This document shows, one piece after another, positions 1 to 52,800 of a stretch of 52,800 nucleotides of DNA (positions are counted from its first letter, which is position 1; each line of letters begins with the position of its first letter). This DNA comes from Gemmatimonadota bacterium. Lineage in GTDB: Bacteria > Gemmatimonadota > Gemmatimonadetes > Gemmatimonadales > Gemmatimonadaceae. The notes below the pieces were generated by a model. It was given only the letters and a program-made list of their open reading frames with translations, did not search any database and was not told where the DNA came from. The stretch covers positions 170,987 through 223,786 of the forward strand of contig PLCA01000007.1 in assembly GCA_003134685.1 (NCBI GenBank). Reading direction: 5' to 3'. The translations under genes and the position numbers were made by a program.

Positions 1-167
1 TCGGCGTTCACCGCGGCTCTGCGCGCCTCTTCTTCGACTGCCGGGGTGAAATGCACGCGGAAGTGCCGCGTGCGGAGCGTGCGCCAGTCCTCGTTGGGGG
101 GAAGCTGCCCATCCGCGGCCCGCGCCGCGCAAAGGAACAACGCGGCCGCGAGCGCGAGCGATCTCAC
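1..167 (-). CDS. Partial secreted protein, N-terminus only
   Basis: Only the first 55 or so codons are in the window; the gene runs off the left edge. It starts with GTG (complement of 165-167), overlapping the TGA stop of the upstream amidase as GTGA, so the two are probably translationally coupled. The first 20 residues form a signal peptide (VRSLALAAALFLCAARAADG). The mature part begins with QLPPNEDWRTLRTRHFRVHF, a W-x-T-x-x-T-x-H-F-x-V pattern I associate with the start of large secreted peptidase-MA-like or surface proteins. That family link is inference; the rest of the gene is needed to name it. Confidence 0.7.
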   Translation of the reverse strand, partial: MRSLALAAALFLCAARAADGQLPPNEDWRTLRTRHFRVHFTPAVEEEARRAAVNA

Positions 168-1855
168 GGCTTTTGGGCCATCGACGCGAAGTAAGCCTCG
201 AGACCACGCACTATCGCTGTGGCGTAAGCCTCCTGGTAAGTCGGAGTTCTCAGAGCCGCTTCCTGGTCAGGCATGATGACGAACGCCCCCTCGGTGAGAA
301 TCGATGGCATCCACGTCCCGCGAGCAACCGCGAGGTTCTGGAATTTGGTCCCGTTGTCGCGAAGCCCCAGTTCGGCCAGCAGCGCCGCCTGGGTCGCCAC
401 GCCCAATGGAATCGAATGTGGCCAGAAATAAAGCGTCAAAGACCCATTGTTGACAAATGGATTCACACCGTCGGGGAAGGCGTTGAGGTGGATCGAGACG
501 AAAGCGTTGGCGTTGGCACGGCGGCTGATGATCGCGCGCAATCCGAGATCGACGGGCTCGGGGGTGATTCGCGTCATCACGACGTTCACGCCTCGCTGCG
601 TGAGAAGATCGCGCACCTTGAGGCCCACCTGGAGCACAGCGTCGCCTTCATAGAGCCCCGTCGGGCCGGTGGCGCCGGCGGGAGGATGTCCGGGGTCGAC
701 CGTGATCGTGAGACCGCGGAGCGGAGACGTAGCATCGGCGATCCTGGGCGGACGCCGCACCCTGAAGGTCAGCGTTCCGTTCTGCCAGAGTGCGAGGTAA
801 CCATAGGGAGCACGCTCGAGACTAATCGTGTAGCGAACTCTGCTTTGCTCCGGAGTCGAGGAGCTGATGCTATTGAAGTACGAGTCGATCGGCTCCGCCA
901 TCATCGAGACTACTGGCGCTGCGGTCACGCCGTACAGAAGGAGCGAGATCGTCCGATCTGTTTCCTCGACCAGATACGGCGGTGGTGGTCCCGTCATCGG
1001 GATTGCCACGTCGATCCAATCCGGGCCGGGCTCGATGCGAATCGCACCAATTCGTCGTACGGGAGCAGCCGAATCGCCGACGAACCTTCCCGGCGATATG
1101 GTCGAGATGTTGTGCGCCTGGAGCTCACTGCGGAGAACCCATGCCTCTTGCGTCGAATCGAGCTGTACGCGCACGAAATCATCGCCGCTAGCCTTGATCG
1201 CACCCGTGATTTTCACAACGGTGCGGGGGAAGAGAAACCACTTGTACTCTTGTCCATTGCCCGGACCGGGGCGCGCAATCGTCACACGGTCAGTGTCGTC
1301 CACCGTCGACGCGGGCGCACCGAGCATGACGTAGACATTGCCGGGAACCGGTGCGATCGTGTCCGGCGATGGAACCGGTTGTAGGGTATCCCCGACCAGC
1401 TTGTCGCGGTGGGTGGTATCAGGCGCCGGCGGAATCTTTACCGGAAGAACGAGTCGCGCTCTTTGTGCGCCGTTCGACGCGAGCAGCTCGTAGCGCGGCG
1501 CGCTATCGGGCGGGACCGGAAGCCATCCCATGAACGCGCCGTTGGGCCAGACGGGCACCGCTACTCCATTGATGCGAAGCGCCGCGCCTCCGGTTCCGAC
1601 GGTGCCGAAAATGAAATTCGAATCCCGAACGGTGAGGAGCTGCTCCGGCTTGGGATACGCGACGCTGATCTGCAGCGGGCCGCGAACCTCAGGGATGGGT
1701 GGCAGCTTCGGACTAGCGGGAGGAACGGGGGCAGGAACGAGCGGCGGAAAGGTCACTGGTGTGGGAACTGGAGCGGATGGTCCCGTGGCGGGCGCGCAGG
1801 ACGCGCTCGCCACGGCGACGCAACAGGCAAAACCCCTATAGACCCAAGCATTCAT
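164..1855 (-). CDS. N-acetylmuramoyl-L-alanine amidase (Amidase_3), lipoprotein
   Basis: Cleaves the amide bond between MurNAc and the stem peptide of murein, probably in the periplasm. The C-terminal 180 residues carry the zinc amidase motifs in order: VDPGH, a Glu in LYEGD, SIHLNAF and the catalytic Glu of LTEGAF. The N-terminus has a signal peptide ending in ASASC, a lipobox, so the protein is likely a lipoprotein. A long proline-rich stretch follows, then a beta-rich region of about 250 residues that could be an AMIN- or SH3-like module. I chose the ATG at 1853-1855 over the TTG two codons upstream because GGA lies 8 bases before it. The context of murein recycling genes a few kb away fits the role. 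Confidence 0.88.
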   Translation of the reverse strand: MNAWVYRGFACCVAVASASCAPATGPSAPVPTPVTFPPLVPAPVPPASPKLPPIPEVRGPLQISVAYPKPEQLLTVRDSNFIFGTVGTGGAALRINGVAVPVWPNGAFMGWLPVPPDSAPRYELLASNGAQRARLVLPVKIPPAPDTTHRDKLVGDTLQPVPSPDTIAPVPGNVYVMLGAPASTVDDTDRVTIARPGPGNGQEYKWFLFPRTVVKITGAIKASGDDFVRVQLDSTQEAWVLRSELQAHNISTISPGRFVGDSAAPVRRIGAIRIEPGPDWIDVAIPMTGPPPPYLVEETDRTISLLLYGVTAAPVVSMMAEPIDSYFNSISSSTPEQSRVRYTISLERAPYGYLALWQNGTLTFRVRRPPRIADATSPLRGLTITVDPGHPPAGATGPTGLYEGDAVLQVGLKVRDLLTQRGVNVVMTRITPEPVDLGLRAIISRRANANAFVSIHLNAFPDGVNPFVNNGSLTLYFWPHSIPLGVATQAALLAELGLRDNGTKFQNLAVARGTWMPSILTEGAFVIMPDQEAALRTPTYQEAYATAIVRGLEAYFASMAQKP

Positions 1856-1869
1856 CGTCAAAATCCAGG

Positions 1870-1881
1870 TTGCACGTGCAA
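1870..1881. promoter_or_regulatory. Perfect 12-bp palindrome in divergent promoter region
   Basis: The 149 bases between the divergently transcribed amidase and PP2C genes must hold both promoters. TTGCACGTGCAA is a perfect palindrome 15 bases upstream of the amidase start and is a plausible operator. No convincing -35/-10 pair with normal spacing could be picked out by eye. Confidence 0.3.
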
Positions 1882-2004
1882 TGCGGTATACGTCTTTCTA
1901 ATACGCATGGGTAGTGCCTCGTTGGATTCGTTCCGCTATCTTTTGTCGCACCGGGAAGCGCATTTCTCCCGTGACCGCACTACTACGCTCCTTTCGAGCC
2001 AACA

Positions 2005-2838
2005 TTGATTGCAGAGAGTTTCGGGATCTCGAATGTCGGCCTGATCAGGCACGACAATCAGGATTCCTTTTTGATAGCGAACCTGGAGACGGGCGACATC
2101 GCAACGATGAGCGCGCCCACTCTCGTTTCCGTTCACACCGCACCCTTCATCCTCATCGTCGCCGACGGTGTCGGCGGAGCGGCGTCCGGCGCCCTCGCCA
2201 GCTCGATTGCAACCGAGACGATTCTGAGCGAGCTGCACCGATGGTGGCACAAAGTTCCAAAGCGCACGCCTGAATCGGTCGAGGCCGCGCTCAAGCGGGG
2301 AATCGACGTCGCGAACAGGGCGATCTACCAGAAAGCGACCACATCGCCCGAGCACCACGGCATGGGCACGACCACGACGCTGGCGCTCATACTCGATGGC
2401 GAGGCGTTCATCGCACAGGTCGGCGACAGCCGCGCGTATCTCGTGCGCAAAGGCGCCGCGAAGCAGTTGACCAAGGACCAGTCATTCGTGCAGCGGCTGA
2501 TCGACGCCGGCCGCATGACGGCGAAGGAAGCAGCGCAGAGCGAGCACCGCAACATCATCCTTCAGGCGCTCGGCCCCGAGGAGAAAGTCGTCACGGATTT
2601 CTACCGCGTGAGGCTGGACAACGACGACATTCTCGTGCTCTGCAGCGATGGGCTGTCGAACCAGGTATCGCCCGAGGAGATCGGACGGATCGCGCGCGGC
2701 GCGGGACGGCCGGAAGAGATCTGCGCCGCGCTCATCGAGGAAGCGCTGCACACGGGAGCGCCTGACAATGTCACGGTCGTCACGGCGCGTCTCCGCTCCC
2801 CTGAAGAGGACTATCGCCGCGGCGCCAAGGGCGGCTGA
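2005..2838 (+). CDS. PP2C-family Ser/Thr protein phosphatase (Stp1/PrpC-like)
   Basis: Metal-dependent phosphatase that reverses Ser/Thr phosphorylation; cytoplasmic, no membrane segment. Signature motifs appear in family order: RHDNQDSF near residue 15, ADGVGG at 53-58 (metal-binding Asp54), GMGTT, QVGDSRAYL, LTKDQSF, LCSDGLS and APDNVTVV (the last metal-binding Asp). The length of 277 residues is usual for the stand-alone bacterial family. The start is TTG; no ATG lies close upstream in frame and the N-terminal strand would be lost at later starts. The 3' end overlaps the convergent ampG by 28 bases. A possible partner kinase is encoded at 21709-22713. Confidence 0.9.
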   Translation: MIAESFGISNVGLIRHDNQDSFLIANLETGDIATMSAPTLVSVHTAPFILIVADGVGGAASGALASSIATETILSELHRWWHKVPKRTPESVEAALKRGIDVANRAIYQKATTSPEHHGMGTTTTLALILDGEAFIAQVGDSRAYLVRKGAAKQLTKDQSFVQRLIDAGRMTAKEAAQSEHRNIILQALGPEEKVVTDFYRVRLDNDDILVLCSDGLSNQVSPEEIGRIARGAGRPEEICAALIEEALHTGAPDNVTVVTARLRSPEEDYRRGAKGG

Positions 2839-4148
2839 GCGGCTTTGGCCGGCACCGTCTCACCAGTGTGAGACGCCGCGCCGATCGGCAGATCGCGCGC
2901 CCAGGGCGCGATGAAAGGCAGAAGGAGCAGCGGCGGAATCGCCATCGCGATGGTCAGCAGGAAGAATCCCGGCCATCCCAATGATTCCGCAATCTTACCG
3001 GCCGGAGCGACGAGTATATCCCTGCTGGCGGCCATGAGGCTCGAGAGCAGCGCGAACTGCGTGGCGGTAAAGCGCTTGTTGCACATGCTCATCAGATAGG
3101 CCGTCATCGCCCCGGTGACGAGGCCAAGGCCGAAGTTCTCCGTGACGACAGCCGCCACCATGAAGGCGTGGTTCTTTCCCGAGAGCGACAAACCGTAATA
3201 GGTGAGATTGCTCAAGCCCTGGAACACCACAAAAATCCATAGAGAGCGGTTGATCCCCAAAGTCCCCATGACCGCGCCGGCGACGACAACGCCGACGATC
3301 GTCGCGACAACGCCGACGCCCAGAAAAACCGCGCCCACCTCGCTCTGGGAAAAACCCGCCTGGAGTAGGAACGGGGTCGTCATGCTGCCGGCCAGACTAT
3401 CCGAGTATTTGTAGGCGACGATGAAGAGCAGCACCAACAACGCTCGCAGCACGCCGGCGCGCTGAAAGAAATCGGCGAACGGGAGTACGACGGCATCCAC
3501 CAGAGTTTTTGGGGGCGCGTCGCTCAGAACCGGCTCCGGCGCGACGAACGTGGTTGCGATGCCGATGATCATCAGCACCGAAAGAACGAGATACACCATT
3601 TGCCACGACATTCGGTCGGCAAGAAAAAATGCCAGGGCCCCGGTCGTGATCATTGCGATGCGGTAACCCATCACGAACACCGCCGCGCCGGCGCCCATTT
3701 CACGATCCCGAAGCACGTCGGTGCGATATGCGTCGAGCGAGATATCCTGCGACGCGCTGAAGAAGGCGATCGCGATCGCATTGATCGCCAGCATCTTGAG
3801 CCCGACACGAGGGTCGTGCAGCGACATCGCCGCGATCGCGAGGAGCAGCAGCACCTGCGTTATGAAAACCCAGCCACGGCGGCGACCGAGGAACGGCGGG
3901 ACGTAGCGATCCATCAGCGGCGCCCACACGAACTTGAGCGAATACGGGAGCGTGACGAGACTGAAGAAGCCGATCGTGGCGAGATCGACCTTGGCCGTAG
4001 TCATCCACGCCTGGAGAGTCTTGCTGGTGAGGTAGAACGGCAGCCCCGACGAGAATCCGAGGAAGAGGAGCACCGCCATCTTCGGTTGCCCAAAGATTCG
4101 AAGGGCCGATGTTTTTGTGGCGGTCTCGCTCGCGGTGCTCTCGCTCAT
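2811..4148 (-). CDS. ampG: AmpG-like muropeptide MFS permease
   Basis: Imports anhydromuropeptides from the periplasm for recycling. The sequence has about twelve hydrophobic helices and the MFS/AmpG hallmarks near the N-terminus: LGFSSGLPFYLTSKTLQAWM in helix 1, then LPYSLKFVWAPLMDRYVPP and a GRRRGW loop between helices 2 and 3, followed by the SASQDISLDAYRTDVL motif typical of AmpG. At 445 residues it is slightly shorter than the E. coli protein. An AGGGAG ribosome site sits 7-8 bases before the ATG. It follows nagZ by 33 bases and is the last gene of the nagZ-anmK-murQ group, so it supplies the substrate for NagZ. Confidence 0.9.
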   Translation of the reverse strand: MSESTASETATKTSALRIFGQPKMAVLLFLGFSSGLPFYLTSKTLQAWMTTAKVDLATIGFFSLVTLPYSLKFVWAPLMDRYVPPFLGRRRGWVFITQVLLLLAIAAMSLHDPRVGLKMLAINAIAIAFFSASQDISLDAYRTDVLRDREMGAGAAVFVMGYRIAMITTGALAFFLADRMSWQMVYLVLSVLMIIGIATTFVAPEPVLSDAPPKTLVDAVVLPFADFFQRAGVLRALLVLLFIVAYKYSDSLAGSMTTPFLLQAGFSQSEVGAVFLGVGVVATIVGVVVAGAVMGTLGINRSLWIFVVFQGLSNLTYYGLSLSGKNHAFMVAAVVTENFGLGLVTGAMTAYLMSMCNKRFTATQFALLSSLMAASRDILVAPAGKIAESLGWPGFFLLTIAMAIPPLLLLPFIAPWARDLPIGAASHTGETVPAKAAQPPLAPRR

Positions 4149-4181
4149 TGGGCTTCTCCCTCTAGTGGGACAACCGCGCGG

Positions 4182-5672
4182 CTACTGTGCTTCTGGCGCG
4201 CTCTTCCCGGCCTTGTTTGCGGCCAGCTCGCGCAGCAGTACCCGCGCTGCCGCTCGCTGCATCACGGCTTCTCCGCCCCACGCGCATAGGATCGGAGCGT
4301 CCGTATCCAGCTCGGCCGCCAGGCGCGGGTGGCTGAATTGAACGATGAGGCTATCTCCGCCTTTTGCCCGCTCGAGCGTGCGGCGGACGGTTTCCTTTGA
4401 CCACGACGAGTAACCGGGCCTTCCCTTCCAGGCGCGGATGTCGCCAAACAGCGCGATCACGGTGGCTCCGGTGCCACCGGCACCGTCACCATTCACTACC
4501 AGATCCACTCCGCCTGTGCGCAACGCCGAGACGAGAGGATCGCGCGATGGAGCGGGATATGGTCCGCCCAGATCATCGTCCACGATCACGAGATTCCATG
4601 GCTGCCGCAGCCGCGGCAGCTTCCCGTGCAACACGTGCACGACTTGCTCCGTCAGCTGAGTGGACCACCCGCTCTCGTCGCGCCCGACACGATTCGTGTC
4701 GCGCGATAGCGCCGCCCAGCGCGCCCACCTTCTGCGCCGCTCGATCGACTGGTGGATCTTGTCGCCATCAAGCCGTTTTTCGTCGATGGCCTTTTGCACG
4801 GCCGCAATCGAATCGACGACGTTCGTCGGATAGAGCAGACAATCGCAGCCCGCGTCGAGCGCGCGGACCACCGCCTCCGCTTCTCCGCCCTCGAGCACCC
4901 CCTGCATTATCAACGCGTCGGTGACCACGAGACCCGTGAACTCCATCTCATTGCGCAGGAGGTCGGTCAGAATCGCGCGCGAGAGCGTCGCCGGCGCGCC
5001 GCTTGGGTCGAGCGCCGGAAAGGCGACGTGTGCCGACATGATCGACGCGACTCCCCGCTCGATCGCCCGGCGAAACGGAATGAGATCCGTCTCGCGAATC
5101 GTCGCCGCCGATTCCTCGACGCGCGGCAGCGCCTTGTGCGAGTCGACGGTCGTCCGCCCGTGACCGGGAAAATGTTTCGCGCAGGCAAGCACGCCTTCCG
5201 CCTGACACGCGTCGATCCATGCGGCGGCGTACTCGCCCACCCGCTCGGGATCACTTCCGAACGAGCGCGTTCCGATAATCGGATTGTTGGGCTCGACGTC
5301 GATATCGCAGTCGGGAGCGTATATCCAGTTGATTCCCATCTCCCGGGCCTCGGCCGCGCTCACGGCAGCCGATCGACGCACCGCCTGGATGTCCTCCAGG
5401 GACGCGATGGCAGCCAGCGGCGGCAATGCGGTCTGTCCCACGAACTGCTGTCCCGCGCCGCGCTCCAGATCCGCGCCGATCAGGAGCGGGATGTGCGACT
5501 TCGAGTGAAGATGCTCCGTCAGCGTCGCAACTTGCTCCGAAGGACCGCCGAACAGAATGAAGCCGCCGACGCCCAGCTTCAGCGCCTGCTCAATCGCAGG
5601 CCGCTCACCCTCGTGGCCGCGTGAGGCATCCCAGCGGATGGCCGGGTAAAAAAGCTCGGCGATCTCGCTCAT
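4182..5672 (-). CDS. nagZ: Beta-N-acetylhexosaminidase, GH3 (NagZ)
   Basis: Removes GlcNAc from GlcNAc-anhydroMurNAc (peptides) delivered by AmpG. The GH3 domain fills residues 1-330. KHFPGHG at 166-172, with DSH at 177-179, is the mobile loop carrying the NagZ general acid/base His; Asp252 in LVVTDALIM is the expected nucleophile. A second domain of about 130 residues (370-496) resembles the C-terminal GH3 alpha/beta domain, making this longer than the one-domain Gram-negative NagZ and closer to the two-domain form. No signal peptide, so it is cytoplasmic. The ATG overlaps the stop of anmK as ATGA, indicating translational coupling. Confidence 0.92.
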   Translation of the reverse strand: MSEIAELFYPAIRWDASRGHEGERPAIEQALKLGVGGFILFGGPSEQVATLTEHLHSKSHIPLLIGADLERGAGQQFVGQTALPPLAAIASLEDIQAVRRSAAVSAAEAREMGINWIYAPDCDIDVEPNNPIIGTRSFGSDPERVGEYAAAWIDACQAEGVLACAKHFPGHGRTTVDSHKALPRVEESAATIRETDLIPFRRAIERGVASIMSAHVAFPALDPSGAPATLSRAILTDLLRNEMEFTGLVVTDALIMQGVLEGGEAEAVVRALDAGCDCLLYPTNVVDSIAAVQKAIDEKRLDGDKIHQSIERRRRWARWAALSRDTNRVGRDESGWSTQLTEQVVHVLHGKLPRLRQPWNLVIVDDDLGGPYPAPSRDPLVSALRTGGVDLVVNGDGAGGTGATVIALFGDIRAWKGRPGYSSWSKETVRRTLERAKGGDSLIVQFSHPRLAAELDTDAPILCAWGGEAVMQRAAARVLLRELAANKAGKSAPEAQ

Positions 5673-6796
5673 GCGGGGGTGCGCTTCCCCAGCACGCGAG
5701 GGCCGCGCGCCCCAGTAGCGGTAGGAACGTTGCCCGGTCGCTTCATCACGTGGAGGTATCCAAGCAATGCGAAGGCCACGGCTTCCTTCGCCTCTCCGTC
5801 GAAGTAGACGTCGTCGAAGTGGCGAACGATTATCGGTGAAGCGGCCTTCTCGATCGCGGCGAACAATGCGGGATTCTTCGCTCCGCCGCCGGAGACCAGC
5901 ACCTCACGGACCGGCTCCGGTATGAATCGCCGGTACGCGTCTCCGATGCTTTCCGCCGTCAGCTGGACCGCGGTGGCGACGATGTCTTCGTCCTTGCCGC
6001 CGGCGGCGCGCGCGGCCGAGATCAGTTTCTGTACGTAGTCGGAGTTGAACAGTTCGCGGCCCGTGGATTTCGGAGGCGCCGCGCTGAAATAGGGATGCTT
6101 CATCAGCTCGGCCACTATCCGCATGTTTGGCTTGCCCGCGGCCGCGAGCTTTCCGTCCACATCGTAGGTGAGATCGGGCCGGATGGCTCGCGTCACTGCA
6201 TCGATCACGGCGACACCGGGTCCGGTGTCGAATGCGCGGACACTTTCGAGCTGGCCGTGTGGCGGCACGACCGTGATGTTGCCGATGCCGCCGAGATTCT
6301 GCAGACCGCGCCACTCCGACTCGGAGGAGAAAAGCATCGCGTCGGCGATCGGAACGAGCGGCGCGCCCTGTCCGCCAGCGGCGACATCACGCACACGAAA
6401 GTCGCTGATGACATCTACGCCGGTTCGCTCCGCGATGACGGCGGCTTCGCCCGATTGCCAGGTGGAGTGCCCGGGCTCGTGCCAGATAGTTTGACCGTGC
6501 GATGCGATCACCGCGATGTCGTCGCGCGCGATGCCGGCCTCGGCCATCACCTCGATCGCTGCGTCGGCAAGCCATCCGCCGAGATCGAAATTGAGCCGGC
6601 AATACTCGGAGGGAGATCCAGCGCCGAGCGCTGAGGTCAGTCGCGTGCGCTGGGCGCTCGTGTACGCCCGGGAGGTGTGGGCGAGGAGATCGACGTCGAT
6701 GCGGCCATCGTTCGCGTCGCTGAAGCGCGCCACTGCGGCGCTGATCCCGTCGAGGGAAGTGCCCGACATCAAGCCGACGACGACGCCGGACGACAT
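5669..6796 (-). CDS. anmK: Anhydro-N-acetylmuramic acid kinase
   Basis: Opens the 1,6-anhydro ring of anhydroMurNAc and phosphorylates it to MurNAc-6-phosphate, the substrate of MurQ encoded just upstream. The ATP-binding motif VGLMSGTSLDG is at residues 7-17; ASHGQTIWHEP, NLGGIGNITV, DTGPGVAVIDAV and VLVSGGGAKNP follow, all AnmK signatures. Length (375 residues) is normal. I chose the ATG at 6794-6796, which leaves 1 base after the murQ stop, over an in-frame start 30 bases upstream that would overlap murQ. Confidence 0.93.
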   Translation of the reverse strand: MSSGVVVGLMSGTSLDGISAAVARFSDANDGRIDVDLLAHTSRAYTSAQRTRLTSALGAGSPSEYCRLNFDLGGWLADAAIEVMAEAGIARDDIAVIASHGQTIWHEPGHSTWQSGEAAVIAERTGVDVISDFRVRDVAAGGQGAPLVPIADAMLFSSESEWRGLQNLGGIGNITVVPPHGQLESVRAFDTGPGVAVIDAVTRAIRPDLTYDVDGKLAAAGKPNMRIVAELMKHPYFSAAPPKSTGRELFNSDYVQKLISAARAAGGKDEDIVATAVQLTAESIGDAYRRFIPEPVREVLVSGGGAKNPALFAAIEKAASPIIVRHFDDVYFDGEAKEAVAFALLGYLHVMKRPGNVPTATGARGPRVLGKRTPA

Positions 6797-6797
6797 G

Positions 6798-7715
6798 CTA
6801 CGCGTCTCTGATGGGAGGCGGCGCATCCTTGGTGACGCGCCGCACCACGCCGCCGTTCTCGGCGAGGAGCTTCTCGGCCTCCTTGCGCGAGACTCCCTTC
6901 TTCTGCATCACGATCGCGAGCTTGACGCTCTTGTCCGCGCGCTCGAGGAGCTTCGCTGCTTCGTCTCGCGAAACTCCCGTGACTTCCATCACGATGCGCT
7001 GGCTCCGATCGATCAGTTTGTTGTTCGTCGCGCGGAGATCCACCATCAGATTGCCGTACGTCTTGCCAAGCCGGATCATGGCGCCGGTCGTGATGGTGTT
7101 GAGCACAAGCTTGGTCGCGGTGCCGGCCTTCATGCGCGTCGATCCGGTGACGACCTCGGGGCCGACGATCGGCAGCATCATCACGTCGACTTTCGCCACC
7201 AGGTCAGGTGGCGGCGGCGAGCACGCGACGATTCCGGTCTTGGCGCCGAGCGCGGCGGCGCGCTCGAGGGCCGCGCGCACGTAGGGCGTCGTGCCTGATG
7301 CAGCAATCCCGATTACCAGGTCCTTCTCGTTCACACCGTGCTCATCCATAGCGAGCGCGCCATTCTTGACGATGTCCTCGGCTCCTTCCTGCGAGCGCGT
7401 CAGCGCCGGCAGTCCGCCGGCGATTATGCCCTGCACCATTTCCGGCTTGGTGCCGAAGGTCGGCGGACACTCGCTTGCGTCGAGCACTCCCAGTCGTCCT
7501 GAGGTACCGGCCCCGACGTAGAACAATCGTCCTCCGGAACGAAACGTTGCTTCGGCAAGCTCGATTGCGCGGGCGATCTGCTCCCGCTGTGTCGCGACAA
7601 CTTCGGGAACTCTGCGATCTTCCGCGTTTATCATGTCTACGATCTCGAGGGGTGACGCGAGATCGATCGAGACGGTACGCGGGTTGCGGCGCTCCGTTTC
7701 GCGAGGGTCCAACAT
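6798..7715 (-). CDS. murQ: N-acetylmuramic acid 6-phosphate etherase
   Basis: Cleaves the lactyl ether of MurNAc-6-P to give GlcNAc-6-P and D-lactate. The N-terminus has the family pattern TERRNPRT at residues 7-14, followed by a SIS sugar-phosphate domain with GAGTSGRLGVLDASECPPTF and GSTRMKAGTATKLVLN. A small C-terminal helical domain ends the protein, as usual. I placed the start at ATG 7713-7715, which gives the normal N-terminus; the frame stays open for another 22 codons upstream but those lack family similarity. It heads the murQ-anmK-nagZ-ampG group and is divergent from the gene at 7793. Confidence 0.93.
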   Translation of the reverse strand: MLDPRETERRNPRTVSIDLASPLEIVDMINAEDRRVPEVVATQREQIARAIELAEATFRSGGRLFYVGAGTSGRLGVLDASECPPTFGTKPEMVQGIIAGGLPALTRSQEGAEDIVKNGALAMDEHGVNEKDLVIGIAASGTTPYVRAALERAAALGAKTGIVACSPPPPDLVAKVDVMMLPIVGPEVVTGSTRMKAGTATKLVLNTITTGAMIRLGKTYGNLMVDLRATNNKLIDRSQRIVMEVTGVSRDEAAKLLERADKSVKLAIVMQKKGVSRKEAEKLLAENGGVVRRVTKDAPPPIRDA

Positions 7716-7792
7716 CAATGCGTAGCCGAGCGGTGAGTCACGACCAAACTTACCCGACGGCTTGCGCGAATTGCAAGACAACTTGGAGCAAC

Positions 7793-8488
7793 ATGATGAG
7801 GCGTTTTTCTCTGGGGTTATTGACGTTGATGTTCAGCGCGGCAACACTCACCGCGCAGATGCCGCCGCGGCCGAGCGCGTACACGAATAATCCGGGCTTC
7901 TGGATTACCGCCGGAGTTTCCGGATTCAGGGCCAACGTGGTCAACGACGGGGTATCGGCGAGCAAGTGGGACTTCGGCAATTCCACGAACTTTGCGTATC
8001 GCGGATCGATCGAGAAGGGAGGAAACAACGGCTCATCCTTCGGCCTGGCGGGAAGTTGGTCGCACGTGCCATTCCTCTACACGTCGACCGGTGTATTTTC
8101 TCCGGCCGGCGGGTGTCCGAGTACTCCAAGCTGCAACGCGCATCTCGACCTGATGAATCTCGTCGTGACGTTTCACTCTGGCGCGGGAATCGGCTTCCAT
8201 CAGGTGTTGGAGCTCAACGGGGGAGTCGTCGCGTACAGGAATCTGAAGCGCGATTCCGATGGCGCGAAGCTGGAGCCGAGCGGCGGAAACATCGACCCGT
8301 TATTTGCCCTCGGCTATGGGTTTGGCTACGGGCTCAGTGACCGCACGAACCTCGACATCCTCTCGGACTACTCGTTCGCGCTCCACGAGAGAAAGGACTT
8401 GTCGAACGGCACGAGCAATACGAACAGCATGCCCGGGCTTCGGGTATCGCTTCGCATGGGGTTCGGCGGCAGCACGACCCGCCGCTAG
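7793..8488 (+). CDS. Putative outer-membrane beta-barrel protein
   Basis: Predicted secreted protein of 231 residues, function unknown. Residues 1-22 form a signal peptide (Met-Met-Arg-Arg then a hydrophobic core ending in LTAQ). The mature part has alternating short beta strands rich in Gly, Ser, Phe and Tyr, paired loops with a CPSTPSC pair of cysteines, and ends in RVSLRMGFGGSTTRR, like an outer-membrane strand. This suggests a small OmpA/opacity-like barrel; that is inference. GGAG at 7785-7788 precedes two adjacent ATG codons; the second (7796) has the better spacing, so the start may be one codon later. The divergent region to murQ contains an imperfect palindrome (CTTGC at 7761, GCAAG at 7773). 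Confidence 0.7.
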   Translation: MMRRFSLGLLTLMFSAATLTAQMPPRPSAYTNNPGFWITAGVSGFRANVVNDGVSASKWDFGNSTNFAYRGSIEKGGNNGSSFGLAGSWSHVPFLYTSTGVFSPAGGCPSTPSCNAHLDLMNLVVTFHSGAGIGFHQVLELNGGVVAYRNLKRDSDGAKLEPSGGNIDPLFALGYGFGYGLSDRTNLDILSDYSFALHERKDLSNGTSNTNSMPGLRVSLRMGFGGSTTRR

Positions 8489-8565
8489 GCAACGCCGCCT
8501 CCGGGTAGCGCGGTGCGGGGTTCTGTCGCAGGACCACCGGCGGCAGGTGACACGCGGGGTGCGAC

Positions 8566-10359
8566 GTGGATAGAATTCACGCTCGCACGCTTCGGAGATT
8601 CGCTCTGAAAAAGAAACTGGTTCTCGCCACCGCGATCGTCACTGGGTCCGCCTGGCTCCTGGCCGCGACGCCTTCCACACGCCAGGTGGCGGGCGATCCC
8701 GCAATACCAAAACGGGTCCCCGCCGTTTTTCCGGCCGGCTGGCGCTTTCCCGCCGGTGCTCGCGCGACGTTCGCTCCACACGCAATCGTCGCCGGCGACA
8801 ATCGCCTCGCCGCCCAGGTTGGCGCGCAAGTGATGAAGCAGGGCGGAAACGCAGTCGATGCCGCGGTCGCGACCGGCTTTGCGCTAGCCGTCACGTTTCC
8901 GGAGGCGGGAAATCTCGGTGGCGGTGGCTACATGGTGATTCGAATGGCGGACGGCCGCACCGACGCCCTCGATTATCGGGAGACGGCGCCTCTGGCCGCG
9001 ACGCGCGACATGTACGTTGGCGCGAACGGCAAGCTGAACGGAGAGAGCACGATCGGATCGAAGGCGTCGGGCGTTCCGGGTGCCGTCGCCGGACTGATCG
9101 AGGCGCACCGCAAGTACGGCGTGCTGCCGATCTCGAGAGTGCTCGCTCCCGCGATAAGTCTCGCTTCAGAGGGCTTCATCGTCGACACGACGCTGAATCG
9201 TTCGCTCGCGAGCGAGAAATATCGAATCGGCGGCTTCGCCGGGAAGTCGGTTTTTTTTCCAAACGGCGCGCCTCCAGCCATCGGATCGCGACTCGTCCAG
9301 CCGCAACTGGCGCGCACGCTCAGGCTGATCGCCAGCTCCGGGTCACGGGATTTCTATCGCGGCACCATTGCCGACTCGATCGTCGCCGAGATGCGGCGTA
9401 ACGGCGGGCTCATCACGAAGGAAGATCTCGCTCGCTACCAACCGATCTGGCGCCAGCCGTTACGAAGCAGCTATCGCGGCTATTCGCTCATCTCGATGCC
9501 GCCGTCTTCGTCCGGCGGTACGACGATAACGGAGATGCTCAACATCCTGGAGGCGTACGGGCCCATATCCGCATTCGGGAGCGCCGAGCGAATCCACGCG
9601 CTCGCGTCCGCATCCCAGCGCGCGTTCATCGATCGCAACTCGAAGCTGGGCGACCCCGCATTCGTCAGGGTTCCGCTCTCGACGCTTACGAGCAAGGGTT
9701 ACGCGAGGGCGGTCGCGAAGACCATCTCGCGCGATCATGCCGACGCGACGACACAGCTCGCGTCGGAGCTGCGAGAGGGAAATGAGACGACGCACTACTC
9801 AGTGGTGGATGGGGCTGGAAACGCCGTCGCGACGACTACGACGCTGAATGACTTGTATGGGTCAGGCGTCTTCGTGAGCGGAGCGGGCTTCTTTCTCAAC
9901 GACGAGATGGACGACTTCACTTCCCGGCCTGGAACGCCCAACATGTACGGCCTGATTCAGGGCGCCGCCAATTCGATAGCACCGGGCAAGCGGATGCTGA
10001 GCGCAATGTCTCCGACGATCGTCCTCGATCCGAGGGGAAATCTTCTTCTCGTCACCGGCGCGCGCGGAGGCCCAAGGATCATCTCCGCGACGTCGCAGAT
10101 CATCCTCAACGTTATCGATCACCGGATGTCGCTCTTTGATGCGATGAGCGCGCCGCGAATACATCATCAATCCCTGCCAGACTCCATCGGCGTCGAGACC
10201 GGCGGCATCGAACGGTCGGTGCTGGCGCGACTGACGCAGATGGGACACTACGTCTACGATCTGAGAGGGATCGCGTCCGCCGCATCGATCATGCGGGTGA
10301 AGGGCGGCTACGAGGGCATGGATGACCCGCGCTCGCACGGGGGAGCCGTCGGGTTTTAG
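8566..10359 (+). CDS. ggt: Gamma-glutamyltransferase
   Basis: Hydrolyses or transfers the gamma-glutamyl group of glutathione and related compounds in the periplasm. The precursor self-cleaves before a catalytic Thr; here that is Thr409 in ETTHYSVVD, with the small subunit following. The large-subunit motifs GNAVDAAVATGFAL, GNLGGGGYMV and the DYRETAP segment are intact, as is the SMPPSSSGG motif before the cleavage site. Residues 15-35 (KKKLVLATAIVTGSAWLLAA) look like an export signal or N-terminal anchor. The start is GTG with a GGGG run 5-8 bases upstream; no ATG is available near the N-terminus, so the exact start is not certain. Confidence 0.9.
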   Translation: MDRIHARTLRRFALKKKLVLATAIVTGSAWLLAATPSTRQVAGDPAIPKRVPAVFPAGWRFPAGARATFAPHAIVAGDNRLAAQVGAQVMKQGGNAVDAAVATGFALAVTFPEAGNLGGGGYMVIRMADGRTDALDYRETAPLAATRDMYVGANGKLNGESTIGSKASGVPGAVAGLIEAHRKYGVLPISRVLAPAISLASEGFIVDTTLNRSLASEKYRIGGFAGKSVFFPNGAPPAIGSRLVQPQLARTLRLIASSGSRDFYRGTIADSIVAEMRRNGGLITKEDLARYQPIWRQPLRSSYRGYSLISMPPSSSGGTTITEMLNILEAYGPISAFGSAERIHALASASQRAFIDRNSKLGDPAFVRVPLSTLTSKGYARAVAKTISRDHADATTQLASELREGNETTHYSVVDGAGNAVATTTTLNDLYGSGVFVSGAGFFLNDEMDDFTSRPGTPNMYGLIQGAANSIAPGKRMLSAMSPTIVLDPRGNLLLVTGARGGPRIISATSQIILNVIDHRMSLFDAMSAPRIHHQSLPDSIGVETGGIERSVLARLTQMGHYVYDLRGIASAASIMRVKGGYEGMDDPRSHGGAVGF

Positions 10360-10382
10360 GCACCACGTCGAGTCTTGTGCAT

Positions 10383-10418
10383 AAAAAAGAATCCGGCGTG
10401 ATCACTCACGCCGGATTC
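10383..10418 (-). terminator. Rho-independent terminator of the 10443-11288 lipoprotein gene
   Basis: A perfect 13-bp stem (GAATCCGGCGTGA at 10389-10401 with TCACGCCGGATTC at 10406-10418) encloses a TCAC loop. Read on the minus strand it is followed by six T, the classic intrinsic terminator. On the plus strand the hairpin lies 29 bases after ggt, but only a weak CTTTC follows, so it may also stop ggt less efficiently. Confidence 0.9.
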
Positions 10419-10442
10419 CTTTCAGCTACCGCCATGGCTCTT

Positions 10443-11288
10443 TCAGATATTGACCTGAGTTGACGAGTTGAGCGTTGCGGTAATGCGGCTGCCCGAGTTG
10501 ACGCAGCCTTCGTAATTCGCCGTAGCAGCGGCAGCTCCAGCCCCTGCAGCAGCGCCGACTGCGCCGCCAATAATCGTGGCTTTGGTGCTATGTCCAAGAA
10601 TCTGTCCGGCGATGGCGCCGATTGCCGCGCCACCGACGACCTTCTGCACATCCTTGCCCTTCGGCTGATTCTTCACTCTGGTCACGTCAGCGGTTTGCGT
10701 CGTGGCGCTGACGGGATACGTGTGCCCGCCGAAGTTAACCGAGACGACGCGGAAGCCCATCACCACGTTGTCGTTGGCGTTCTCGCTGCGCTTGAGCTCC
10801 GTCACTTCAACCGTCGCGGTCGCGCCGGCAGGGATCACCGCTCCATTCGAGCCGACAATCGCGTTGGTCACGCTCGCGTTGAAGCGATCGCCGACGTGAT
10901 TGGTGTTCGTGCAGATCGTCGAGCCGGACGCAAGACTGAGTGTCGCACCCGCTGGGATCGTTCCGATTTTGGCGGCCGAGCCCGAGTTGTTGCGCGTCAC
11001 CGTGTTTCCACTCGACGTTACCGAAGTAGTCGGCGTGCGCGTGGTGGTGGTCGGCTTCCTGGTTGTGGTCGTCGTCTTCGTTGTCGTCGTCGTGCCCGGC
11101 GTCTTGGCCGTGCCGGCTGGAACGTCGGTCAGCGCAGGTTGCGCGCTGGTGTCCCCATTCGCGAGCTGAATGTCCTTATTCAGTGCTGAATCCGCTGCGG
11201 CGGTGTCGTCCTTCTTTGCACACGCACCTGCGAACAGCGCGAGCGAGAGCGCGAGCGACGCACTAAACCGGGGAATATATTGAACCAT
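10443..11288 (-). CDS. Thr-rich lipoprotein with glycine-zipper region
   Basis: Predicted envelope lipoprotein of unknown role. The signal peptide ends in the lipobox FAGAC (Cys23). Residues 60-95 are a low-complexity linker of Thr, Lys, Arg and Pro. A beta-rich domain from about 105 to 205 contains two cysteines (one in STICTN, one near the end in YEGCVN). Residues 215-260 are a Gly/Ala zipper (VVGGAAIGAIAGQILG, then IIGGAVGAAAGAGAAA), as in glycine-zipper 2TM outer-membrane proteins. A strong ribosome site, GAGGAGG, stands 5 bases before the ATG, suggesting high expression, and an intrinsic terminator follows the gene. Confidence 0.8.
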   Translation of the reverse strand: MVQYIPRFSASLALSLALFAGACAKKDDTAAADSALNKDIQLANGDTSAQPALTDVPAGTAKTPGTTTTTKTTTTTRKPTTTTRTPTTSVTSSGNTVTRNNSGSAAKIGTIPAGATLSLASGSTICTNTNHVGDRFNASVTNAIVGSNGAVIPAGATATVEVTELKRSENANDNVVMGFRVVSVNFGGHTYPVSATTQTADVTRVKNQPKGKDVQKVVGGAAIGAIAGQILGHSTKATIIGGAVGAAAGAGAAAATANYEGCVNSGSRITATLNSSTQVNI

Positions 11289-11311
11289 TAAAGCCTCCTC
11301 TATCGTGTGGT

Positions 11312-11335
11312 GAGCGCTTGGTTTTATCCAAGCTC
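11312..11335. promoter_or_regulatory. Bulged inverted repeat between divergent genes
   Basis: GAGCGCTTGG and CCAAGCTC flank a TTTTAT loop in the 73-base gap between the lipoprotein and the ABC exporter. It may be an operator or a 5'-leader hairpin. Apart from the lipoprotein's ribosome site nothing else is evident in the gap. Confidence 0.25.
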
Positions 11336-11361
11336 ATGAGTAACTATGAACGGCAATCCAT

Positions 11362-13176
11362 ATGCCATACATGAAGAATCTCCGCATCGCTGCGCCATAC
11401 TACAAACCGTACTGGAAACAGTTCACAGCGGGGCTACTGATCGTTCTGGCGTCGTCGGCGATCACGAGCGTCATTCCCTGGGTGCTTCGACGCGCAATCG
11501 ACGCCATTGGCAACGGTGCGCCGATGAGCACCATCTGGAAGCTCAGCGGCCTGATCGTCCTCGCTGCCATCGTCGGCGGCGCGTTCAGATACGGGATGCG
11601 CGAGCTGATGAACGGCGTCAGCCGCTGGATCGAGTACGACCTGCGCAATGATCTCTTCACACATCTGGAGACGCTCGACGCGGCGTACTTTGCACAGACC
11701 CGCACCGGCGACATCATGGCGCGTCTCACCAACGACCTGAGCGCGGTCCGAATGGCGGTTGGTCCTGCGGTGATGTACCTCGCCAACACGATCACGGGCG
11801 GCTTGTTCGCGCTGTACTTCATGCTCCGCATCGACGTCAAGCTGACGCTGCTCGCGCTCCTGCCAACGCTTTTCCTGCCGGTGCTAACGATCAAAATGGG
11901 AAAGGCGATCCACGATCGGTTCGAGGCGGTTCAGGAACATTTCTCGACGCTCACTACGCGCGCGCAGGAGAATCTCAGCGGAGCGAGGATCGTCCGCGCG
12001 TACCGGCAGGAAGCGGCCGAGACGGCACGGTTCGGCGCGATCAACGATCAGTACCTCGCGCTCAACATGTCACTTGTACGATTGTGGGGCACCCTGAATC
12101 CACTTTTCGCGTTCTTCGGGGGACTGGGCGCGGTCATCGTCCTCGGAGTCGGCGGAGCGCTGACGATCAAAGGCACGATTTCCGTGGGCTCGTTCGTCGC
12201 CTTCGGCATGTATCTCACGATGCTCACCTGGCCGATGATCGCGCTCGGCTGGGTCGTCAATCTGTTTCAACGTGGCGATGCGTCGATGGGACGGCTGGCC
12301 GAGATACTCGTGGTTCGCCCGACGATCAACGGTGAAGAGCCGCGTCAGCATCTGCCGGCGACCAATACAGGGCGCACGATCGAGTTTCGGAACGTCGGGT
12401 TTCACTATCTGTCCGACAACCCGGGCGAGCCGCGCTGGGTCCTGCGCAACGTCAGCTTCACCGTGCCCGCGGGAGCGACACTCGGGGTGGTCGGCGCGAC
12501 GGGGAGCGGAAAGAGCGCGCTCATCGATCTGATTCCGAGAATGTACGATCCGCAGGAAGGCGAGATTCTCATCGATGGCGTTCCGACGAAGAACGTCGTG
12601 CCCGCGGAGCTCCGGCAGGACATCGGTTTCGTGCCGCAGGAGAGTCTGCTCTTCAGCGACACCATCGGATCGAACCTCTCGTACGGAACGAGCGGGCTTA
12701 CACAGACCGGAGAATGGGCGGCGGGCATCGCGCAGCTTCATCAGACGATCGATCAGTTTCCCGGCCGCTACGAGACGATCCTCGGCGAGCGCGGAATCAA
12801 CCTGTCCGGCGGTCAGAAGCAACGCGCCTCGCTCGCGCGAGCGCTGGCGAAGAAACCGAGTATCGTGCTGCTCGACGACGCCCTGTCGGCAGTAGACACG
12901 CACACCGAGGCGGAGATTCTCCGCGCGCTGCGCGAAGCGCTGGCGGGGCGAACGGCGCTCATCGCGTCGCACCGGATCAGCGCGATACGGGACGCGTCGT
13001 GGATCATCGTGCTCGAGAAGGGAACGGTGGCCGAGCAGGGACGGCACCCGGAGCTGATGGCGCTGCGCGGGCGATACTGGTCGCTGCTGCGACGCCAGCA
13101 GCTCCTCGATGCGGTGGAGTCGGACGGCGTGGAGGCGGATGCGTTGGCAACGGATGTCAGCGCAACTACAATATGA
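11362..13176 (+). CDS. ABC exporter half-transporter (MdlB/MsbA type)
   Basis: Fusion of a six-helix transmembrane domain (about residues 15-310) and an ATPase domain (about 335-585), the architecture of homo- or heterodimeric type IV (ABCB-like) exporters; substrate unknown. The ATPase has Walker A GATGSGKS at residues 378-385, a Q-loop in [10 protein letters not shown], the signature LSGGQ at 481-485, Walker [10 protein letters not shown] and the H-loop SHR. The ATG at 11362 has no clear ribosome site; a second ATG three codons later is an alternative. The last codons overlap the start of the histidine kinase (ATGA), so the exporter, kinase, regulator and hydrolase form one operon. Confidence 0.9.
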
Positions 13177-13985
13177 TCATGTCCGACCACGCCGATTCCC
13201 CCGCGAAGGAGCGCATGAAAGCGCTGGAGGCCCAGGCGGCTGAGGCGCAGCGCACGATCGACGAATTGCGAGCGCGCGACGCGCTCAAGACGCAGTTCCT
13301 CTCCAACGTCTCGCACGATCTCCGGACGCCGCTCGCCGCGATCATCACGCACGCCGAGATACTGCGCGAGGGGATGCTGGGCGAGCTGAATCCAAAGCAG
13401 CGGGAAAGCGTGACCGGGATAGTGAGCGGGGGACAGCAGTTGATCGACATGGTGGACGAGATCCTCACCTACGTCCGCAGCGCCAGCGACCAGGTGAGTC
13501 TCGTCCGCGCGGACTTCGACATCACGAGGCTCGTCGACCAGGTGCGGACGCTGAATCAGCCGTTGGCGGCGAAAAAGCGTCTGACGATCGAGCGTCGCAA
13601 CGGGGACGATTTGCCCACGGTTTACGCGGATCGCGACAAGATCAAACACGTGCTGGCCAATCTGATCGGCAACGCGATCAAGTTCACGCCCGACGGCGGA
13701 CGCGTCTGGATCGCCTTCTCCCGGCGCGGCAGCGACATGGAGGAGCTGGTGGTGGAGGTCGGCGACAACGGCCGCGGCATCGCGCGCGATCACTACGACC
13801 TCGTGTTCCGCGAGTTCGCTCAGGTCGACGCCTCTCCCTCGCGTCTGCACCACGGAACAGGCCTCGGCCTCGCGATCGCGCGCAACCTCGTCGAGCTGCA
13901 CTCGGGAACGATCTGGGTCGAGAGCGAGCTTGGCAAAGGAAGCAGATTTTTTTTCACGCTGCCGCTCAATCCGCCCCGCGACTAG
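13173..13985 (+). CDS. Cytoplasmic sensor histidine kinase
   Basis: Small kinase of 270 residues without membrane segments or a recognisable sensor domain. A coiled coil (residues 8-38) leads into HisKA, with the phosphoacceptor His48 in [12 protein letters not shown]. The HATPase_c domain follows, with the N-box [18 protein letters not shown] and [16 protein letters not shown]. The ATG overlaps the stop of the ABC exporter and the gene ends directly at the GTG of the response regulator. The likely arrangement is that the exporter or the N-terminal coil supplies the signal; that is inference. Confidence 0.9.
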
Positions 13986-14348
13986 GTGCCGGCGCGCATT
14001 CTGATCGTGGAAGACAGTCCACTCGTCACGGACGCGTTCCGCGTGCTCTTCACCGCGGCCGGCTACGATGTCGACGTGGCAGCGACGGTCGTCGAGGCGA
14101 TCGAGCGCGGCACATCGACGCCAATTGACCTGATGCTGCTCGATCTCACACTGCCGGATGGAAGCGGACTGGAGATTCTGGACGCGCTGCGCCAACGCGG
14201 CTCCCTTCCCCGCGCGACACTGGCGATGACCGGCCACAACGATTCCGCTTCACGTCGCGGCTGTCTCGCGGCGGGATGCGTCGATGTCCTCATCAAGCCT
14301 GTCCCAATCGGCGAGCTGTTACGTCAGATCGAACGCCACCTGGCATAA
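13986..14348 (+). CDS. Single-domain response regulator
   Basis: A lone receiver domain of 120 residues with no output domain. The acidic pocket is at Glu9-Asp10, the phospho-acceptor is Asp53 in LLDLTLPDG, the switch Thr82 lies in AMTGH and the conserved Lys104 in LIKPV. The start is GTG immediately after the TAG of the kinase. Such CheY-like proteins act by protein contact or in a phosphorelay; the partner may be the kinase next to it. Confidence 0.9.
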   Translation: MPARILIVEDSPLVTDAFRVLFTAAGYDVDVAATVVEAIERGTSTPIDLMLLDLTLPDGSGLEILDALRQRGSLPRATLAMTGHNDSASRRGCLAAGCVDVLIKPVPIGELLRQIERHLA

Positions 14349-16126
14349 GTGAGCGCCGAGCGCGCCCACGCGCCGGGCCACTGCTGCAGCGGTACTATCG
14401 AACGAAGTACCGTTTGTTCGCGCGCGAGAAGCGTCCGCGTCCGCCGCAGCGCGGGCTCATCATGCTTCAGATCGATGCCCTGGCGTATTCCGACCTGCGG
14501 CGCGCGCTCGAGCTGGGCCTTTGCCCGACAATCTCGCGGCTGCTGCGCGAGGGATTTGCTCTCAGGCGTTGGTTCTGCGGACTGCCGTCGGCCACACCGT
14601 ATTGCCAGGCGGGGATGTTTCACGGCGAGAACGGTGGCATTCCGGCGTTTCGCTTCTACGACAAAGCGGCGCGCAAGGTAATCACCTGCAATGCGCCGCA
14701 CGGCGTGCAGTACATCCGCGACCGCATCCATTCGCCGGGCGCGCTCGCCGGCGGCTCCAGCTACGTCAATCTTCTCGACGGTGATGCGCAGACAGTGGCC
14801 TTCACCGTCGCCACGCGTGACAAGATGTCCGTGTATCGCAGGCTTGGCGGAACGCGGATGGGACTCCTCATGCTGCTGCATCCCATTCGCATGGCGCGCA
14901 TGGTTCTTCAGGGCGCCTTCGAATGGCTGCTCGAGGAATGGGAGCGCGCGCGCGGCGAGCTGTCGGGAAGGGTGACGCACTCGGAAGGCATTTTTCCGTT
15001 CATCCGCATTCTCAGCAATGTCGTCGTGCGCGAGCTGCAGACGATGGCGATTCTGCTCGACGTCTATCTGGGTGTACCGATTATTTATAGCACCTTCATG
15101 CAGTACGACGAGCTGGCGCACCACTTCGGGCCGTCGAGCAAGCAGGCACTCGTCGACCTGCGCCGCACCGATGCGCGCATCGCCGAGATCTGGAGAATGG
15201 CTCAGCTCGCGGGTGGACGCGGCTACGACCTCGTCATTCTGTCCGATCATGGAATGACTCCGGCCTTGAGCTACCGGGTGCAGTACGGGGAGTCGCTTGG
15301 AACGACGGTGCAGCAGATTCTCAACGAGACCATGGTGAAGGGCACGCCGCCCTCGCGGTCGTTGGCCAGCTTCGCGGAGGATACCGAATACTCGGACATC
15401 GGCCCCGAGGTCGTCGAAGCCGTCGCACAGCTGACTCCCGCTTCGTTCGGCGCGAGAAGCGCGATTCGCAGGTTCCGCGACTGGCTGAGAAGCCGCTACG
15501 GGTTGCGCGAGATCATTTTCCCCGAGAAGTATCGCGTCGACCGGACGAACGATGTCGTCGTCACCTACAGCTCCTGCCTGGCGCTCCTGTACTTTGCGGC
15601 TACGGAGCAGCGGCTCTCGCTCGAGCAGATAACGGCCGACGCGCGCTGGGCCAGACTCTACGAACGGCTCGTTGCACACCCGGGGATTGGCCTCGTCGCC
15701 ACGGTCTCGCGCGGCGCGGTGAATCTTGCGGGCAAGCACGGCCGGGCGATTCTGCGCGACGGGCAGATCCAGATCATCTCCGGCGAGAATCCGCTCGAGA
15801 TCTTCGGCACCGAGCCGTACGTTTTGCGGGCAGTGGAATCGCTGGTGAATCAGCCGAACGCCGGCGATTGCGTTTTGTTCGGGACGTTCGACGGCTACGA
15901 CATCATCTCGTTCGATGATCAGGTCGGCGCGCACGGGTCGGCCGGCGGCGATCAGGTTTATCCGTTCATCATCTCGCCCGAGCGGCTGGGGCTGGCGGGC
16001 GAATCGCTCGAGGACGCGCGCGACATCCACCGCACGGTCCTGGCGCGCTATGCCGCGGCTAACGCCGAGCACGCTTCTCCTGACGCCGCGCGGTTGACCC
16101 CCGCTGTGCCGCGCACAGCAGTTTGA
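14276..16126 (+). CDS. Alkaline-phosphatase-superfamily phosphodiesterase
   Basis: Soluble hydrolase of the type I phosphodiesterase/nucleotide pyrophosphatase group; substrate unknown. The metal site elements are visible: IMLQIDALAY early in the domain, GLPSATPYCQAGMFHGENGG with the nucleophile-type Thr/Ser, YDELAHHFGP, LVILSDHGM (Asp-His) and a closing DQVGAHGSAGG with a metal His. No signal peptide. The start is uncertain: the longest frame (ATG 14276) overlaps the response regulator by 73 bases; TTG 14414 and ATG 14462 are alternatives, but the last would begin inside the first strand. The segment around LLQRYYRTKYRLFAREKRP looks like genuine protein, favouring one of the earlier starts. 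Confidence 0.82.
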   Translation: MRRCPHQACPNRRAVTSDRTPPGISERRARPRAGPLLQRYYRTKYRLFAREKRPRPPQRGLIMLQIDALAYSDLRRALELGLCPTISRLLREGFALRRWFCGLPSATPYCQAGMFHGENGGIPAFRFYDKAARKVITCNAPHGVQYIRDRIHSPGALAGGSSYVNLLDGDAQTVAFTVATRDKMSVYRRLGGTRMGLLMLLHPIRMARMVLQGAFEWLLEEWERARGELSGRVTHSEGIFPFIRILSNVVVRELQTMAILLDVYLGVPIIYSTFMQYDELAHHFGPSSKQALVDLRRTDARIAEIWRMAQLAGGRGYDLVILSDHGMTPALSYRVQYGESLGTTVQQILNETMVKGTPPSRSLASFAEDTEYSDIGPEVVEAVAQLTPASFGARSAIRRFRDWLRSRYGLREIIFPEKYRVDRTNDVVVTYSSCLALLYFAATEQRLSLEQITADARWARLYERLVAHPGIGLVATVSRGAVNLAGKHGRAILRDGQIQIISGENPLEIFGTEPYVLRAVESLVNQPNAGDCVLFGTFDGYDIISFDDQVGAHGSAGGDQVYPFIISPERLGLAGESLEDARDIHRTVLARYAAANAEHASPDAARLTPAVPRTAV

Positions 16127-16675
16127 GTTCTTTGCCGCGCGCGGTCTTCTCCGGTACGGCAGAGAGGGTCCTCTGCGGCTCCGGGCTCTCGCTCGTTAGT
16201 GGTCCGATCGGATCGGTGCGAGACTAAGGATCAGTCGCTCGGAGAGAGCGTCACCACCGATTGTCGCTCGTGGGTCGTCGCCTACGAGGACCCTCTCCGC
16301 CTTCCCACCGAGTTCGACGCGGGGTCAGACACCTTCGTCGCGCCTCTGGGCGCGCGATCTCAGGTCGCGCGCGCTGTCCTGTTCACCATGCGCGGGAGCG
16401 CGCCGAGCAAAGCTCGGCAGTCCCGTGCTCCCCCACGGGGGCGACGCGGGCACACGCGGCACGAAGCGCCGCTGCAGTTACAGACTGTGGAGGGAGGTGA
16501 GGGTGTCCTCGCAGGCGACGACCCACAAGCGACAATCGGTGCGGTACGCTCTCCTGGAGCGACTAATGTTTGGTCTCGCGCCGATTCGATCGGACCACCA
16601 ACGAGCGAGAGACCGGAGCTGAAGAGGACACCCTCACCGACCACATACAGAGATGCAAGCCGCAGCGCGGCAAGC
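16127..16675. other. 549-base gap without a gene
   Basis: The gap separates the convergent hydrolase and the 16676-17146 gene. It is almost entirely occupied by the large inverted-repeat element at 16164-16635. Open frames that cross it have no family resemblance and no ribosome sites and are not credible genes. Confidence 0.7.
16164..16635. repeat. Large inverted-repeat element A (132/137-bp arms)
   Basis: Two long arms, 16164-16295 and 16499-16635, are imperfect reverse complements (I judge over 80% identity by eye) around a 203-base centre. Each arm is itself bounded by a short inverted pair: GAGGGTCCTC at 16164-16173 and GAGGACCCTC at 16286-16295 in the left arm; GAGGGTGTCCTC at 16499-16510 and GAGGACACCCTC at 16624-16635 in the right arm. 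The centre holds several small hairpins, for example GCCGAGC (16402-16408) with GCTCGGC (16412-16418). No transposase, integrase or target duplication is visible. The same layout recurs at 25273-25723. Function unknown; it could be a structured RNA, a non-autonomous mobile element or a nucleoid/terminator structure. Confidence 0.8.
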
Positions 16676-17146
16676 CTAGAGAGCCGCGGCGCCTTCGACG
16701 ATAGTCTTGAACGCCGAGGCCGAGATCTTCTCGGGCTCGAACTGCTCCCCCGCGCGCTTCATGACGCCACGCACAACCTGGTCGACGGTGACGAGCGGCG
16801 CGTCGGCCTCGGCCCGGACCTCGACCTCCCACTTGCCCCGATCTGGTCCCTTGAGGGTGTGGCGGTATCTCGCCGTGAAAACCGTGTGGCGGTGCACGAT
16901 GATCTCGCGATCCTCTTCCTCGATCGGGAGGAACTCGTCTCCGGCGCTCTCGCTTAGAGCTTCGGGCGGCTCGTCGGGCTCGTGCCGGTGCTGTGGCTCG
17001 GGCGGCAGCGGAATCGCGGCGACGACGGCCACTCCGGTTTCAACGCCCGATTGGCGCAATGGTGGAAACAACCTCACTTCGTCCACGGCGTCCAATCCGA
17101 TGCGGTCGGCTATTTCGCGCAGAAAGCGTTCGGTAGTCTCGATCAC
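16676..17146 (-). CDS. Hypothetical protein next to the ornithine-cyclodeaminase homologue
   Basis: A 156-residue soluble, acidic protein that I do not recognise. It starts with GTG (complement of 17144-17146), preceded by AAGG seven bases upstream. The N-terminal 35 residues look like a helix-strand module (TTERFLREIADRIGLDAVDE); a Pro/Glu-rich linker follows, then a beta-rich part (EEDREIIVHRHTVFTARYRH) and a C-terminal helix ending in FKTIVEGAAAL. It lies 40 bases downstream of the TIGR00300-like gene on the same strand, so the two are probably co-transcribed. Any functional link is inference. Confidence 0.6.
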   Translation of the reverse strand: MIETTERFLREIADRIGLDAVDEVRLFPPLRQSGVETGVAVVAAIPLPPEPQHRHEPDEPPEALSESAGDEFLPIEEEDREIIVHRHTVFTARYRHTLKGPDRGKWEVEVRAEADAPLVTVDQVVRGVMKRAGEQFEPEKISASAFKTIVEGAAAL

Positions 17147-17186
17147 GCAGATGCCTTGGAAAGGGAAAATCTTTCGTTCGTCTCGA

Positions 17187-18308
17187 TCACGCCGGCGCCT
17201 TCGAAGTTTGACCGGACGCCTGCACGGCCTTTCTGTCGGTGAGCTCGCGCTCCACGTACAGCTTCAGAATGTGCATGAAATCCTGCGCGTTCGTCACCAC
17301 TCCGAATGCCTGGTGGGTTCCGCGGTCCTTGAGCTTGCTCACCACGAATTCGGACGAATCGACGCAGATGGTCGGAAGCTCGCGCATCGACCCATCCTTC
17401 TCGGTGACGAATGCCGGGAGCATGTTGCCGGTAGCGATCGCGTGGAGCGCCGTCGCAATGAGAATCGCCATTGTCGCGCGCGTCGTGTGTCGCTTCATCG
17501 CGTCCTGGGCGGCGAGGGTGTCGGTAATGACTTCGGGGAGTGGGCCGTCGTCGCGGATGGAACCCGTGAGAACAAACGGAATCCCCTTCGTCACGCACGC
17601 GTGCATGATCCCGTCCTTGATCACGCCCTGGTCGACGGCCTTCGCGATCGAGCCGGCGGCGCGTACCTTGTTGATCGCGCGCATATGGAGGCCATGACCG
17701 CCGGTCGTCGCCTCCCCGGTGCGCGTCATCCCGAGCGTGGTGCCGAATATCGACGCCTCGATGTCGTGCACCGCCACCGCGTTCCCAGCGAGCAACGCTG
17801 ACACGAAACCGTTCTCGATGAACCAGACCATGTCGGCGCGCGCGCGCGAATGGACCAGCGCCGGTCCCGTCACCCAGATGGGATACCCGCCACGATCGCG
17901 CTCCTCGATGAGAATGTGCGCCATCAGCGAATAGTCGATCGGCTTCTCGCGCGACACCTCGCTCGTCATGAACTTGAACTCGCCCTCTTCTTCGCCAAGG
18001 AACGAGCCGGTATGGACGTAGATGCCTTCGCTTCCGTCCTCGGCGCTCCCGACGGCAACCCGGTCGCCCTTCTTCAGCTTGCGCCCTTCCCTGATCCAGA
18101 GGTTGTCGCCGTCCAGCACGAGCGACGCGTCCATCCTCGGCTCACGCGGCATTCGCCACGCGCCCTTGATGCGGACATACGTCGGAAGATTTGTCGTCGA
18201 GAAGAAGTTCTCGGGGAGCACGCCGTCGGCCGGCGCGGGAACGAACCGCGCGTCGGGGGCGTTCGCCAGCTCCGGCGCATTGAAGTCGGGATGCCTTAGA
18301 ATCGTCAC
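17187..18308 (-). CDS. TIGR00300-family protein (archaeal-type ornithine cyclodeaminase / LOR-SDH domain)
   Basis: The protein matches the family described as LOR/SDH bifunctional enzyme conserved domain, whose archaeal members act as NAD-dependent ornithine cyclodeaminases (ornithine to proline plus ammonia). I recognise WVTGPALVHSRARADMVWFI, ALLAGNAVAVHDIEASIFGT, HMRAINKVRAAGSIAKAV and FVLTGSIRDDGPLPEVITD, and the C-terminal NAD-binding-type part with ICVDSSEFVVSKLKDRG. Length (373 residues) is about normal. The start is GTG at 18306-18308 with only a weak ribosome site. A 9-bp inverted repeat sits in the leader. Orn cyclodeaminase activity is inferred from the family, not shown. Confidence 0.82.
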   Translation of the reverse strand: MTILRHPDFNAPELANAPDARFVPAPADGVLPENFFSTTNLPTYVRIKGAWRMPREPRMDASLVLDGDNLWIREGRKLKKGDRVAVGSAEDGSEGIYVHTGSFLGEEEGEFKFMTSEVSREKPIDYSLMAHILIEERDRGGYPIWVTGPALVHSRARADMVWFIENGFVSALLAGNAVAVHDIEASIFGTTLGMTRTGEATTGGHGLHMRAINKVRAAGSIAKAVDQGVIKDGIMHACVTKGIPFVLTGSIRDDGPLPEVITDTLAAQDAMKRHTTRATMAILIATALHAIATGNMLPAFVTEKDGSMRELPTICVDSSEFVVSKLKDRGTHQAFGVVTNAQDFMHILKLYVERELTDRKAVQASGQTSKAPA

Positions 18309-18321
18309 GCTTGAAAGATAA

Positions 18322-18385
18322 GCTCAGAGGAGTAGTAGTACTCGGGCGCCAAAGAGGCGAACAAGAACAAAAGAAGCCTCTGAGC
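18322..18385. promoter_or_regulatory. Inverted repeat in the priA / TIGR00300 intergenic region
   Basis: GCTCAGAGG (18322-18330) and CCTCTGAGC (18377-18385) are perfect 9-bp complements around 46 bases that contain a smaller GCGCC/GGCG pair. Read on the minus strand the structure begins just after the priA stop and ends about 13 bases before the GTG of the next gene, with no long T run. It could be a weak terminator or a leader hairpin controlling the downstream start. Confidence 0.4.
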
Positions 18386-18387
18386 GC

Positions 18388-20664
18388 TTAAAGGAGTGCC
18401 ACCGGATCACGATCGAGGGTTACCCGCAGCTGTGCCGTATTAGGAACCTCGAACCGCTCCATGAAGTAACGGCTCACTCGGGTGAGCTCGCCCGGATGCG
18501 CGGACTTGAGCAGCACATGCCAGCGCCAGCGATTCTTGATTCGCTCGATGGGACACGGGGCGGGGCCAACGACCGTCACTTCGTCCTCCGCGCGCGTGGC
18601 GATCAGCTCGCGCAGCCATTCACCGGCGTGGATGGCGAACTTGGCAACCGAATCTTCGACGAGCCCGCTGAAGACGATGTTCGCGATCCGCACGTTGGGT
18701 GGATACGGAGGATCTACTCGACCCTCCATTTCTTCTCGGACGAAAGAGACGTAATCGTGTGCCACGGCGTACCGCACCGCGTGATGGCCGGGCAGCCTCG
18801 TTTGAATCAGCACACGACCGCCTTTCGCGCCGCGTCCCGCTCGGCCCGAGACCTGACTCAGAAGCTGAAAGCACCGCTCCGACGCCCTGAAGTCCGGGAA
18901 ATTGATCCCGACATCGGCGTCCACGACTCCCACGAGCGTCACATTGGGGAAGTCGAGTCCCTTGGCGATCATCTGGGTCCCGAGGAGAATATCAACCTCT
19001 CCCGCGGCGACGCGGTCGAGAATCCGGGTGTGCGCCCACTTCCCACTCGTCGTATCGACATCCATCCGCGCGATGCGAGCCGCTGGAAATCTCTCGGATA
19101 GGAGCCGCTCGACCTGCTGAGTGCCGAGCCCTCGCTGTCTGAGGTATCGTCCGCCGCAGCGCACGCAATCGGGCCTGGGATCTTCCTTGTGCAGGCAATA
19201 GTGGCAGACGAGCCGCTCCGGATTCCGATGGTGGGTGAGCGTGATGCTGCAGTTAGGGCAGGTCGCGACGGCGCCGCAGTCAACGCACTGGATGAACGAC
19301 GAATATCCGCGGCGATTGAGCAGCAGGATGGTCTGCTCCCCGCGACTCATGGTCTCGACGATCGCATCGTGAAGCGGCTCGCGAATCACGGCGCCGTAAT
19401 CCACGCCGCCCTGTGCCATCGCGTTGTAGTCCGTAGGAATCCGTCTCAGATCGATCACGTCGACGCTCGGGAGTCGTCCGCCGCCAACCCGCTCCGGGAG
19501 CGTCAACAGCTTGTACTTCCCCGACGAAGCATTTGCCCAACTCTCCAGCGAGGGGGTGGCGCTCCCGAGAACAGTGATCGCGCCCTCGTTTTTCGCGCGC
19601 ACAATCGCTACTTCGCGCGCATGGTAGCGCGGCGTCTCGCCCTGCTTGTAGCTCGACTCGTGCTCTTCGTCGACGATGATCGCCCCCAGGTTCTCCAGCG
19701 GCGCGAACACCGCCGACCGCGCTCCGACGACTATCCGCTTGTCTCCCCGCTTGAGCGCGAGCCAAGCGTCGTATCGCTCGCCCTCGCTGAGCGCCGAATG
19801 CAGAACCGCGATCCTGTCGCCGAAAGCGGCGCGGAACCGATCTACCGTCTGGGGAGTGAGCGCGATCTCCGGGACCAGCACGATTGCCGTCTGTCCGCGC
19901 TCGTCCACGATCCGGCGCAGAAGCTCGATGTAGACGAGTGTCTTGCCGCTTCCAGTAATGCCGTGGAGCAGAAAGACATCACCCTTCGTCGCGCTCGCCA
20001 TGGTGTCAATCGCGTGCAGCTGCGCCGGTGTCGGCTCGAGTCTGGTCGAGGAGATGCCGCCCCGCGACGAGAACGGATCGCGCTCGACCTCCTCTTCCTC
20101 GATGACGATGAGCCCGCGCTTCTCCAGCGACTTGAGCACGGAGGGAGAAAAATCGAGCTGCGCGCTCAGGTTCTCGAGCGACGTATTCCCGCCGAGCGAT
20201 TCGACCAGCTCGAATACCGCCCGCTGCTGTTTGGAGCGGGCGAATGACTTGTCCCGTTGCAGGAGGGACGGTATGTCCGCCCCGAGCTTTACGAGCCGCC
20301 GGGTTTTGCGCGTCGGACGCGGATCCTCCGCCCCGGTGAGGGCGGCAGGAAGCACGGTCCGGAGCACGACGCCCAGCGGGACGATGTAATAGTCCGCCAT
20401 CCACCTGCACAGCTCGAGCAGCGAAGCGCCTATTGCCGGCTCGGCGTCGGGCGATTCCAGCACGGCTTTTGGCTTTCGCTTGAGCGGACTGACGTCGCTG
20501 ACTCCGATGCAGACGCCAATCTCCTTGCCGCTGCGGAGAGGAACGACCACGCGCGACCCGACCACTACCGGATTTGCGAGCCCTTCTTCGACTGCGTAGG
20601 TGAATGTCTGGAAGAGCGGCAGCGGCAGCGCGACTTCGATGAACCGCGGCGCCTTGTCACGCAC
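18388..20664 (-). CDS. priA: Primosomal protein N' (replication restart helicase PriA)
   Basis: Superfamily 2 DNA helicase that reloads the replisome at stalled forks. The N-terminal 3'-DNA-binding domain (FIEVALPLPLFQTFTYAV) leads into the helicase core with Walker A GITGSGKT, DEEHESSYKQ, ATPSLES and the late motif SGRAGRGAKGG. The zinc-binding insertion is intact, with paired cysteines in CVDCG, CPNC, CHYC and CVRC. Length (758 residues) is normal. The gene overlaps the upstream epimerase by 8 bases, so it is read from the same transcript. Confidence 0.95.
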   Translation of the reverse strand: MRDKAPRFIEVALPLPLFQTFTYAVEEGLANPVVVGSRVVVPLRSGKEIGVCIGVSDVSPLKRKPKAVLESPDAEPAIGASLLELCRWMADYYIVPLGVVLRTVLPAALTGAEDPRPTRKTRRLVKLGADIPSLLQRDKSFARSKQQRAVFELVESLGGNTSLENLSAQLDFSPSVLKSLEKRGLIVIEEEEVERDPFSSRGGISSTRLEPTPAQLHAIDTMASATKGDVFLLHGITGSGKTLVYIELLRRIVDERGQTAIVLVPEIALTPQTVDRFRAAFGDRIAVLHSALSEGERYDAWLALKRGDKRIVVGARSAVFAPLENLGAIIVDEEHESSYKQGETPRYHAREVAIVRAKNEGAITVLGSATPSLESWANASSGKYKLLTLPERVGGGRLPSVDVIDLRRIPTDYNAMAQGGVDYGAVIREPLHDAIVETMSRGEQTILLLNRRGYSSFIQCVDCGAVATCPNCSITLTHHRNPERLVCHYCLHKEDPRPDCVRCGGRYLRQRGLGTQQVERLLSERFPAARIARMDVDTTSGKWAHTRILDRVAAGEVDILLGTQMIAKGLDFPNVTLVGVVDADVGINFPDFRASERCFQLLSQVSGRAGRGAKGGRVLIQTRLPGHHAVRYAVAHDYVSFVREEMEGRVDPPYPPNVRIANIVFSGLVEDSVAKFAIHAGEWLRELIATRAEDEVTVVGPAPCPIERIKNRWRWHVLLKSAHPGELTRVSRYFMERFEVPNTAQLRVTLDRDPVALL

Positions 20665-21712
20665 TCTGAAATGCCGCGGCCAGATCTACCCTCGGCGCCG
20701 GAGTCGCGCCGAGTCCGGGTTCGTCGGACAATCGAATCGCGCCGCCGGCGATCGAGACTCCGCGGAAAGGATCGTTGGACAGAAGGGCCGCGCCATCGAA
20801 ATCGGCGTAGTCGAGCAGCGGCGAGATCTGTGCGATCGCGGAGATACCGAGCGAGCTCTCGATCATGCAGCCGGCCATGACCTGCATGTCCAGCGCGCGC
20901 GCGGCGTGCACCATCCGCAGCGCTTCGCGGAGGCTGCCACATTTTGCAAGTTTGATATTGATGCCATCGACGGCTCCGGCGAGCTTGGCAACATCGGTCG
21001 CCACCAGGCACGACTCGTCAGCGAAAACCGGCAGTCTGGAGCGTTTGCGGACGAAGCGGAGTCCCTCGATGTCGTTCGCGGCGACGGGCTGCTCCAGCAT
21101 CTCCGCGCCCTGCTCGGCAAGGAAATCACTCATGCGGACGGCGTGCTTTGCCGTCCAGGCAGCGTTAGCATCGACACGCAGGCGTTTTTCCGGTGCCGCG
21201 CTCCGGATGATACGCACTATCTCCGTGTCGCGGTCAGTTCCGAGCTTGATCTTGAGAATCGGGTATTCGCTCGCCTCCGCCACGCGCCTCTCCAGCTCGT
21301 GATTTTCCGCGATGGCGATGGTAAAGCTGGACTGCGGAGTCGTCGCCGCATCGAGTCCCCAGAGGCGGAAAACGGGAAGGCCGAGCCGCTTTCCAACGAG
21401 ATCGTGGAGGGCCGAGCTGACGGCGCTCTTGGCCGAGGCATTGCCGCGCAGGACTCGGTTGAGATCCGCTTCAATGGACTCGAGCGAGAATGGATCGCCG
21501 CGCTCCACCACCGGCTTGAATTGCCCGAGGGCGGCGATGACCGTCGACACGGATTCGCCGTAGTAGCGATTGGGCGCGGCCTCCCCGTAGCCTTCCAGAC
21601 CATCGTCGTCGGTGAGGCGCACGATGACGTTGCGGTGGTGGGAGTAACCCCCGCGCGCGATCACGAATGGATGCGTCGGGCTGAGCTCGATTGTCTGGTG
21701 CGAGAGCTTCAT
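20657..21712 (-). CDS. L-Ala-D/L-Glu epimerase (enolase superfamily)
   Basis: Interconverts L-Ala-D-Glu and L-Ala-L-Glu, so that murein tripeptide fragments can be degraded (YcjG/YkfB role). The enolase-fold catalytic set is in place: KIKL (the KxK acid/base pair), the metal-binding Asp of RVDANAAW, Glu of EQPV and Asp of ADES, and the second-face Lys in IKLAKCG. The capping domain includes GYGEAAPNRYYGES. At 351 residues it is of family length. It overlaps priA (8 bases) and the kinase gene (4 bases). Functionally it extends the recycling pathway encoded at 2.8-7.7 kb; other dipeptide epimerase specificities cannot be excluded. Confidence 0.85.
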   Translation of the reverse strand: MKLSHQTIELSPTHPFVIARGGYSHHRNVIVRLTDDDGLEGYGEAAPNRYYGESVSTVIAALGQFKPVVERGDPFSLESIEADLNRVLRGNASAKSAVSSALHDLVGKRLGLPVFRLWGLDAATTPQSSFTIAIAENHELERRVAEASEYPILKIKLGTDRDTEIVRIIRSAAPEKRLRVDANAAWTAKHAVRMSDFLAEQGAEMLEQPVAANDIEGLRFVRKRSRLPVFADESCLVATDVAKLAGAVDGINIKLAKCGSLREALRMVHAARALDMQVMAGCMIESSLGISAIAQISPLLDYADFDGAALLSNDPFRGVSIAGGAIRLSDEPGLGATPAPRVDLAAAFQSA

Positions 21713-22713
21713 CCGACTGCCACCGCGGGCACAGGGCGCGCAGTCCGAGCCATGCGAAACTCGTTGTGCGCCGACGCCGTCGACAGAAAATTGATGAGCG
21801 CGTCGGCGAGATCATTGCCCCGCTCGAACCGGTGGGCGGGGTTTTTCTCGAGGCAGCGCATCACGATCGCGGCGAGCTGCGCCGGAATCCTGGAGTCCAC
21901 GACGTCGGGCGACACCGCGGTCTCAGTCACATGCTTATAGCTGATCGAGTAGCTGTCCGCCCCGTCGAAGGGTGGGAATCCGACCAGCGTCTCGTACATC
22001 ACGACGCCCAGGCCGTACAGATCGCTGCGGCCATCGAGCAGCTTTCCGCGCGCCTGCTCCGGCGACATGTAGTGCGGAGTGCCCATGACGTTTCCGCTCC
22101 CGGTCATGCGGCTCCGGAAGTGGCCGGTGGCGATTCCGAAATCAGTGACGATCGCGTTCTCATCCTCATCAAAGAGGATGTTGTCCGGCTTGATGTCACG
22201 GTGCACCAGTCCCCGGCGGTGCGCATAGTCAAGTCCGGTAGCCACCTGCGCCGCCACCGCCGCCGTGGTTTCCGGAGAGAGGGACCGATGACCACCGATG
22301 CGGTCGCTCAACGTGCCGCGAGCCAGATAGGGCATTACGAGGAAGACGTGATCGTCGACCATTCCGAAATCGATGATCTTGCAGATATGGGGGTGCATCA
22401 GCTGCGCGGCTGATTCCGCTTCCCGCTTGAAGCGCTCGCGCATCTCGTGCTCGCGCGCGAGGTGCGGATGAAGAACCTTGATCACGACAGGGGAGTCGAG
22501 GACGACGTGTAGCGCGTAGTAGACGCTGGCCATCCCGCCCTCGCCAACGCGGTGCATGATGGTGTATCTCCCGCCCGTCACCTGGCGCAGCGCCGTCACC
22601 GACGGATCGGGCGGAGACTGCCGCCGGTCCGAGCTTTCGGGCATGATGATCCCGCAGCGGACGCAGCGCGCCGCTTCTCCCCGGTTCCAGCTCCCGCAGT
22701 CAGTGCAGAACAT
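21709..22713 (-). CDS. Ser/Thr protein kinase with N-terminal zinc ribbon
   Basis: Hanks-type kinase of 334 residues, all soluble. The N-terminus is a zinc ribbon: Cys3-x2-Cys6 and Cys17-x2-Cys20. The kinase domain (about 45-305) has the Gly loop GEGGMASVYYA, the VAIK-type Lys in VVIKVL, catalytic HRDIKPDNILFD, DFGIATG and an activation segment MGTPHYMSPEQARG. There is no membrane segment and no PASTA repeat. I chose ATG 22711-22713 because it gives the zinc ribbon its proper start and lies 2 bases after the GvpL/F-like stop. Phosphorylation targets are unknown; neighbours suggest the GvpL/F-like protein. Confidence 0.9.
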   Translation of the reverse strand: MFCTDCGSWNRGEAARCVRCGIIMPESSDRRQSPPDPSVTALRQVTGGRYTIMHRVGEGGMASVYYALHVVLDSPVVIKVLHPHLAREHEMRERFKREAESAAQLMHPHICKIIDFGMVDDHVFLVMPYLARGTLSDRIGGHRSLSPETTAAVAAQVATGLDYAHRRGLVHRDIKPDNILFDEDENAIVTDFGIATGHFRSRMTGSGNVMGTPHYMSPEQARGKLLDGRSDLYGLGVVMYETLVGFPPFDGADSYSISYKHVTETAVSPDVVDSRIPAQLAAIVMRCLEKNPAHRFERGNDLADALINFLSTASAHNEFRMARTARPVPAVAVG

Positions 22714-22715
22714 CG

Positions 22716-23351
22716 TCAGCCCCCGAACTGCATGCGAACGAAGTCGTACGGGGGCCACGGCCCGGTGACCGCGAAGTCGAGGGCGTCTTGTCGCTCTGCT
22801 TCTTTCGACACCGCATCCTTGAAGGCCTGCCAGCGCTGAGTGTCGATGAGGAACGACGCGCGGGCGACAACGTCAGCTTCATCGTCACCGTCCGTATTCG
22901 GAAGAGTGACCGTCGCCGCGGCGTGGCCTCTCAACAGTCTGAGACTCTCCGCGGCGAGACCAGCGAGACTCTTTTTCGCATCCTCTCTCTGCCTTCCCTT
23001 CATCGTGACGCTCACTCGCGCGGCGGCGTGGCCTTCGACCACCGAGAGCGCCTCGGTGAGGGTGAAGTAGTGGAGCTCGAGCCAGCGGGTGAGCGTCGAT
23101 TCCGACCGGAAAACGGTTCCGGGGGGAGCCGGCAGTATCGCGGAGTGCGCGTGGGCCTGCTCGAGGACCGCCACGTATTTCGACACATCGTTGTCCTCGA
23201 GTGTCGACACGGAGTACGGCGACGGCTCGACGACGGCCGCGAGCGCGCGATAGTGCACGAGGGTCGTGCCTTCGGCAAGCGAGATCACCTGACCCGATTC
23301 GACGGCAGCGACGCCGTACAAACGCAGCGAACCTAGAGAAGCTTGCGCCAT
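22716..23351 (-). CDS. Orphan GvpL/GvpF-like gas vesicle protein
   Basis: A divergent, shorter (211 residues) member of the GvpL/GvpF family, which in gas vesicle operons binds shell proteins and assists assembly. The strongest evidence is the C-terminal family motif TGPWPPYDFVRMQF, shared with the two GvpL/F proteins at 34617 and 35753, and the N-terminal LYGVAAVESG strand. It lies about 10 kb away from the main cluster, 2 bases before a Ser/Thr kinase gene, and its first codons overlap the end of a CorA-like fragment. I infer that it is either a regulatory satellite of the gas vesicles or a repurposed paralogue. Confidence 0.82.
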   Translation of the reverse strand: MAQASLGSLRLYGVAAVESGQVISLAEGTTLVHYRALAAVVEPSPYSVSTLEDNDVSKYVAVLEQAHAHSAILPAPPGTVFRSESTLTRWLELHYFTLTEALSVVEGHAAARVSVTMKGRQREDAKKSLAGLAAESLRLLRGHAAATVTLPNTDGDDEADVVARASFLIDTQRWQAFKDAVSKEAERQDALDFAVTGPWPPYDFVRMQFGG

Positions 23352-23586
23352 TTGAGACCGGCAAGGATTGTCAAACCGAGCGCGAGCTGCGCGAACACCA
23401 GGATCATGAAACCGTGCGGATTAGAGTGAAGCGGAATTTGCTCGAAGTTCATTCCCACATCCCGCTCACCACGACGAATGGAAGCGTGACGGTGGCGACG
23501 ACGCCCAAGGCTCTGGTCGCCATACCTAGACGATTAGATACCTGTGTTAGATAGCTGTCCAGTGGGCTAACGGGTGCCGCGCTCAT
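23333..23586 (-). pseudogene. Stand-alone CorA-like membrane tail with apparent frameshift
   Basis: Starting at ATG 23584-23586, 18 bases after the deacetylase stop and with GAGAG nearby, the frame reads SPLDSYLTQVSNRLG then ATVTLPFVVVSGMWE and stops. The next frame continues directly with MNFEQIPLHSNPHGF, a hydrophobic helix LVFAQLALGLTILAG and LKWRKLL before TAG. Joined, this is the last coiled helix and both membrane helices of a CorA-family Mg2+ channel, including the GMN motif. One extra C in the run at 23455-23457 (CCC to CCCC) restores WGMNF and gives exactly 84 codons. The soluble CorA domain is absent. Either a sequencing indel hides a mini-CorA gene, or it is a recent pseudogene. 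Confidence 0.75.
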
Positions 23587-23604
23587 GGACTCTCAAGTTA
23601 GCGG

Positions 23605-24534
23605 TTACGTTGCGAGCGCGCCCAGGTGACGGACCGCCGCCTGGGCCAGCCTGTCGGGCGCATATCCGCCCTCCAGCGCGCTCACAATGCGACCGCCACA
23701 CCAGGAATCCGCGCGCGAGACGAGCGAGCGGGTGAGGGCTTCGAAGTCATCAAGCTCGAGTGTGAATCCCCCTAGAGGATCATGGGCGAGTGAGTCGAAT
23801 CCGGCGGAAATGAGTATCAGCTCCGGCACGAAGCCCTCGGTGGCGGCATCGATTCCCCGCTCGAGCGCCTCGACGTATTCCGAGCGCCGCAGTCCGCCAG
23901 GCTTGGGAATATTCCAGACGGTTCGATGAGGGCCCCGATCATCGGCGGCTCCTGTTCCCGGATACCACGGCCACTGATGCATCGAGACGAAGTGGATGTC
24001 CGGCTCGTTCTCCACCAACGCCTGGGTTCCATTCCCATGGTGGACGTCCCAGTCGACGATCAGGATCCGCCGTAAGCCGTGTTTCTTCCGCGCGTAATGC
24101 GCGGCGATCGCGACGTTGCCGAAGAGGCAGAATCCCATGGCGCGGTTGTGGACGGCATGGTGACCGGGTGGGCGCACCGCCGAAAAGCTGCGAGGATTGA
24201 CGCCACTCACCGAGAGATCTACGCCCAGGAGGACGCAGCCGGCGCCAGCAGTAGCCGCCGCCCAGGATCCGCTGCTCGCCACCGTGTCCGCGTCGAGCCG
24301 CCCGCCCCCCTGCTCGGCGATTACTCTGACCGACCGAACGTAGGCAGGATCATGCACGAGCTCGAGCTCATCGATCAACGCGTGCCGTCCCTCGAGATGC
24401 TCGATGGAGTGAAATAGCTCCGGGTCATCGCGCAGAGCGCGGGTGATGGCGCGCAGACGCCCGACGTGCTCCGGATGTCCCCATCCGGTGTCGTGGCGTC
24501 CGCAGTCACTGTGGGAGATGAACGCGGCCCGCAT
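23605..24534 (-). CDS. Histone deacetylase family (AcuC/APAH-like) zinc amidohydrolase
   Basis: Zinc-dependent deacetylase-fold enzyme acting on acetyl-lysine, acetylpolyamines or related amides; the true substrate is unknown. Family landmarks are present: HPEHVGRL near residue 20, RPPGHHA at 121-127 with the catalytic His pair 125-126, DWDVHHGNGT at 161-170 (zinc-binding Asp163 and His165), FVSMHQ, and SAGFDSLAHDPLGG with the third zinc Asp. Length (309 residues) is usual. It starts 12 bases after the ubiquitin-like gene and is part of the same transcript. Confidence 0.9.
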   Translation of the reverse strand: MRAAFISHSDCGRHDTGWGHPEHVGRLRAITRALRDDPELFHSIEHLEGRHALIDELELVHDPAYVRSVRVIAEQGGGRLDADTVASSGSWAAATAGAGCVLLGVDLSVSGVNPRSFSAVRPPGHHAVHNRAMGFCLFGNVAIAAHYARKKHGLRRILIVDWDVHHGNGTQALVENEPDIHFVSMHQWPWYPGTGAADDRGPHRTVWNIPKPGGLRRSEYVEALERGIDAATEGFVPELILISAGFDSLAHDPLGGFTLELDDFEALTRSLVSRADSWCGGRIVSALEGGYAPDRLAQAAVRHLGALAT

Positions 24535-24546
24535 TGCGCGGGGCGC

Positions 24547-24882
24547 CTACTCTACCGGTCGCCGGCGGCGGTCGGTGATGAGGAAAATCGACCCGTTCTT
24601 CACCGCGGTGGACGAGATCGGCGCATCCTCGTCCAGGATCTCCCAGCCGTGCAGCTTGACCATGTACTGGTCGTCGTTCTGAATTCCGGGATAGAGCTCT
24701 TTCAATGCGAGGTGCTTGAGGCTCCTCACGGAAGCCGATGGATCCGCGTCGATTCGGATTGCGTCCCAGGCCTCGAGCACCTGCGCCCTCAGCTGAAGCA
24801 CCGCTTGCCCGGATGCCGAGCCGAGCTTGAACGCCCCGCCCTGTGTTCTCAGCCCGCTGACGAAAGGTGTGGGTGTGGTCAT
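24547..24882 (-). CDS. Small protein with ubiquitin-like (beta-grasp) pattern
   Basis: A 111-residue soluble protein. From about residue 30 the order of segments is that of a ubiquitin fold: two strands (LQLRAQVLEAWDAIRIDAD), a helix (SVRSLKHLALKELYPG), strand YMVKLHGWEIL, a DEDAPI turn, and KNGSIFLITDRRRRPVE. The D..SVR.LK and L.DED....AV..GS spacing is typical of bacterial YukD/EsaB-like ubiquitin-like domains, and the RRRRPV tail is familiar from such small proteins. There is no C-terminal GG, so conjugation is not suggested. The start overlaps the stop of the upstream gene by 4 bases. Confidence 0.65.
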   Translation of the reverse strand: MTTPTPFVSGLRTQGGAFKLGSASGQAVLQLRAQVLEAWDAIRIDADPSASVRSLKHLALKELYPGIQNDDQYMVKLHGWEILDEDAPISSTAVKNGSIFLITDRRRRPVE

Positions 24883-25184
24883 TCGCCGCCTTCTGTGGCG
24901 ACGGCCAGCGGCACCGGCGCGAGCGTGGCGAAGAAGCGGGCTACCTGCTGACCGAACAGGTACGTCGAGCCGGTAACCTTCGTCTCACCCGAACCAGGAA
25001 TGGCGGCTATCACCACTTCTTCGCCGCCCTGTCCGCGCATTGTCACGTGCGCTTTCGATTCCTGCTCCGGAAAGGCAGCGTAAATGCCCGTCTGGCGGGC
25101 GAAAAAGTCCTTCGCCGAGCGCAGGACCTCGGCCGGACTGTGCGAGGTCGTTGTTTCCTGGAGAGTGCGATTGCGCTGTGACAT
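24879..25184 (-). CDS. Hypothetical 101-residue protein, partner of the ubiquitin-like gene
   Basis: I do not recognise a named family. After a polar N-terminus a helix (SPAEVLRSAKDFFARQ) leads into a beta-rich core (KAHVTMRGQGGEEVVIAAI, then ETKVTGSTYLFGQQVARFF). Helix-grip folds can look like this, but that is only an impression. The ATG is the first gene after the inverted-repeat element B, and its stop overlaps the next ATG, so the pair is translationally coupled. Confidence 0.65.
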   Translation of the reverse strand: MSQRNRTLQETTTSHSPAEVLRSAKDFFARQTGIYAAFPEQESKAHVTMRGQGGEEVVIAAIPGSGETKVTGSTYLFGQQVARFFATLAPVPLAVATEGGE

Positions 25185-25799
25185 CCGTGCAATCTAGACC
25201 CGGCCTGCAGTCGCTACAAGCTGACGGCGCCTCCAGCGGCTCTCTTTCTAGATCGTCGCGCCGGTCAGTCGGGAGGGGATCCTCTTCGCGGCTACGCTCG
25301 CTTGGTCGGAGCCCCTAACTACGCTCCCTCGCTCTGCTCGGTCGCGGGTCTCCTCCTCGCGCTCGCTTTGCAAAGCCGCTGTGAGGACCCCCTCCCTCCT
25401 TCCCGCCGACATCTGTCGAAGAGTGAGCGCTGGCGTCTGTCGCGCTTTGCGCGACCGCAGTTAGTCCGGGCCTCAAGGCCACGTGCGGATCCCGCCCGCT
25501 CGAATGCAGTTAGTCCGGTGCGCCAGGCGCGCCGACTCACTCGGCGTCAACGAGAATCGCGTGGCAAGCTGGGGCGCGTTTCACGGACCTCTCCCGGGAG
25601 AGGCGGGGTGTCCTCGCAGGCGCTTCCCAAAGCGAGCGCGAGGAGGAGACCCGCGACTGAGCGGAGCGAACGGGCGCTGTTAGGGGCTCCGACCAAGCGA
25701 GCGTAGCGCCGGAGAGGATACCCAGACTCGACCCAAGCAGAGATCTGTGAGGGTGCGCCGACAAGATCAGAGCGCGATTCCGCGAGGCGCCGACCCGAG
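25185..25799. other. 615-base gap without a gene
   Basis: Most of this gap is the inverted-repeat element at 25273-25723. The remainder (25185-25272 and 25724-25799) must include the promoter of the 24879-25184 gene and the 3' end of the peptidase transcript, but I see no clear -35/-10 pair or terminator. Frames crossing the element, one of which reads like a signal peptide, lack ribosome sites and are not credible. Confidence 0.7.
25273..25723. repeat. Large inverted-repeat element B (122/119-bp arms)
   Basis: Arms at 25273-25394 and 25605-25723 are long reverse complements around a 210-base centre. Each arm is again bounded by short inverted ends: GAGGGGATCCTC (25273) and GAGGACCCCCTC (25383); GGGGTGTCCTC (25605) and GAGGATACCC (25714). 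The centre contains the perfect palindrome CCTCTCCCGGGAGAGG (25588-25603), hairpin GTCGCGCtttGCGCGAC (25438-25454) and two copies of GCAGTTAGTCCGG (25457 and 25506). It shares with element A the string GTGTCCTCGCAGGCG, the motif CCTTCCCRCCGA beside the left arm and GCAGTTA in the centre. It stands between the peptidase gene and the coupled pair downstream. Function unknown. Confidence 0.8.
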
Positions 25800-27317
25800 T
25801 CAGGCGAGCAACGACTCGATTTTGCGCACCAGCGGCTGGAACGACAGCGTGCCGGCGCCAGCCCTCGTCGCGATCTCATCCGCGGCCTCGCGCTGGCCCT
25901 GCGCGAAGAGCTCGTCCGCAATCCACGGCCCCGCGCTCGGATTCCGAAACCAGTCCGCGTCGAACCGGGTCGTCAGCTCCTCATTCAGGATCGACTGCAG
26001 CTGCCAGGCGCGCAGGTATCGCGCTGAATAATATCTGGGATCGACATCCACGAACGCGTCGGCCGCATTGTATTCGAATCCAGTGGCCTTCGTGAGCAGC
26101 GATACGTAGAGGTCGGGCAGCTCCGACCACCGCACCTCACCACTATACAGCGCGCGCTCGTAGAGAAACTTGGCGCAGTACCGCCGGAGAAAATGCAGCT
26201 CCTCGAATCCCGCGGAGCGCAGATACTTTCCGACACGGTTGGTGCCCAGCTGGGTGTAACGGAGGAGCCAGCCCCTGTCCTCCATCCGGTGGTCGAACAA
26301 CATCGCGTACGCTTCGGTCACGGAGTTGTCGCCGAGCCATCTGAACTCAAACGGGTAGTCCGGGCTCGCGTAGGCGAAGTGGAGCGCGTGCCCCAGCTCG
26401 TGCAGAAAGGTGTTGTAGTCGCTCTGGCCGCCGTGCGGCCGCAGCACCAGATACACTTCCTCCGGCACTCGTACCGGAGAACAGAATGCGCGCGATCTTT
26501 TCCCCTCGCGCTCGCCGACGTCGAAGATGATCCGCCCATCGGCGGTCGGATCTATTCCCATTTCCGAGACCTGTCGCCGCATCACCGTCTCCATCTCGGT
26601 GCCGGGAAAGGCATCGTCGAATTCGGAGGCTCTGAACAGCGCGAGCGCGTCGGCGCGCTTTGCCTGCGACGGCTTGATGCCAAGTGATTTCTTCAGAACG
26701 CGCGGCAGCGTGTCGTCCCACATCGATTCGGTGTTCCGCAGAAACCGCTCGCAGCTCGCTCCCAACGTTCCGAGCGATATTCCCGTCACCGCCTCGAACG
26801 ACGCGTTGTAGTCCCCGCCGACGCCGAGCGATTCGATGTAGTCCTTCTCCCGCTGCAGCCTTTCCAGCCGAATCGGCGCGTGCTCTTCCTTCACGAGCTT
26901 GGTTCTCGCCTGGTCCAGTGCCAGCCGCAGCGTGCGGTCGCGGGTGTTGGCAATCTCGATTGGCGCCGCCTGGTACTGGATCACGCGGCCATCGGGCGAG
27001 CGAATGATGGCGGAATTCTCCCACTCGATCTCGCGCTCGTCGAGCGCGGCGAGCGGTTTCGCGGCCTGCGACTCGATCTCCCACTCGAGCAGCGCCTGTG
27101 CGGATCTCCTGTCGTCGGTCCCTTCCGCCGCCGAATGAAACGCGTCGAGCGTCAACTCGAGCGCTTCCTCCCCGAGAATGCCCTTGTACTTCTCGTAAAT
27201 CGGCTGCAGCTCCGCCGTCTTTTTCAGTCCCGCGTAGGCGAGATAGCTCTCGCGCGAGATCGTTTCCATGAACGCCTGGCCCTCAGCTCTCAGGCGCTGA
27301 AGGTCGAGAACGCTCAC
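25800..27317 (-). CDS. M3-like zinc metallopeptidase
   Basis: Cytoplasmic gluzincin-type peptidase of 505 residues. The zinc motif is His306-Glu307-x-x-His310 in [12 protein letters not shown], with Glu335 in NSVTEAYAM as the probable third ligand, followed by a long helical C-terminus. The all-helical build and the spacing of the third ligand point to the M3/oligopeptidase-F or M32-like clan rather than M1; the N-terminal 250 residues are less conserved, so the exact subfamily is open. No signal peptide. The start overlaps the stop of glyQS by 4 bases. Confidence 0.8.
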
Positions 27318-28663
27318 GTCGCGAGCATGCGCGTGAGGTAGTCCTTGAGCTGGCCGGCCTCGACTCGCTCCTGCTTGAGCGTGTCGCGATCGCGCACCGT
27401 CACGGTCGCGTTCGTGAGCGATTCACCATCGATCGTGATGCCGAACGGAGTCCCGACCTCATCCTGGCGCCGATAGCGCCGGCCGATCGCCCCGCTGTCG
27501 TCGTAGAACACAGGAAACGATGGCCTGAGATCGTCGGCGATGCGGTGCGCCATCTCCGGCATTCCGTCCTTCTTCACGAGGGGAAACACACCCGCCTTGA
27601 TCGGCGCGATGGAAGGGTGCAGGGCCAGCACCGTTCTGCCCTCCGATTCCCCTTCGACAGCCTCTTCACGATACGCATTGACGAGAACCGCGAGAGCCGT
27701 TCTGTCAGCGCCCACCGACGTCTCCACCACGAACGGAATGAACCGGCGGTTGTTCGGCTGATCGAAGTACTCGAGCTTCTTGCCGGAGAACTGCTGGTGC
27801 TGCGTCAGATCGAAGTCGCCGCGGTTGTGCACGCCTTCGATCTCCTGAAATCCGAGCGTGCCGCCGAAATCGAATTGCACATCGAACGCGGCGCGCGCGT
27901 AATGCGCCAGCTCCTCCTTCGTGTGCTCGTGGAATCGGAGCCTGTCCTCGGCGAGGCCCAGGCCGCGGTGCCAGTCCATTCGCTGCGCCTTCCAGTACTC
28001 GAACCACTTCATATCGGTGCCGGGCTCGACGAAGAACTGCATCTCCATCTGCTCGAACTCGCGCGTGCGGAAAATGAAATTGCCGGGCGTAATCTCGTTG
28101 CGAAACGCCTTGCCGATCTGCGCGATTCCAAACGGCACCTTCTGCCTCGTCGATTGCTGAACGTTCAGAAAGTTGACGTAGATGCCCTGCGCCGTCTCGG
28201 GACGCAGGTACACGACTGACGCCGACTCCTCGACGGGCCCCATGAAGGTCTTGAACATGAGATTGAACTGACGCGCCTCGCTGAGCGTTCCCTTCATCCC
28301 GCACGCGGGGCACTGGGCGTCGGGCGTTCCTGGTGTGCCCTTGATCCGGGGATCATCGGCGCGGAACCGCTTCTTGCAGTTCTTGCAATCCACGAGCGGA
28401 TCCACAAAGCCGGCAACGTGCCCGCTCGCTTCCCAGACGCGCGGATGCATGAGGATCGCGGCATCCAGGCCCTCGATGTCGTTCCGGGCGCGCACCATCG
28501 CGTGCCACCAGCGATCCTTGAGATTCCTTTTGAGCTCGACGCCGAGCGGTCCGTAGTCCCACACGGACCCGGTGCCGCCATAGATCTCTGAGGATTGGAA
28601 GATGAAGCCGCGTCGCTTCGCGAGCGACACCAGCTTCTCCATTACATCGGGGTGGTTGGGCAT
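27314..28663 (-). CDS. glyQS: Glycyl-tRNA synthetase, single-chain dimeric type
   Basis: Charges tRNA-Gly. Class II motifs are visible: [20 protein letters not shown] (motif 2) and [10 protein letters not shown] (motif 3). An insertion carries paired cysteines CKNC and CPAC, a zinc knuckle found in many bacterial members, and the C-terminal anticodon-binding domain begins after [12 protein letters not shown]. The length of 449 residues is that of the alpha2 type, not the E. coli alpha2beta2 enzyme. It is followed immediately by the overlapping peptidase gene. Confidence 0.95.
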
Positions 28664-28688
28664 CCGGGAAAGCTAGTCGGGCCGGGCG

Positions 28689-29708
28689 CTATGCATCCAG
28701 TTCCGCGCTCAGCTTCGGCTCCGCCGGAGCGCGCTGGCCGAGCAGACGCGCGACGATTCGGTCGCCATGATATCGGCCGTTTTCGATGAAGACCTTGTTG
28801 GCGTCATTGCCTGCGACCACGACCCCCGCTATGAACAAACCCGGAACCGGCGTCTCGAGAGTATTGGCGTCGTGCTGTGGTATGCCGGTCTTGGGATCTA
28901 TCGGCACTCCAGTCTCGCGCAGCAGGTCGAGGCTTGGCGCGAAACCGGTCATGATGTAGACGCGATCAGCTTTCACGCGAACTTCATCTTTACCGGTTGC
29001 GAGCACGACGTCGCGCGGCTCGATCGATTTTACGCGGCTGTCCCATCTCGCGGTTATCAGCCCTTCCTTCACGCGGTTAGTGAAATCGGGGAGCACCCAC
29101 GGCTTGATCTTCTTGTCGAACGTCGGGCCGAAATGGACGAGCGTCACTCGAGCGCCGGATCTCCACAAATCGAGCGCCGCCTCGGCCGCCGAGTTTCCGC
29201 CGCCGACGACTACGACATCCTGGAGAAACGCTTCGTGCCCCTCGCGATAGACGTGCGTCACATGCGGCAACTCTTCGCCCGGGACGCCAATGCGATTGGG
29301 AGAGCCGAAGTATCCGGTGGCAACTACAACCGCTCCCGCTCTGGTCTTGCTCTCCTCGCCCCCAGCCGTGCGCGAGACTATGGTGAACTCTCCGGAGCGG
29401 CCCTGAATCGCGGTCACACGCTCCCGCTGGCGCAGTGGGATCGCGAAGTACGTGACCACGGCCCGATAGTACGCGAGCGCATCTCTCCGCGTCGGTTTTT
29501 CGGTGGCGATGACGAAGGGCAGTCCGCCGATCGAGAGCTTCTCGGCCGTTGAAAAGAATCGGACGTAGGTCGGATAGGCGGCGATCGTGCTGACTACGAC
29601 GCCGCTCTCGATCACCAGCGTTCGCAGCCCCGCGCGTTGCGCCGAGACCGCTGCGGCGAGCCCGCACGGGCCCGCGCCGACGATCACGAGGTCCGCGTCG
29701 TTCGCCAT
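28689..29708 (-). CDS. ypdA: YpdA-family FAD/NAD(P) oxidoreductase, bacillithiol disulfide reductase-like
   Basis: Flavoprotein with the two-dinucleotide-binding-domain fold. The FAD motif VGAGPCGLAAA is near residue 10 and the NAD(P) motif VVVGGGNSAAEAALDL near 165. IAAYPTYVRFFSTAEKLSIG is characteristic of YpdA, which reduces oxidised bacillithiol in Firmicutes and Deinococcus; there is no CxxC redox pair as in thioredoxin reductase. Hence low-molecular-weight thiol recycling is likely, but the substrate in this organism is inferred. It lies 16 bases after purA and 25 bases before glyQS. Confidence 0.85.
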   Translation of the reverse strand: MANDADLVIVGAGPCGLAAAVSAQRAGLRTLVIESGVVVSTIAAYPTYVRFFSTAEKLSIGGLPFVIATEKPTRRDALAYYRAVVTYFAIPLRQRERVTAIQGRSGEFTIVSRTAGGEESKTRAGAVVVATGYFGSPNRIGVPGEELPHVTHVYREGHEAFLQDVVVVGGGNSAAEAALDLWRSGARVTLVHFGPTFDKKIKPWVLPDFTNRVKEGLITARWDSRVKSIEPRDVVLATGKDEVRVKADRVYIMTGFAPSLDLLRETGVPIDPKTGIPQHDANTLETPVPGLFIAGVVVAGNDANKVFIENGRYHGDRIVARLLGQRAPAEPKLSAELDA

Positions 29709-29724
29709 CGGTTTGATCAGCCGG

Positions 29725-31038
29725 TCAGACGACGCCGACGGGGCCCGCGGGAAGCGCGCCCTCTACGCCGATGATCTGATCGCGGCGAGTGCCAACACTC
29801 ACGTAGGTGATCTGCGTCTCGACGAGCGACTGTATTCGGTCGAGGTAGCGACGAGCTTCCGTCGGGAGATCTGTCAGGTTCCGAGCGTCGGCTGTAGTTG
29901 TCTTCCAGCCGTCGAACCACTCGTACCTCGGCACGGCGCGGCCGAGCACATCCAGATCGCCGGGAAACTCCTCGTAGACCTCGCCATCCGCCTCGTAGCC
30001 GGTGCAGAGACCGATCCGGTCCAAAGTGTCGAGCACGTCGAGCTTGGTGACAGCGAGATCCGTGAGTCCGTTCACGCGAGCAGCGTAGCGGACGACGACG
30101 CCGTCGAACCAGCCACAGCGGCGCGGACGCCCGGTCGTAGCGCCAAACTCATTGCCCAGCTTCCGGATCTCCGACTCCATTAGCTCTTCGAATTCGGTCG
30201 GCAGCGGTCCGTTCCCGACGCGCGTCGTGTACGCCTTGACGACTCCGATGACCGAGTCGAGCTCGCCGGGCGCGATCCCGACGCCGGTTGCTGCTCCGCC
30301 GGAAGTCGTGCTGCTCGACGTGACGTACGGATAGGTGCCGTGATCGATGTCGAGGAGCGAGCCCTGCGCTCCCTCGAGCAGCACCGCGGCGCCGCCGACG
30401 ATCGCGCGGTGTATCTTGAGACCCACGTCTTCGGCCAGCGGCATGAGACGCTTCGTGAACCGGTCCAGAACTCCAAGCGTGTAGTCGACATCCGCGCGCT
30501 TCGCGCCCGCCATCGAGAGCTGGATGTTGGCGTGCGCGACTCCACGCTCGACCAGTTTTCTCAGCCTTTCCGGATTTCGCAGGTCGAGAACGCGGATCCC
30601 GCGCCTGCCAAATTTGTCCTCGTACGCCGGGCCGATGCCGCGTCCCGTCGTGCCGATCTCCTTGCTGGCCGAGCTCTGGCTGTCTACCAGCTTGTGGTAC
30701 GGCAGCACGAGATGCGCGCGATCGCTCACGTACAGGCGTCCCTCGACGTCGATCCCATCCGAAACGAGCTCGTCAATCTCCGAGAAGAGCGTCTCGACGT
30801 CCAGAACGACTCCGTTGCCGATCGCGCACCGAACGCCCGGGTGGAGAATTCCGCTCGGAATCTGGTGGAGGACGAATGACTTGTCGCCGATGTGCACGGT
30901 GTGGCCGGCGTTGGCGCCGCCCTGATACCGAACTACCCAGTCGGCGCGCTCCGCGAGGACATCGACAAGCTTACCCTTGCCTTCGTCTCCCCATTGGGCG
31001 CCGACGACGACGATCGTACGAGTGTGTGAATCGAACAT
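29725..31038 (-). CDS. purA: Adenylosuccinate synthetase
   Basis: Catalyses IMP + Asp + GTP to adenylosuccinate in AMP synthesis. Motifs include the GTP loop GAQWGDEGKGK, NAGHTV, TTGRGIGPAYEDKFGRRGIR, GSLLDIDHGTYPYVTSS and TRVGNGPLPTE. At 437 residues it is normal. The ATG lies about 25 bases after a terminator hairpin, so the gene probably has its own promoter; TATAAT occurs 3 bases before the ATG but is too close to act as an ordinary -10 box. Confidence 0.96.
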   Translation of the reverse strand: MFDSHTRTIVVVGAQWGDEGKGKLVDVLAERADWVVRYQGGANAGHTVHIGDKSFVLHQIPSGILHPGVRCAIGNGVVLDVETLFSEIDELVSDGIDVEGRLYVSDRAHLVLPYHKLVDSQSSASKEIGTTGRGIGPAYEDKFGRRGIRVLDLRNPERLRKLVERGVAHANIQLSMAGAKRADVDYTLGVLDRFTKRLMPLAEDVGLKIHRAIVGGAAVLLEGAQGSLLDIDHGTYPYVTSSSTTSGGAATGVGIAPGELDSVIGVVKAYTTRVGNGPLPTEFEELMESEIRKLGNEFGATTGRPRRCGWFDGVVVRYAARVNGLTDLAVTKLDVLDTLDRIGLCTGYEADGEVYEEFPGDLDVLGRAVPRYEWFDGWKTTTADARNLTDLPTEARRYLDRIQSLVETQITYVSVGTRRDQIIGVEGALPAGPVGVV

Positions 31039-31056
31039 TCAATTATAGGGGACGGG

Positions 31057-31088
31057 AAAAGCAAACGCCCCGAGAGCATCGGGGCGTT
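31057..31088 (-). terminator. Intrinsic terminator of the gas vesicle / histidine kinase transcript
   Basis: AACGCCCCGA (31064-31073) and TCGGGGCGTT (31079-31088) form a perfect 10-bp stem with a GAGCA loop. On the minus strand it is followed by TGC and then TTTT (31060-31057). It stands between the histidine kinase stop and purA, separating the two transcripts. Confidence 0.85.
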
Positions 31089-31117
31089 GGTTCAATCTAC
31101 TTCTCGGAGGGTGCGTG

Positions 31118-33421
31118 TCAACGCTGGGCCCGAGGCGGAGGTGGCACCTCGTCCACCATTCGTGGCGGATCATCCGGTCGGACCACGCTCTTGATCGGCA
31201 GGACGACCGTAAAGGTCGAGCCCTTTCCGTAGACACTCTCCGCAAACACGTGTCCGCCCAGAGCATCTACGAGTTTCCGGGTGATGCTGAGGCCAAGGCC
31301 GGTGCCGCCGAACTCGCGCGTGCGGGACTGGTCAACCTGCCTGAAATCCTCCCAAATCGACTCGAGATCGGTCGCGCGGATTCCGATACCCGTGTCGCGG
31401 ACGTCGAATCGCAGATCCTCTTCGTCCTTCGACACGGTCACCCAGATGCCACCGTGGTGAGTGAACTTCACGGCGTTCGAGAGCAGGTTGAGCAGAATCT
31501 GTTTGACCTTGGTTCTGTCGGTGTGGAGCTTGATCTTGCTCGGCGGCAGCTCGACGCTCAAGGTGAGCTGCTTCTTCTTGACCATGGGCTCGATCTGCTG
31601 CGAGATCTCGGTCATGACGTCGCTGAGCGTCACATCGTCGAGATGCAGCGGCATCCGGCCCGCTTCGATCTTCGCCAGATCGAGAATGTCGTTGATCAGC
31701 GCCAGCAGGTGCTGAGCCGCGCCCTGAATGCGATTGAGTCCCTCTTCCTGCCGCGGCGTGAGGTCACCGTAGATCCGGTCGAGCATTAGCGACGCGTAGC
31801 CGATGAGCGCATTGATTGGCGTCCTCAGCTCGTGCGACATGCTGGCCAGGAATTCCGACTTGAGCCGGTTCGCTTTCTCCAGCTCGCGCGACTGCCACTG
31901 TAGCCGTGTATTCTGCTCGGCCAAGTCCGCCGTCGCCGCCTGAATGCGCTCCTCGAGCTGGCTCGAGAACGTCTTGAGCTCTTCGTAGAGCCGTTCGTTC
32001 TCCGCCTGTTCGGTGAGGTCGTGCAGCACCGACACGATCGCCAGCGGCTCGCCGCGGCGATTGAGGATTTTTCCCGAGACCACTTCTACGGGCAGCTCGA
32101 TGCCCGAATCCGGGATATGGAGCTTCATCTGCTCACGACGCGCCAGTGCCGGGCTGATGGTGAAATCCGAGATGAAGGTCGTGAACTTGGTGTCGTTTGC
32201 CTGGACCGTGGCCGCCCGTTCCCCGCTCGCGCTGTCATCGGACTCGAACAGCTGCTCGGCCTCCTTGTTCATGAGGATGATGTTCGAGCGGTCGTCGGTG
32301 ACGAGAATCGGGTCCGCGACGTTCTCCAGAATGAGGTTGAGGCGGTCGCGCTCGCGCTTGGCATCGATCTCGGCGAGCCGCACGCGCTGCACCTGCCGCT
32401 CGAGCTCGTTGGCCGCGCGCCGGAGATCCGTCACGTCGCGCAGGATTGAGACGGTCGATCCGACGTGACCTCCGTCGCCGGCGCCGAGCGCGTGCGTCAA
32501 GACTTCGAACAGGAGGTCGGTCCCTTCATCGGGATCGACGAGATTCAGCTCACGCGAGCCGGCCGTCTCCTTCGACCCCATGGCGGCTTTCGAGAGGTGC
32601 GAGGTGAACAGCAGATTGTTGATTTCCACAGCGCGGCGCCTGCCCTCGGAGTCCTTGTCTGTCGTCGACAGCAGGTGTTCGGCGCGCTTGTTCTGGGCAA
32701 CCATGTCGCGGTCAGCGTTGATGATCACGATCGGATCGGGAAGCGAGTTCATGATCGTGGTCAGCATCTCACGCTGCTGGTCGAGCCGGCCGGTCGAAAG
32801 CCGGAATTCCTCGACTGCGGCCATGCGCGCCAGAACCGGTCCCGCGAGAGCTGCTGCGTTCACGAGCGCAGCCAGAGTCTCATCATCGACAGAAACCTCG
32901 AGAAGAGCTAAACCGCCGGGCGCGTGACCGAACCTCTTCCGGCGATCAACGGCCGCCCGCCGCCTCACCTGGCAGCCGCGCAGCTCAACGAGATCGAGCT
33001 CGGCTTCGGAGAGGAGAGGGGGCGCTCCCCGGAACTGCGGCTGGGGATACGGAATCGCCGTCCACTCGCCGAATGGGATTCCGGGCAGAGGAGCCACCCC
33101 ATCGCAGCTCACGGGATGAAGCGACAGCGCCGAAACGGCGAGAGGATTTGAGAGATCGTCGGTCGGAAAGGAGACCACGGGAGGCGTGTCGCCCTCGAAT
33201 CCGATGCTGGCAGTGCTGATAAAACGTCGGGGCGGGCTGTCCAGCGTCACCGCCAACGCCCTGCGCGCGCCGACAATGTCGGCGAACTGTGCGAGCATAA
33301 AGGTCGCGGCAGCTTTGAAATCGGGCGCTTCGGAGATAGCGGAGAGGAGCTCCGCCAGGCGCTCTCCGCTGAGTTGCGGGTTGATGGCTACCGCGGCGCT
33401 CTCACGCTTGGAGTCGCTCAA
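31118..33421 (-). CDS. PAS-domain sensor histidine kinase, coupled to gvpA
   Basis: Soluble multi-domain kinase of 767 residues. A GAF-like N-terminal region (about 15-210) is followed by a PAS domain beginning at [16 protein letters not shown], a second at [16 protein letters not shown], a coiled coil, HisKA with phospho-His530 in [13 protein letters not shown], and HATPase_c with [16 protein letters not shown] and [12 protein letters not shown]. There are no membrane helices, so it senses a cytoplasmic signal. The TTG start lies inside the 3' end of gvpA (20-base overlap), tying its synthesis to the gas vesicle genes. No response regulator is adjacent. A role in controlling vesicle production is inference. 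Confidence 0.9.
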
Positions 33422-33704
33422 GTCGCCGCTTCAGATCTGCATTTTCTATCCGCATCCGATCGAGCTCATCCGCTCCGCTGGCGCTTAGTTCGCGCGGACG
33501 GGATCCCGGCCGTGCGAGTCCCACGGCTTCGGAGTACTTGAGATAGGTCTCGATGGATGCGACGACAATGCGCGCCTCGATCGTCACGAGATCGATGCCG
33601 ACGAGGGAGACGCGCACCCACGCGTCGATGACGATACCCTTGTCGAGAACACGATCGAGAACATCGATAAGTGAGCTACCGCTCGGGGAACGCTCAACTG
33701 CCAT
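33402..33704 (-). CDS. gvpA: Gas vesicle structural protein GvpA with extended C-terminus
   Basis: Main shell protein. Residues 1-62 match GvpA closely: [20 protein letters not shown], then [20 protein letters not shown] and LKYSEAVGL, including the amphipathic helix 1 and the beta hairpin. Canonical GvpA ends around residue 70; here the tail runs to 100 and ends in [20 protein letters not shown], a heptad-like coiled coil. A strong ribosome site, CAGGAGT, lies 7 bases before the ATG, consistent with high expression. The gene overlaps the upstream gvpJ-like gene by 11 bases and the downstream kinase by 20. Confidence 0.93.
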
Positions 33705-33987
33705 GTCGTGACTCCTGTTGTCTTTCTGCCGAGGCGGCGTGTGTGGACTGTGGGATGGCGGCGGTCTTGGCCTGCGAGCTCAGCCTCGGGTCTGTCCGCC
33801 ACCAGTCTATTCCGATCTGCTCTGCCTTGTCGATGGAGCAGATGAGAAGGCGAATCTGAATGGTGAGGAGCTCGACGTTGGCGAGATTGATCTTGATGTC
33901 GCCGACCACGACGAGGCCTTTGTCGAGCACACGATCGAGGATGTCGACGAGCCCGTAGGTGCGCGACGGGGATACTAAGTCTGCCAA
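33694..33987 (-). CDS. gvpJ: GvpA-family minor shell protein (GvpJ-like)
   Basis: A 97-residue GvpA-family protein. The core [20 protein letters not shown] followed by [20 protein letters not shown] has the charged GD-K turn typical of GvpJ/GvpS minor proteins rather than the DAWVRVSL of GvpA. Minor shell proteins cap or nucleate the vesicle. The C-terminal third is polar and not conserved. The start is TTG, with GGAG 8 bases upstream; no ATG is available. J is preferred over M or S by pattern only. Confidence 0.82.
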
Positions 33988-34017
33988 GCAGTCGTCTCCG
34001 TTCGGCTCGTGCGCCGG

Positions 34018-34620
34018 TTACTGTAGTTTGCCTAGGGGGCCCAGGTCTATCTGGAGATCGTCATCGGTCAAACCGAAGATCCCCTTCATATCCTGCATCC
34101 GGTCGTTGAGGCGAAGCAACGCGATTCCGAGCTTTTCGATCTCCGCGTCGCTCAGATGTCCCCCCTCCATTCGCCGAACTGCCTGGTGCTCTAAGACCTT
34201 ACGCAAAACCTCAATCAACGTCAAGACGAGCTTCGCGAGCCCATTTTCGACTTTCTCGGGGTCGGTATTGAGACGCTGAGGCAAGCTCTCGGCAACGGTT
34301 TCGAGAGGGATCACCGGCGCTTGTCTCGGGGCGTCGAGCGAGTCGACGACCTGGCTCTCCATCGTCGAGCCGGACGACGCTGGCAGCCCGGGCGCGGGAC
34401 GCGGCGCAGCAAGCCCCAACGTTCTGGCGCCGGCAACACCGGGCTTTCTGATCGCCGATTCGACCGCGGTGAGCAGCAGTCCCAGGTCCAGCTGGATCAG
34501 ATCGATGTCGGCAACCGCGAGCATCACTTCACCCTTGAGGACAACGCCCTTGTCGAGAATGTGGTTTAGTACCTCAGAGAGCTCGATTCGCGGCTCGCCG
34601 AAAATCTCGTCGAGGCTCAC
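34018..34620 (-). CDS. GvpJ/M-GvpK fusion protein
   Basis: One continuous frame of 200 codons carries two normally separate gas vesicle proteins. Residues 12-58 are a GvpA-family minor shell domain (LSEVLNHILDKGVVLKGEVM, then LAVADIDLIQLDLGLLLTAV). A Pro/Ala-rich linker of about 60 residues follows. Residues 121-198 match GvpK: LAKLVLTLIEVLRKVLEHQA, VRRMEGGHLSDAEIEKLGIA and LQIDLGPLG. I chose the GTG at 34618-34620, overlapping the gvpL stop as GTGA and preceded by GAGAGG, rather than an ATG 39 bases upstream. No frameshift is involved, so the fusion looks genuine. Confidence 0.88.
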   Translation of the reverse strand: MSLDEIFGEPRIELSEVLNHILDKGVVLKGEVMLAVADIDLIQLDLGLLLTAVESAIRKPGVAGARTLGLAAPRPAPGLPASSGSTMESQVVDSLDAPRQAPVIPLETVAESLPQRLNTDPEKVENGLAKLVLTLIEVLRKVLEHQAVRRMEGGHLSDAEIEKLGIALLRLNDRMQDMKGIFGLTDDDLQIDLGPLGKLQ

Positions 34621-35420
34621 GATGACGACCTCTCGCCCACGAAGTGATAGGGCGGCCACGGCCCGGTGAAGTCGAACTTGAACCCCGACGGCTCGTACTT
34701 GTTGACCATGGCAGTCAGCGCCCGCTGAAACTCGACGACACGCGGTGGCGAGACCAGAAACGATGCGTTGAGAACCGCGCGTCCCTGGTCACGCGGCGCG
34801 CCGGAGTTGACCGGCGCCTCGCGGACCGATTCCATCGAAACCGCGCGGAGCGCGTCGTGAATCTCCTCCGCCACTCTCGCCGTCACGTCCCGACCGGCGT
34901 CGCGGCGAAGGTTTTCCATCTTCCTCTCGAGAAGATATTTCTGGCCGGGTGTCGCTTTCGCCGCTTCCGCCCGGAGCGCCACCTGCTCCGCGCTGTGCTC
35001 CCCGAGCCAGTCCTTGAGGACGGCGGACTGCACATACGCCCGGACGATGAATTCCCTGCCGTCCGCTATCCGCGTGAACGTCGTCTGCAGCTCGGGCATC
35101 CGCTTTGACAGAGCTGTCTTGACTGCTTTGGCATCGCGGAAGAGCGTCCACATCGGAAATGGAATCACCGCGCCGTTGTCCGACGCCCACGTGAGAACCT
35201 TGTCGTGCGCCATGGCGCGAGCGCTCACCCAGTCCACATCCGCCGTCAGTGCCTCGACCCTCTCGGGGGCGTAGTCCTCGGCGCTGACCGAAGTGGCGAG
35301 CGCGGAGACGTCTCCGCTCGCAATAAGGCTGACCGGGCCGCCATCTATGCCCGCCGGAGCGGTCGCCGTTTCAACCGACGACCCGACGACGCCGTACACG
35401 TAGTACAAACGCTCGATCAT
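34617..35420 (-). CDS. gvpL: GvpL/GvpF family gas vesicle protein
   Basis: Assembly or accessory shell protein of 267 residues. It has the N-terminal strand LYYVYGVVG, a middle GvpL/F region with VIPFPMWTLFRD, a helical middle with KYLLERKMENLRRDAGRD, and the C-terminal signature FDFTGPWPPYHFVG. I start it at ATG 35418-35420, 19 bases after gvpG; the frame is open further upstream but that part is within gvpG and lacks similarity. Whether it is L or F cannot be told from the sequence alone, since two paralogues are adjacent. Confidence 0.9.
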   Translation of the reverse strand: MIERLYYVYGVVGSSVETATAPAGIDGGPVSLIASGDVSALATSVSAEDYAPERVEALTADVDWVSARAMAHDKVLTWASDNGAVIPFPMWTLFRDAKAVKTALSKRMPELQTTFTRIADGREFIVRAYVQSAVLKDWLGEHSAEQVALRAEAAKATPGQKYLLERKMENLRRDAGRDVTARVAEEIHDALRAVSMESVREAPVNSGAPRDQGRAVLNASFLVSPPRVVEFQRALTAMVNKYEPSGFKFDFTGPWPPYHFVGERSSS

Positions 35421-35439
35421 ACGGCCGCGGCGGCGATGA

Positions 35440-35742
35440 CTACTCTGGCTCGCCGCTTTCGGCGATACGAACCGGGCCACCACTGGTGGACATCCCGAAC
35501 TTCTCACGCCATTCGCGGACTTCGCGTAGCCGTTTCATGATCTCGGCTTCGCGGCGGACATACTCGTCGTCGTCGATCTCGCCCATTTCGAGCTGCATCT
35601 GGAGCGCCATCAGGTCTTCCTTGACCGGCGTGTCGTCGGTCAGCTCGTCGCGGACGACGCGATCGACTTGTTCAAGTGTCCACCTCGTCCCCCAAACTGG
35701 GCTGAGGAAGGGCGCCAGCAGAATGTTGGTCAGAAGTCCCAT
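35440..35742 (-). CDS. gvpG: Gas vesicle protein GvpG
   Basis: Small assembly factor of 100 residues. The N-terminus MGLLTNILLAPFLSPVWGTR is the GvpG hallmark (hydrophobic start followed by a Pro break), then a charged helix with MALQMQLEMGEIDDDEYVRR and EAEIMKRLREVREW. GAGG, spanning the gvpF stop, lies about 8 bases before the ATG. It sits between the two gvpF/L genes, as in many gas vesicle operons. Confidence 0.9.
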   Translation of the reverse strand: MGLLTNILLAPFLSPVWGTRWTLEQVDRVVRDELTDDTPVKEDLMALQMQLEMGEIDDDEYVRREAEIMKRLREVREWREKFGMSTSGGPVRIAESGEPE

Positions 35743-35752
35743 AGGTCAGGCC

Positions 35753-36550
35753 TCAAGTCGCTTTCTCCAGCTTCAGCTTGATGTTCACAAAGTTGTACGG
35801 AGGCCACGGTCCGGTGTACTTGAAGGTGAGAAGGTCTTCGTACTGCAGGCTGATGGCCTTCACCTTTTCGTCGAACGACCTCTCGTCCTTGCGCTCGACG
35901 AGAAAGGCGGCATTCAGAATCATTCGGTCGCCGATGACTTTGTTGCTGCGGCTGGCGACGGAGACATCCTTCAGCTGCTCGTGGATGTCGTTCACGTAGC
36001 GATTGCTCGCTTCCTCCATTGCGGCCTCGACCAGACGACCCAGCTGCATGCGCGCGAAGTAGGTGGAGGAGGCTGCGTTGCGCGTGATCTCGTCCTTCAG
36101 CCGCCGAATCTCGTCGTTGTCGCGCTCCAGCGACGCGACCACCTTGTCCCGGTCCCACAGGATCTTGAGCCCGAACTCGATCTTGTCCTTCATCTTGTCG
36201 AGAACGTCCGTGAACGCCTGATAGGTGGAATTGAGCAGGGACTGCACGTCGTTCTCGGAGCGGAATATCGTGCCGAAGGACATCGGAATGAGCGTGAACT
36301 CCCGCATCACGGTCTCGTTCACGAACTCGTGCGCCAGAACATTTTCGCGCGTCGGATCATAGATGACGATAGGCGTGTCGCTCACCACGGCCGCCAGGTC
36401 CTTGTGGTTGACCGTGTAGACGCGCGCGCCGCTCCCGATCCCAATCTCGCCAAACTCGCGCGAGCGGTCATTCCGGATGATGCAGTACACGTATTTCCCA
36501 TCCCCGGAGGCTGGGTCCGTCGAGGCGCTGACGCTTTGGGCTGCGGTCAT
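35753..36550 (-). CDS. gvpF: GvpF/GvpL family gas vesicle protein, first of the cluster
   Basis: A 265-residue GvpF/L protein. N-terminal KYVYCIIRND and VYTVNHKDLAAVVSDTPI are typical of GvpF; then PMSFGTIFRSENDVQSLL, a long charged helix, and C-terminal KYTGPWPPYNFVNIKLKL. It is the promoter-proximal gvp gene in this cluster, 40 bases downstream of DUF456. The ribosome site is weak (GAAAGA). Proteins of this family bind GvpA and help add it to growing vesicles. Confidence 0.91.
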   Translation of the reverse strand: MTAAQSVSASTDPASGDGKYVYCIIRNDRSREFGEIGIGSGARVYTVNHKDLAAVVSDTPIVIYDPTRENVLAHEFVNETVMREFTLIPMSFGTIFRSENDVQSLLNSTYQAFTDVLDKMKDKIEFGLKILWDRDKVVASLERDNDEIRRLKDEITRNAASSTYFARMQLGRLVEAAMEEASNRYVNDIHEQLKDVSVASRSNKVIGDRMILNAAFLVERKDERSFDEKVKAISLQYEDLLTFKYTGPWPPYNFVNIKLKLEKAT

Positions 36551-36566
36551 TCTTTCGTCGGCAGGG

Positions 36567-36604
36567 GAAAGTTATTCCGCGGTTGAAAAGTTACTTCGCG
36601 GCTG
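36567..36604. repeat. Two 19-bp tandem repeats before gvpF
   Basis: GAAAGTTATTCCGCGGTTG (36567-36585) and AAAAGTTACTTCGCGGCTG (36586-36604) are adjacent copies differing at a few positions. They cover the DUF456 stop codon and the leader of gvpF on the minus strand. This may be slippage at the gene end or a paired protein-binding site that controls the gas vesicle genes. Confidence 0.5.
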
Positions 36605-37082
36605 AAATGAATATCCAAACGCCAATCGTGAGGCCAATTCCGATCTTGAGAACCGTTGACACCACGCGCCCGATCAACGCTCCCTTGGCTACGCGGGTAG
36701 CATCTGCTGCTGACGATCCACCCGTAAATTCCGCAATGAGCGCTCCAAGGAAAGAGCCGACGAACGCTCCAATTACCGATCCAATGATTGGCACGGGAAT
36801 CCCGACCATCGCTCCGACGATGCCGCCAAGAATCGCACCCCAACCCGCGCGGCGCGAGCCGCCGTACTTGCGGGCGTAGCGTCCGGTAAGGGAGAACTCG
36901 AGCAGCTCGGCGACGAACGCCAGCACCGCGACGGCAATGAGGGTGACCCAGCCGATCGGCTCACCCGGGACGACCAAATTATACGTGACAGCCGTCGCCA
37001 CCATTATCCAGAGGCCGGGGAGGCCCAGGACGATGAGGATCAGCGACAGAACGATCACGGCAGCGAGAATCAGCAAGTGCAT
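36591..37082 (-). CDS. DUF456 membrane protein
   Basis: A 163-residue integral membrane protein of unknown function. Helices are evident at about 3-25, 40-65, 80-110 (Gly-rich: AILGGIVGAMVGIPVPIIGS) and 138-160. The family DUF456 is recognised by VLGLPGLWIMV near the N-terminus and the Gly-zipper middle. Its ATG overlaps the stop of the M28 peptidase by 1 base (TGATG), and gvpF follows after 40 bases, so it may be co-transcribed with the gas vesicle genes. Confidence 0.82.
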   Translation of the reverse strand: MHLLILAAVIVLSLILIVLGLPGLWIMVATAVTYNLVVPGEPIGWVTLIAVAVLAFVAELLEFSLTGRYARKYGGSRRAGWGAILGGIVGAMVGIPVPIIGSVIGAFVGSFLGALIAEFTGGSSAADATRVAKGALIGRVVSTVLKIGIGLTIGVWIFISAAK

Positions 37083-38203
37083 CAGCCCAGTTCCTTGGCT
37101 AGAGCGGAAAGGAGGACGCTCGCTTCCGCGGCGCCGCTTCCCGTAAACACATTGGAATTATCGCGCCGGGTATGGATGCGCGCGAGAGTGGACAGGGTTC
37201 CTCGGCTCAGCGTGACCGCTTCGATACCCACGTCGGCGAAGGCCATGCTGTCGGCCAGGATCCCCGGGATTACCCGCCCCACACGCAGCCGTACGCCCTG
37301 CCGGTCGGCAATTGTTTCAGCAGCGGCCGTGATTCGTTTCGGCCGCTGCCCTGTGTACATGCAGCGCCAATCACCGGCGTCGTCCACTGTGTCGCAGTTC
37401 AGCACCTTGATTCCCGGCACTGGCGTATCTGCCCACGCGCGGCCACCCGCCCAGGCGCGAGCACCCGCGAGGCCGAGCTCTTCGCCACTGGTGATGAGAA
37501 CCCCGAGGTCATGGGGTGCTGAGGCCGACTGGGCCGCGAGGAGGATCGCCACCACTCCGCTCGCATTGTCGACCGCGCCATTGGATTCGTTTCGGACGAA
37601 ACAGAGCATCGAAGGAAGCGCTCCGACGACTGCCCCGATCGCGAGTGCGTGCCACACCCATTCAGCGAGGCCCAAGCCAACGAGCGAGAGCAGGAGAACG
37701 ATAAACGACGCGGAGGTGATCACGGCCAGTGTGACTGAGCTCGCTATTCGAATCAGCATCGGCACGGTCTGGGATTTTGAGTCGGCATGCGCAACGAGCC
37801 AAACCCCGGGATTTCCGCGCCTCGCTTCCTGATTTGCGGATCGCTCGCGTTGCAGTGGGAACTGCCCGGTCCAGCGTCGTTTCGCGTCACCGGAAGCAAG
37901 CGTTAGCGCGATCCACAACGCCGCTCCGACCACGAGTGCCGCGAGCGGACCGCGATGCACCGCCATATGCGCGACCGCGAGAATCGTGGCGGCCTGAAAT
38001 GCCGCGGCGATGGGCGGTCCCCAGCGTCCGGGCCATTGAGAATACTCGAATGGCAGCTCCCGACAATCGAATCCAGCGCGCTCGAGCTCGGCCCGGCAGA
38101 GGGCTCTCGCTCTGGATTCCTCAGGGCTTCCGGAAAATCTTGGGGCCAGGGCCAGCTCGTCGAGCAGACTTTTCGCGCGCTGAACGAGGTCGGCTTGAGG
38201 CAT
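37082..38203 (-). CDS. M28-family metallopeptidase with internal membrane segments
   Basis: Zinc aminopeptidase-like protein of 373 residues. Metal-ligand motifs appear in order: VWLVAHADSKSQ, GAVDNASGV, SGEELGLAGA, LNCDTVDD, and a final RIHTRRDN with the last His. Hydrophobic stretches near 70-110 and 165-205 interrupt the fold before the catalytic Asp motif and suggest membrane anchoring in an unusual place, between the first His motif and the NASGV motif. No typical signal peptide is seen. It follows trpS by 10 bases. Confidence 0.82.
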   Translation of the reverse strand: MPQADLVQRAKSLLDELALAPRFSGSPEESRARALCRAELERAGFDCRELPFEYSQWPGRWGPPIAAAFQAATILAVAHMAVHRGPLAALVVGAALWIALTLASGDAKRRWTGQFPLQRERSANQEARRGNPGVWLVAHADSKSQTVPMLIRIASSVTLAVITSASFIVLLLSLVGLGLAEWVWHALAIGAVVGALPSMLCFVRNESNGAVDNASGVVAILLAAQSASAPHDLGVLITSGEELGLAGARAWAGGRAWADTPVPGIKVLNCDTVDDAGDWRCMYTGQRPKRITAAAETIADRQGVRLRVGRVIPGILADSMAFADVGIEAVTLSRGTLSTLARIHTRRDNSNVFTGSGAAEASVLLSALAKELG

Positions 38204-38213
38204 CCCGGGCGGC

Positions 38214-39188
38214 CTAGGTGAGGCCCATTTTATTCTTCACTTCGCGCATCGTCTTCTGAGCTTCCGTTCGAGCATGCGCGGCCCCAGCGGCGAGGTCGTC
38301 CTTCATCTTCTTCGGATTTGCGGCAATCTCTTTCGCGCGCGCGCGAATTGGAGCGAGCTCCTTCTCCATCGATTCGTGCAGAACCTTCTTGCAATCGATG
38401 CAGCCCCAGCCGGCCGTCCGGCATTGCACCGCGACGTGCTCGACAGTCGCCGCCGGACTCAACGCCTTGTGCAAATGGTAGATGTTGCAGACTTCCGGGG
38501 TCCCGGGATCGGTGCGCCGCACGCGCGCCGGATCGGTCACCGCAGGCTTCAGTTTCTCCCAGATCGACGCCGGCTCCTCGAGCAGATCGACTGTGTTCCC
38601 GAGGGACTTGGACATCTTCGCCTGGCCATCGAGCCCCATGATGCGGCGGGTGGGAGTGAGAAGCGCCTTCGGCTCCTGAAAGAATCCCGCACCAAACCGC
38701 GCATTCCACTTGCGCGCGATATCGCGCGACAGCTCGAGATGCTGCAGCTGATCCTCTCCCACTGGCACCAGCTCGGCACGGTAGAGTAGGATGTCAGCCG
38801 CCTGCAGTACCGGATAGTTGAGTAGTCCGGCGGGAACACTTTCTTCGCGGCTCGCTTTCTCCTTGAACTGAGTCTGACGCTCGAGCTCGCCCAACGGAGT
38901 GAGAGTGTTGAATATCCACGCCAGCTCGGTATGTTCCGGCACCATCGACTGCACAAACAGCGTGCACTTCGACGGATCCAGTCCGGCGGCAAGCAATGAC
39001 AACGCCATGTCAGCCGTGCGGGCGCGCAGATCAGCAGGCTCGTACGGAACCGTGATCGCGTGGTAGTCGACGATGCAAAAGAACGACTCGTATTTGTGCT
39101 GCAGCTCAACCCAGTTCTTGACTGCGCCGAGGTAGTTTCCGATGTGCAGGGAGCCGGAGGGCTGAATGCCGCTGAAGATGCGGGCCAT
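38214..39188 (-). CDS. trpS: Tryptophanyl-tRNA synthetase
   Basis: Class I synthetase charging tRNA-Trp. HIGH-type motif PSGSLHIGNYLG is at residues 10-21 and the second motif KMSKS follows DGQA; NYPVLQAADILLYRAELVPV is the typical helix facing the tryptophan site. At 324 residues it is the short bacterial form. A cysteine pair (CRTAGWGCIDCK) is present in the C-terminal domain, as in many relatives. It is divergent from the inositol monophosphatase gene with only 30 bases between them. Confidence 0.95.
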   Translation of the reverse strand: MARIFSGIQPSGSLHIGNYLGAVKNWVELQHKYESFFCIVDYHAITVPYEPADLRARTADMALSLLAAGLDPSKCTLFVQSMVPEHTELAWIFNTLTPLGELERQTQFKEKASREESVPAGLLNYPVLQAADILLYRAELVPVGEDQLQHLELSRDIARKWNARFGAGFFQEPKALLTPTRRIMGLDGQAKMSKSLGNTVDLLEEPASIWEKLKPAVTDPARVRRTDPGTPEVCNIYHLHKALSPAATVEHVAVQCRTAGWGCIDCKKVLHESMEKELAPIRARAKEIAANPKKMKDDLAAGAAHARTEAQKTMREVKNKMGLT

Positions 39189-39218
39189 TGCGCGAAATTA
39201 AAGAGCGAGCGAGAGGAG

Positions 39219-40055
39219 TTGCAAGCAATTTCACAAACTGATATCGGCGATTCCGAGCTGCTCGACATCGCGCTGGAAGCGGCTCGCGGCGGAGTGCAGG
39301 TCATTCGAGACGCCACCGCTCGGCGCGAAAAACTGGTGTGGGAGTCAAAGGGACAGTCCGATTTCGTCAGCGAGGTGGACAAAGCCTCCGAGCAGACGAT
39401 CGTCGGGATCATCGCTCGCCGCCTTCCCCAGGCGACGGTGCTCGGCGAGGAGCTGTCGCCGACCGCGATCGCGAGCAAGGGAATCGTCATAATCGCCGAT
39501 CCGCTCGATGGCACTACCAACTTTCTGCACGGCTACCCCGAGTATTCCGTGTCGATCGCGATCGCCCGCAATGGCGCCCTCTGCGCCGGTGTCGTCCTCA
39601 ACGTCGCTCGGGACGAGGAATTCACGGCGAGACGCGGCGGCGGCGCCTTTCTCAACGGCAAGGGCATCCGCGTCTCCAGCCTGCGGGAGCCCGGTAAGTC
39701 CCTCATCGGGACCGGATTCCCCTTCAAGACCCTCCAGAAGTTGCCACAATACATGGAGCAGTTCAGTTTGGTTACGCGCGGGACGGCTGGAATTCGCCGC
39801 GCTGGCTCGGCGGCGCTCGACCTGTCAAACGTTGCATGCGGTAGATTCGACGCGTTCTGGGAGCTCGTACTGGCGCCCTGGGATGTCGCCGCCGGATTGC
39901 TGATGGTTCAGGAAGCGGGAGGCATCGTCACGGATCTCGAGGGAAATCCGCCGGTGCTCACCGCCGAGTCGTTCGTCGCCGGCAATCCCGCGATGCACGC
40001 GTGGCTGCTCCAGACGGTAAAGCGTGCCAACATGAGCAAGGGAAAGACCGAATGA
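39219..40055 (+). CDS. Inositol monophosphatase family protein
   Basis: Mg2+-dependent phosphatase of the IMPase/FBPase fold, acting on inositol-1-phosphate or a related sugar phosphate. Metal-site motifs: GEELS (Glu), IIADPLDGTTNFLHGYPEYS (Asp-Pro-Leu-Asp-Gly-Thr) and the late WDVAAGLLMVQEAGG. Length is typical. The start is uncertain: TTG at 39219 directly follows a strong GAGAGGAG (39211-39218), which is too near; no ATG is in frame until inside the domain, and an ATT nine bases further on would have ideal spacing. The stop overlaps the ATG of ftcD. Confidence 0.88.
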   Translation: MQAISQTDIGDSELLDIALEAARGGVQVIRDATARREKLVWESKGQSDFVSEVDKASEQTIVGIIARRLPQATVLGEELSPTAIASKGIVIIADPLDGTTNFLHGYPEYSVSIAIARNGALCAGVVLNVARDEEFTARRGGGAFLNGKGIRVSSLREPGKSLIGTGFPFKTLQKLPQYMEQFSLVTRGTAGIRRAGSAALDLSNVACGRFDAFWELVLAPWDVAAGLLMVQEAGGIVTDLEGNPPVLTAESFVAGNPAMHAWLLQTVKRANMSKGKTE

Positions 40056-41590
40056 AGCTCGTCGAATGCGTACCGAATTTTTCCGAGGGCCGCCGTCCCG
40101 AGGTCATCACCGCGATCCGCGACGCGATCGCGGCAGTAGAGGGCGTCTCGGTTCTCGACGTTTCCTCCGACGCCTCTCACAATCGGTCGGTGATCACGTT
40201 CGTCGCGCCCGCCGAGACGGCGGTGGATGCCGCCTTCGCTGGGATCAAGGTGGCTGCGGAACGAATCGATCTCAGCAAACACACCGGCGAGCATCCGCGC
40301 ATTGGCGCAACCGACGTCGTGCCGTTCATCCCCCTGGAAGGATCGACGATGGAGGATTGCATCGCTCTCGCCCGCGCGCTCGGTGAGAGAGTTGGACGCG
40401 AGCTGAAGATTCCCGTCTATCTATATGAGCGCGCAGCCACGACGCCCACGCGCGAGAATCTCGCCGACGTTCGCCGCGGCGAATTCGAGGGACTGCGCGA
40501 AGAGCTGGGCAAGAACCAGGCGCGCAATCCTGATTTTGGCCCTTCGAAGATCCACCCCACCTCCGGCGCGATCGCGATCGGCGCGCGGCCGTTTCTCGTC
40601 GCGTATAACGTCTACCTCGGCCCCGCTTCGAACCTTCAGATCGCCAAGAGCATCGCCAAGGCCGTGCGCGGATCCTCCGGCGGCTTCAAGTACGTGAAAG
40701 GACTCGGCCTCGAAGTGGACGGGCAGGCTCAGGTGTCCATGAATCTCGTCGATACCGAAAAGACACCACTCCACATCGCGTTCGATTTCGTGAAGATGCG
40801 CGCCGAGACCGAAGGAGCACAGGTGACGTGGAGCGAGATCGTCGGACTCGTCCCCGAGAAAGTTCTGCTCGACACGGCCGTCAGTCATCTGCGACTCAGG
40901 GAGTTCACGCCGGCGCAGCTGCTGGAGCGTCAGGTGCGCGAGGTGGTGAGTGGTGGCGAGAGCGTGAGTGGATTTCTGGCATCGGTCGCGTCGTCGAATC
41001 CGGTGCCCGGAGGAGGAAGCGTCGCCGCGCACGCAGGCGCGCTGGCCGCCGCCCTCGCGCAGATGGTGGCGGGCCTCACCATCGGAAAGAAGAAGTGCGC
41101 GGCGGTTGATTCCGAGATGAAGGAAGCCGCTCTCAAGGCGGTTGCGCTCGGAAATCAGCTGACGTCGCTGGTCACGCGGGATGCCGAAGCGTACTCGCTG
41201 GTCTCGGAAGCCTACAAGCTGCCCAAGGAGCCGGCTGACGCGGCCGCTCGCCGCTCCGAAACCGTTACGAACGCGCTGCTAAAGGCGGCCGAGGTGCCGC
41301 TCGAGACCGTGCGCGCCGCGGTCGAAGTCGCACGGCTTGCGGCGTTCGTCGCCGAGAACGGAAATACTAATGCTGTAACCGATGCTGGCGTCGCCGCGCT
41401 GCTTGCGTCCGCCGCGGCAAGGGGCGCGGCGTACAACGTGCTGGTCAACGTGCAGGCCCTCGAGGACAAATCGAAGGGACAGTGGCTCGCACGCGAAGCG
41501 CAAGAACTGGTGAAGAATGCCAAGGACTTCGCGGACCGGGCTACCTCGATTGTGGAACGCGCGCTTTCCGATTGGATCAACACGGAGTAA
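40052..41590 (+). CDS. ftcD: Bifunctional glutamate formimidoyltransferase / formimidoyl-THF cyclodeaminase
   Basis: Last steps of histidine degradation that feed one-carbon units into folate. The N-terminal half (1-300) is the transferase: MKLVECVPNFSEGRR, DASHNRSVITFVAP, KHTGEHPRIGATDVVPFIP. The C-terminal half (from about 320) is the cyclodeaminase: SSNPVPGGGSVAAHAGALAA, then the helical bundle with ENGNTNAVTDAGVAALL. Both parts are in one frame (512 residues), as in animals and some bacteria. ATGA overlap with the upstream gene. Confidence 0.95.
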   Translation: MKLVECVPNFSEGRRPEVITAIRDAIAAVEGVSVLDVSSDASHNRSVITFVAPAETAVDAAFAGIKVAAERIDLSKHTGEHPRIGATDVVPFIPLEGSTMEDCIALARALGERVGRELKIPVYLYERAATTPTRENLADVRRGEFEGLREELGKNQARNPDFGPSKIHPTSGAIAIGARPFLVAYNVYLGPASNLQIAKSIAKAVRGSSGGFKYVKGLGLEVDGQAQVSMNLVDTEKTPLHIAFDFVKMRAETEGAQVTWSEIVGLVPEKVLLDTAVSHLRLREFTPAQLLERQVREVVSGGESVSGFLASVASSNPVPGGGSVAAHAGALAAALAQMVAGLTIGKKKCAAVDSEMKEAALKAVALGNQLTSLVTRDAEAYSLVSEAYKLPKEPADAAARRSETVTNALLKAAEVPLETVRAAVEVARLAAFVAENGNTNAVTDAGVAALLASAAARGAAYNVLVNVQALEDKSKGQWLAREAQELVKNAKDFADRATSIVERALSDWINTE

Positions 41591-41593
41591 AGC

Positions 41594-42223
41594 ATGCGGA
41601 CTAACTCGCGCCGATTTATTCTCATCGCGAGCCTGGTGTCTCTGAATGTGGCCGCGGCGCAGGTCGCGCCGGCGCGCCCCTCCACGACACTGGTCGGTAC
41701 GTGGGAAGCGGTGACTCGGTCGGTCGGTGGATTGGGATCGACGATCTCGTTCGCGGCCGACAACACCATGAGCTACACACTGGGCGCGATGGTGGACATG
41801 AAGTACAAGCGCGCTCGCGACAGCCTCTACATCATCGATCCGCAGAATGGCGTGAATGCGTTCCAGTTTTCGATCATACGCGACACCCTCGTGATGATCA
41901 ACGAGGGACGAGAACAGCGCGAAACGCGTGTCAGTGCGCCTGTGAGCGGCGCCGATCCCGTGGTCGGCCGCTGGACCTACCTCCACTACACCGGAGTGCC
42001 CGCGTTCGAGGAGTACACTGCGGGCGGGGATTTCCGCTTGAGAGTACCGATCCGCACGATGCAGGGCACGTACGCGGCGTTGGGCGATTCGGCGATGCTG
42101 CATCTTCCCGGGCAGGGCGGAGGCGACCGCGCGGTGCGGTTCGCGGTTGCGGGCGATACTCTGCAGCTGATCTGGAGCGGTCAGACCACCCGCTACGTCA
42201 GGGTTGCGCCGCTAGGGCGCTAG
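41594..42223 (+). CDS. Secreted lipocalin-like protein, unknown
   Basis: A 209-residue exported protein. The signal peptide (MRTNSRRFILIASLVSLNVA) ends at AAAQ. The mature part has two similar beta-rich units, LVGTWEAVTRS...SFAADNTMSY and VVGRWTYLHYT...YTAGGDFRL, each starting with a G-x-W motif as in calycin/lipocalin-like domains, each followed by a D-S/T-L strand (RDSLYII, GDTLQLIW). This duplication is seen directly; ligand and role are unknown. It follows ftcD by 3 bases and its 3' end overlaps the convergent map gene by 12 bases. Confidence 0.7.
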   Translation: MRTNSRRFILIASLVSLNVAAAQVAPARPSTTLVGTWEAVTRSVGGLGSTISFAADNTMSYTLGAMVDMKYKRARDSLYIIDPQNGVNAFQFSIIRDTLVMINEGREQRETRVSAPVSGADPVVGRWTYLHYTGVPAFEEYTAGGDFRLRVPIRTMQGTYAALGDSAMLHLPGQGGGDRAVRFAVAGDTLQLIWSGQTTRYVRVAPLGR

Positions 42224-42970
42224 CGCGGTCAGGATCCGCGGTCCGTTCTCCGTGATCGCGATCGTGTGCTCGAAGTGCGCTGAGCGCGTCCCGTCCACGC
42301 TGACGACGGTCCACCGGTCGGGCATAGTCCGCGTGGCCGGCATCCCTACATTGACCATCGGCTCGATGGCGATCGTCAGCCCGAGCTGAAGACGGACGCC
42401 GCGCTTGGGCTTCCCGTAGTTCGGGACCTGCGGATCCTCGTGGAACCCGACCCCGATCCCATGCCCCACCAGATCGCGCACGACGCTGAATCCGGCCGCT
42501 TCGACTACTCCCTGCACCGCCGCGCCGATGTCTCCCACGTGATTCTCGACGGTCGCCGCCTCAATTCCCGCCGCGAGGGCCTTCTTCGTGACGTCGAGAA
42601 GCTTCTTCGACTCCGGATCGACTTTCCCAACGGCGACGGTGGTAGCTGAATCCGTGTAGTAGCCATCCAGCTTCACACCGATGTCGATCGAGACGATGTC
42701 TCCCTCCTCGATCAGGCGCTTCTTGGAGGGAATTCCATGCACGATCTCCTGGTTGATCGACGTGCAGATGCTGGCGGGAAAATTGTAGAGGCCCTTGAAT
42801 GCCGGGATCGCGCCGGGATGGCTGCGAATGAAGTCGTCGGCGATCTTGTCCAGATCCATGGTCGTCATGCCGGGGCGCACGCTCTGCTCGAGCAGCCGCA
42901 CCGTCGCCGCCAGTATCTCGCCCCCACGCGCCATGATGTCGATCTCGCGCGGCGACTTGATCTGAATCAT
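42212..42970 (-). CDS. map: Methionine aminopeptidase, type I
   Basis: Removes the initiator Met from new proteins. Pita-bread metal ligands are visible: DIGVKLDGYYTDSATT (two Asp), GHGIGVGFHEDPQVPNYG (His) and two Glu in TIAIEPMVN and HFEHTIAITENG. Length (252) is normal. It is the last gene of the spc-type operon; the ATG overlaps the adk stop (ATGA). Confidence 0.96.
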   Translation of the reverse strand: MIQIKSPREIDIMARGGEILAATVRLLEQSVRPGMTTMDLDKIADDFIRSHPGAIPAFKGLYNFPASICTSINQEIVHGIPSKKRLIEEGDIVSIDIGVKLDGYYTDSATTVAVGKVDPESKKLLDVTKKALAAGIEAATVENHVGDIGAAVQGVVEAAGFSVVRDLVGHGIGVGFHEDPQVPNYGKPKRGVRLQLGLTIAIEPMVNVGMPATRTMPDRWTVVSVDGTRSAHFEHTIAITENGPRILTALAP

Positions 42971-43602
42971 TTCCCGAGCGCCTTTACCGCGCGGGCGGTC
43001 ACTTCGTCAACGGGAGCGTCAGCGTCGATCTTCAACACCTTTTGGTTCTGGTCACGGTACCAGTCAATCACCGGTGCCGTCTGCCTGCGATAGACTTCGA
43101 GGCGATTCCGGATGGCCTCCGGCTCGTCGTCCTTGCGGCGCACGAGCTTCCCGCCGCACTTCTCGCAGCTCGTTCCCGGATCGCGTCCCATGTAGGGCGT
43201 CTGACAGCCCTCGCAAACTGTACGAGTGCTCAGTCGCTTCACTAGCTCATCATCGTCCACGTCGAACAGAAGCACCTTGTCCACCTTCTTGCCGATCTCG
43301 GCGAGCATGACCCCGAGCCCTTCGGCCTGCGGGACGGTGCGAACCGCGCCATCCAGAATGGCTCCCTTCTTCGTCACGGGGGAGGTCATGACATCCTGAA
43401 GAATACCGAGGATGACCGAGTCCGGCACCAGGTCGCCCCGATCCATGTAGGCCTTTGCCTCGAGCCCCCGCTTGGTGCCCTCACGAAGCGCCGCGCGCAG
43501 CACGTCGCCGGTCGCGATCTTCGGAATTCCGAGGCGCGCAGCCAGCTTGTCCGCCTGCGTTCCCTTACCAGCCCCGGGTGGGCCGAGCAGCACGATGATC
43601 AT
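42967..43602 (-). CDS. adk: Adenylate kinase, zinc-LID type
   Basis: Converts ATP + AMP to 2 ADP. P-loop GPPGAGKGTQ is near residue 7, the AMP site includes GAILDGAVRTVPQAEGL, and the LID has four cysteines (CEGC and CEKC), the zinc-binding form. I use the ATG at 43600-43602; a TTG 15 bases upstream would add five residues. It follows secY with a 51-base gap holding a perfect hairpin. Confidence 0.95.
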   Translation of the reverse strand: MIIVLLGPPGAGKGTQADKLAARLGIPKIATGDVLRAALREGTKRGLEAKAYMDRGDLVPDSVILGILQDVMTSPVTKKGAILDGAVRTVPQAEGLGVMLAEIGKKVDKVLLFDVDDDELVKRLSTRTVCEGCQTPYMGRDPGTSCEKCGGKLVRRKDDEPEAIRNRLEVYRRQTAPVIDWYRDQNQKVLKIDADAPVDEVTARAVKALGK

Positions 43603-43623
43603 CGGAGATACCCGCAAAAGATT

Positions 43624-43646
43624 CGGAGGAGCTTTTGGCTCCTCCG
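43624..43646 (-). promoter_or_regulatory. Perfect hairpin with SD/anti-SD arms between secY and adk
   Basis: CGGAGGAGC and GCTCCTCCG form a 9-bp stem with a 5-base loop. On the minus strand the first arm contains GGAGGAG and the second its complement, followed by AATCTTTTGCG and the adk ATG about 22 bases after the stem. It may be a partial terminator that lowers adk-map expression, or a ribosome-site-masking structure. Confidence 0.5.
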
Positions 43647-43653
43647 ATCGAGT

Positions 43654-44985
43654 CTAGTAAGTCCCGCCGGTCGTACGGCCCCGGAATCGCACTCGGCCCT
43701 TCTTCATGAAGCCGTCGTACTTCCTGAGCAGCAGGTGCTGATTGACCTGCGTTATCGTGTCAAGCGCGACACCCACGACGATGAGGAGCGACGTCCCACC
43801 GAACCTGAACGGCACGTTGATCGCGTCGGCTATGAACGTCGGCAGGAGCGCGATGAACGTCAGGAACAACGCGCCCGGGAAGGTGATCCGCGACACCACG
43901 TGATCGATGTACTCGGCGGTTTTGCCACCGGGCTTCACTCCCGGAATGAATCCGCCCTGCTTCTTCAGGTTCTCCGAGATGTCGACCGGGTTGAAGATGA
44001 TCGACGTGTAGAAGTAGGTGAAGAAGACGATGAGGATCGCCTGCGCGACGTAGTAAAGCCAGGTACCGGGCGAGACGTATTCCGCCCATTGGGCGGCCCT
44101 CGCATTCCCGCTGAACGACGCGATTGCCCCGGGGACCACGATGACCGATGAGGCGAAGATGATGGGCATCACACCGGCCGCGTTGACACGGAGCGGAATG
44201 AAGTTCTTTGCAGCCTCGCGTTGTCTGCCGCGGGACATCGTGCGCTGCGGGATCTGAATCATCACCCTGCGGGCCGCCATTGTGACGGCAATAGTGCCGG
44301 CGACGACTCCGACCATGACGATGCCAAGTACCACGAGCGAGAAGGGGCCGACCGCCTGCGTCTTCACGAATCCAAGCGTGCTGATGATTCCCGGCCAGAA
44401 CCTCTCGACGATCGAGAAGAAAATGATCAGCGACGCCCCATTCCCAAGTCCTCTCTCCGTGATCTGCTCACCGAGCCACATCACAAACAGCGCTCCGGTG
44501 GTGAGAACGAGCACCATCTGGACCTTGAAGCCGAAGCCGGGATTGACCACGGCATCCTGGAGGGACGACGTGAAGAGCGCGAATCCCCATCCCTGCACCA
44601 CCGCCAGGACGATAGTCACGTAGCGCGTCCACTGCGTCACGCGCTTTCTGCCCTCCTCGTCCTTCTGCAATTTTTCGACGGTCGGGATCACCACGCCGGC
44701 GATCTGCATGAAGATGCTGGCCCCGATGTAGGGCATGATGCCAAGCGCGAACACGGTCGCGTGCGACAGTCCGCCGCCGACGAACAGATCGTACAGGCCC
44801 AGCAGCCCGCCTTTGCCCTTGTTGGCAAAGAAATCGGTGAGCGCGACGACGTCGACGCCCGGCGCTGTGATGTGCGCCCCGACTCTGTAGATCACGAGAC
44901 AGATGAACGTGAATAGGATCTTGTCTCGTAACTCGGGCGTGTTGTAGATGTTGCTTACTGCCGCCGCGGGGGCTGATTGCGCCAT
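43654..44985 (-). CDS. secY: Protein translocase subunit SecY
   Basis: Central channel of the Sec translocon in the inner membrane. Ten hydrophobic helices, the plug-helix motif GLLGLYDLFVGGGLSHATVF, TVEKLQKDEEGRKRVTQWTR, the C4-C5 loop region around RTMSRGRQREAAKNFIPLRV, and the C-terminal GKTAEYIDHVVSRITFPGA are all present. Length is normal. The ATG shares its A with the rplO stop (TAATG). Confidence 0.96.
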   Translation of the reverse strand: MAQSAPAAAVSNIYNTPELRDKILFTFICLVIYRVGAHITAPGVDVVALTDFFANKGKGGLLGLYDLFVGGGLSHATVFALGIMPYIGASIFMQIAGVVIPTVEKLQKDEEGRKRVTQWTRYVTIVLAVVQGWGFALFTSSLQDAVVNPGFGFKVQMVLVLTTGALFVMWLGEQITERGLGNGASLIIFFSIVERFWPGIISTLGFVKTQAVGPFSLVVLGIVMVGVVAGTIAVTMAARRVMIQIPQRTMSRGRQREAAKNFIPLRVNAAGVMPIIFASSVIVVPGAIASFSGNARAAQWAEYVSPGTWLYYVAQAILIVFFTYFYTSIIFNPVDISENLKKQGGFIPGVKPGGKTAEYIDHVVSRITFPGALFLTFIALLPTFIADAINVPFRFGGTSLLIVVGVALDTITQVNQHLLLRKYDGFMKKGRVRFRGRTTGGTY

Positions 44986-45491
44986 TAGTTCTCTATTCGG
45001 CCTCCGGCCGATTCGATTTTCTGCTTGGCACCTGCGCTCATCTTGACGCCGCGCACGGTGACGCCTTTCGCGGCGTCGCCATTCGCGAGAAGCTTGGCGG
45101 GTCCCTTTCCTTTGCGGATCAATCCCGCTTCGGCCAGGGTCTCCTCCGTCACTTCAGCGCCCTTCGGCAGCTTGCCAAGGTCGTCGAAGCTGACGACCTG
45201 ATTCACCACACGAAAGATATTCGTGAAACCACGCTTGGGTATGCGCCGAGTGAGCGGCATTTGTCCGCCCTCGAACTGGGGCTTGCCGCCGCCCGGGCCG
45301 TGGTGGCCGGATCTGGCCTTGATACCCTTGTGTCCCTTGCCCGATGTCTTACCCGTGCCCGAGCCCGGTCCACGTCCGATTCTCTTGCGATTCCGGTGCG
45401 ATCCCGGAGCAGGAACCAGATTGTGCAGGCCGATCTTCTGGACCTGATCGGGCGCTCCAAGGCGTTCCCGGCGTGTTGGTTTGTCTGCCAC
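44985..45491 (-). CDS. rplO: 50S ribosomal protein L15
   Basis: Large-subunit protein. The Gly-rich start NLVPAPGSHRNRKRIGRGPG, GKGHKGIKARSGHH and EGGQMPLTRRIPKRGF identify it. About 20 extra residues precede the usual N-terminus (168 in all). It stands between rpmD and secY in the standard spc order. Confidence 0.95.
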   Translation of the reverse strand: MADKPTRRERLGAPDQVQKIGLHNLVPAPGSHRNRKRIGRGPGSGTGKTSGKGHKGIKARSGHHGPGGGKPQFEGGQMPLTRRIPKRGFTNIFRVVNQVVSFDDLGKLPKGAEVTEETLAEAGLIRKGKGPAKLLANGDAAKGVTVRGVKMSAGAKQKIESAGGRIEN

Positions 45492-45494
45492 TGT

Positions 45495-45746
45495 TTAATC
45501 CTCTACGGGCGTCACTTCGACCAAGTGACGCACGTGCTTGATTTGTCCGCGCAACGCGGGTGAATCCTGCCTGGTCACTTCAGACTGGTGATGCCGGAGC
45601 CCGAGGGCTTCGAGCGTCAGGCGCATCCGCCACGAGTGGCCGATGCCGCTTCTCACCTGCTTGATGCGAACCTTTCCCTTCGTGATGGTTTCCTTGGGCG
45701 TAGTCTTCGGCCCCTTGGTTCTCCACCACACGTGTGTCCTAGGCAT
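45495..45746 (-). CDS. rpmD: 50S ribosomal protein L30
   Basis: [20 protein letters not shown] followed by [13 protein letters not shown] is the L30 core. The N-terminus is about 23 residues longer than in most bacteria ([20 protein letters not shown]). No in-frame start fits nearer the core. The ATG overlaps the end of rpsE by 8 bases. Confidence 0.9.
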
Positions 45747-46587
45747 GAGCGACGGCCTCCTTCGACTTGGCGCGTGAGCGGTAACCGAGGGCCGATACTT
45801 CGATGCCGCGCTCGCGCGCGATCTGCTCTACCGTGGTTAGTTGCTGGAGGCCATCCAATGCAGCAAGTACCATGTTGTGCGGATTGGTCGAGCCGAGGCT
45901 CTTGGTGAGAATGTCCGAGATGCCGGCGCATTCCATGATCGCGCGCACCGCGCCGCCGGCAATCACACCGGCGCCAGGAGCTGCTGGCTTCATCAGGACT
46001 TTGCCCGCCCCGTGCGTGCCGACGACTTCGTGCGGAATCGTTCCGCCAGTCATCGGGATCGCGACCATGTTGCGGCGCGCTCCGTCGACAGCCTTGCGGA
46101 CCGCCTCCGACACTTCGTTGGCCTTGCCGGTCGCAAAACCAACTCGGCCCTGACCATCTCCGACTGCGACGAGCGCGTTGAATGAGAAGCGGCGTCCGCC
46201 TTTCACGACCTTGGCCACGCGGTTGATGGCGATCACGTTCTCGACGAGCTCGCTGCCGCCATCGCCGCGTCCACCGTCGCGATCGCGGCCCTTGCCGTCA
46301 CGGCCGCGTCCACCACCGCGCTGGCCACCCTCGCCGCGCGGTCCGCCGCCGCCTTGTCCGCCGCCACCACCGCCGCTGCCGCCAGATCCACGACCACGAC
46401 CGGCGCCACCGCCGCCGCCGCCAGGGCCGCCACGTCCACCGCCGCCCCGTCCGCCACGCCCACCGGCACCGCCGCCACTGCGAGCGCTACCGCCGGTGCG
46501 GGGCCGTTCCTGCGCCGCAGGTTCCTGTCTCGGCCCATCGGACGGTGATGCCGGCGAAGCTCCTTCGGGATTCTCGTTTTCAGCCAT
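45739..46587 (-). CDS. rpsE: 30S ribosomal protein S5 with long Gly/Arg-rich N-terminal extension
   Basis: Residues 115-282 are a complete S5: [20 protein letters not shown], the N-terminal double-stranded RNA fold, and [19 protein letters not shown]. The first 110 residues are extremely rich in Gly and Arg, with many RGG/GGRGG clusters and few other residues, whereas normal S5 is about 165 residues. The extension is in one open frame with the ATG four bases after rplR, and codons keep the G/C-rich third positions of the gene. Such RGG tracts often bind RNA; a role here is inference. Confidence 0.93.
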
Positions 46588-46590
46588 TTA

Positions 46591-46947
46591 TTAAAACTCC
46601 AACCCGCCTTCGCGGGCTCCGTCGGCCACACCCTTCACGCGGCCGTGATATTTATATCCAGCTCGGTCGAACACCACGCGCTTGACGCCGGCATCTTTTG
46701 CCTTGGCGGCGATGCGCTTTCCAACTTCCACCGATCTCTCGGTCGGCTTCCCCTCGAGACCCGAATCGGTCACCGTCATGATCGTGCGCTGAGTCGTGTC
46801 ATCCACCAGCTGCGCGTAGATGTGCTTGAGCGAACGATACACGACCAGGCGTGGACGCTCGGCACTTCCCACCACTTTCTTGCGAAGGCGGAAATGACGG
46901 CGCGTACGAAGCTGATCGCGCGACTTTGGTCTGGCCATCTTCGGCAT
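46591..46947 (-). CDS. rplR: 50S ribosomal protein L18
   Basis: Binds 5S r[33 protein letters not shown] and [20 protein letters not shown] are standard L18 motifs. Length 118, normal. The ATG shares a base with the rplF stop (TAATG). Confidence 0.96.
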
Positions 46948-47495
46948 TACTTGGCTCCCGCCTTGCCCGCCTTTCCAGCTTTGCGACGGACCTGTTCTCC
47001 AACGTACTTGATTCCCTTGCCCTTGTAAGGCTCGGGTGGCCTGAGGCTGCGCAGCTCCGCCGCGACCTGGCCCACGATTTCCTTGTTCGCGCCCTCGATG
47101 ACGATCGAAGTCGGCTGAGGCGCGCTCAGCTTGATTCCTTTCGGCGCTTCGTACTTCACCGGATGCGAGAACCCGAGCGCGAGCTGCAATCCGTACGGGC
47201 GGGGTTCCGCCTTATAGCCGACGCCGACAAGTTCAAGTTCCTTTCGGAAGCCTTTGGTCACGCCCTCGACCATGTTGGCGACGAGCGTGCGGCTCAATCC
47301 GTGGAGCGCCTTGTGATTGTCTTCATCCGAAGGGCGCTCGACCAAGATCTGACCGTCCTTGAGCGAGACCTTCATCTGCTCGTGGAGTGTCCGTTCCAGC
47401 TCACCCTTCGGTCCTTTCACGTGGACCTTGTTGCCTTCGACGGTCGCGGTCACGCCTTTAGGAATGACTACCGGATGCTTTCCAATTCGTGACAT
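46947..47495 (-). CDS. rplF: 50S ribosomal protein L6
   Basis: MSRIGKHPVVIPKGVTATVE at the start and the C-terminal PPEPYKGKGIKYVGEQVRRK identify L6. The 182 residues include a short Ala/Gly/Lys tail (KAGKAGKAGAK). Standard spc position between rpsH and rplR. Confidence 0.96.
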   Translation of the reverse strand: MSRIGKHPVVIPKGVTATVEGNKVHVKGPKGELERTLHEQMKVSLKDGQILVERPSDEDNHKALHGLSRTLVANMVEGVTKGFRKELELVGVGYKAEPRPYGLQLALGFSHPVKYEAPKGIKLSAPQPTSIVIEGANKEIVGQVAAELRSLRPPEPYKGKGIKYVGEQVRRKAGKAGKAGAK

Positions 47496-47510
47496 CTGCC
47501 TCTATCTCCC

Positions 47511-47912
47511 TTACCAGACCAGGGCGAGGAGCTCGCCGCCGGTGCGGGCCTGCCGCGCCTGACGATCCGACATCACACCTTGCGATGTGCTGAGGATCGC
47601 CATGCCGAGCCCGTTGCGAACGCGCGGAATTTCCGCGACCGCGACGTACTTGCGAAGTCCGGGCGTCGAGATGCGACGCAGCTCGCGAATCACCGGCTGG
47701 CCGCCCTGCGCGTACTTGAGCACCACGCGCAGCAGCTGCCTGCCTTCTTCCGTATCGAGCGTCTTGTAGTCCTGAATGAAGTTGTTCTCCTTCAGGATCT
47801 TCGCGATCTCCACCTTGAGCTTCGAGAGCGGCATGTCCACGCGACGGTGCTTCGCCCCGCAGGCGTTGCGGATGCGCGTGAGCATATCGGCTATCGGATC
47901 GGTCATACTCAT
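47511..47912 (-). CDS. rpsH: 30S ribosomal protein S8
   Basis: TDPIADMLTRIRNACGAKHR at the N-terminus and the C-terminal GLGMAILSTSQGVMSDRQAR are S8 signatures. Length 133. A second ATG two codons in (47906) is an equally possible start. Confidence 0.96.
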   Translation of the reverse strand: MSMTDPIADMLTRIRNACGAKHRRVDMPLSKLKVEIAKILKENNFIQDYKTLDTEEGRQLLRVVLKYAQGGQPVIRELRRISTPGLRKYVAVAEIPRVRNGLGMAILSTSQGVMSDRQARQARTGGELLALVW

Positions 47913-47970
47913 TAAATGATCTTCCTCTGTTCTACCGTATCCCGTCGCCGGGACGCGTAGAAATGAATGG

Positions 47971-48156
47971 TTACCAGCTCGCCTTGCGGACGCCCGGGAT
48001 ATATCCCGACAGCGCCTGTTCTCTGAAACAGATTCTGCAAAGCCCGAACTTTCTCAGGAAAGCGCGCGATCTTCCGCACCGTCCGCACCTGTTGTGCTGA
48101 CGAACGGGAAACTTCGGCTTGCGCTTGCTCTTCTCCACCATGGCCTTACGCGCCAT
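47971..48156 (-). CDS. rpsN: 30S ribosomal protein S14, zinc type
   Basis: The short (61-residue) S14 with a C-x2-C...C-x2-C zinc site (RCGRCG and LCRICF). [16 protein letters not shown] is the usual N-terminus of the zinc form. It sits between rplE and rpsH, as expected. Confidence 0.96.
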
Positions 48157-48185
48157 TACAATCTCTCTTGGCTGTTGGTTGACAC

Positions 48186-48845
48186 TTACTGATTCTGGGT
48201 GATGATAGGCTTGTCGTCGCCACGGAAAGGCATCCCGAGCTCCCGCAGCAGCGCGAACGCCTGGTCATCCTTGTTCGTGGTCGTGACGAGAGTGATGTCC
48301 ATCCCGTGGATCTGCTCGACCATGTCGTAGTTGATCTCCGGGAAAATCATCTGCTCCTTGACGCCGAGCGTGTAGTTCCCGCGGCCGTCGAACGACCGCG
48401 TATTGATGCCGCGGAAGTCGCGAATGCGCGGGATCGCCACCGTCACGAACCGATCGAGGAACTCCCACATCCGGGCGCCGCGAAGCGTGACCGCGCACCC
48501 GATCTCCTGTCCCTCGCGCAATCCGAAATTGGCGATCGATTTCTTCGCCTTCTTCCGCACGGGACGCTGTCCGGTGATGATGCTCAGCTCGAAGACGACC
48601 GTATCAAGAACCTTTGCGTTCTTGATCGCTTCGCCGACTCCGCAGTTGATCACGATCTTCTCGAGCGTCGGGATCTGATGAACGTTGGTGAACCCGAACT
48701 GCGACATTAGCCGGTCGCGCACGGTCTTCTTGTAGTAGACATGAAGGCGCGCCGGCGGTACCGGCAGATCCTTGCCGGCGTGCTCCGCCTGGACCTGTGC
48801 CTGGACCTCGCGCTTCTTCCCTTGCTTCTTCTCTTTAGTCGCCAT
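48186..48845 (-). CDS. rplE: 50S ribosomal protein L5
   Basis: [38 protein letters not shown] and [20 protein letters not shown] show L5, which contacts 5S rRNA and the P-site tRNA. The 219 residues include a Lys/Gln-rich N-terminal extension of about 35. GAGGA stands 7 bases before the ATG, supporting this start. Confidence 0.95.
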
Positions 48846-48859
48846 TCTCTATTCCTCGC

Positions 48860-49279
48860 TCAGCGCACGCGGGGGATGGGCTCCCCGTTCTTGACGCTGA
48901 CGCGCTCCTTGGTTCTCCGACGCTCGATGTGCGTTGCGTCGGTGTCGAAACGGGCCTTCGTTCGAGTCGGCTCACCCGACTTGGGATCGAGCAGCATCAC
49001 GTTCGACGAGTGCAGCGATGCCGGCGCCTCGCGAATTCCGCTCGTCTCCTCGGCCGTCCGCGCCTTGCGGTGCATCTTCACCATGTTCACGCCCTCGATG
49101 AGAACGCGCCCGGTCTTGAGGAAGACGCGCAGCACCTTGCCTTCCTTGCCCTTGTCGTCGCCGCGCATCACCCGCACGGTGTCGCCCCTCGACACGTGCA
49201 GCTTCAGCCGCTTCGAGTTCTCGGCGTGACGCGCGTGCAGCCGCGTTTTGGCCGTCTTTCTGTATTTCAGGATTCTCAC
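48860..49279 (-). CDS. rplX: 50S ribosomal protein L24
   Basis: The KOW core [20 protein letters not shown] followed by [20 protein letters not shown] identifies L24. The GTG start, 1 base after the rplN stop and with AGAGG 9 bases upstream, adds about 26 basic residues ([20 protein letters not shown]) before the usual start. Total 139. Confidence 0.93.
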
Positions 49280-49280
49280 T

Positions 49281-49649
49281 TTACAGAACCTCTGGTGCCA
49301 GGGAGACGATCTTCATGTATTTCTTCTCCCTGAGCTCGCGCGCCACGGGTCCGAAGATGCGGGTCGCCCGCGGCTCGCCCTGTTCGTTGATGATCACGAC
49401 TGCGTTCTCGTCGAAGCGGATGTAGGAGCCGTCCTTGCGGCGCGTCTCCTTGGCCGTGCGCACAACCACCGCGCGCGCCACGTCCGATTTCTTGACCGTG
49501 CCGTTCGGGAGCGCGTTCTTCACGGCGACGATCACGACGTCGCCAAGCGAAGCATAGCGTCGCCGGGTTCCGCCGAGCACGCGGATCACGAGCGCCGTCT
49601 TCGCGCCCGAGTTGTCCGCTACCTTGACCACCGATTCCTGCTGGATCAC
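49281..49649 (-). CDS. rplN: 50S ribosomal protein L14
   Basis: [40 protein letters not shown] and the C-terminal [16 protein letters not shown] are textbook L14. Length 122. Between rpsQ and rplX. Confidence 0.97.
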
Positions 49650-49661
49650 TGGTCGTCTCCG

Positions 49662-49952
49662 TTAACGTGCACGTTCGATGATTTCGACCACGCGCCACCG
49701 CTTGTCCTTCGACAAGGGCCGGGTCTCCATGATGCGGACGGTGTCGCCCGTCTTGGCCTCGTTCAGCTCGTCGTGCGCTTTCAGCTTCGTCGTGCGGCGA
49801 ACCATCTTGCCGTACACGGGATGCTGCACTCTGCGCTCGATCGAGACCACGACGGTCTTCGCCATCTTGTCGCTGACGACCTTGCCGATCCTCGTCTTGC
49901 GCGAGTTACGGTCGGTGGCCTGCGTAGCTTCTCTCTTCGCCAATTCAGCCAT
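49662..49952 (-). CDS. rpsQ: 30S ribosomal protein S17
   Basis: [36 protein letters not shown] and [20 protein letters not shown] are S17 motifs. Length 96, with a short N-terminal extension. The ATG overlaps the rpmC stop by 1 base. Confidence 0.96.
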
Positions 49953-50251
49953 TAAGCCCTCTTACTCCTCTTCGCACGGTTGGTCGCAGTAGCCGATTTA
50001 AGCCCGCGTCTTCCCGTCACACGTCTGGCCTTCACTCGCGTCGGCTCCTTTGCCTCGGCGATACCTATGATTTTCTCGTTGAGCACGGTCATGAGCCGCG
50101 CCACATCCTTGCGAATCACCCGCAGCCGCAGCGGGTCGTCGAGGGTGCGCGTGCCGGACGCCAGGCGGAGATTGAATCTCTCCCGCTCCAGATCAGCGAT
50201 GCGGGAGGTGATGTCCGCCTCGCTCATCTCGCGAATGTCCTTAGCTAGCAT
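49952..50251 (-). CDS. rpmC: 50S ribosomal protein L29 with basic C-terminal tail
   Basis: The L29 core ([20 protein letters not shown], then [20 protein letters not shown]) is followed by a basic tail of about 30 residues rich in Arg, Lys, Thr and Ala; usual L29 is about 65 residues, here 99. I chose ATG 50249-50251, inside the last codons of rplP (11-base overlap), because it gives the normal N-terminus. Confidence 0.93.
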
Positions 50252-50669
50252 CTGTGTGCGCCTCCTCACGTGTCACGAACTTCGACTTCACTCCGATCTT
50301 GGCGGCGGCCAACGCCATCGCCTTCTTTCCAATCTCTGGCGTCACGCCCTCGAGCTCGAACATCACTCTTCCGGGCTTCACTACCGCCACCCAGCCTTCC
50401 GGTGAGCCCTTTCCCTTACCCATGCGGGTCTCGGCCGGCTTCTTGGTGATCGGCTTGTCCGGGAAAATCCTGATCCAGACCTTGCCGCCACGCTTGATGT
50501 GGCGCGTCAGTGCCACACGCGCCGCCTCGATCTGCCGGTTGGAAACCCAGCCGGGCTCGAGCGCCTTCAGGCCGTAGTGTCCGAACGAGACTTCGTTGCC
50601 ACGCGTGGCAAGCCCTTTCGTCCGGCCCTTGAACCTTTTTCTGAACTTTACGCGCTTGGGACTGAGCAT
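50241..50669 (-). CDS. rplP: 50S ribosomal protein L16
   Basis: [40 protein letters not shown] and [20 protein letters not shown] define L16, near the tRNA sites. Length 142, normal. Confidence 0.97.
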
Positions 50670-50681
50670 TTTCTATATTCC

Positions 50682-51341
50682 TCAGACGCCAGTCGAGTAA
50701 GTCTTGCCGCGGCGATCTTCGACGATCTCGCCCTTGAAGATCCAGACCTTCACACCGATGGTGCCGAAGGTGGTCTTCGCGGTGGACGTCGCGTAGTCGA
50801 TGTCCGCGCGCAGCGTATGGAGAGGCACACGACCCTCGTGATATCCCTCGACGCGCGCGATCTCGGCGCCGCCGAGACGGCCGCCGCACTTGATCTTGAT
50901 GCCGCCCGCGCCCATGCGCATCGCGCTCTGCACCGCGCGCTTCATGGCGCGGCGGAACGAGATGCGCTGCGCCAGCTGGTTCGCGATGTTGTCGGCGACG
51001 AGCTGCGCATCGAGCTCCGGACGCTTGATCTCTTCGACGTTGATCCCGACTTCCTTGCCGGACAGACGCGTGAGCTCGTCACGGAGCTGGTCGACTTCGG
51101 CGCCCTTCTTACCGATGACGACGCCCGGACGGCCCGTGTGGATCGTAACGACGACCTTGCCCGGCTTCCGTTCGATGCGGATGTCCGCGATCGCCGCGTG
51201 TCCGAGCCGCGCCTTCAGATACTTGCGAAGGAGCTCGTCCTCACGGAGCAGCGCTGGAAAGTCCCGGTTCGCGTACCACTGCGATCTCCATGTCTTGGAG
51301 ATGCCGAGGCGGAATCCGATTGGATGTGTTTTCTGACCCAT
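50682..51341 (-). CDS. rpsC: 30S ribosomal protein S3
   Basis: [20 protein letters not shown], the KH domain with [20 protein letters not shown] and [16 protein letters not shown], and [20 protein letters not shown] show S3. Length 219. The ATG overlaps the rplV stop by 1 base. Confidence 0.97.
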
Positions 51342-51823
51342 TAACGTTTGCTCCTTGAGGAACTCGAAGCCTTTGCCGTCGAACGCTCAGCAGCGGGTGC
51401 GGAGCGCGTAGCGCGGGGCTTCGCTTCATGGGCGTCGAGAAAGATCTCGACGTGACTGGTTCTCTTTCTGATCGGAGTGGCGCGCCCCTGCGCCGCCGGC
51501 ATGAAGCGGCGAAGCGCGGGACCCTCGTTCACGATCGCGTGACTGATATAAAGCGTGTCCACGTCCACCGGCTCATTTCCTTCTCTCGACTTGAACTCGG
51601 CATTCGCGACGGCGGAGTTGAGAACTTTCTCGATCTGCTTCGCCGCGAGCTTCTTGGAGAAGCGGAGAAGACCGAGCGCTTCGTTCACATCCTTGCCGCG
51701 GATCTGATCGATGACGAGACGCATCTTGTACGGCGACTGGCGTGTCGTGCGCTGGATGGCGCTCGACACTCCTTTCCTCTCGGCGGCGTGACGCGCCGCG
51801 CGAACCCTGGATCTCTCGCTCAC
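51341..51823 (-). CDS. rplV: 50S ribosomal protein L22 with long C-terminal tail
   Basis: [28 protein letters not shown] and [17 protein letters not shown] identify L22, which lines the peptide exit tunnel. The core ends near residue 128; about 32 Ala/Ser/Arg/Lys-rich residues follow (160 in all, against about 112 usually), and some 20 precede it. Confidence 0.95.
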
Positions 51824-52179
51824 TTGTTCTCCCGGCCCTTGGCCGGAGGACCGGACGCGGCCGCCGGCGCTGCGCCGGGGGACGTCGGAACTCCGCCAGC
51901 CTTCTTGTCCGTCGCCTTCACCGCGCCGGTGTGGCCGCGGAAGAGACGCGTCGGCGAGAACTCACCGAGCTTGTGTCCGACCATGTTCTCCGTCACGTAG
52001 ACCGGGATGAACTTGTTGCCGTTGTGGACCGCGAAGGTGTGACCGACGAAATCGGGGATGATCGTGCTCGACCTCCCCCACGTCTTGATCACTCTCTTCT
52101 CGTTCTTGCTGTTCATCGTCGAGACTTTCGTCATCAACGCGTCCTGAACGTATGGTCCCTTCTTAATACTTCTCGCCAT
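51820..52179 (-). CDS. rpsS: 30S ribosomal protein S19 with C-terminal extension
   Basis: [40 protein letters not shown] and [16 protein letters not shown] are S19. The core ends about residue 90; a Gly/Pro/Ala-rich tail of some 29 residues follows. Its stop overlaps the rplV ATG by 4 bases. Confidence 0.96.
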
Positions 52180-52192
52180 ATCCGATTCCCAG

Positions 52193-52248
52193 AATTGGTT
52201 GCTTGCTGTTGTGTTGCCAGGCTATTGCGTTGCTAGCTACTGCGTTGC
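52193..52248. repeat. Degenerate 15-bp tandem repeats across the rplB stop codon
   Basis: Read on the minus strand, units GCAACGCAGTAGCTA, GCAACGCAATAGCCTG, GCAACACAACAGCAA and the start GCAACC follow each other. The first unit contains the last codons and TAG stop of rplB; the others fill the 57-base gap to rpsS. This looks like slippage duplication at the gene end. Confidence 0.6.
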
Positions 52249-52800
52249 TTTCCCGCGTTTCCGACCGCGAACGATGAGGCGTTGCGAAGGCTTCTTCTTG
52301 TTGCGCGTCTTCACGCCTTCCTTGTTGCCCCACTTGTCCACGACGTTGCGGCCACCGCGCGTACGACCACCATGCGGGTGATCGACCGGGTTCATGACTT
52401 CACCGCGAACCTTGGGACGCACGCCGAGCCAGCGGCTCTTGCCGGCCTTACCATGCGACAGCAGCTCGTGCTCGGCGTTGCCGACCGTTCCGACCGTCCC
52501 CAGGCAGTCGCCGTGCACCATGCGCATCTCGGTCGATGCCATGCGGAGCGTGACGTACTCGCCTTCCTTAGCAACGACCTCGAGCTTGGTTCCCGCAGAG
52601 CGCGCCATCTTCCCGCCCGCGCCCGGCTTCAGCTCGACGCAGTGCACGTCGGTGCCGAGCGGGATCTCGCGGAGAGGAAGCGCGTTGCCGACGCGGCTGT
52701 CTGAGCCCTTGCCGGAAACGATCTTGTCCCCGACGGAGAGTCCCTTCGGGTGCAGGATGTAGCGCTTCTCGCCATCCTCGTACTCGACCAGCGCTATCCG
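52237..52800 (-). CDS. rplB: 50S ribosomal protein L2, partial (N-terminus beyond the window)
   Basis: The C-terminal 187 residues of L2: [20 protein letters not shown], the [16 protein letters not shown] segment, [20 protein letters not shown] and the peptidyl-transferase-near [20 protein letters not shown]. The frame is open to the right edge, so an internal ATG at 52647 is not the start. It heads the part of the S10-spc cluster visible here. Confidence 0.97.

Follow-up and report, generated by a model that had tools for sequence, protein, structure and literature searches.

The window, by which we mean the whole 52,800-nucleotide stretch of DNA that was analysed, contains a gap between convergent genes, bounded by a 616-codon open reading frame ending at 16126 and a minus-strand open reading frame at 16676-17146. 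Two arms of the same type (type I) lie in this gap in opposite orientation, on either side of a centre of about 190 bases. The left arm occupies 16158-16301 on the minus strand (G000:C3:187144-187287, where G000 denotes the source genome, 3.63 Mb in 16 contigs and 98% complete) and consists of a 16-pair basal stem, an internal loop and an apical domain; the right arm, inverted relative to it, occupies 16495-16639 on the plus strand (G000:C3:187481-187625). Including flanking pairs, the basal stems are formed by 16158-16173 with 16286-16301 on the left and by 16495-16510 with 16624-16639 on the right. Read from the centre to the outside, the outward strand is the bottom strand for the left arm and the top strand for the right arm. 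The centre itself (16302-16494) holds small hairpins, for example GCGCGGGAGCGCGCCGAGCAAAGCTCGGCAGTCCCGTGC at 16390-16428. Directly outside the left arm, at 16151-16157, begins a left outer flank with a 'C-type' CCGGTACGG end, which is common to several copies (C5:436839, C5:502623 and C11:149556) and to the orthologues in genomes G014, G016, G002 and G009. On the other side the element continues on the plus strand into a right outer tail, ACCACATACAGAGATGCAAGCCGCAGCGCGG (16640-16670), that is kept at many copies of the family.

The inverted repeats I1 (16162-16297) and I2 (16499-16635) are 83-91% complementary. Folded as a single strand, a 501-base stretch reaches -356 kcal/mol, compared with -220 +/- 6.6 for shuffled sequences, giving z-scores of -20.7 on the plus strand and -19.8 on the minus strand. 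An initial annotation of this DNA had placed two long complementary arms at 16164-16635; both are present there, far beyond chance (fold z about -20). Its positions hold, but the basal stems run about four pairs further, to the limits given above, and the unit also includes the right tail. Each arm was further said to have its own inverted ends, of the form GAGGG(TG)TCCTC. These inverted ends are seen in the left arm (16164-16295; GAGAGGGTCCTC and GAGGACCCTCTC) and in the right arm (16499-16635; GAGGGTGTCCTC and GAGGACACCCTC), with 12 of 12 bases paired in both, but the family keeps them as pairs and not as a fixed sequence.

No protein gene had been seen inside the element, and we likewise find no conserved open reading frame across it, because sister species carry unrelated sequence in place of the arm; the two candidates that cross it (16199-16957 on the plus strand and 16360-16644 on the minus strand) were rejected as coding for this reason. 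A search for an intrinsic terminator, that is, a short GC hairpin with a T tract, found no T tract after either arm, and a weak terminator-like match lies within the right arm (16547). No sigma-70-like promoter was found in the copy at 16158-16670. A possible terminator lies upstream of the element at 16103-16119: a short hairpin whose tail is rich in T and which overlaps the end of the preceding gene. Rfam release 15 gave no match to 15900-16900 at E<=1, none at the gathering threshold over the whole window, and none at E<=0.05 for nine loci with other arm types, so that no known Rfam family matches. The judgement that ordinary terminators, REPs and MITEs do not cover this structure fits what we observe.

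Further copies, which the initial annotation had suggested looking for, are numerous. Using the element and the other arm types as queries, we identified 21 scattered twin-arm elements in the source genome, that of an uncultured soil bacterium of the Gemmatimonadaceae. An independent pattern search with the outer arm ends, for which the reversed control gave zero matches, added no further element; its one extra match (C5:113224) was not arm-like. A second copy lies within the window, with two type III arms at 25269-25398 on the minus strand (G000:C3:196255-196384) and at 25600-25729 on the plus strand (G000:C3:196586-196715); the genes neighbouring this copy (25269-25729) are apparently in tandem on the minus strand. 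According to gene calls made around the elements by a simple script from codon usage, about 11 elements are in convergent, 8 in tandem and 2 in divergent settings, so a role purely as the 3' UTR of convergent genes is insufficient. One copy is situated in the ftsA-ftsZ gap (G000:C12, about 128220-128716), between ftsA and a promoter-like region before ftsZ, and another directly upstream of alaS (G000:C11:149556-149975).

The arms follow a common plan: above a basal stem of 15-16 pairs come a purine-rich 3x3 internal loop and a second stem, topped by an apical domain that is exchangeable and, in types II and IV, branched. Types I, II and III occur in the source genome, and types IV and VI-IX in other species. 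Arm length is roughly 115-160 nt, with one shortened arm of 67 nt. Throughout the family the arms are inverted, with their outward ends on the outside and a centre of roughly 100-300 bases between them, and in the genus of the source genome the outer flanks can be sorted into a few types that have a core in common. Both arms were extracted from 28 elements: in 15 they belong to one type, and in the other 13 the types are mixed. We also noted small GC-rich hairpins, such as GCCCGCTTGCGGGC, that are apparently inserted within arms (G002:C81, about 4105-4252, and G000:C1:448754-448886) and that resemble helix growth in structured RNA.

The sites of these elements are stable while their arms are not. 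Most of the element regions in nine sister species group by flanking sequence with element regions of the source genome, leaving a handful unplaced; these genomes are mostly fragmented metagenome-assembled genomes (MAGs), and some of their contigs end within elements. The site at 16158-16670 is common to eight species. There, G014 carries the same arms, G002, G009, G005 and G017 keep the frame but hold different arm types, and G016 and G010 retain only remnants. Whole arms have been exchanged precisely, with the switch point inside the basal stem and with outer flanks and centre that can still be aligned. Among the more distant relatives within the genus, both this site and the ftsA-ftsZ site are empty, though a few related arms are found in two of these genomes. 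In one genome bin, contig G011:C72 has no twin-arm element in the gap after ftsA and carries a different, inverted-looking GCGCTGACCGCTGC repeat; its contig C182 does have an element next to ftsZ, so this bin may mix strains.

Two folds are available to the copy at 16158-16639, because it has two type I arms: each arm can close on itself, or the two can pair across the centre. The cross-centre pairing described by the initial annotation is thus real for the copy at 16164-16635, but it is not general, since 13 of the 28 elements have non-complementary arms. Comparison among copies separates the two folds. We took 88 distinct arms from the source genome and nine other genomes of its genus. Their basal stems contain 1,281 Watson-Crick cells out of 1,408, compared with 1,000 +/- 13 when the 3' halves are shuffled among arms. 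Compensatory changes are strongly represented: changes on both sides that preserve the pair number 179, against 43 +/- 6 after shuffling. Neither set of figures is to be read as a probability, since the search for arms demanded a stem with few mismatches and the shuffle leaves relatedness in place. Comparison within elements is a more direct test of which fold is kept, and here the basal stem pairs better within the arm than across arms in all 28 elements (mean 14.6 versus 10.7 of 16). From these arm comparisons, in which within-arm pairing wins in 28 of 28 cases, arms are non-complementary in 13 and compensation is abundant, we conclude that what is conserved is a pair of independent hairpins, both of them directional. 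The giant cruciform is rejected as a conserved fold; where it can form, it is a by-product of having two like arms in one element. Switching between that cruciform and separate arm hairpins, as the initial annotation had proposed, finds no support.

The direction of an arm can be read from its internal loop. The outer end of the loop begins with TTCG in 65 of the 88 arms and the inner end carries CTAC or CTGC in 68; read from the centre outward, these form a 3x3 internal loop GYA/GAA, whose direction is inverted between the two arms of an element. When imperfect stem pairs are read on the outward strand (the orientation of a few arms being assigned from this sequence signature), G.U outnumbers A.C by 57 to 10, counts that are not independent events because arms are related and have been exchanged between sites. 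The excess is found in left arms (23:5) and right arms (28:4) alike, whether the neighbouring genes are convergent, tandem or divergent. Position 11 supplies much of it, and positions 5-16 without position 11 give 16 versus 7. Of the bases left unpaired when the outward strand is folded by prediction, 42% are A, 31% G and 10% U.

Fold stability differs among arm types. For types II, III and IV the outward strand folds more stably in 50 of 50 arms. In type I, to which the copy at 16158-16639 belongs, the outward strand is preferred in only 7 of 27 arms and there is no clear apical structure; types VII and VIII, with two arms each, show a mixed or opposite preference. Type III contains a small covarying hairpin, in which one pair is CG in 10 sequences and UA in 8, with conserved GA/GA mismatches. 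Taken together, the polar internal loop, the biases in stem pairs and unpaired bases, and the GA/GA mismatches are usual marks of structured RNA. We take the G.U bias and the A- and G-rich unpaired bases as a probable signature of structured RNA, clear in types II-IV and not in type I, and to that extent the suggestion of a structured RNA in the initial annotation fits the evidence. The outcomes which that annotation had named as counting against it did not arise: copies are many, compensation is strong and Rfam gives no match. Single-stranded DNA hairpins could produce a similar bias. Read-through from neighbouring genes is unsupported as its sole cause: arms for which outward transcription from a neighbouring gene would not be expected still show 17 G.U versus 2 A.C, in a comparison that is weakened by arm exchange between sites.

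When a covariance model built from type III arms was run against 179 genomes of the family, it matched 12 genomes of the source genome's genus and four of one other genus, and none in the remaining genera. Arms in this sister genus are likewise laid out as inverted twins, with an apical core of a different kind; about 8 such pairs are oriented as in the genus of the source genome, and the 3x3 internal loop is also present. Of 288 genomes of the order, these four are the only ones in which a pattern for that core occurs. In 24 sister-genus arms, which were found by requiring the stem, 20-base stems are 93% paired although identity among the 5' stem halves of one genome is only 44%; in 22 of the 24 the outward strand gives the more stable fold, and G.U to A.C stands at 14:9. 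The core motif gives about 13-18 matches per genome (G140:C272, G139:C63 and G023:C18), and the hairpins that we looked at have stems of at least 20 bases, mostly of site-specific sequence and near-perfect pairing. A pattern for the arm base, searched in about 85,000 genomes, matched repeatedly mainly in uncultured Gemmatimonadaceae MAGs; scattered matches in other phyla were taken as chance. Distant blastn comparison found nothing similar in plasmid or phage DNA, and a literature search on such repeats in Gemmatimonadota found nothing relevant among the matches listed. To that extent the twin-hairpin family is previously undescribed.

Our preferred reading, to which we assign a probability of roughly one half, is that this family is a twin-hairpin interspersed element acting at the RNA level, with the layout of a REPIN but without REPIN membership. 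The arms would then act as RNA, and a transcript leaving the element would carry one arm in working polarity; with the arms inverted, this would be so whichever strand is transcribed. The exit hairpin and the conserved tail would most likely act on the 3' part of the transcript, through stability, processing or protein binding at the internal loop. Arms are probably swapped by recombination between copies, perhaps helped by breakage at the hairpins, which is a guess. A bolder claim, which we put forward tentatively and with the odds slightly unfavourable, is that these are a new class of structured-RNA element built as an inverted twin, in which either direction of transcription would yield one working hairpin, apical cassettes would be interchangeable between fixed sites, and stems would need to be complementary with almost free sequence. 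Counting against an RNA reading are the lack of outward preference in type I, the lack of a sigma-70-like promoter in the copy at 16158-16670, the concentration of the G.U excess in a few positions, and the 14:9 ratio in the sister genus.

The main rival of the RNA reading treats the copies, read as DNA, as old non-autonomous mobile elements of REPIN- or MITE-like kind, whose hairpins served as (single-stranded) DNA ends recognised by a transposase and which have been inherited vertically since an ancestral burst. REPINs are likewise inverted doublets (PMC3116915), and several features speak for such an origin: the elements are multicopy and lie between genes, each sets two inverted polar hairpins on either side of a spacer, their outer ends are partly conserved, and outgroup members of the genus lack the copy at the ftsA-ftsZ site. 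However, a search of the source genome for a RAYT/Y1 transposase (PF01797) gave no match at E<=0.001, with control genomes positive; because the genome is 98% complete, absence is likely though not proven. There is no clear case of a new insertion among the sister species compared, whose element regions mostly share the sites of the source genome. Empty sites are known solely from diverged relatives, where no target duplication is readable, so none is established, and sister-genus stems differ at most sites, which is unexpected for an end recognised by a transposase. The copies may have originated as a non-autonomous mobile element, as in the initial annotation, but today they occupy fixed, orthologous sites in different species. 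We regard this rival as the strongest alternative, though clearly less probable than the RNA reading.

A device acting at the DNA level, neither RNA nor transposon, for example a cruciform, a single-strand hairpin at the replication fork, or a nucleoid or repair site, is a good deal less probable: long palindromes stable on both strands and sites kept whatever the gene orientation would suit it, whereas the outward-strand G.U bias, the A- and G-rich unpaired bases and sister-genus stems without a sequence-conserved binding core would not. Least probable of all are neutral relics, in which template switching during replication (quasipalindrome correction), and not selection on function, would have kept the palindromes perfect. 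This would account for compensatory change, for locus-specific perfect stems and for deletions to fused ends or remnants (as in G016 and G010 at the 16158-16670 locus), but not for a mismatched 3x3 loop left uncorrected and conserved in sequence in most of the 88 arms and in the sister genus, nor for a fixed arm direction and a strand-specific bias.

The family offers a natural case in which two folds of one sequence, a cross-arm cruciform and arm-local hairpins, can be separated by evolution alone, and in which the hairpin modules at a chromosomal site are replaced although the site itself stays put over genus-scale times. If the RNA reading is true, a little-studied soil phylum gains a family of repeats with about 20 loci in each genome, the ftsA-ftsZ gap and the region upstream of alaS among them, and the family would provide a testable model for interspersed repeats that turn into maintained RNA structures.

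Among known systems, MITE-like elements are similar in being non-coding, multicopy and a few hundred bp long with inverted terminal parts; they differ in that for the twin-arm copies no recent movement is seen, no target duplication is established and a transposase search, which covered PF01797, identified no partner, and in that the arms of one element are often unrelated. BOX and RUP of Streptococcus pneumoniae (PMC3049150) share with our family the character of small interspersed repeats, in an organism unrelated to Gemmatimonadaceae. BOX is a modular, structured repeat, built as a linear array of subunits and not of inverted, swappable hairpins. The mobile hairpins of organelles (GC clusters and double-hairpin elements; PMC4478555 and PMC2800124) are also small hairpin repeats in non-coding DNA, and the small GC-rich hairpins inside our arms are a further likeness; in contrast to them, the twin-arm family resides in a bacterial chromosome, in a fixed frame, with compensatory stems and a conserved internal loop.

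The closest comparison is with REPINs, or REP doublets (BIMEs) with their RAYT transposases, which are inverted doublets (PMC3116915). Twin-arm elements have arms of about 115-160 nt with exchangeable apical domains, in place of palindromes of 20-40 bp; their copies stand at orthologous sites between species; and instead of a REP sequence that is highly conserved and bears a tag (GTAG, for example) they have basal stems that vary and compensate. Because no Y1 transposase was found and the stems lack sequence conservation, we do not regard the family as a member of the REPINs. The layout is nevertheless that of a REPIN, with the arms of 28 elements arranged as inverted pairs: both are dispersed and extragenic, both place two inverted polar hairpins around a spacer, and both maintain several sequence types per genome and persist over long times.
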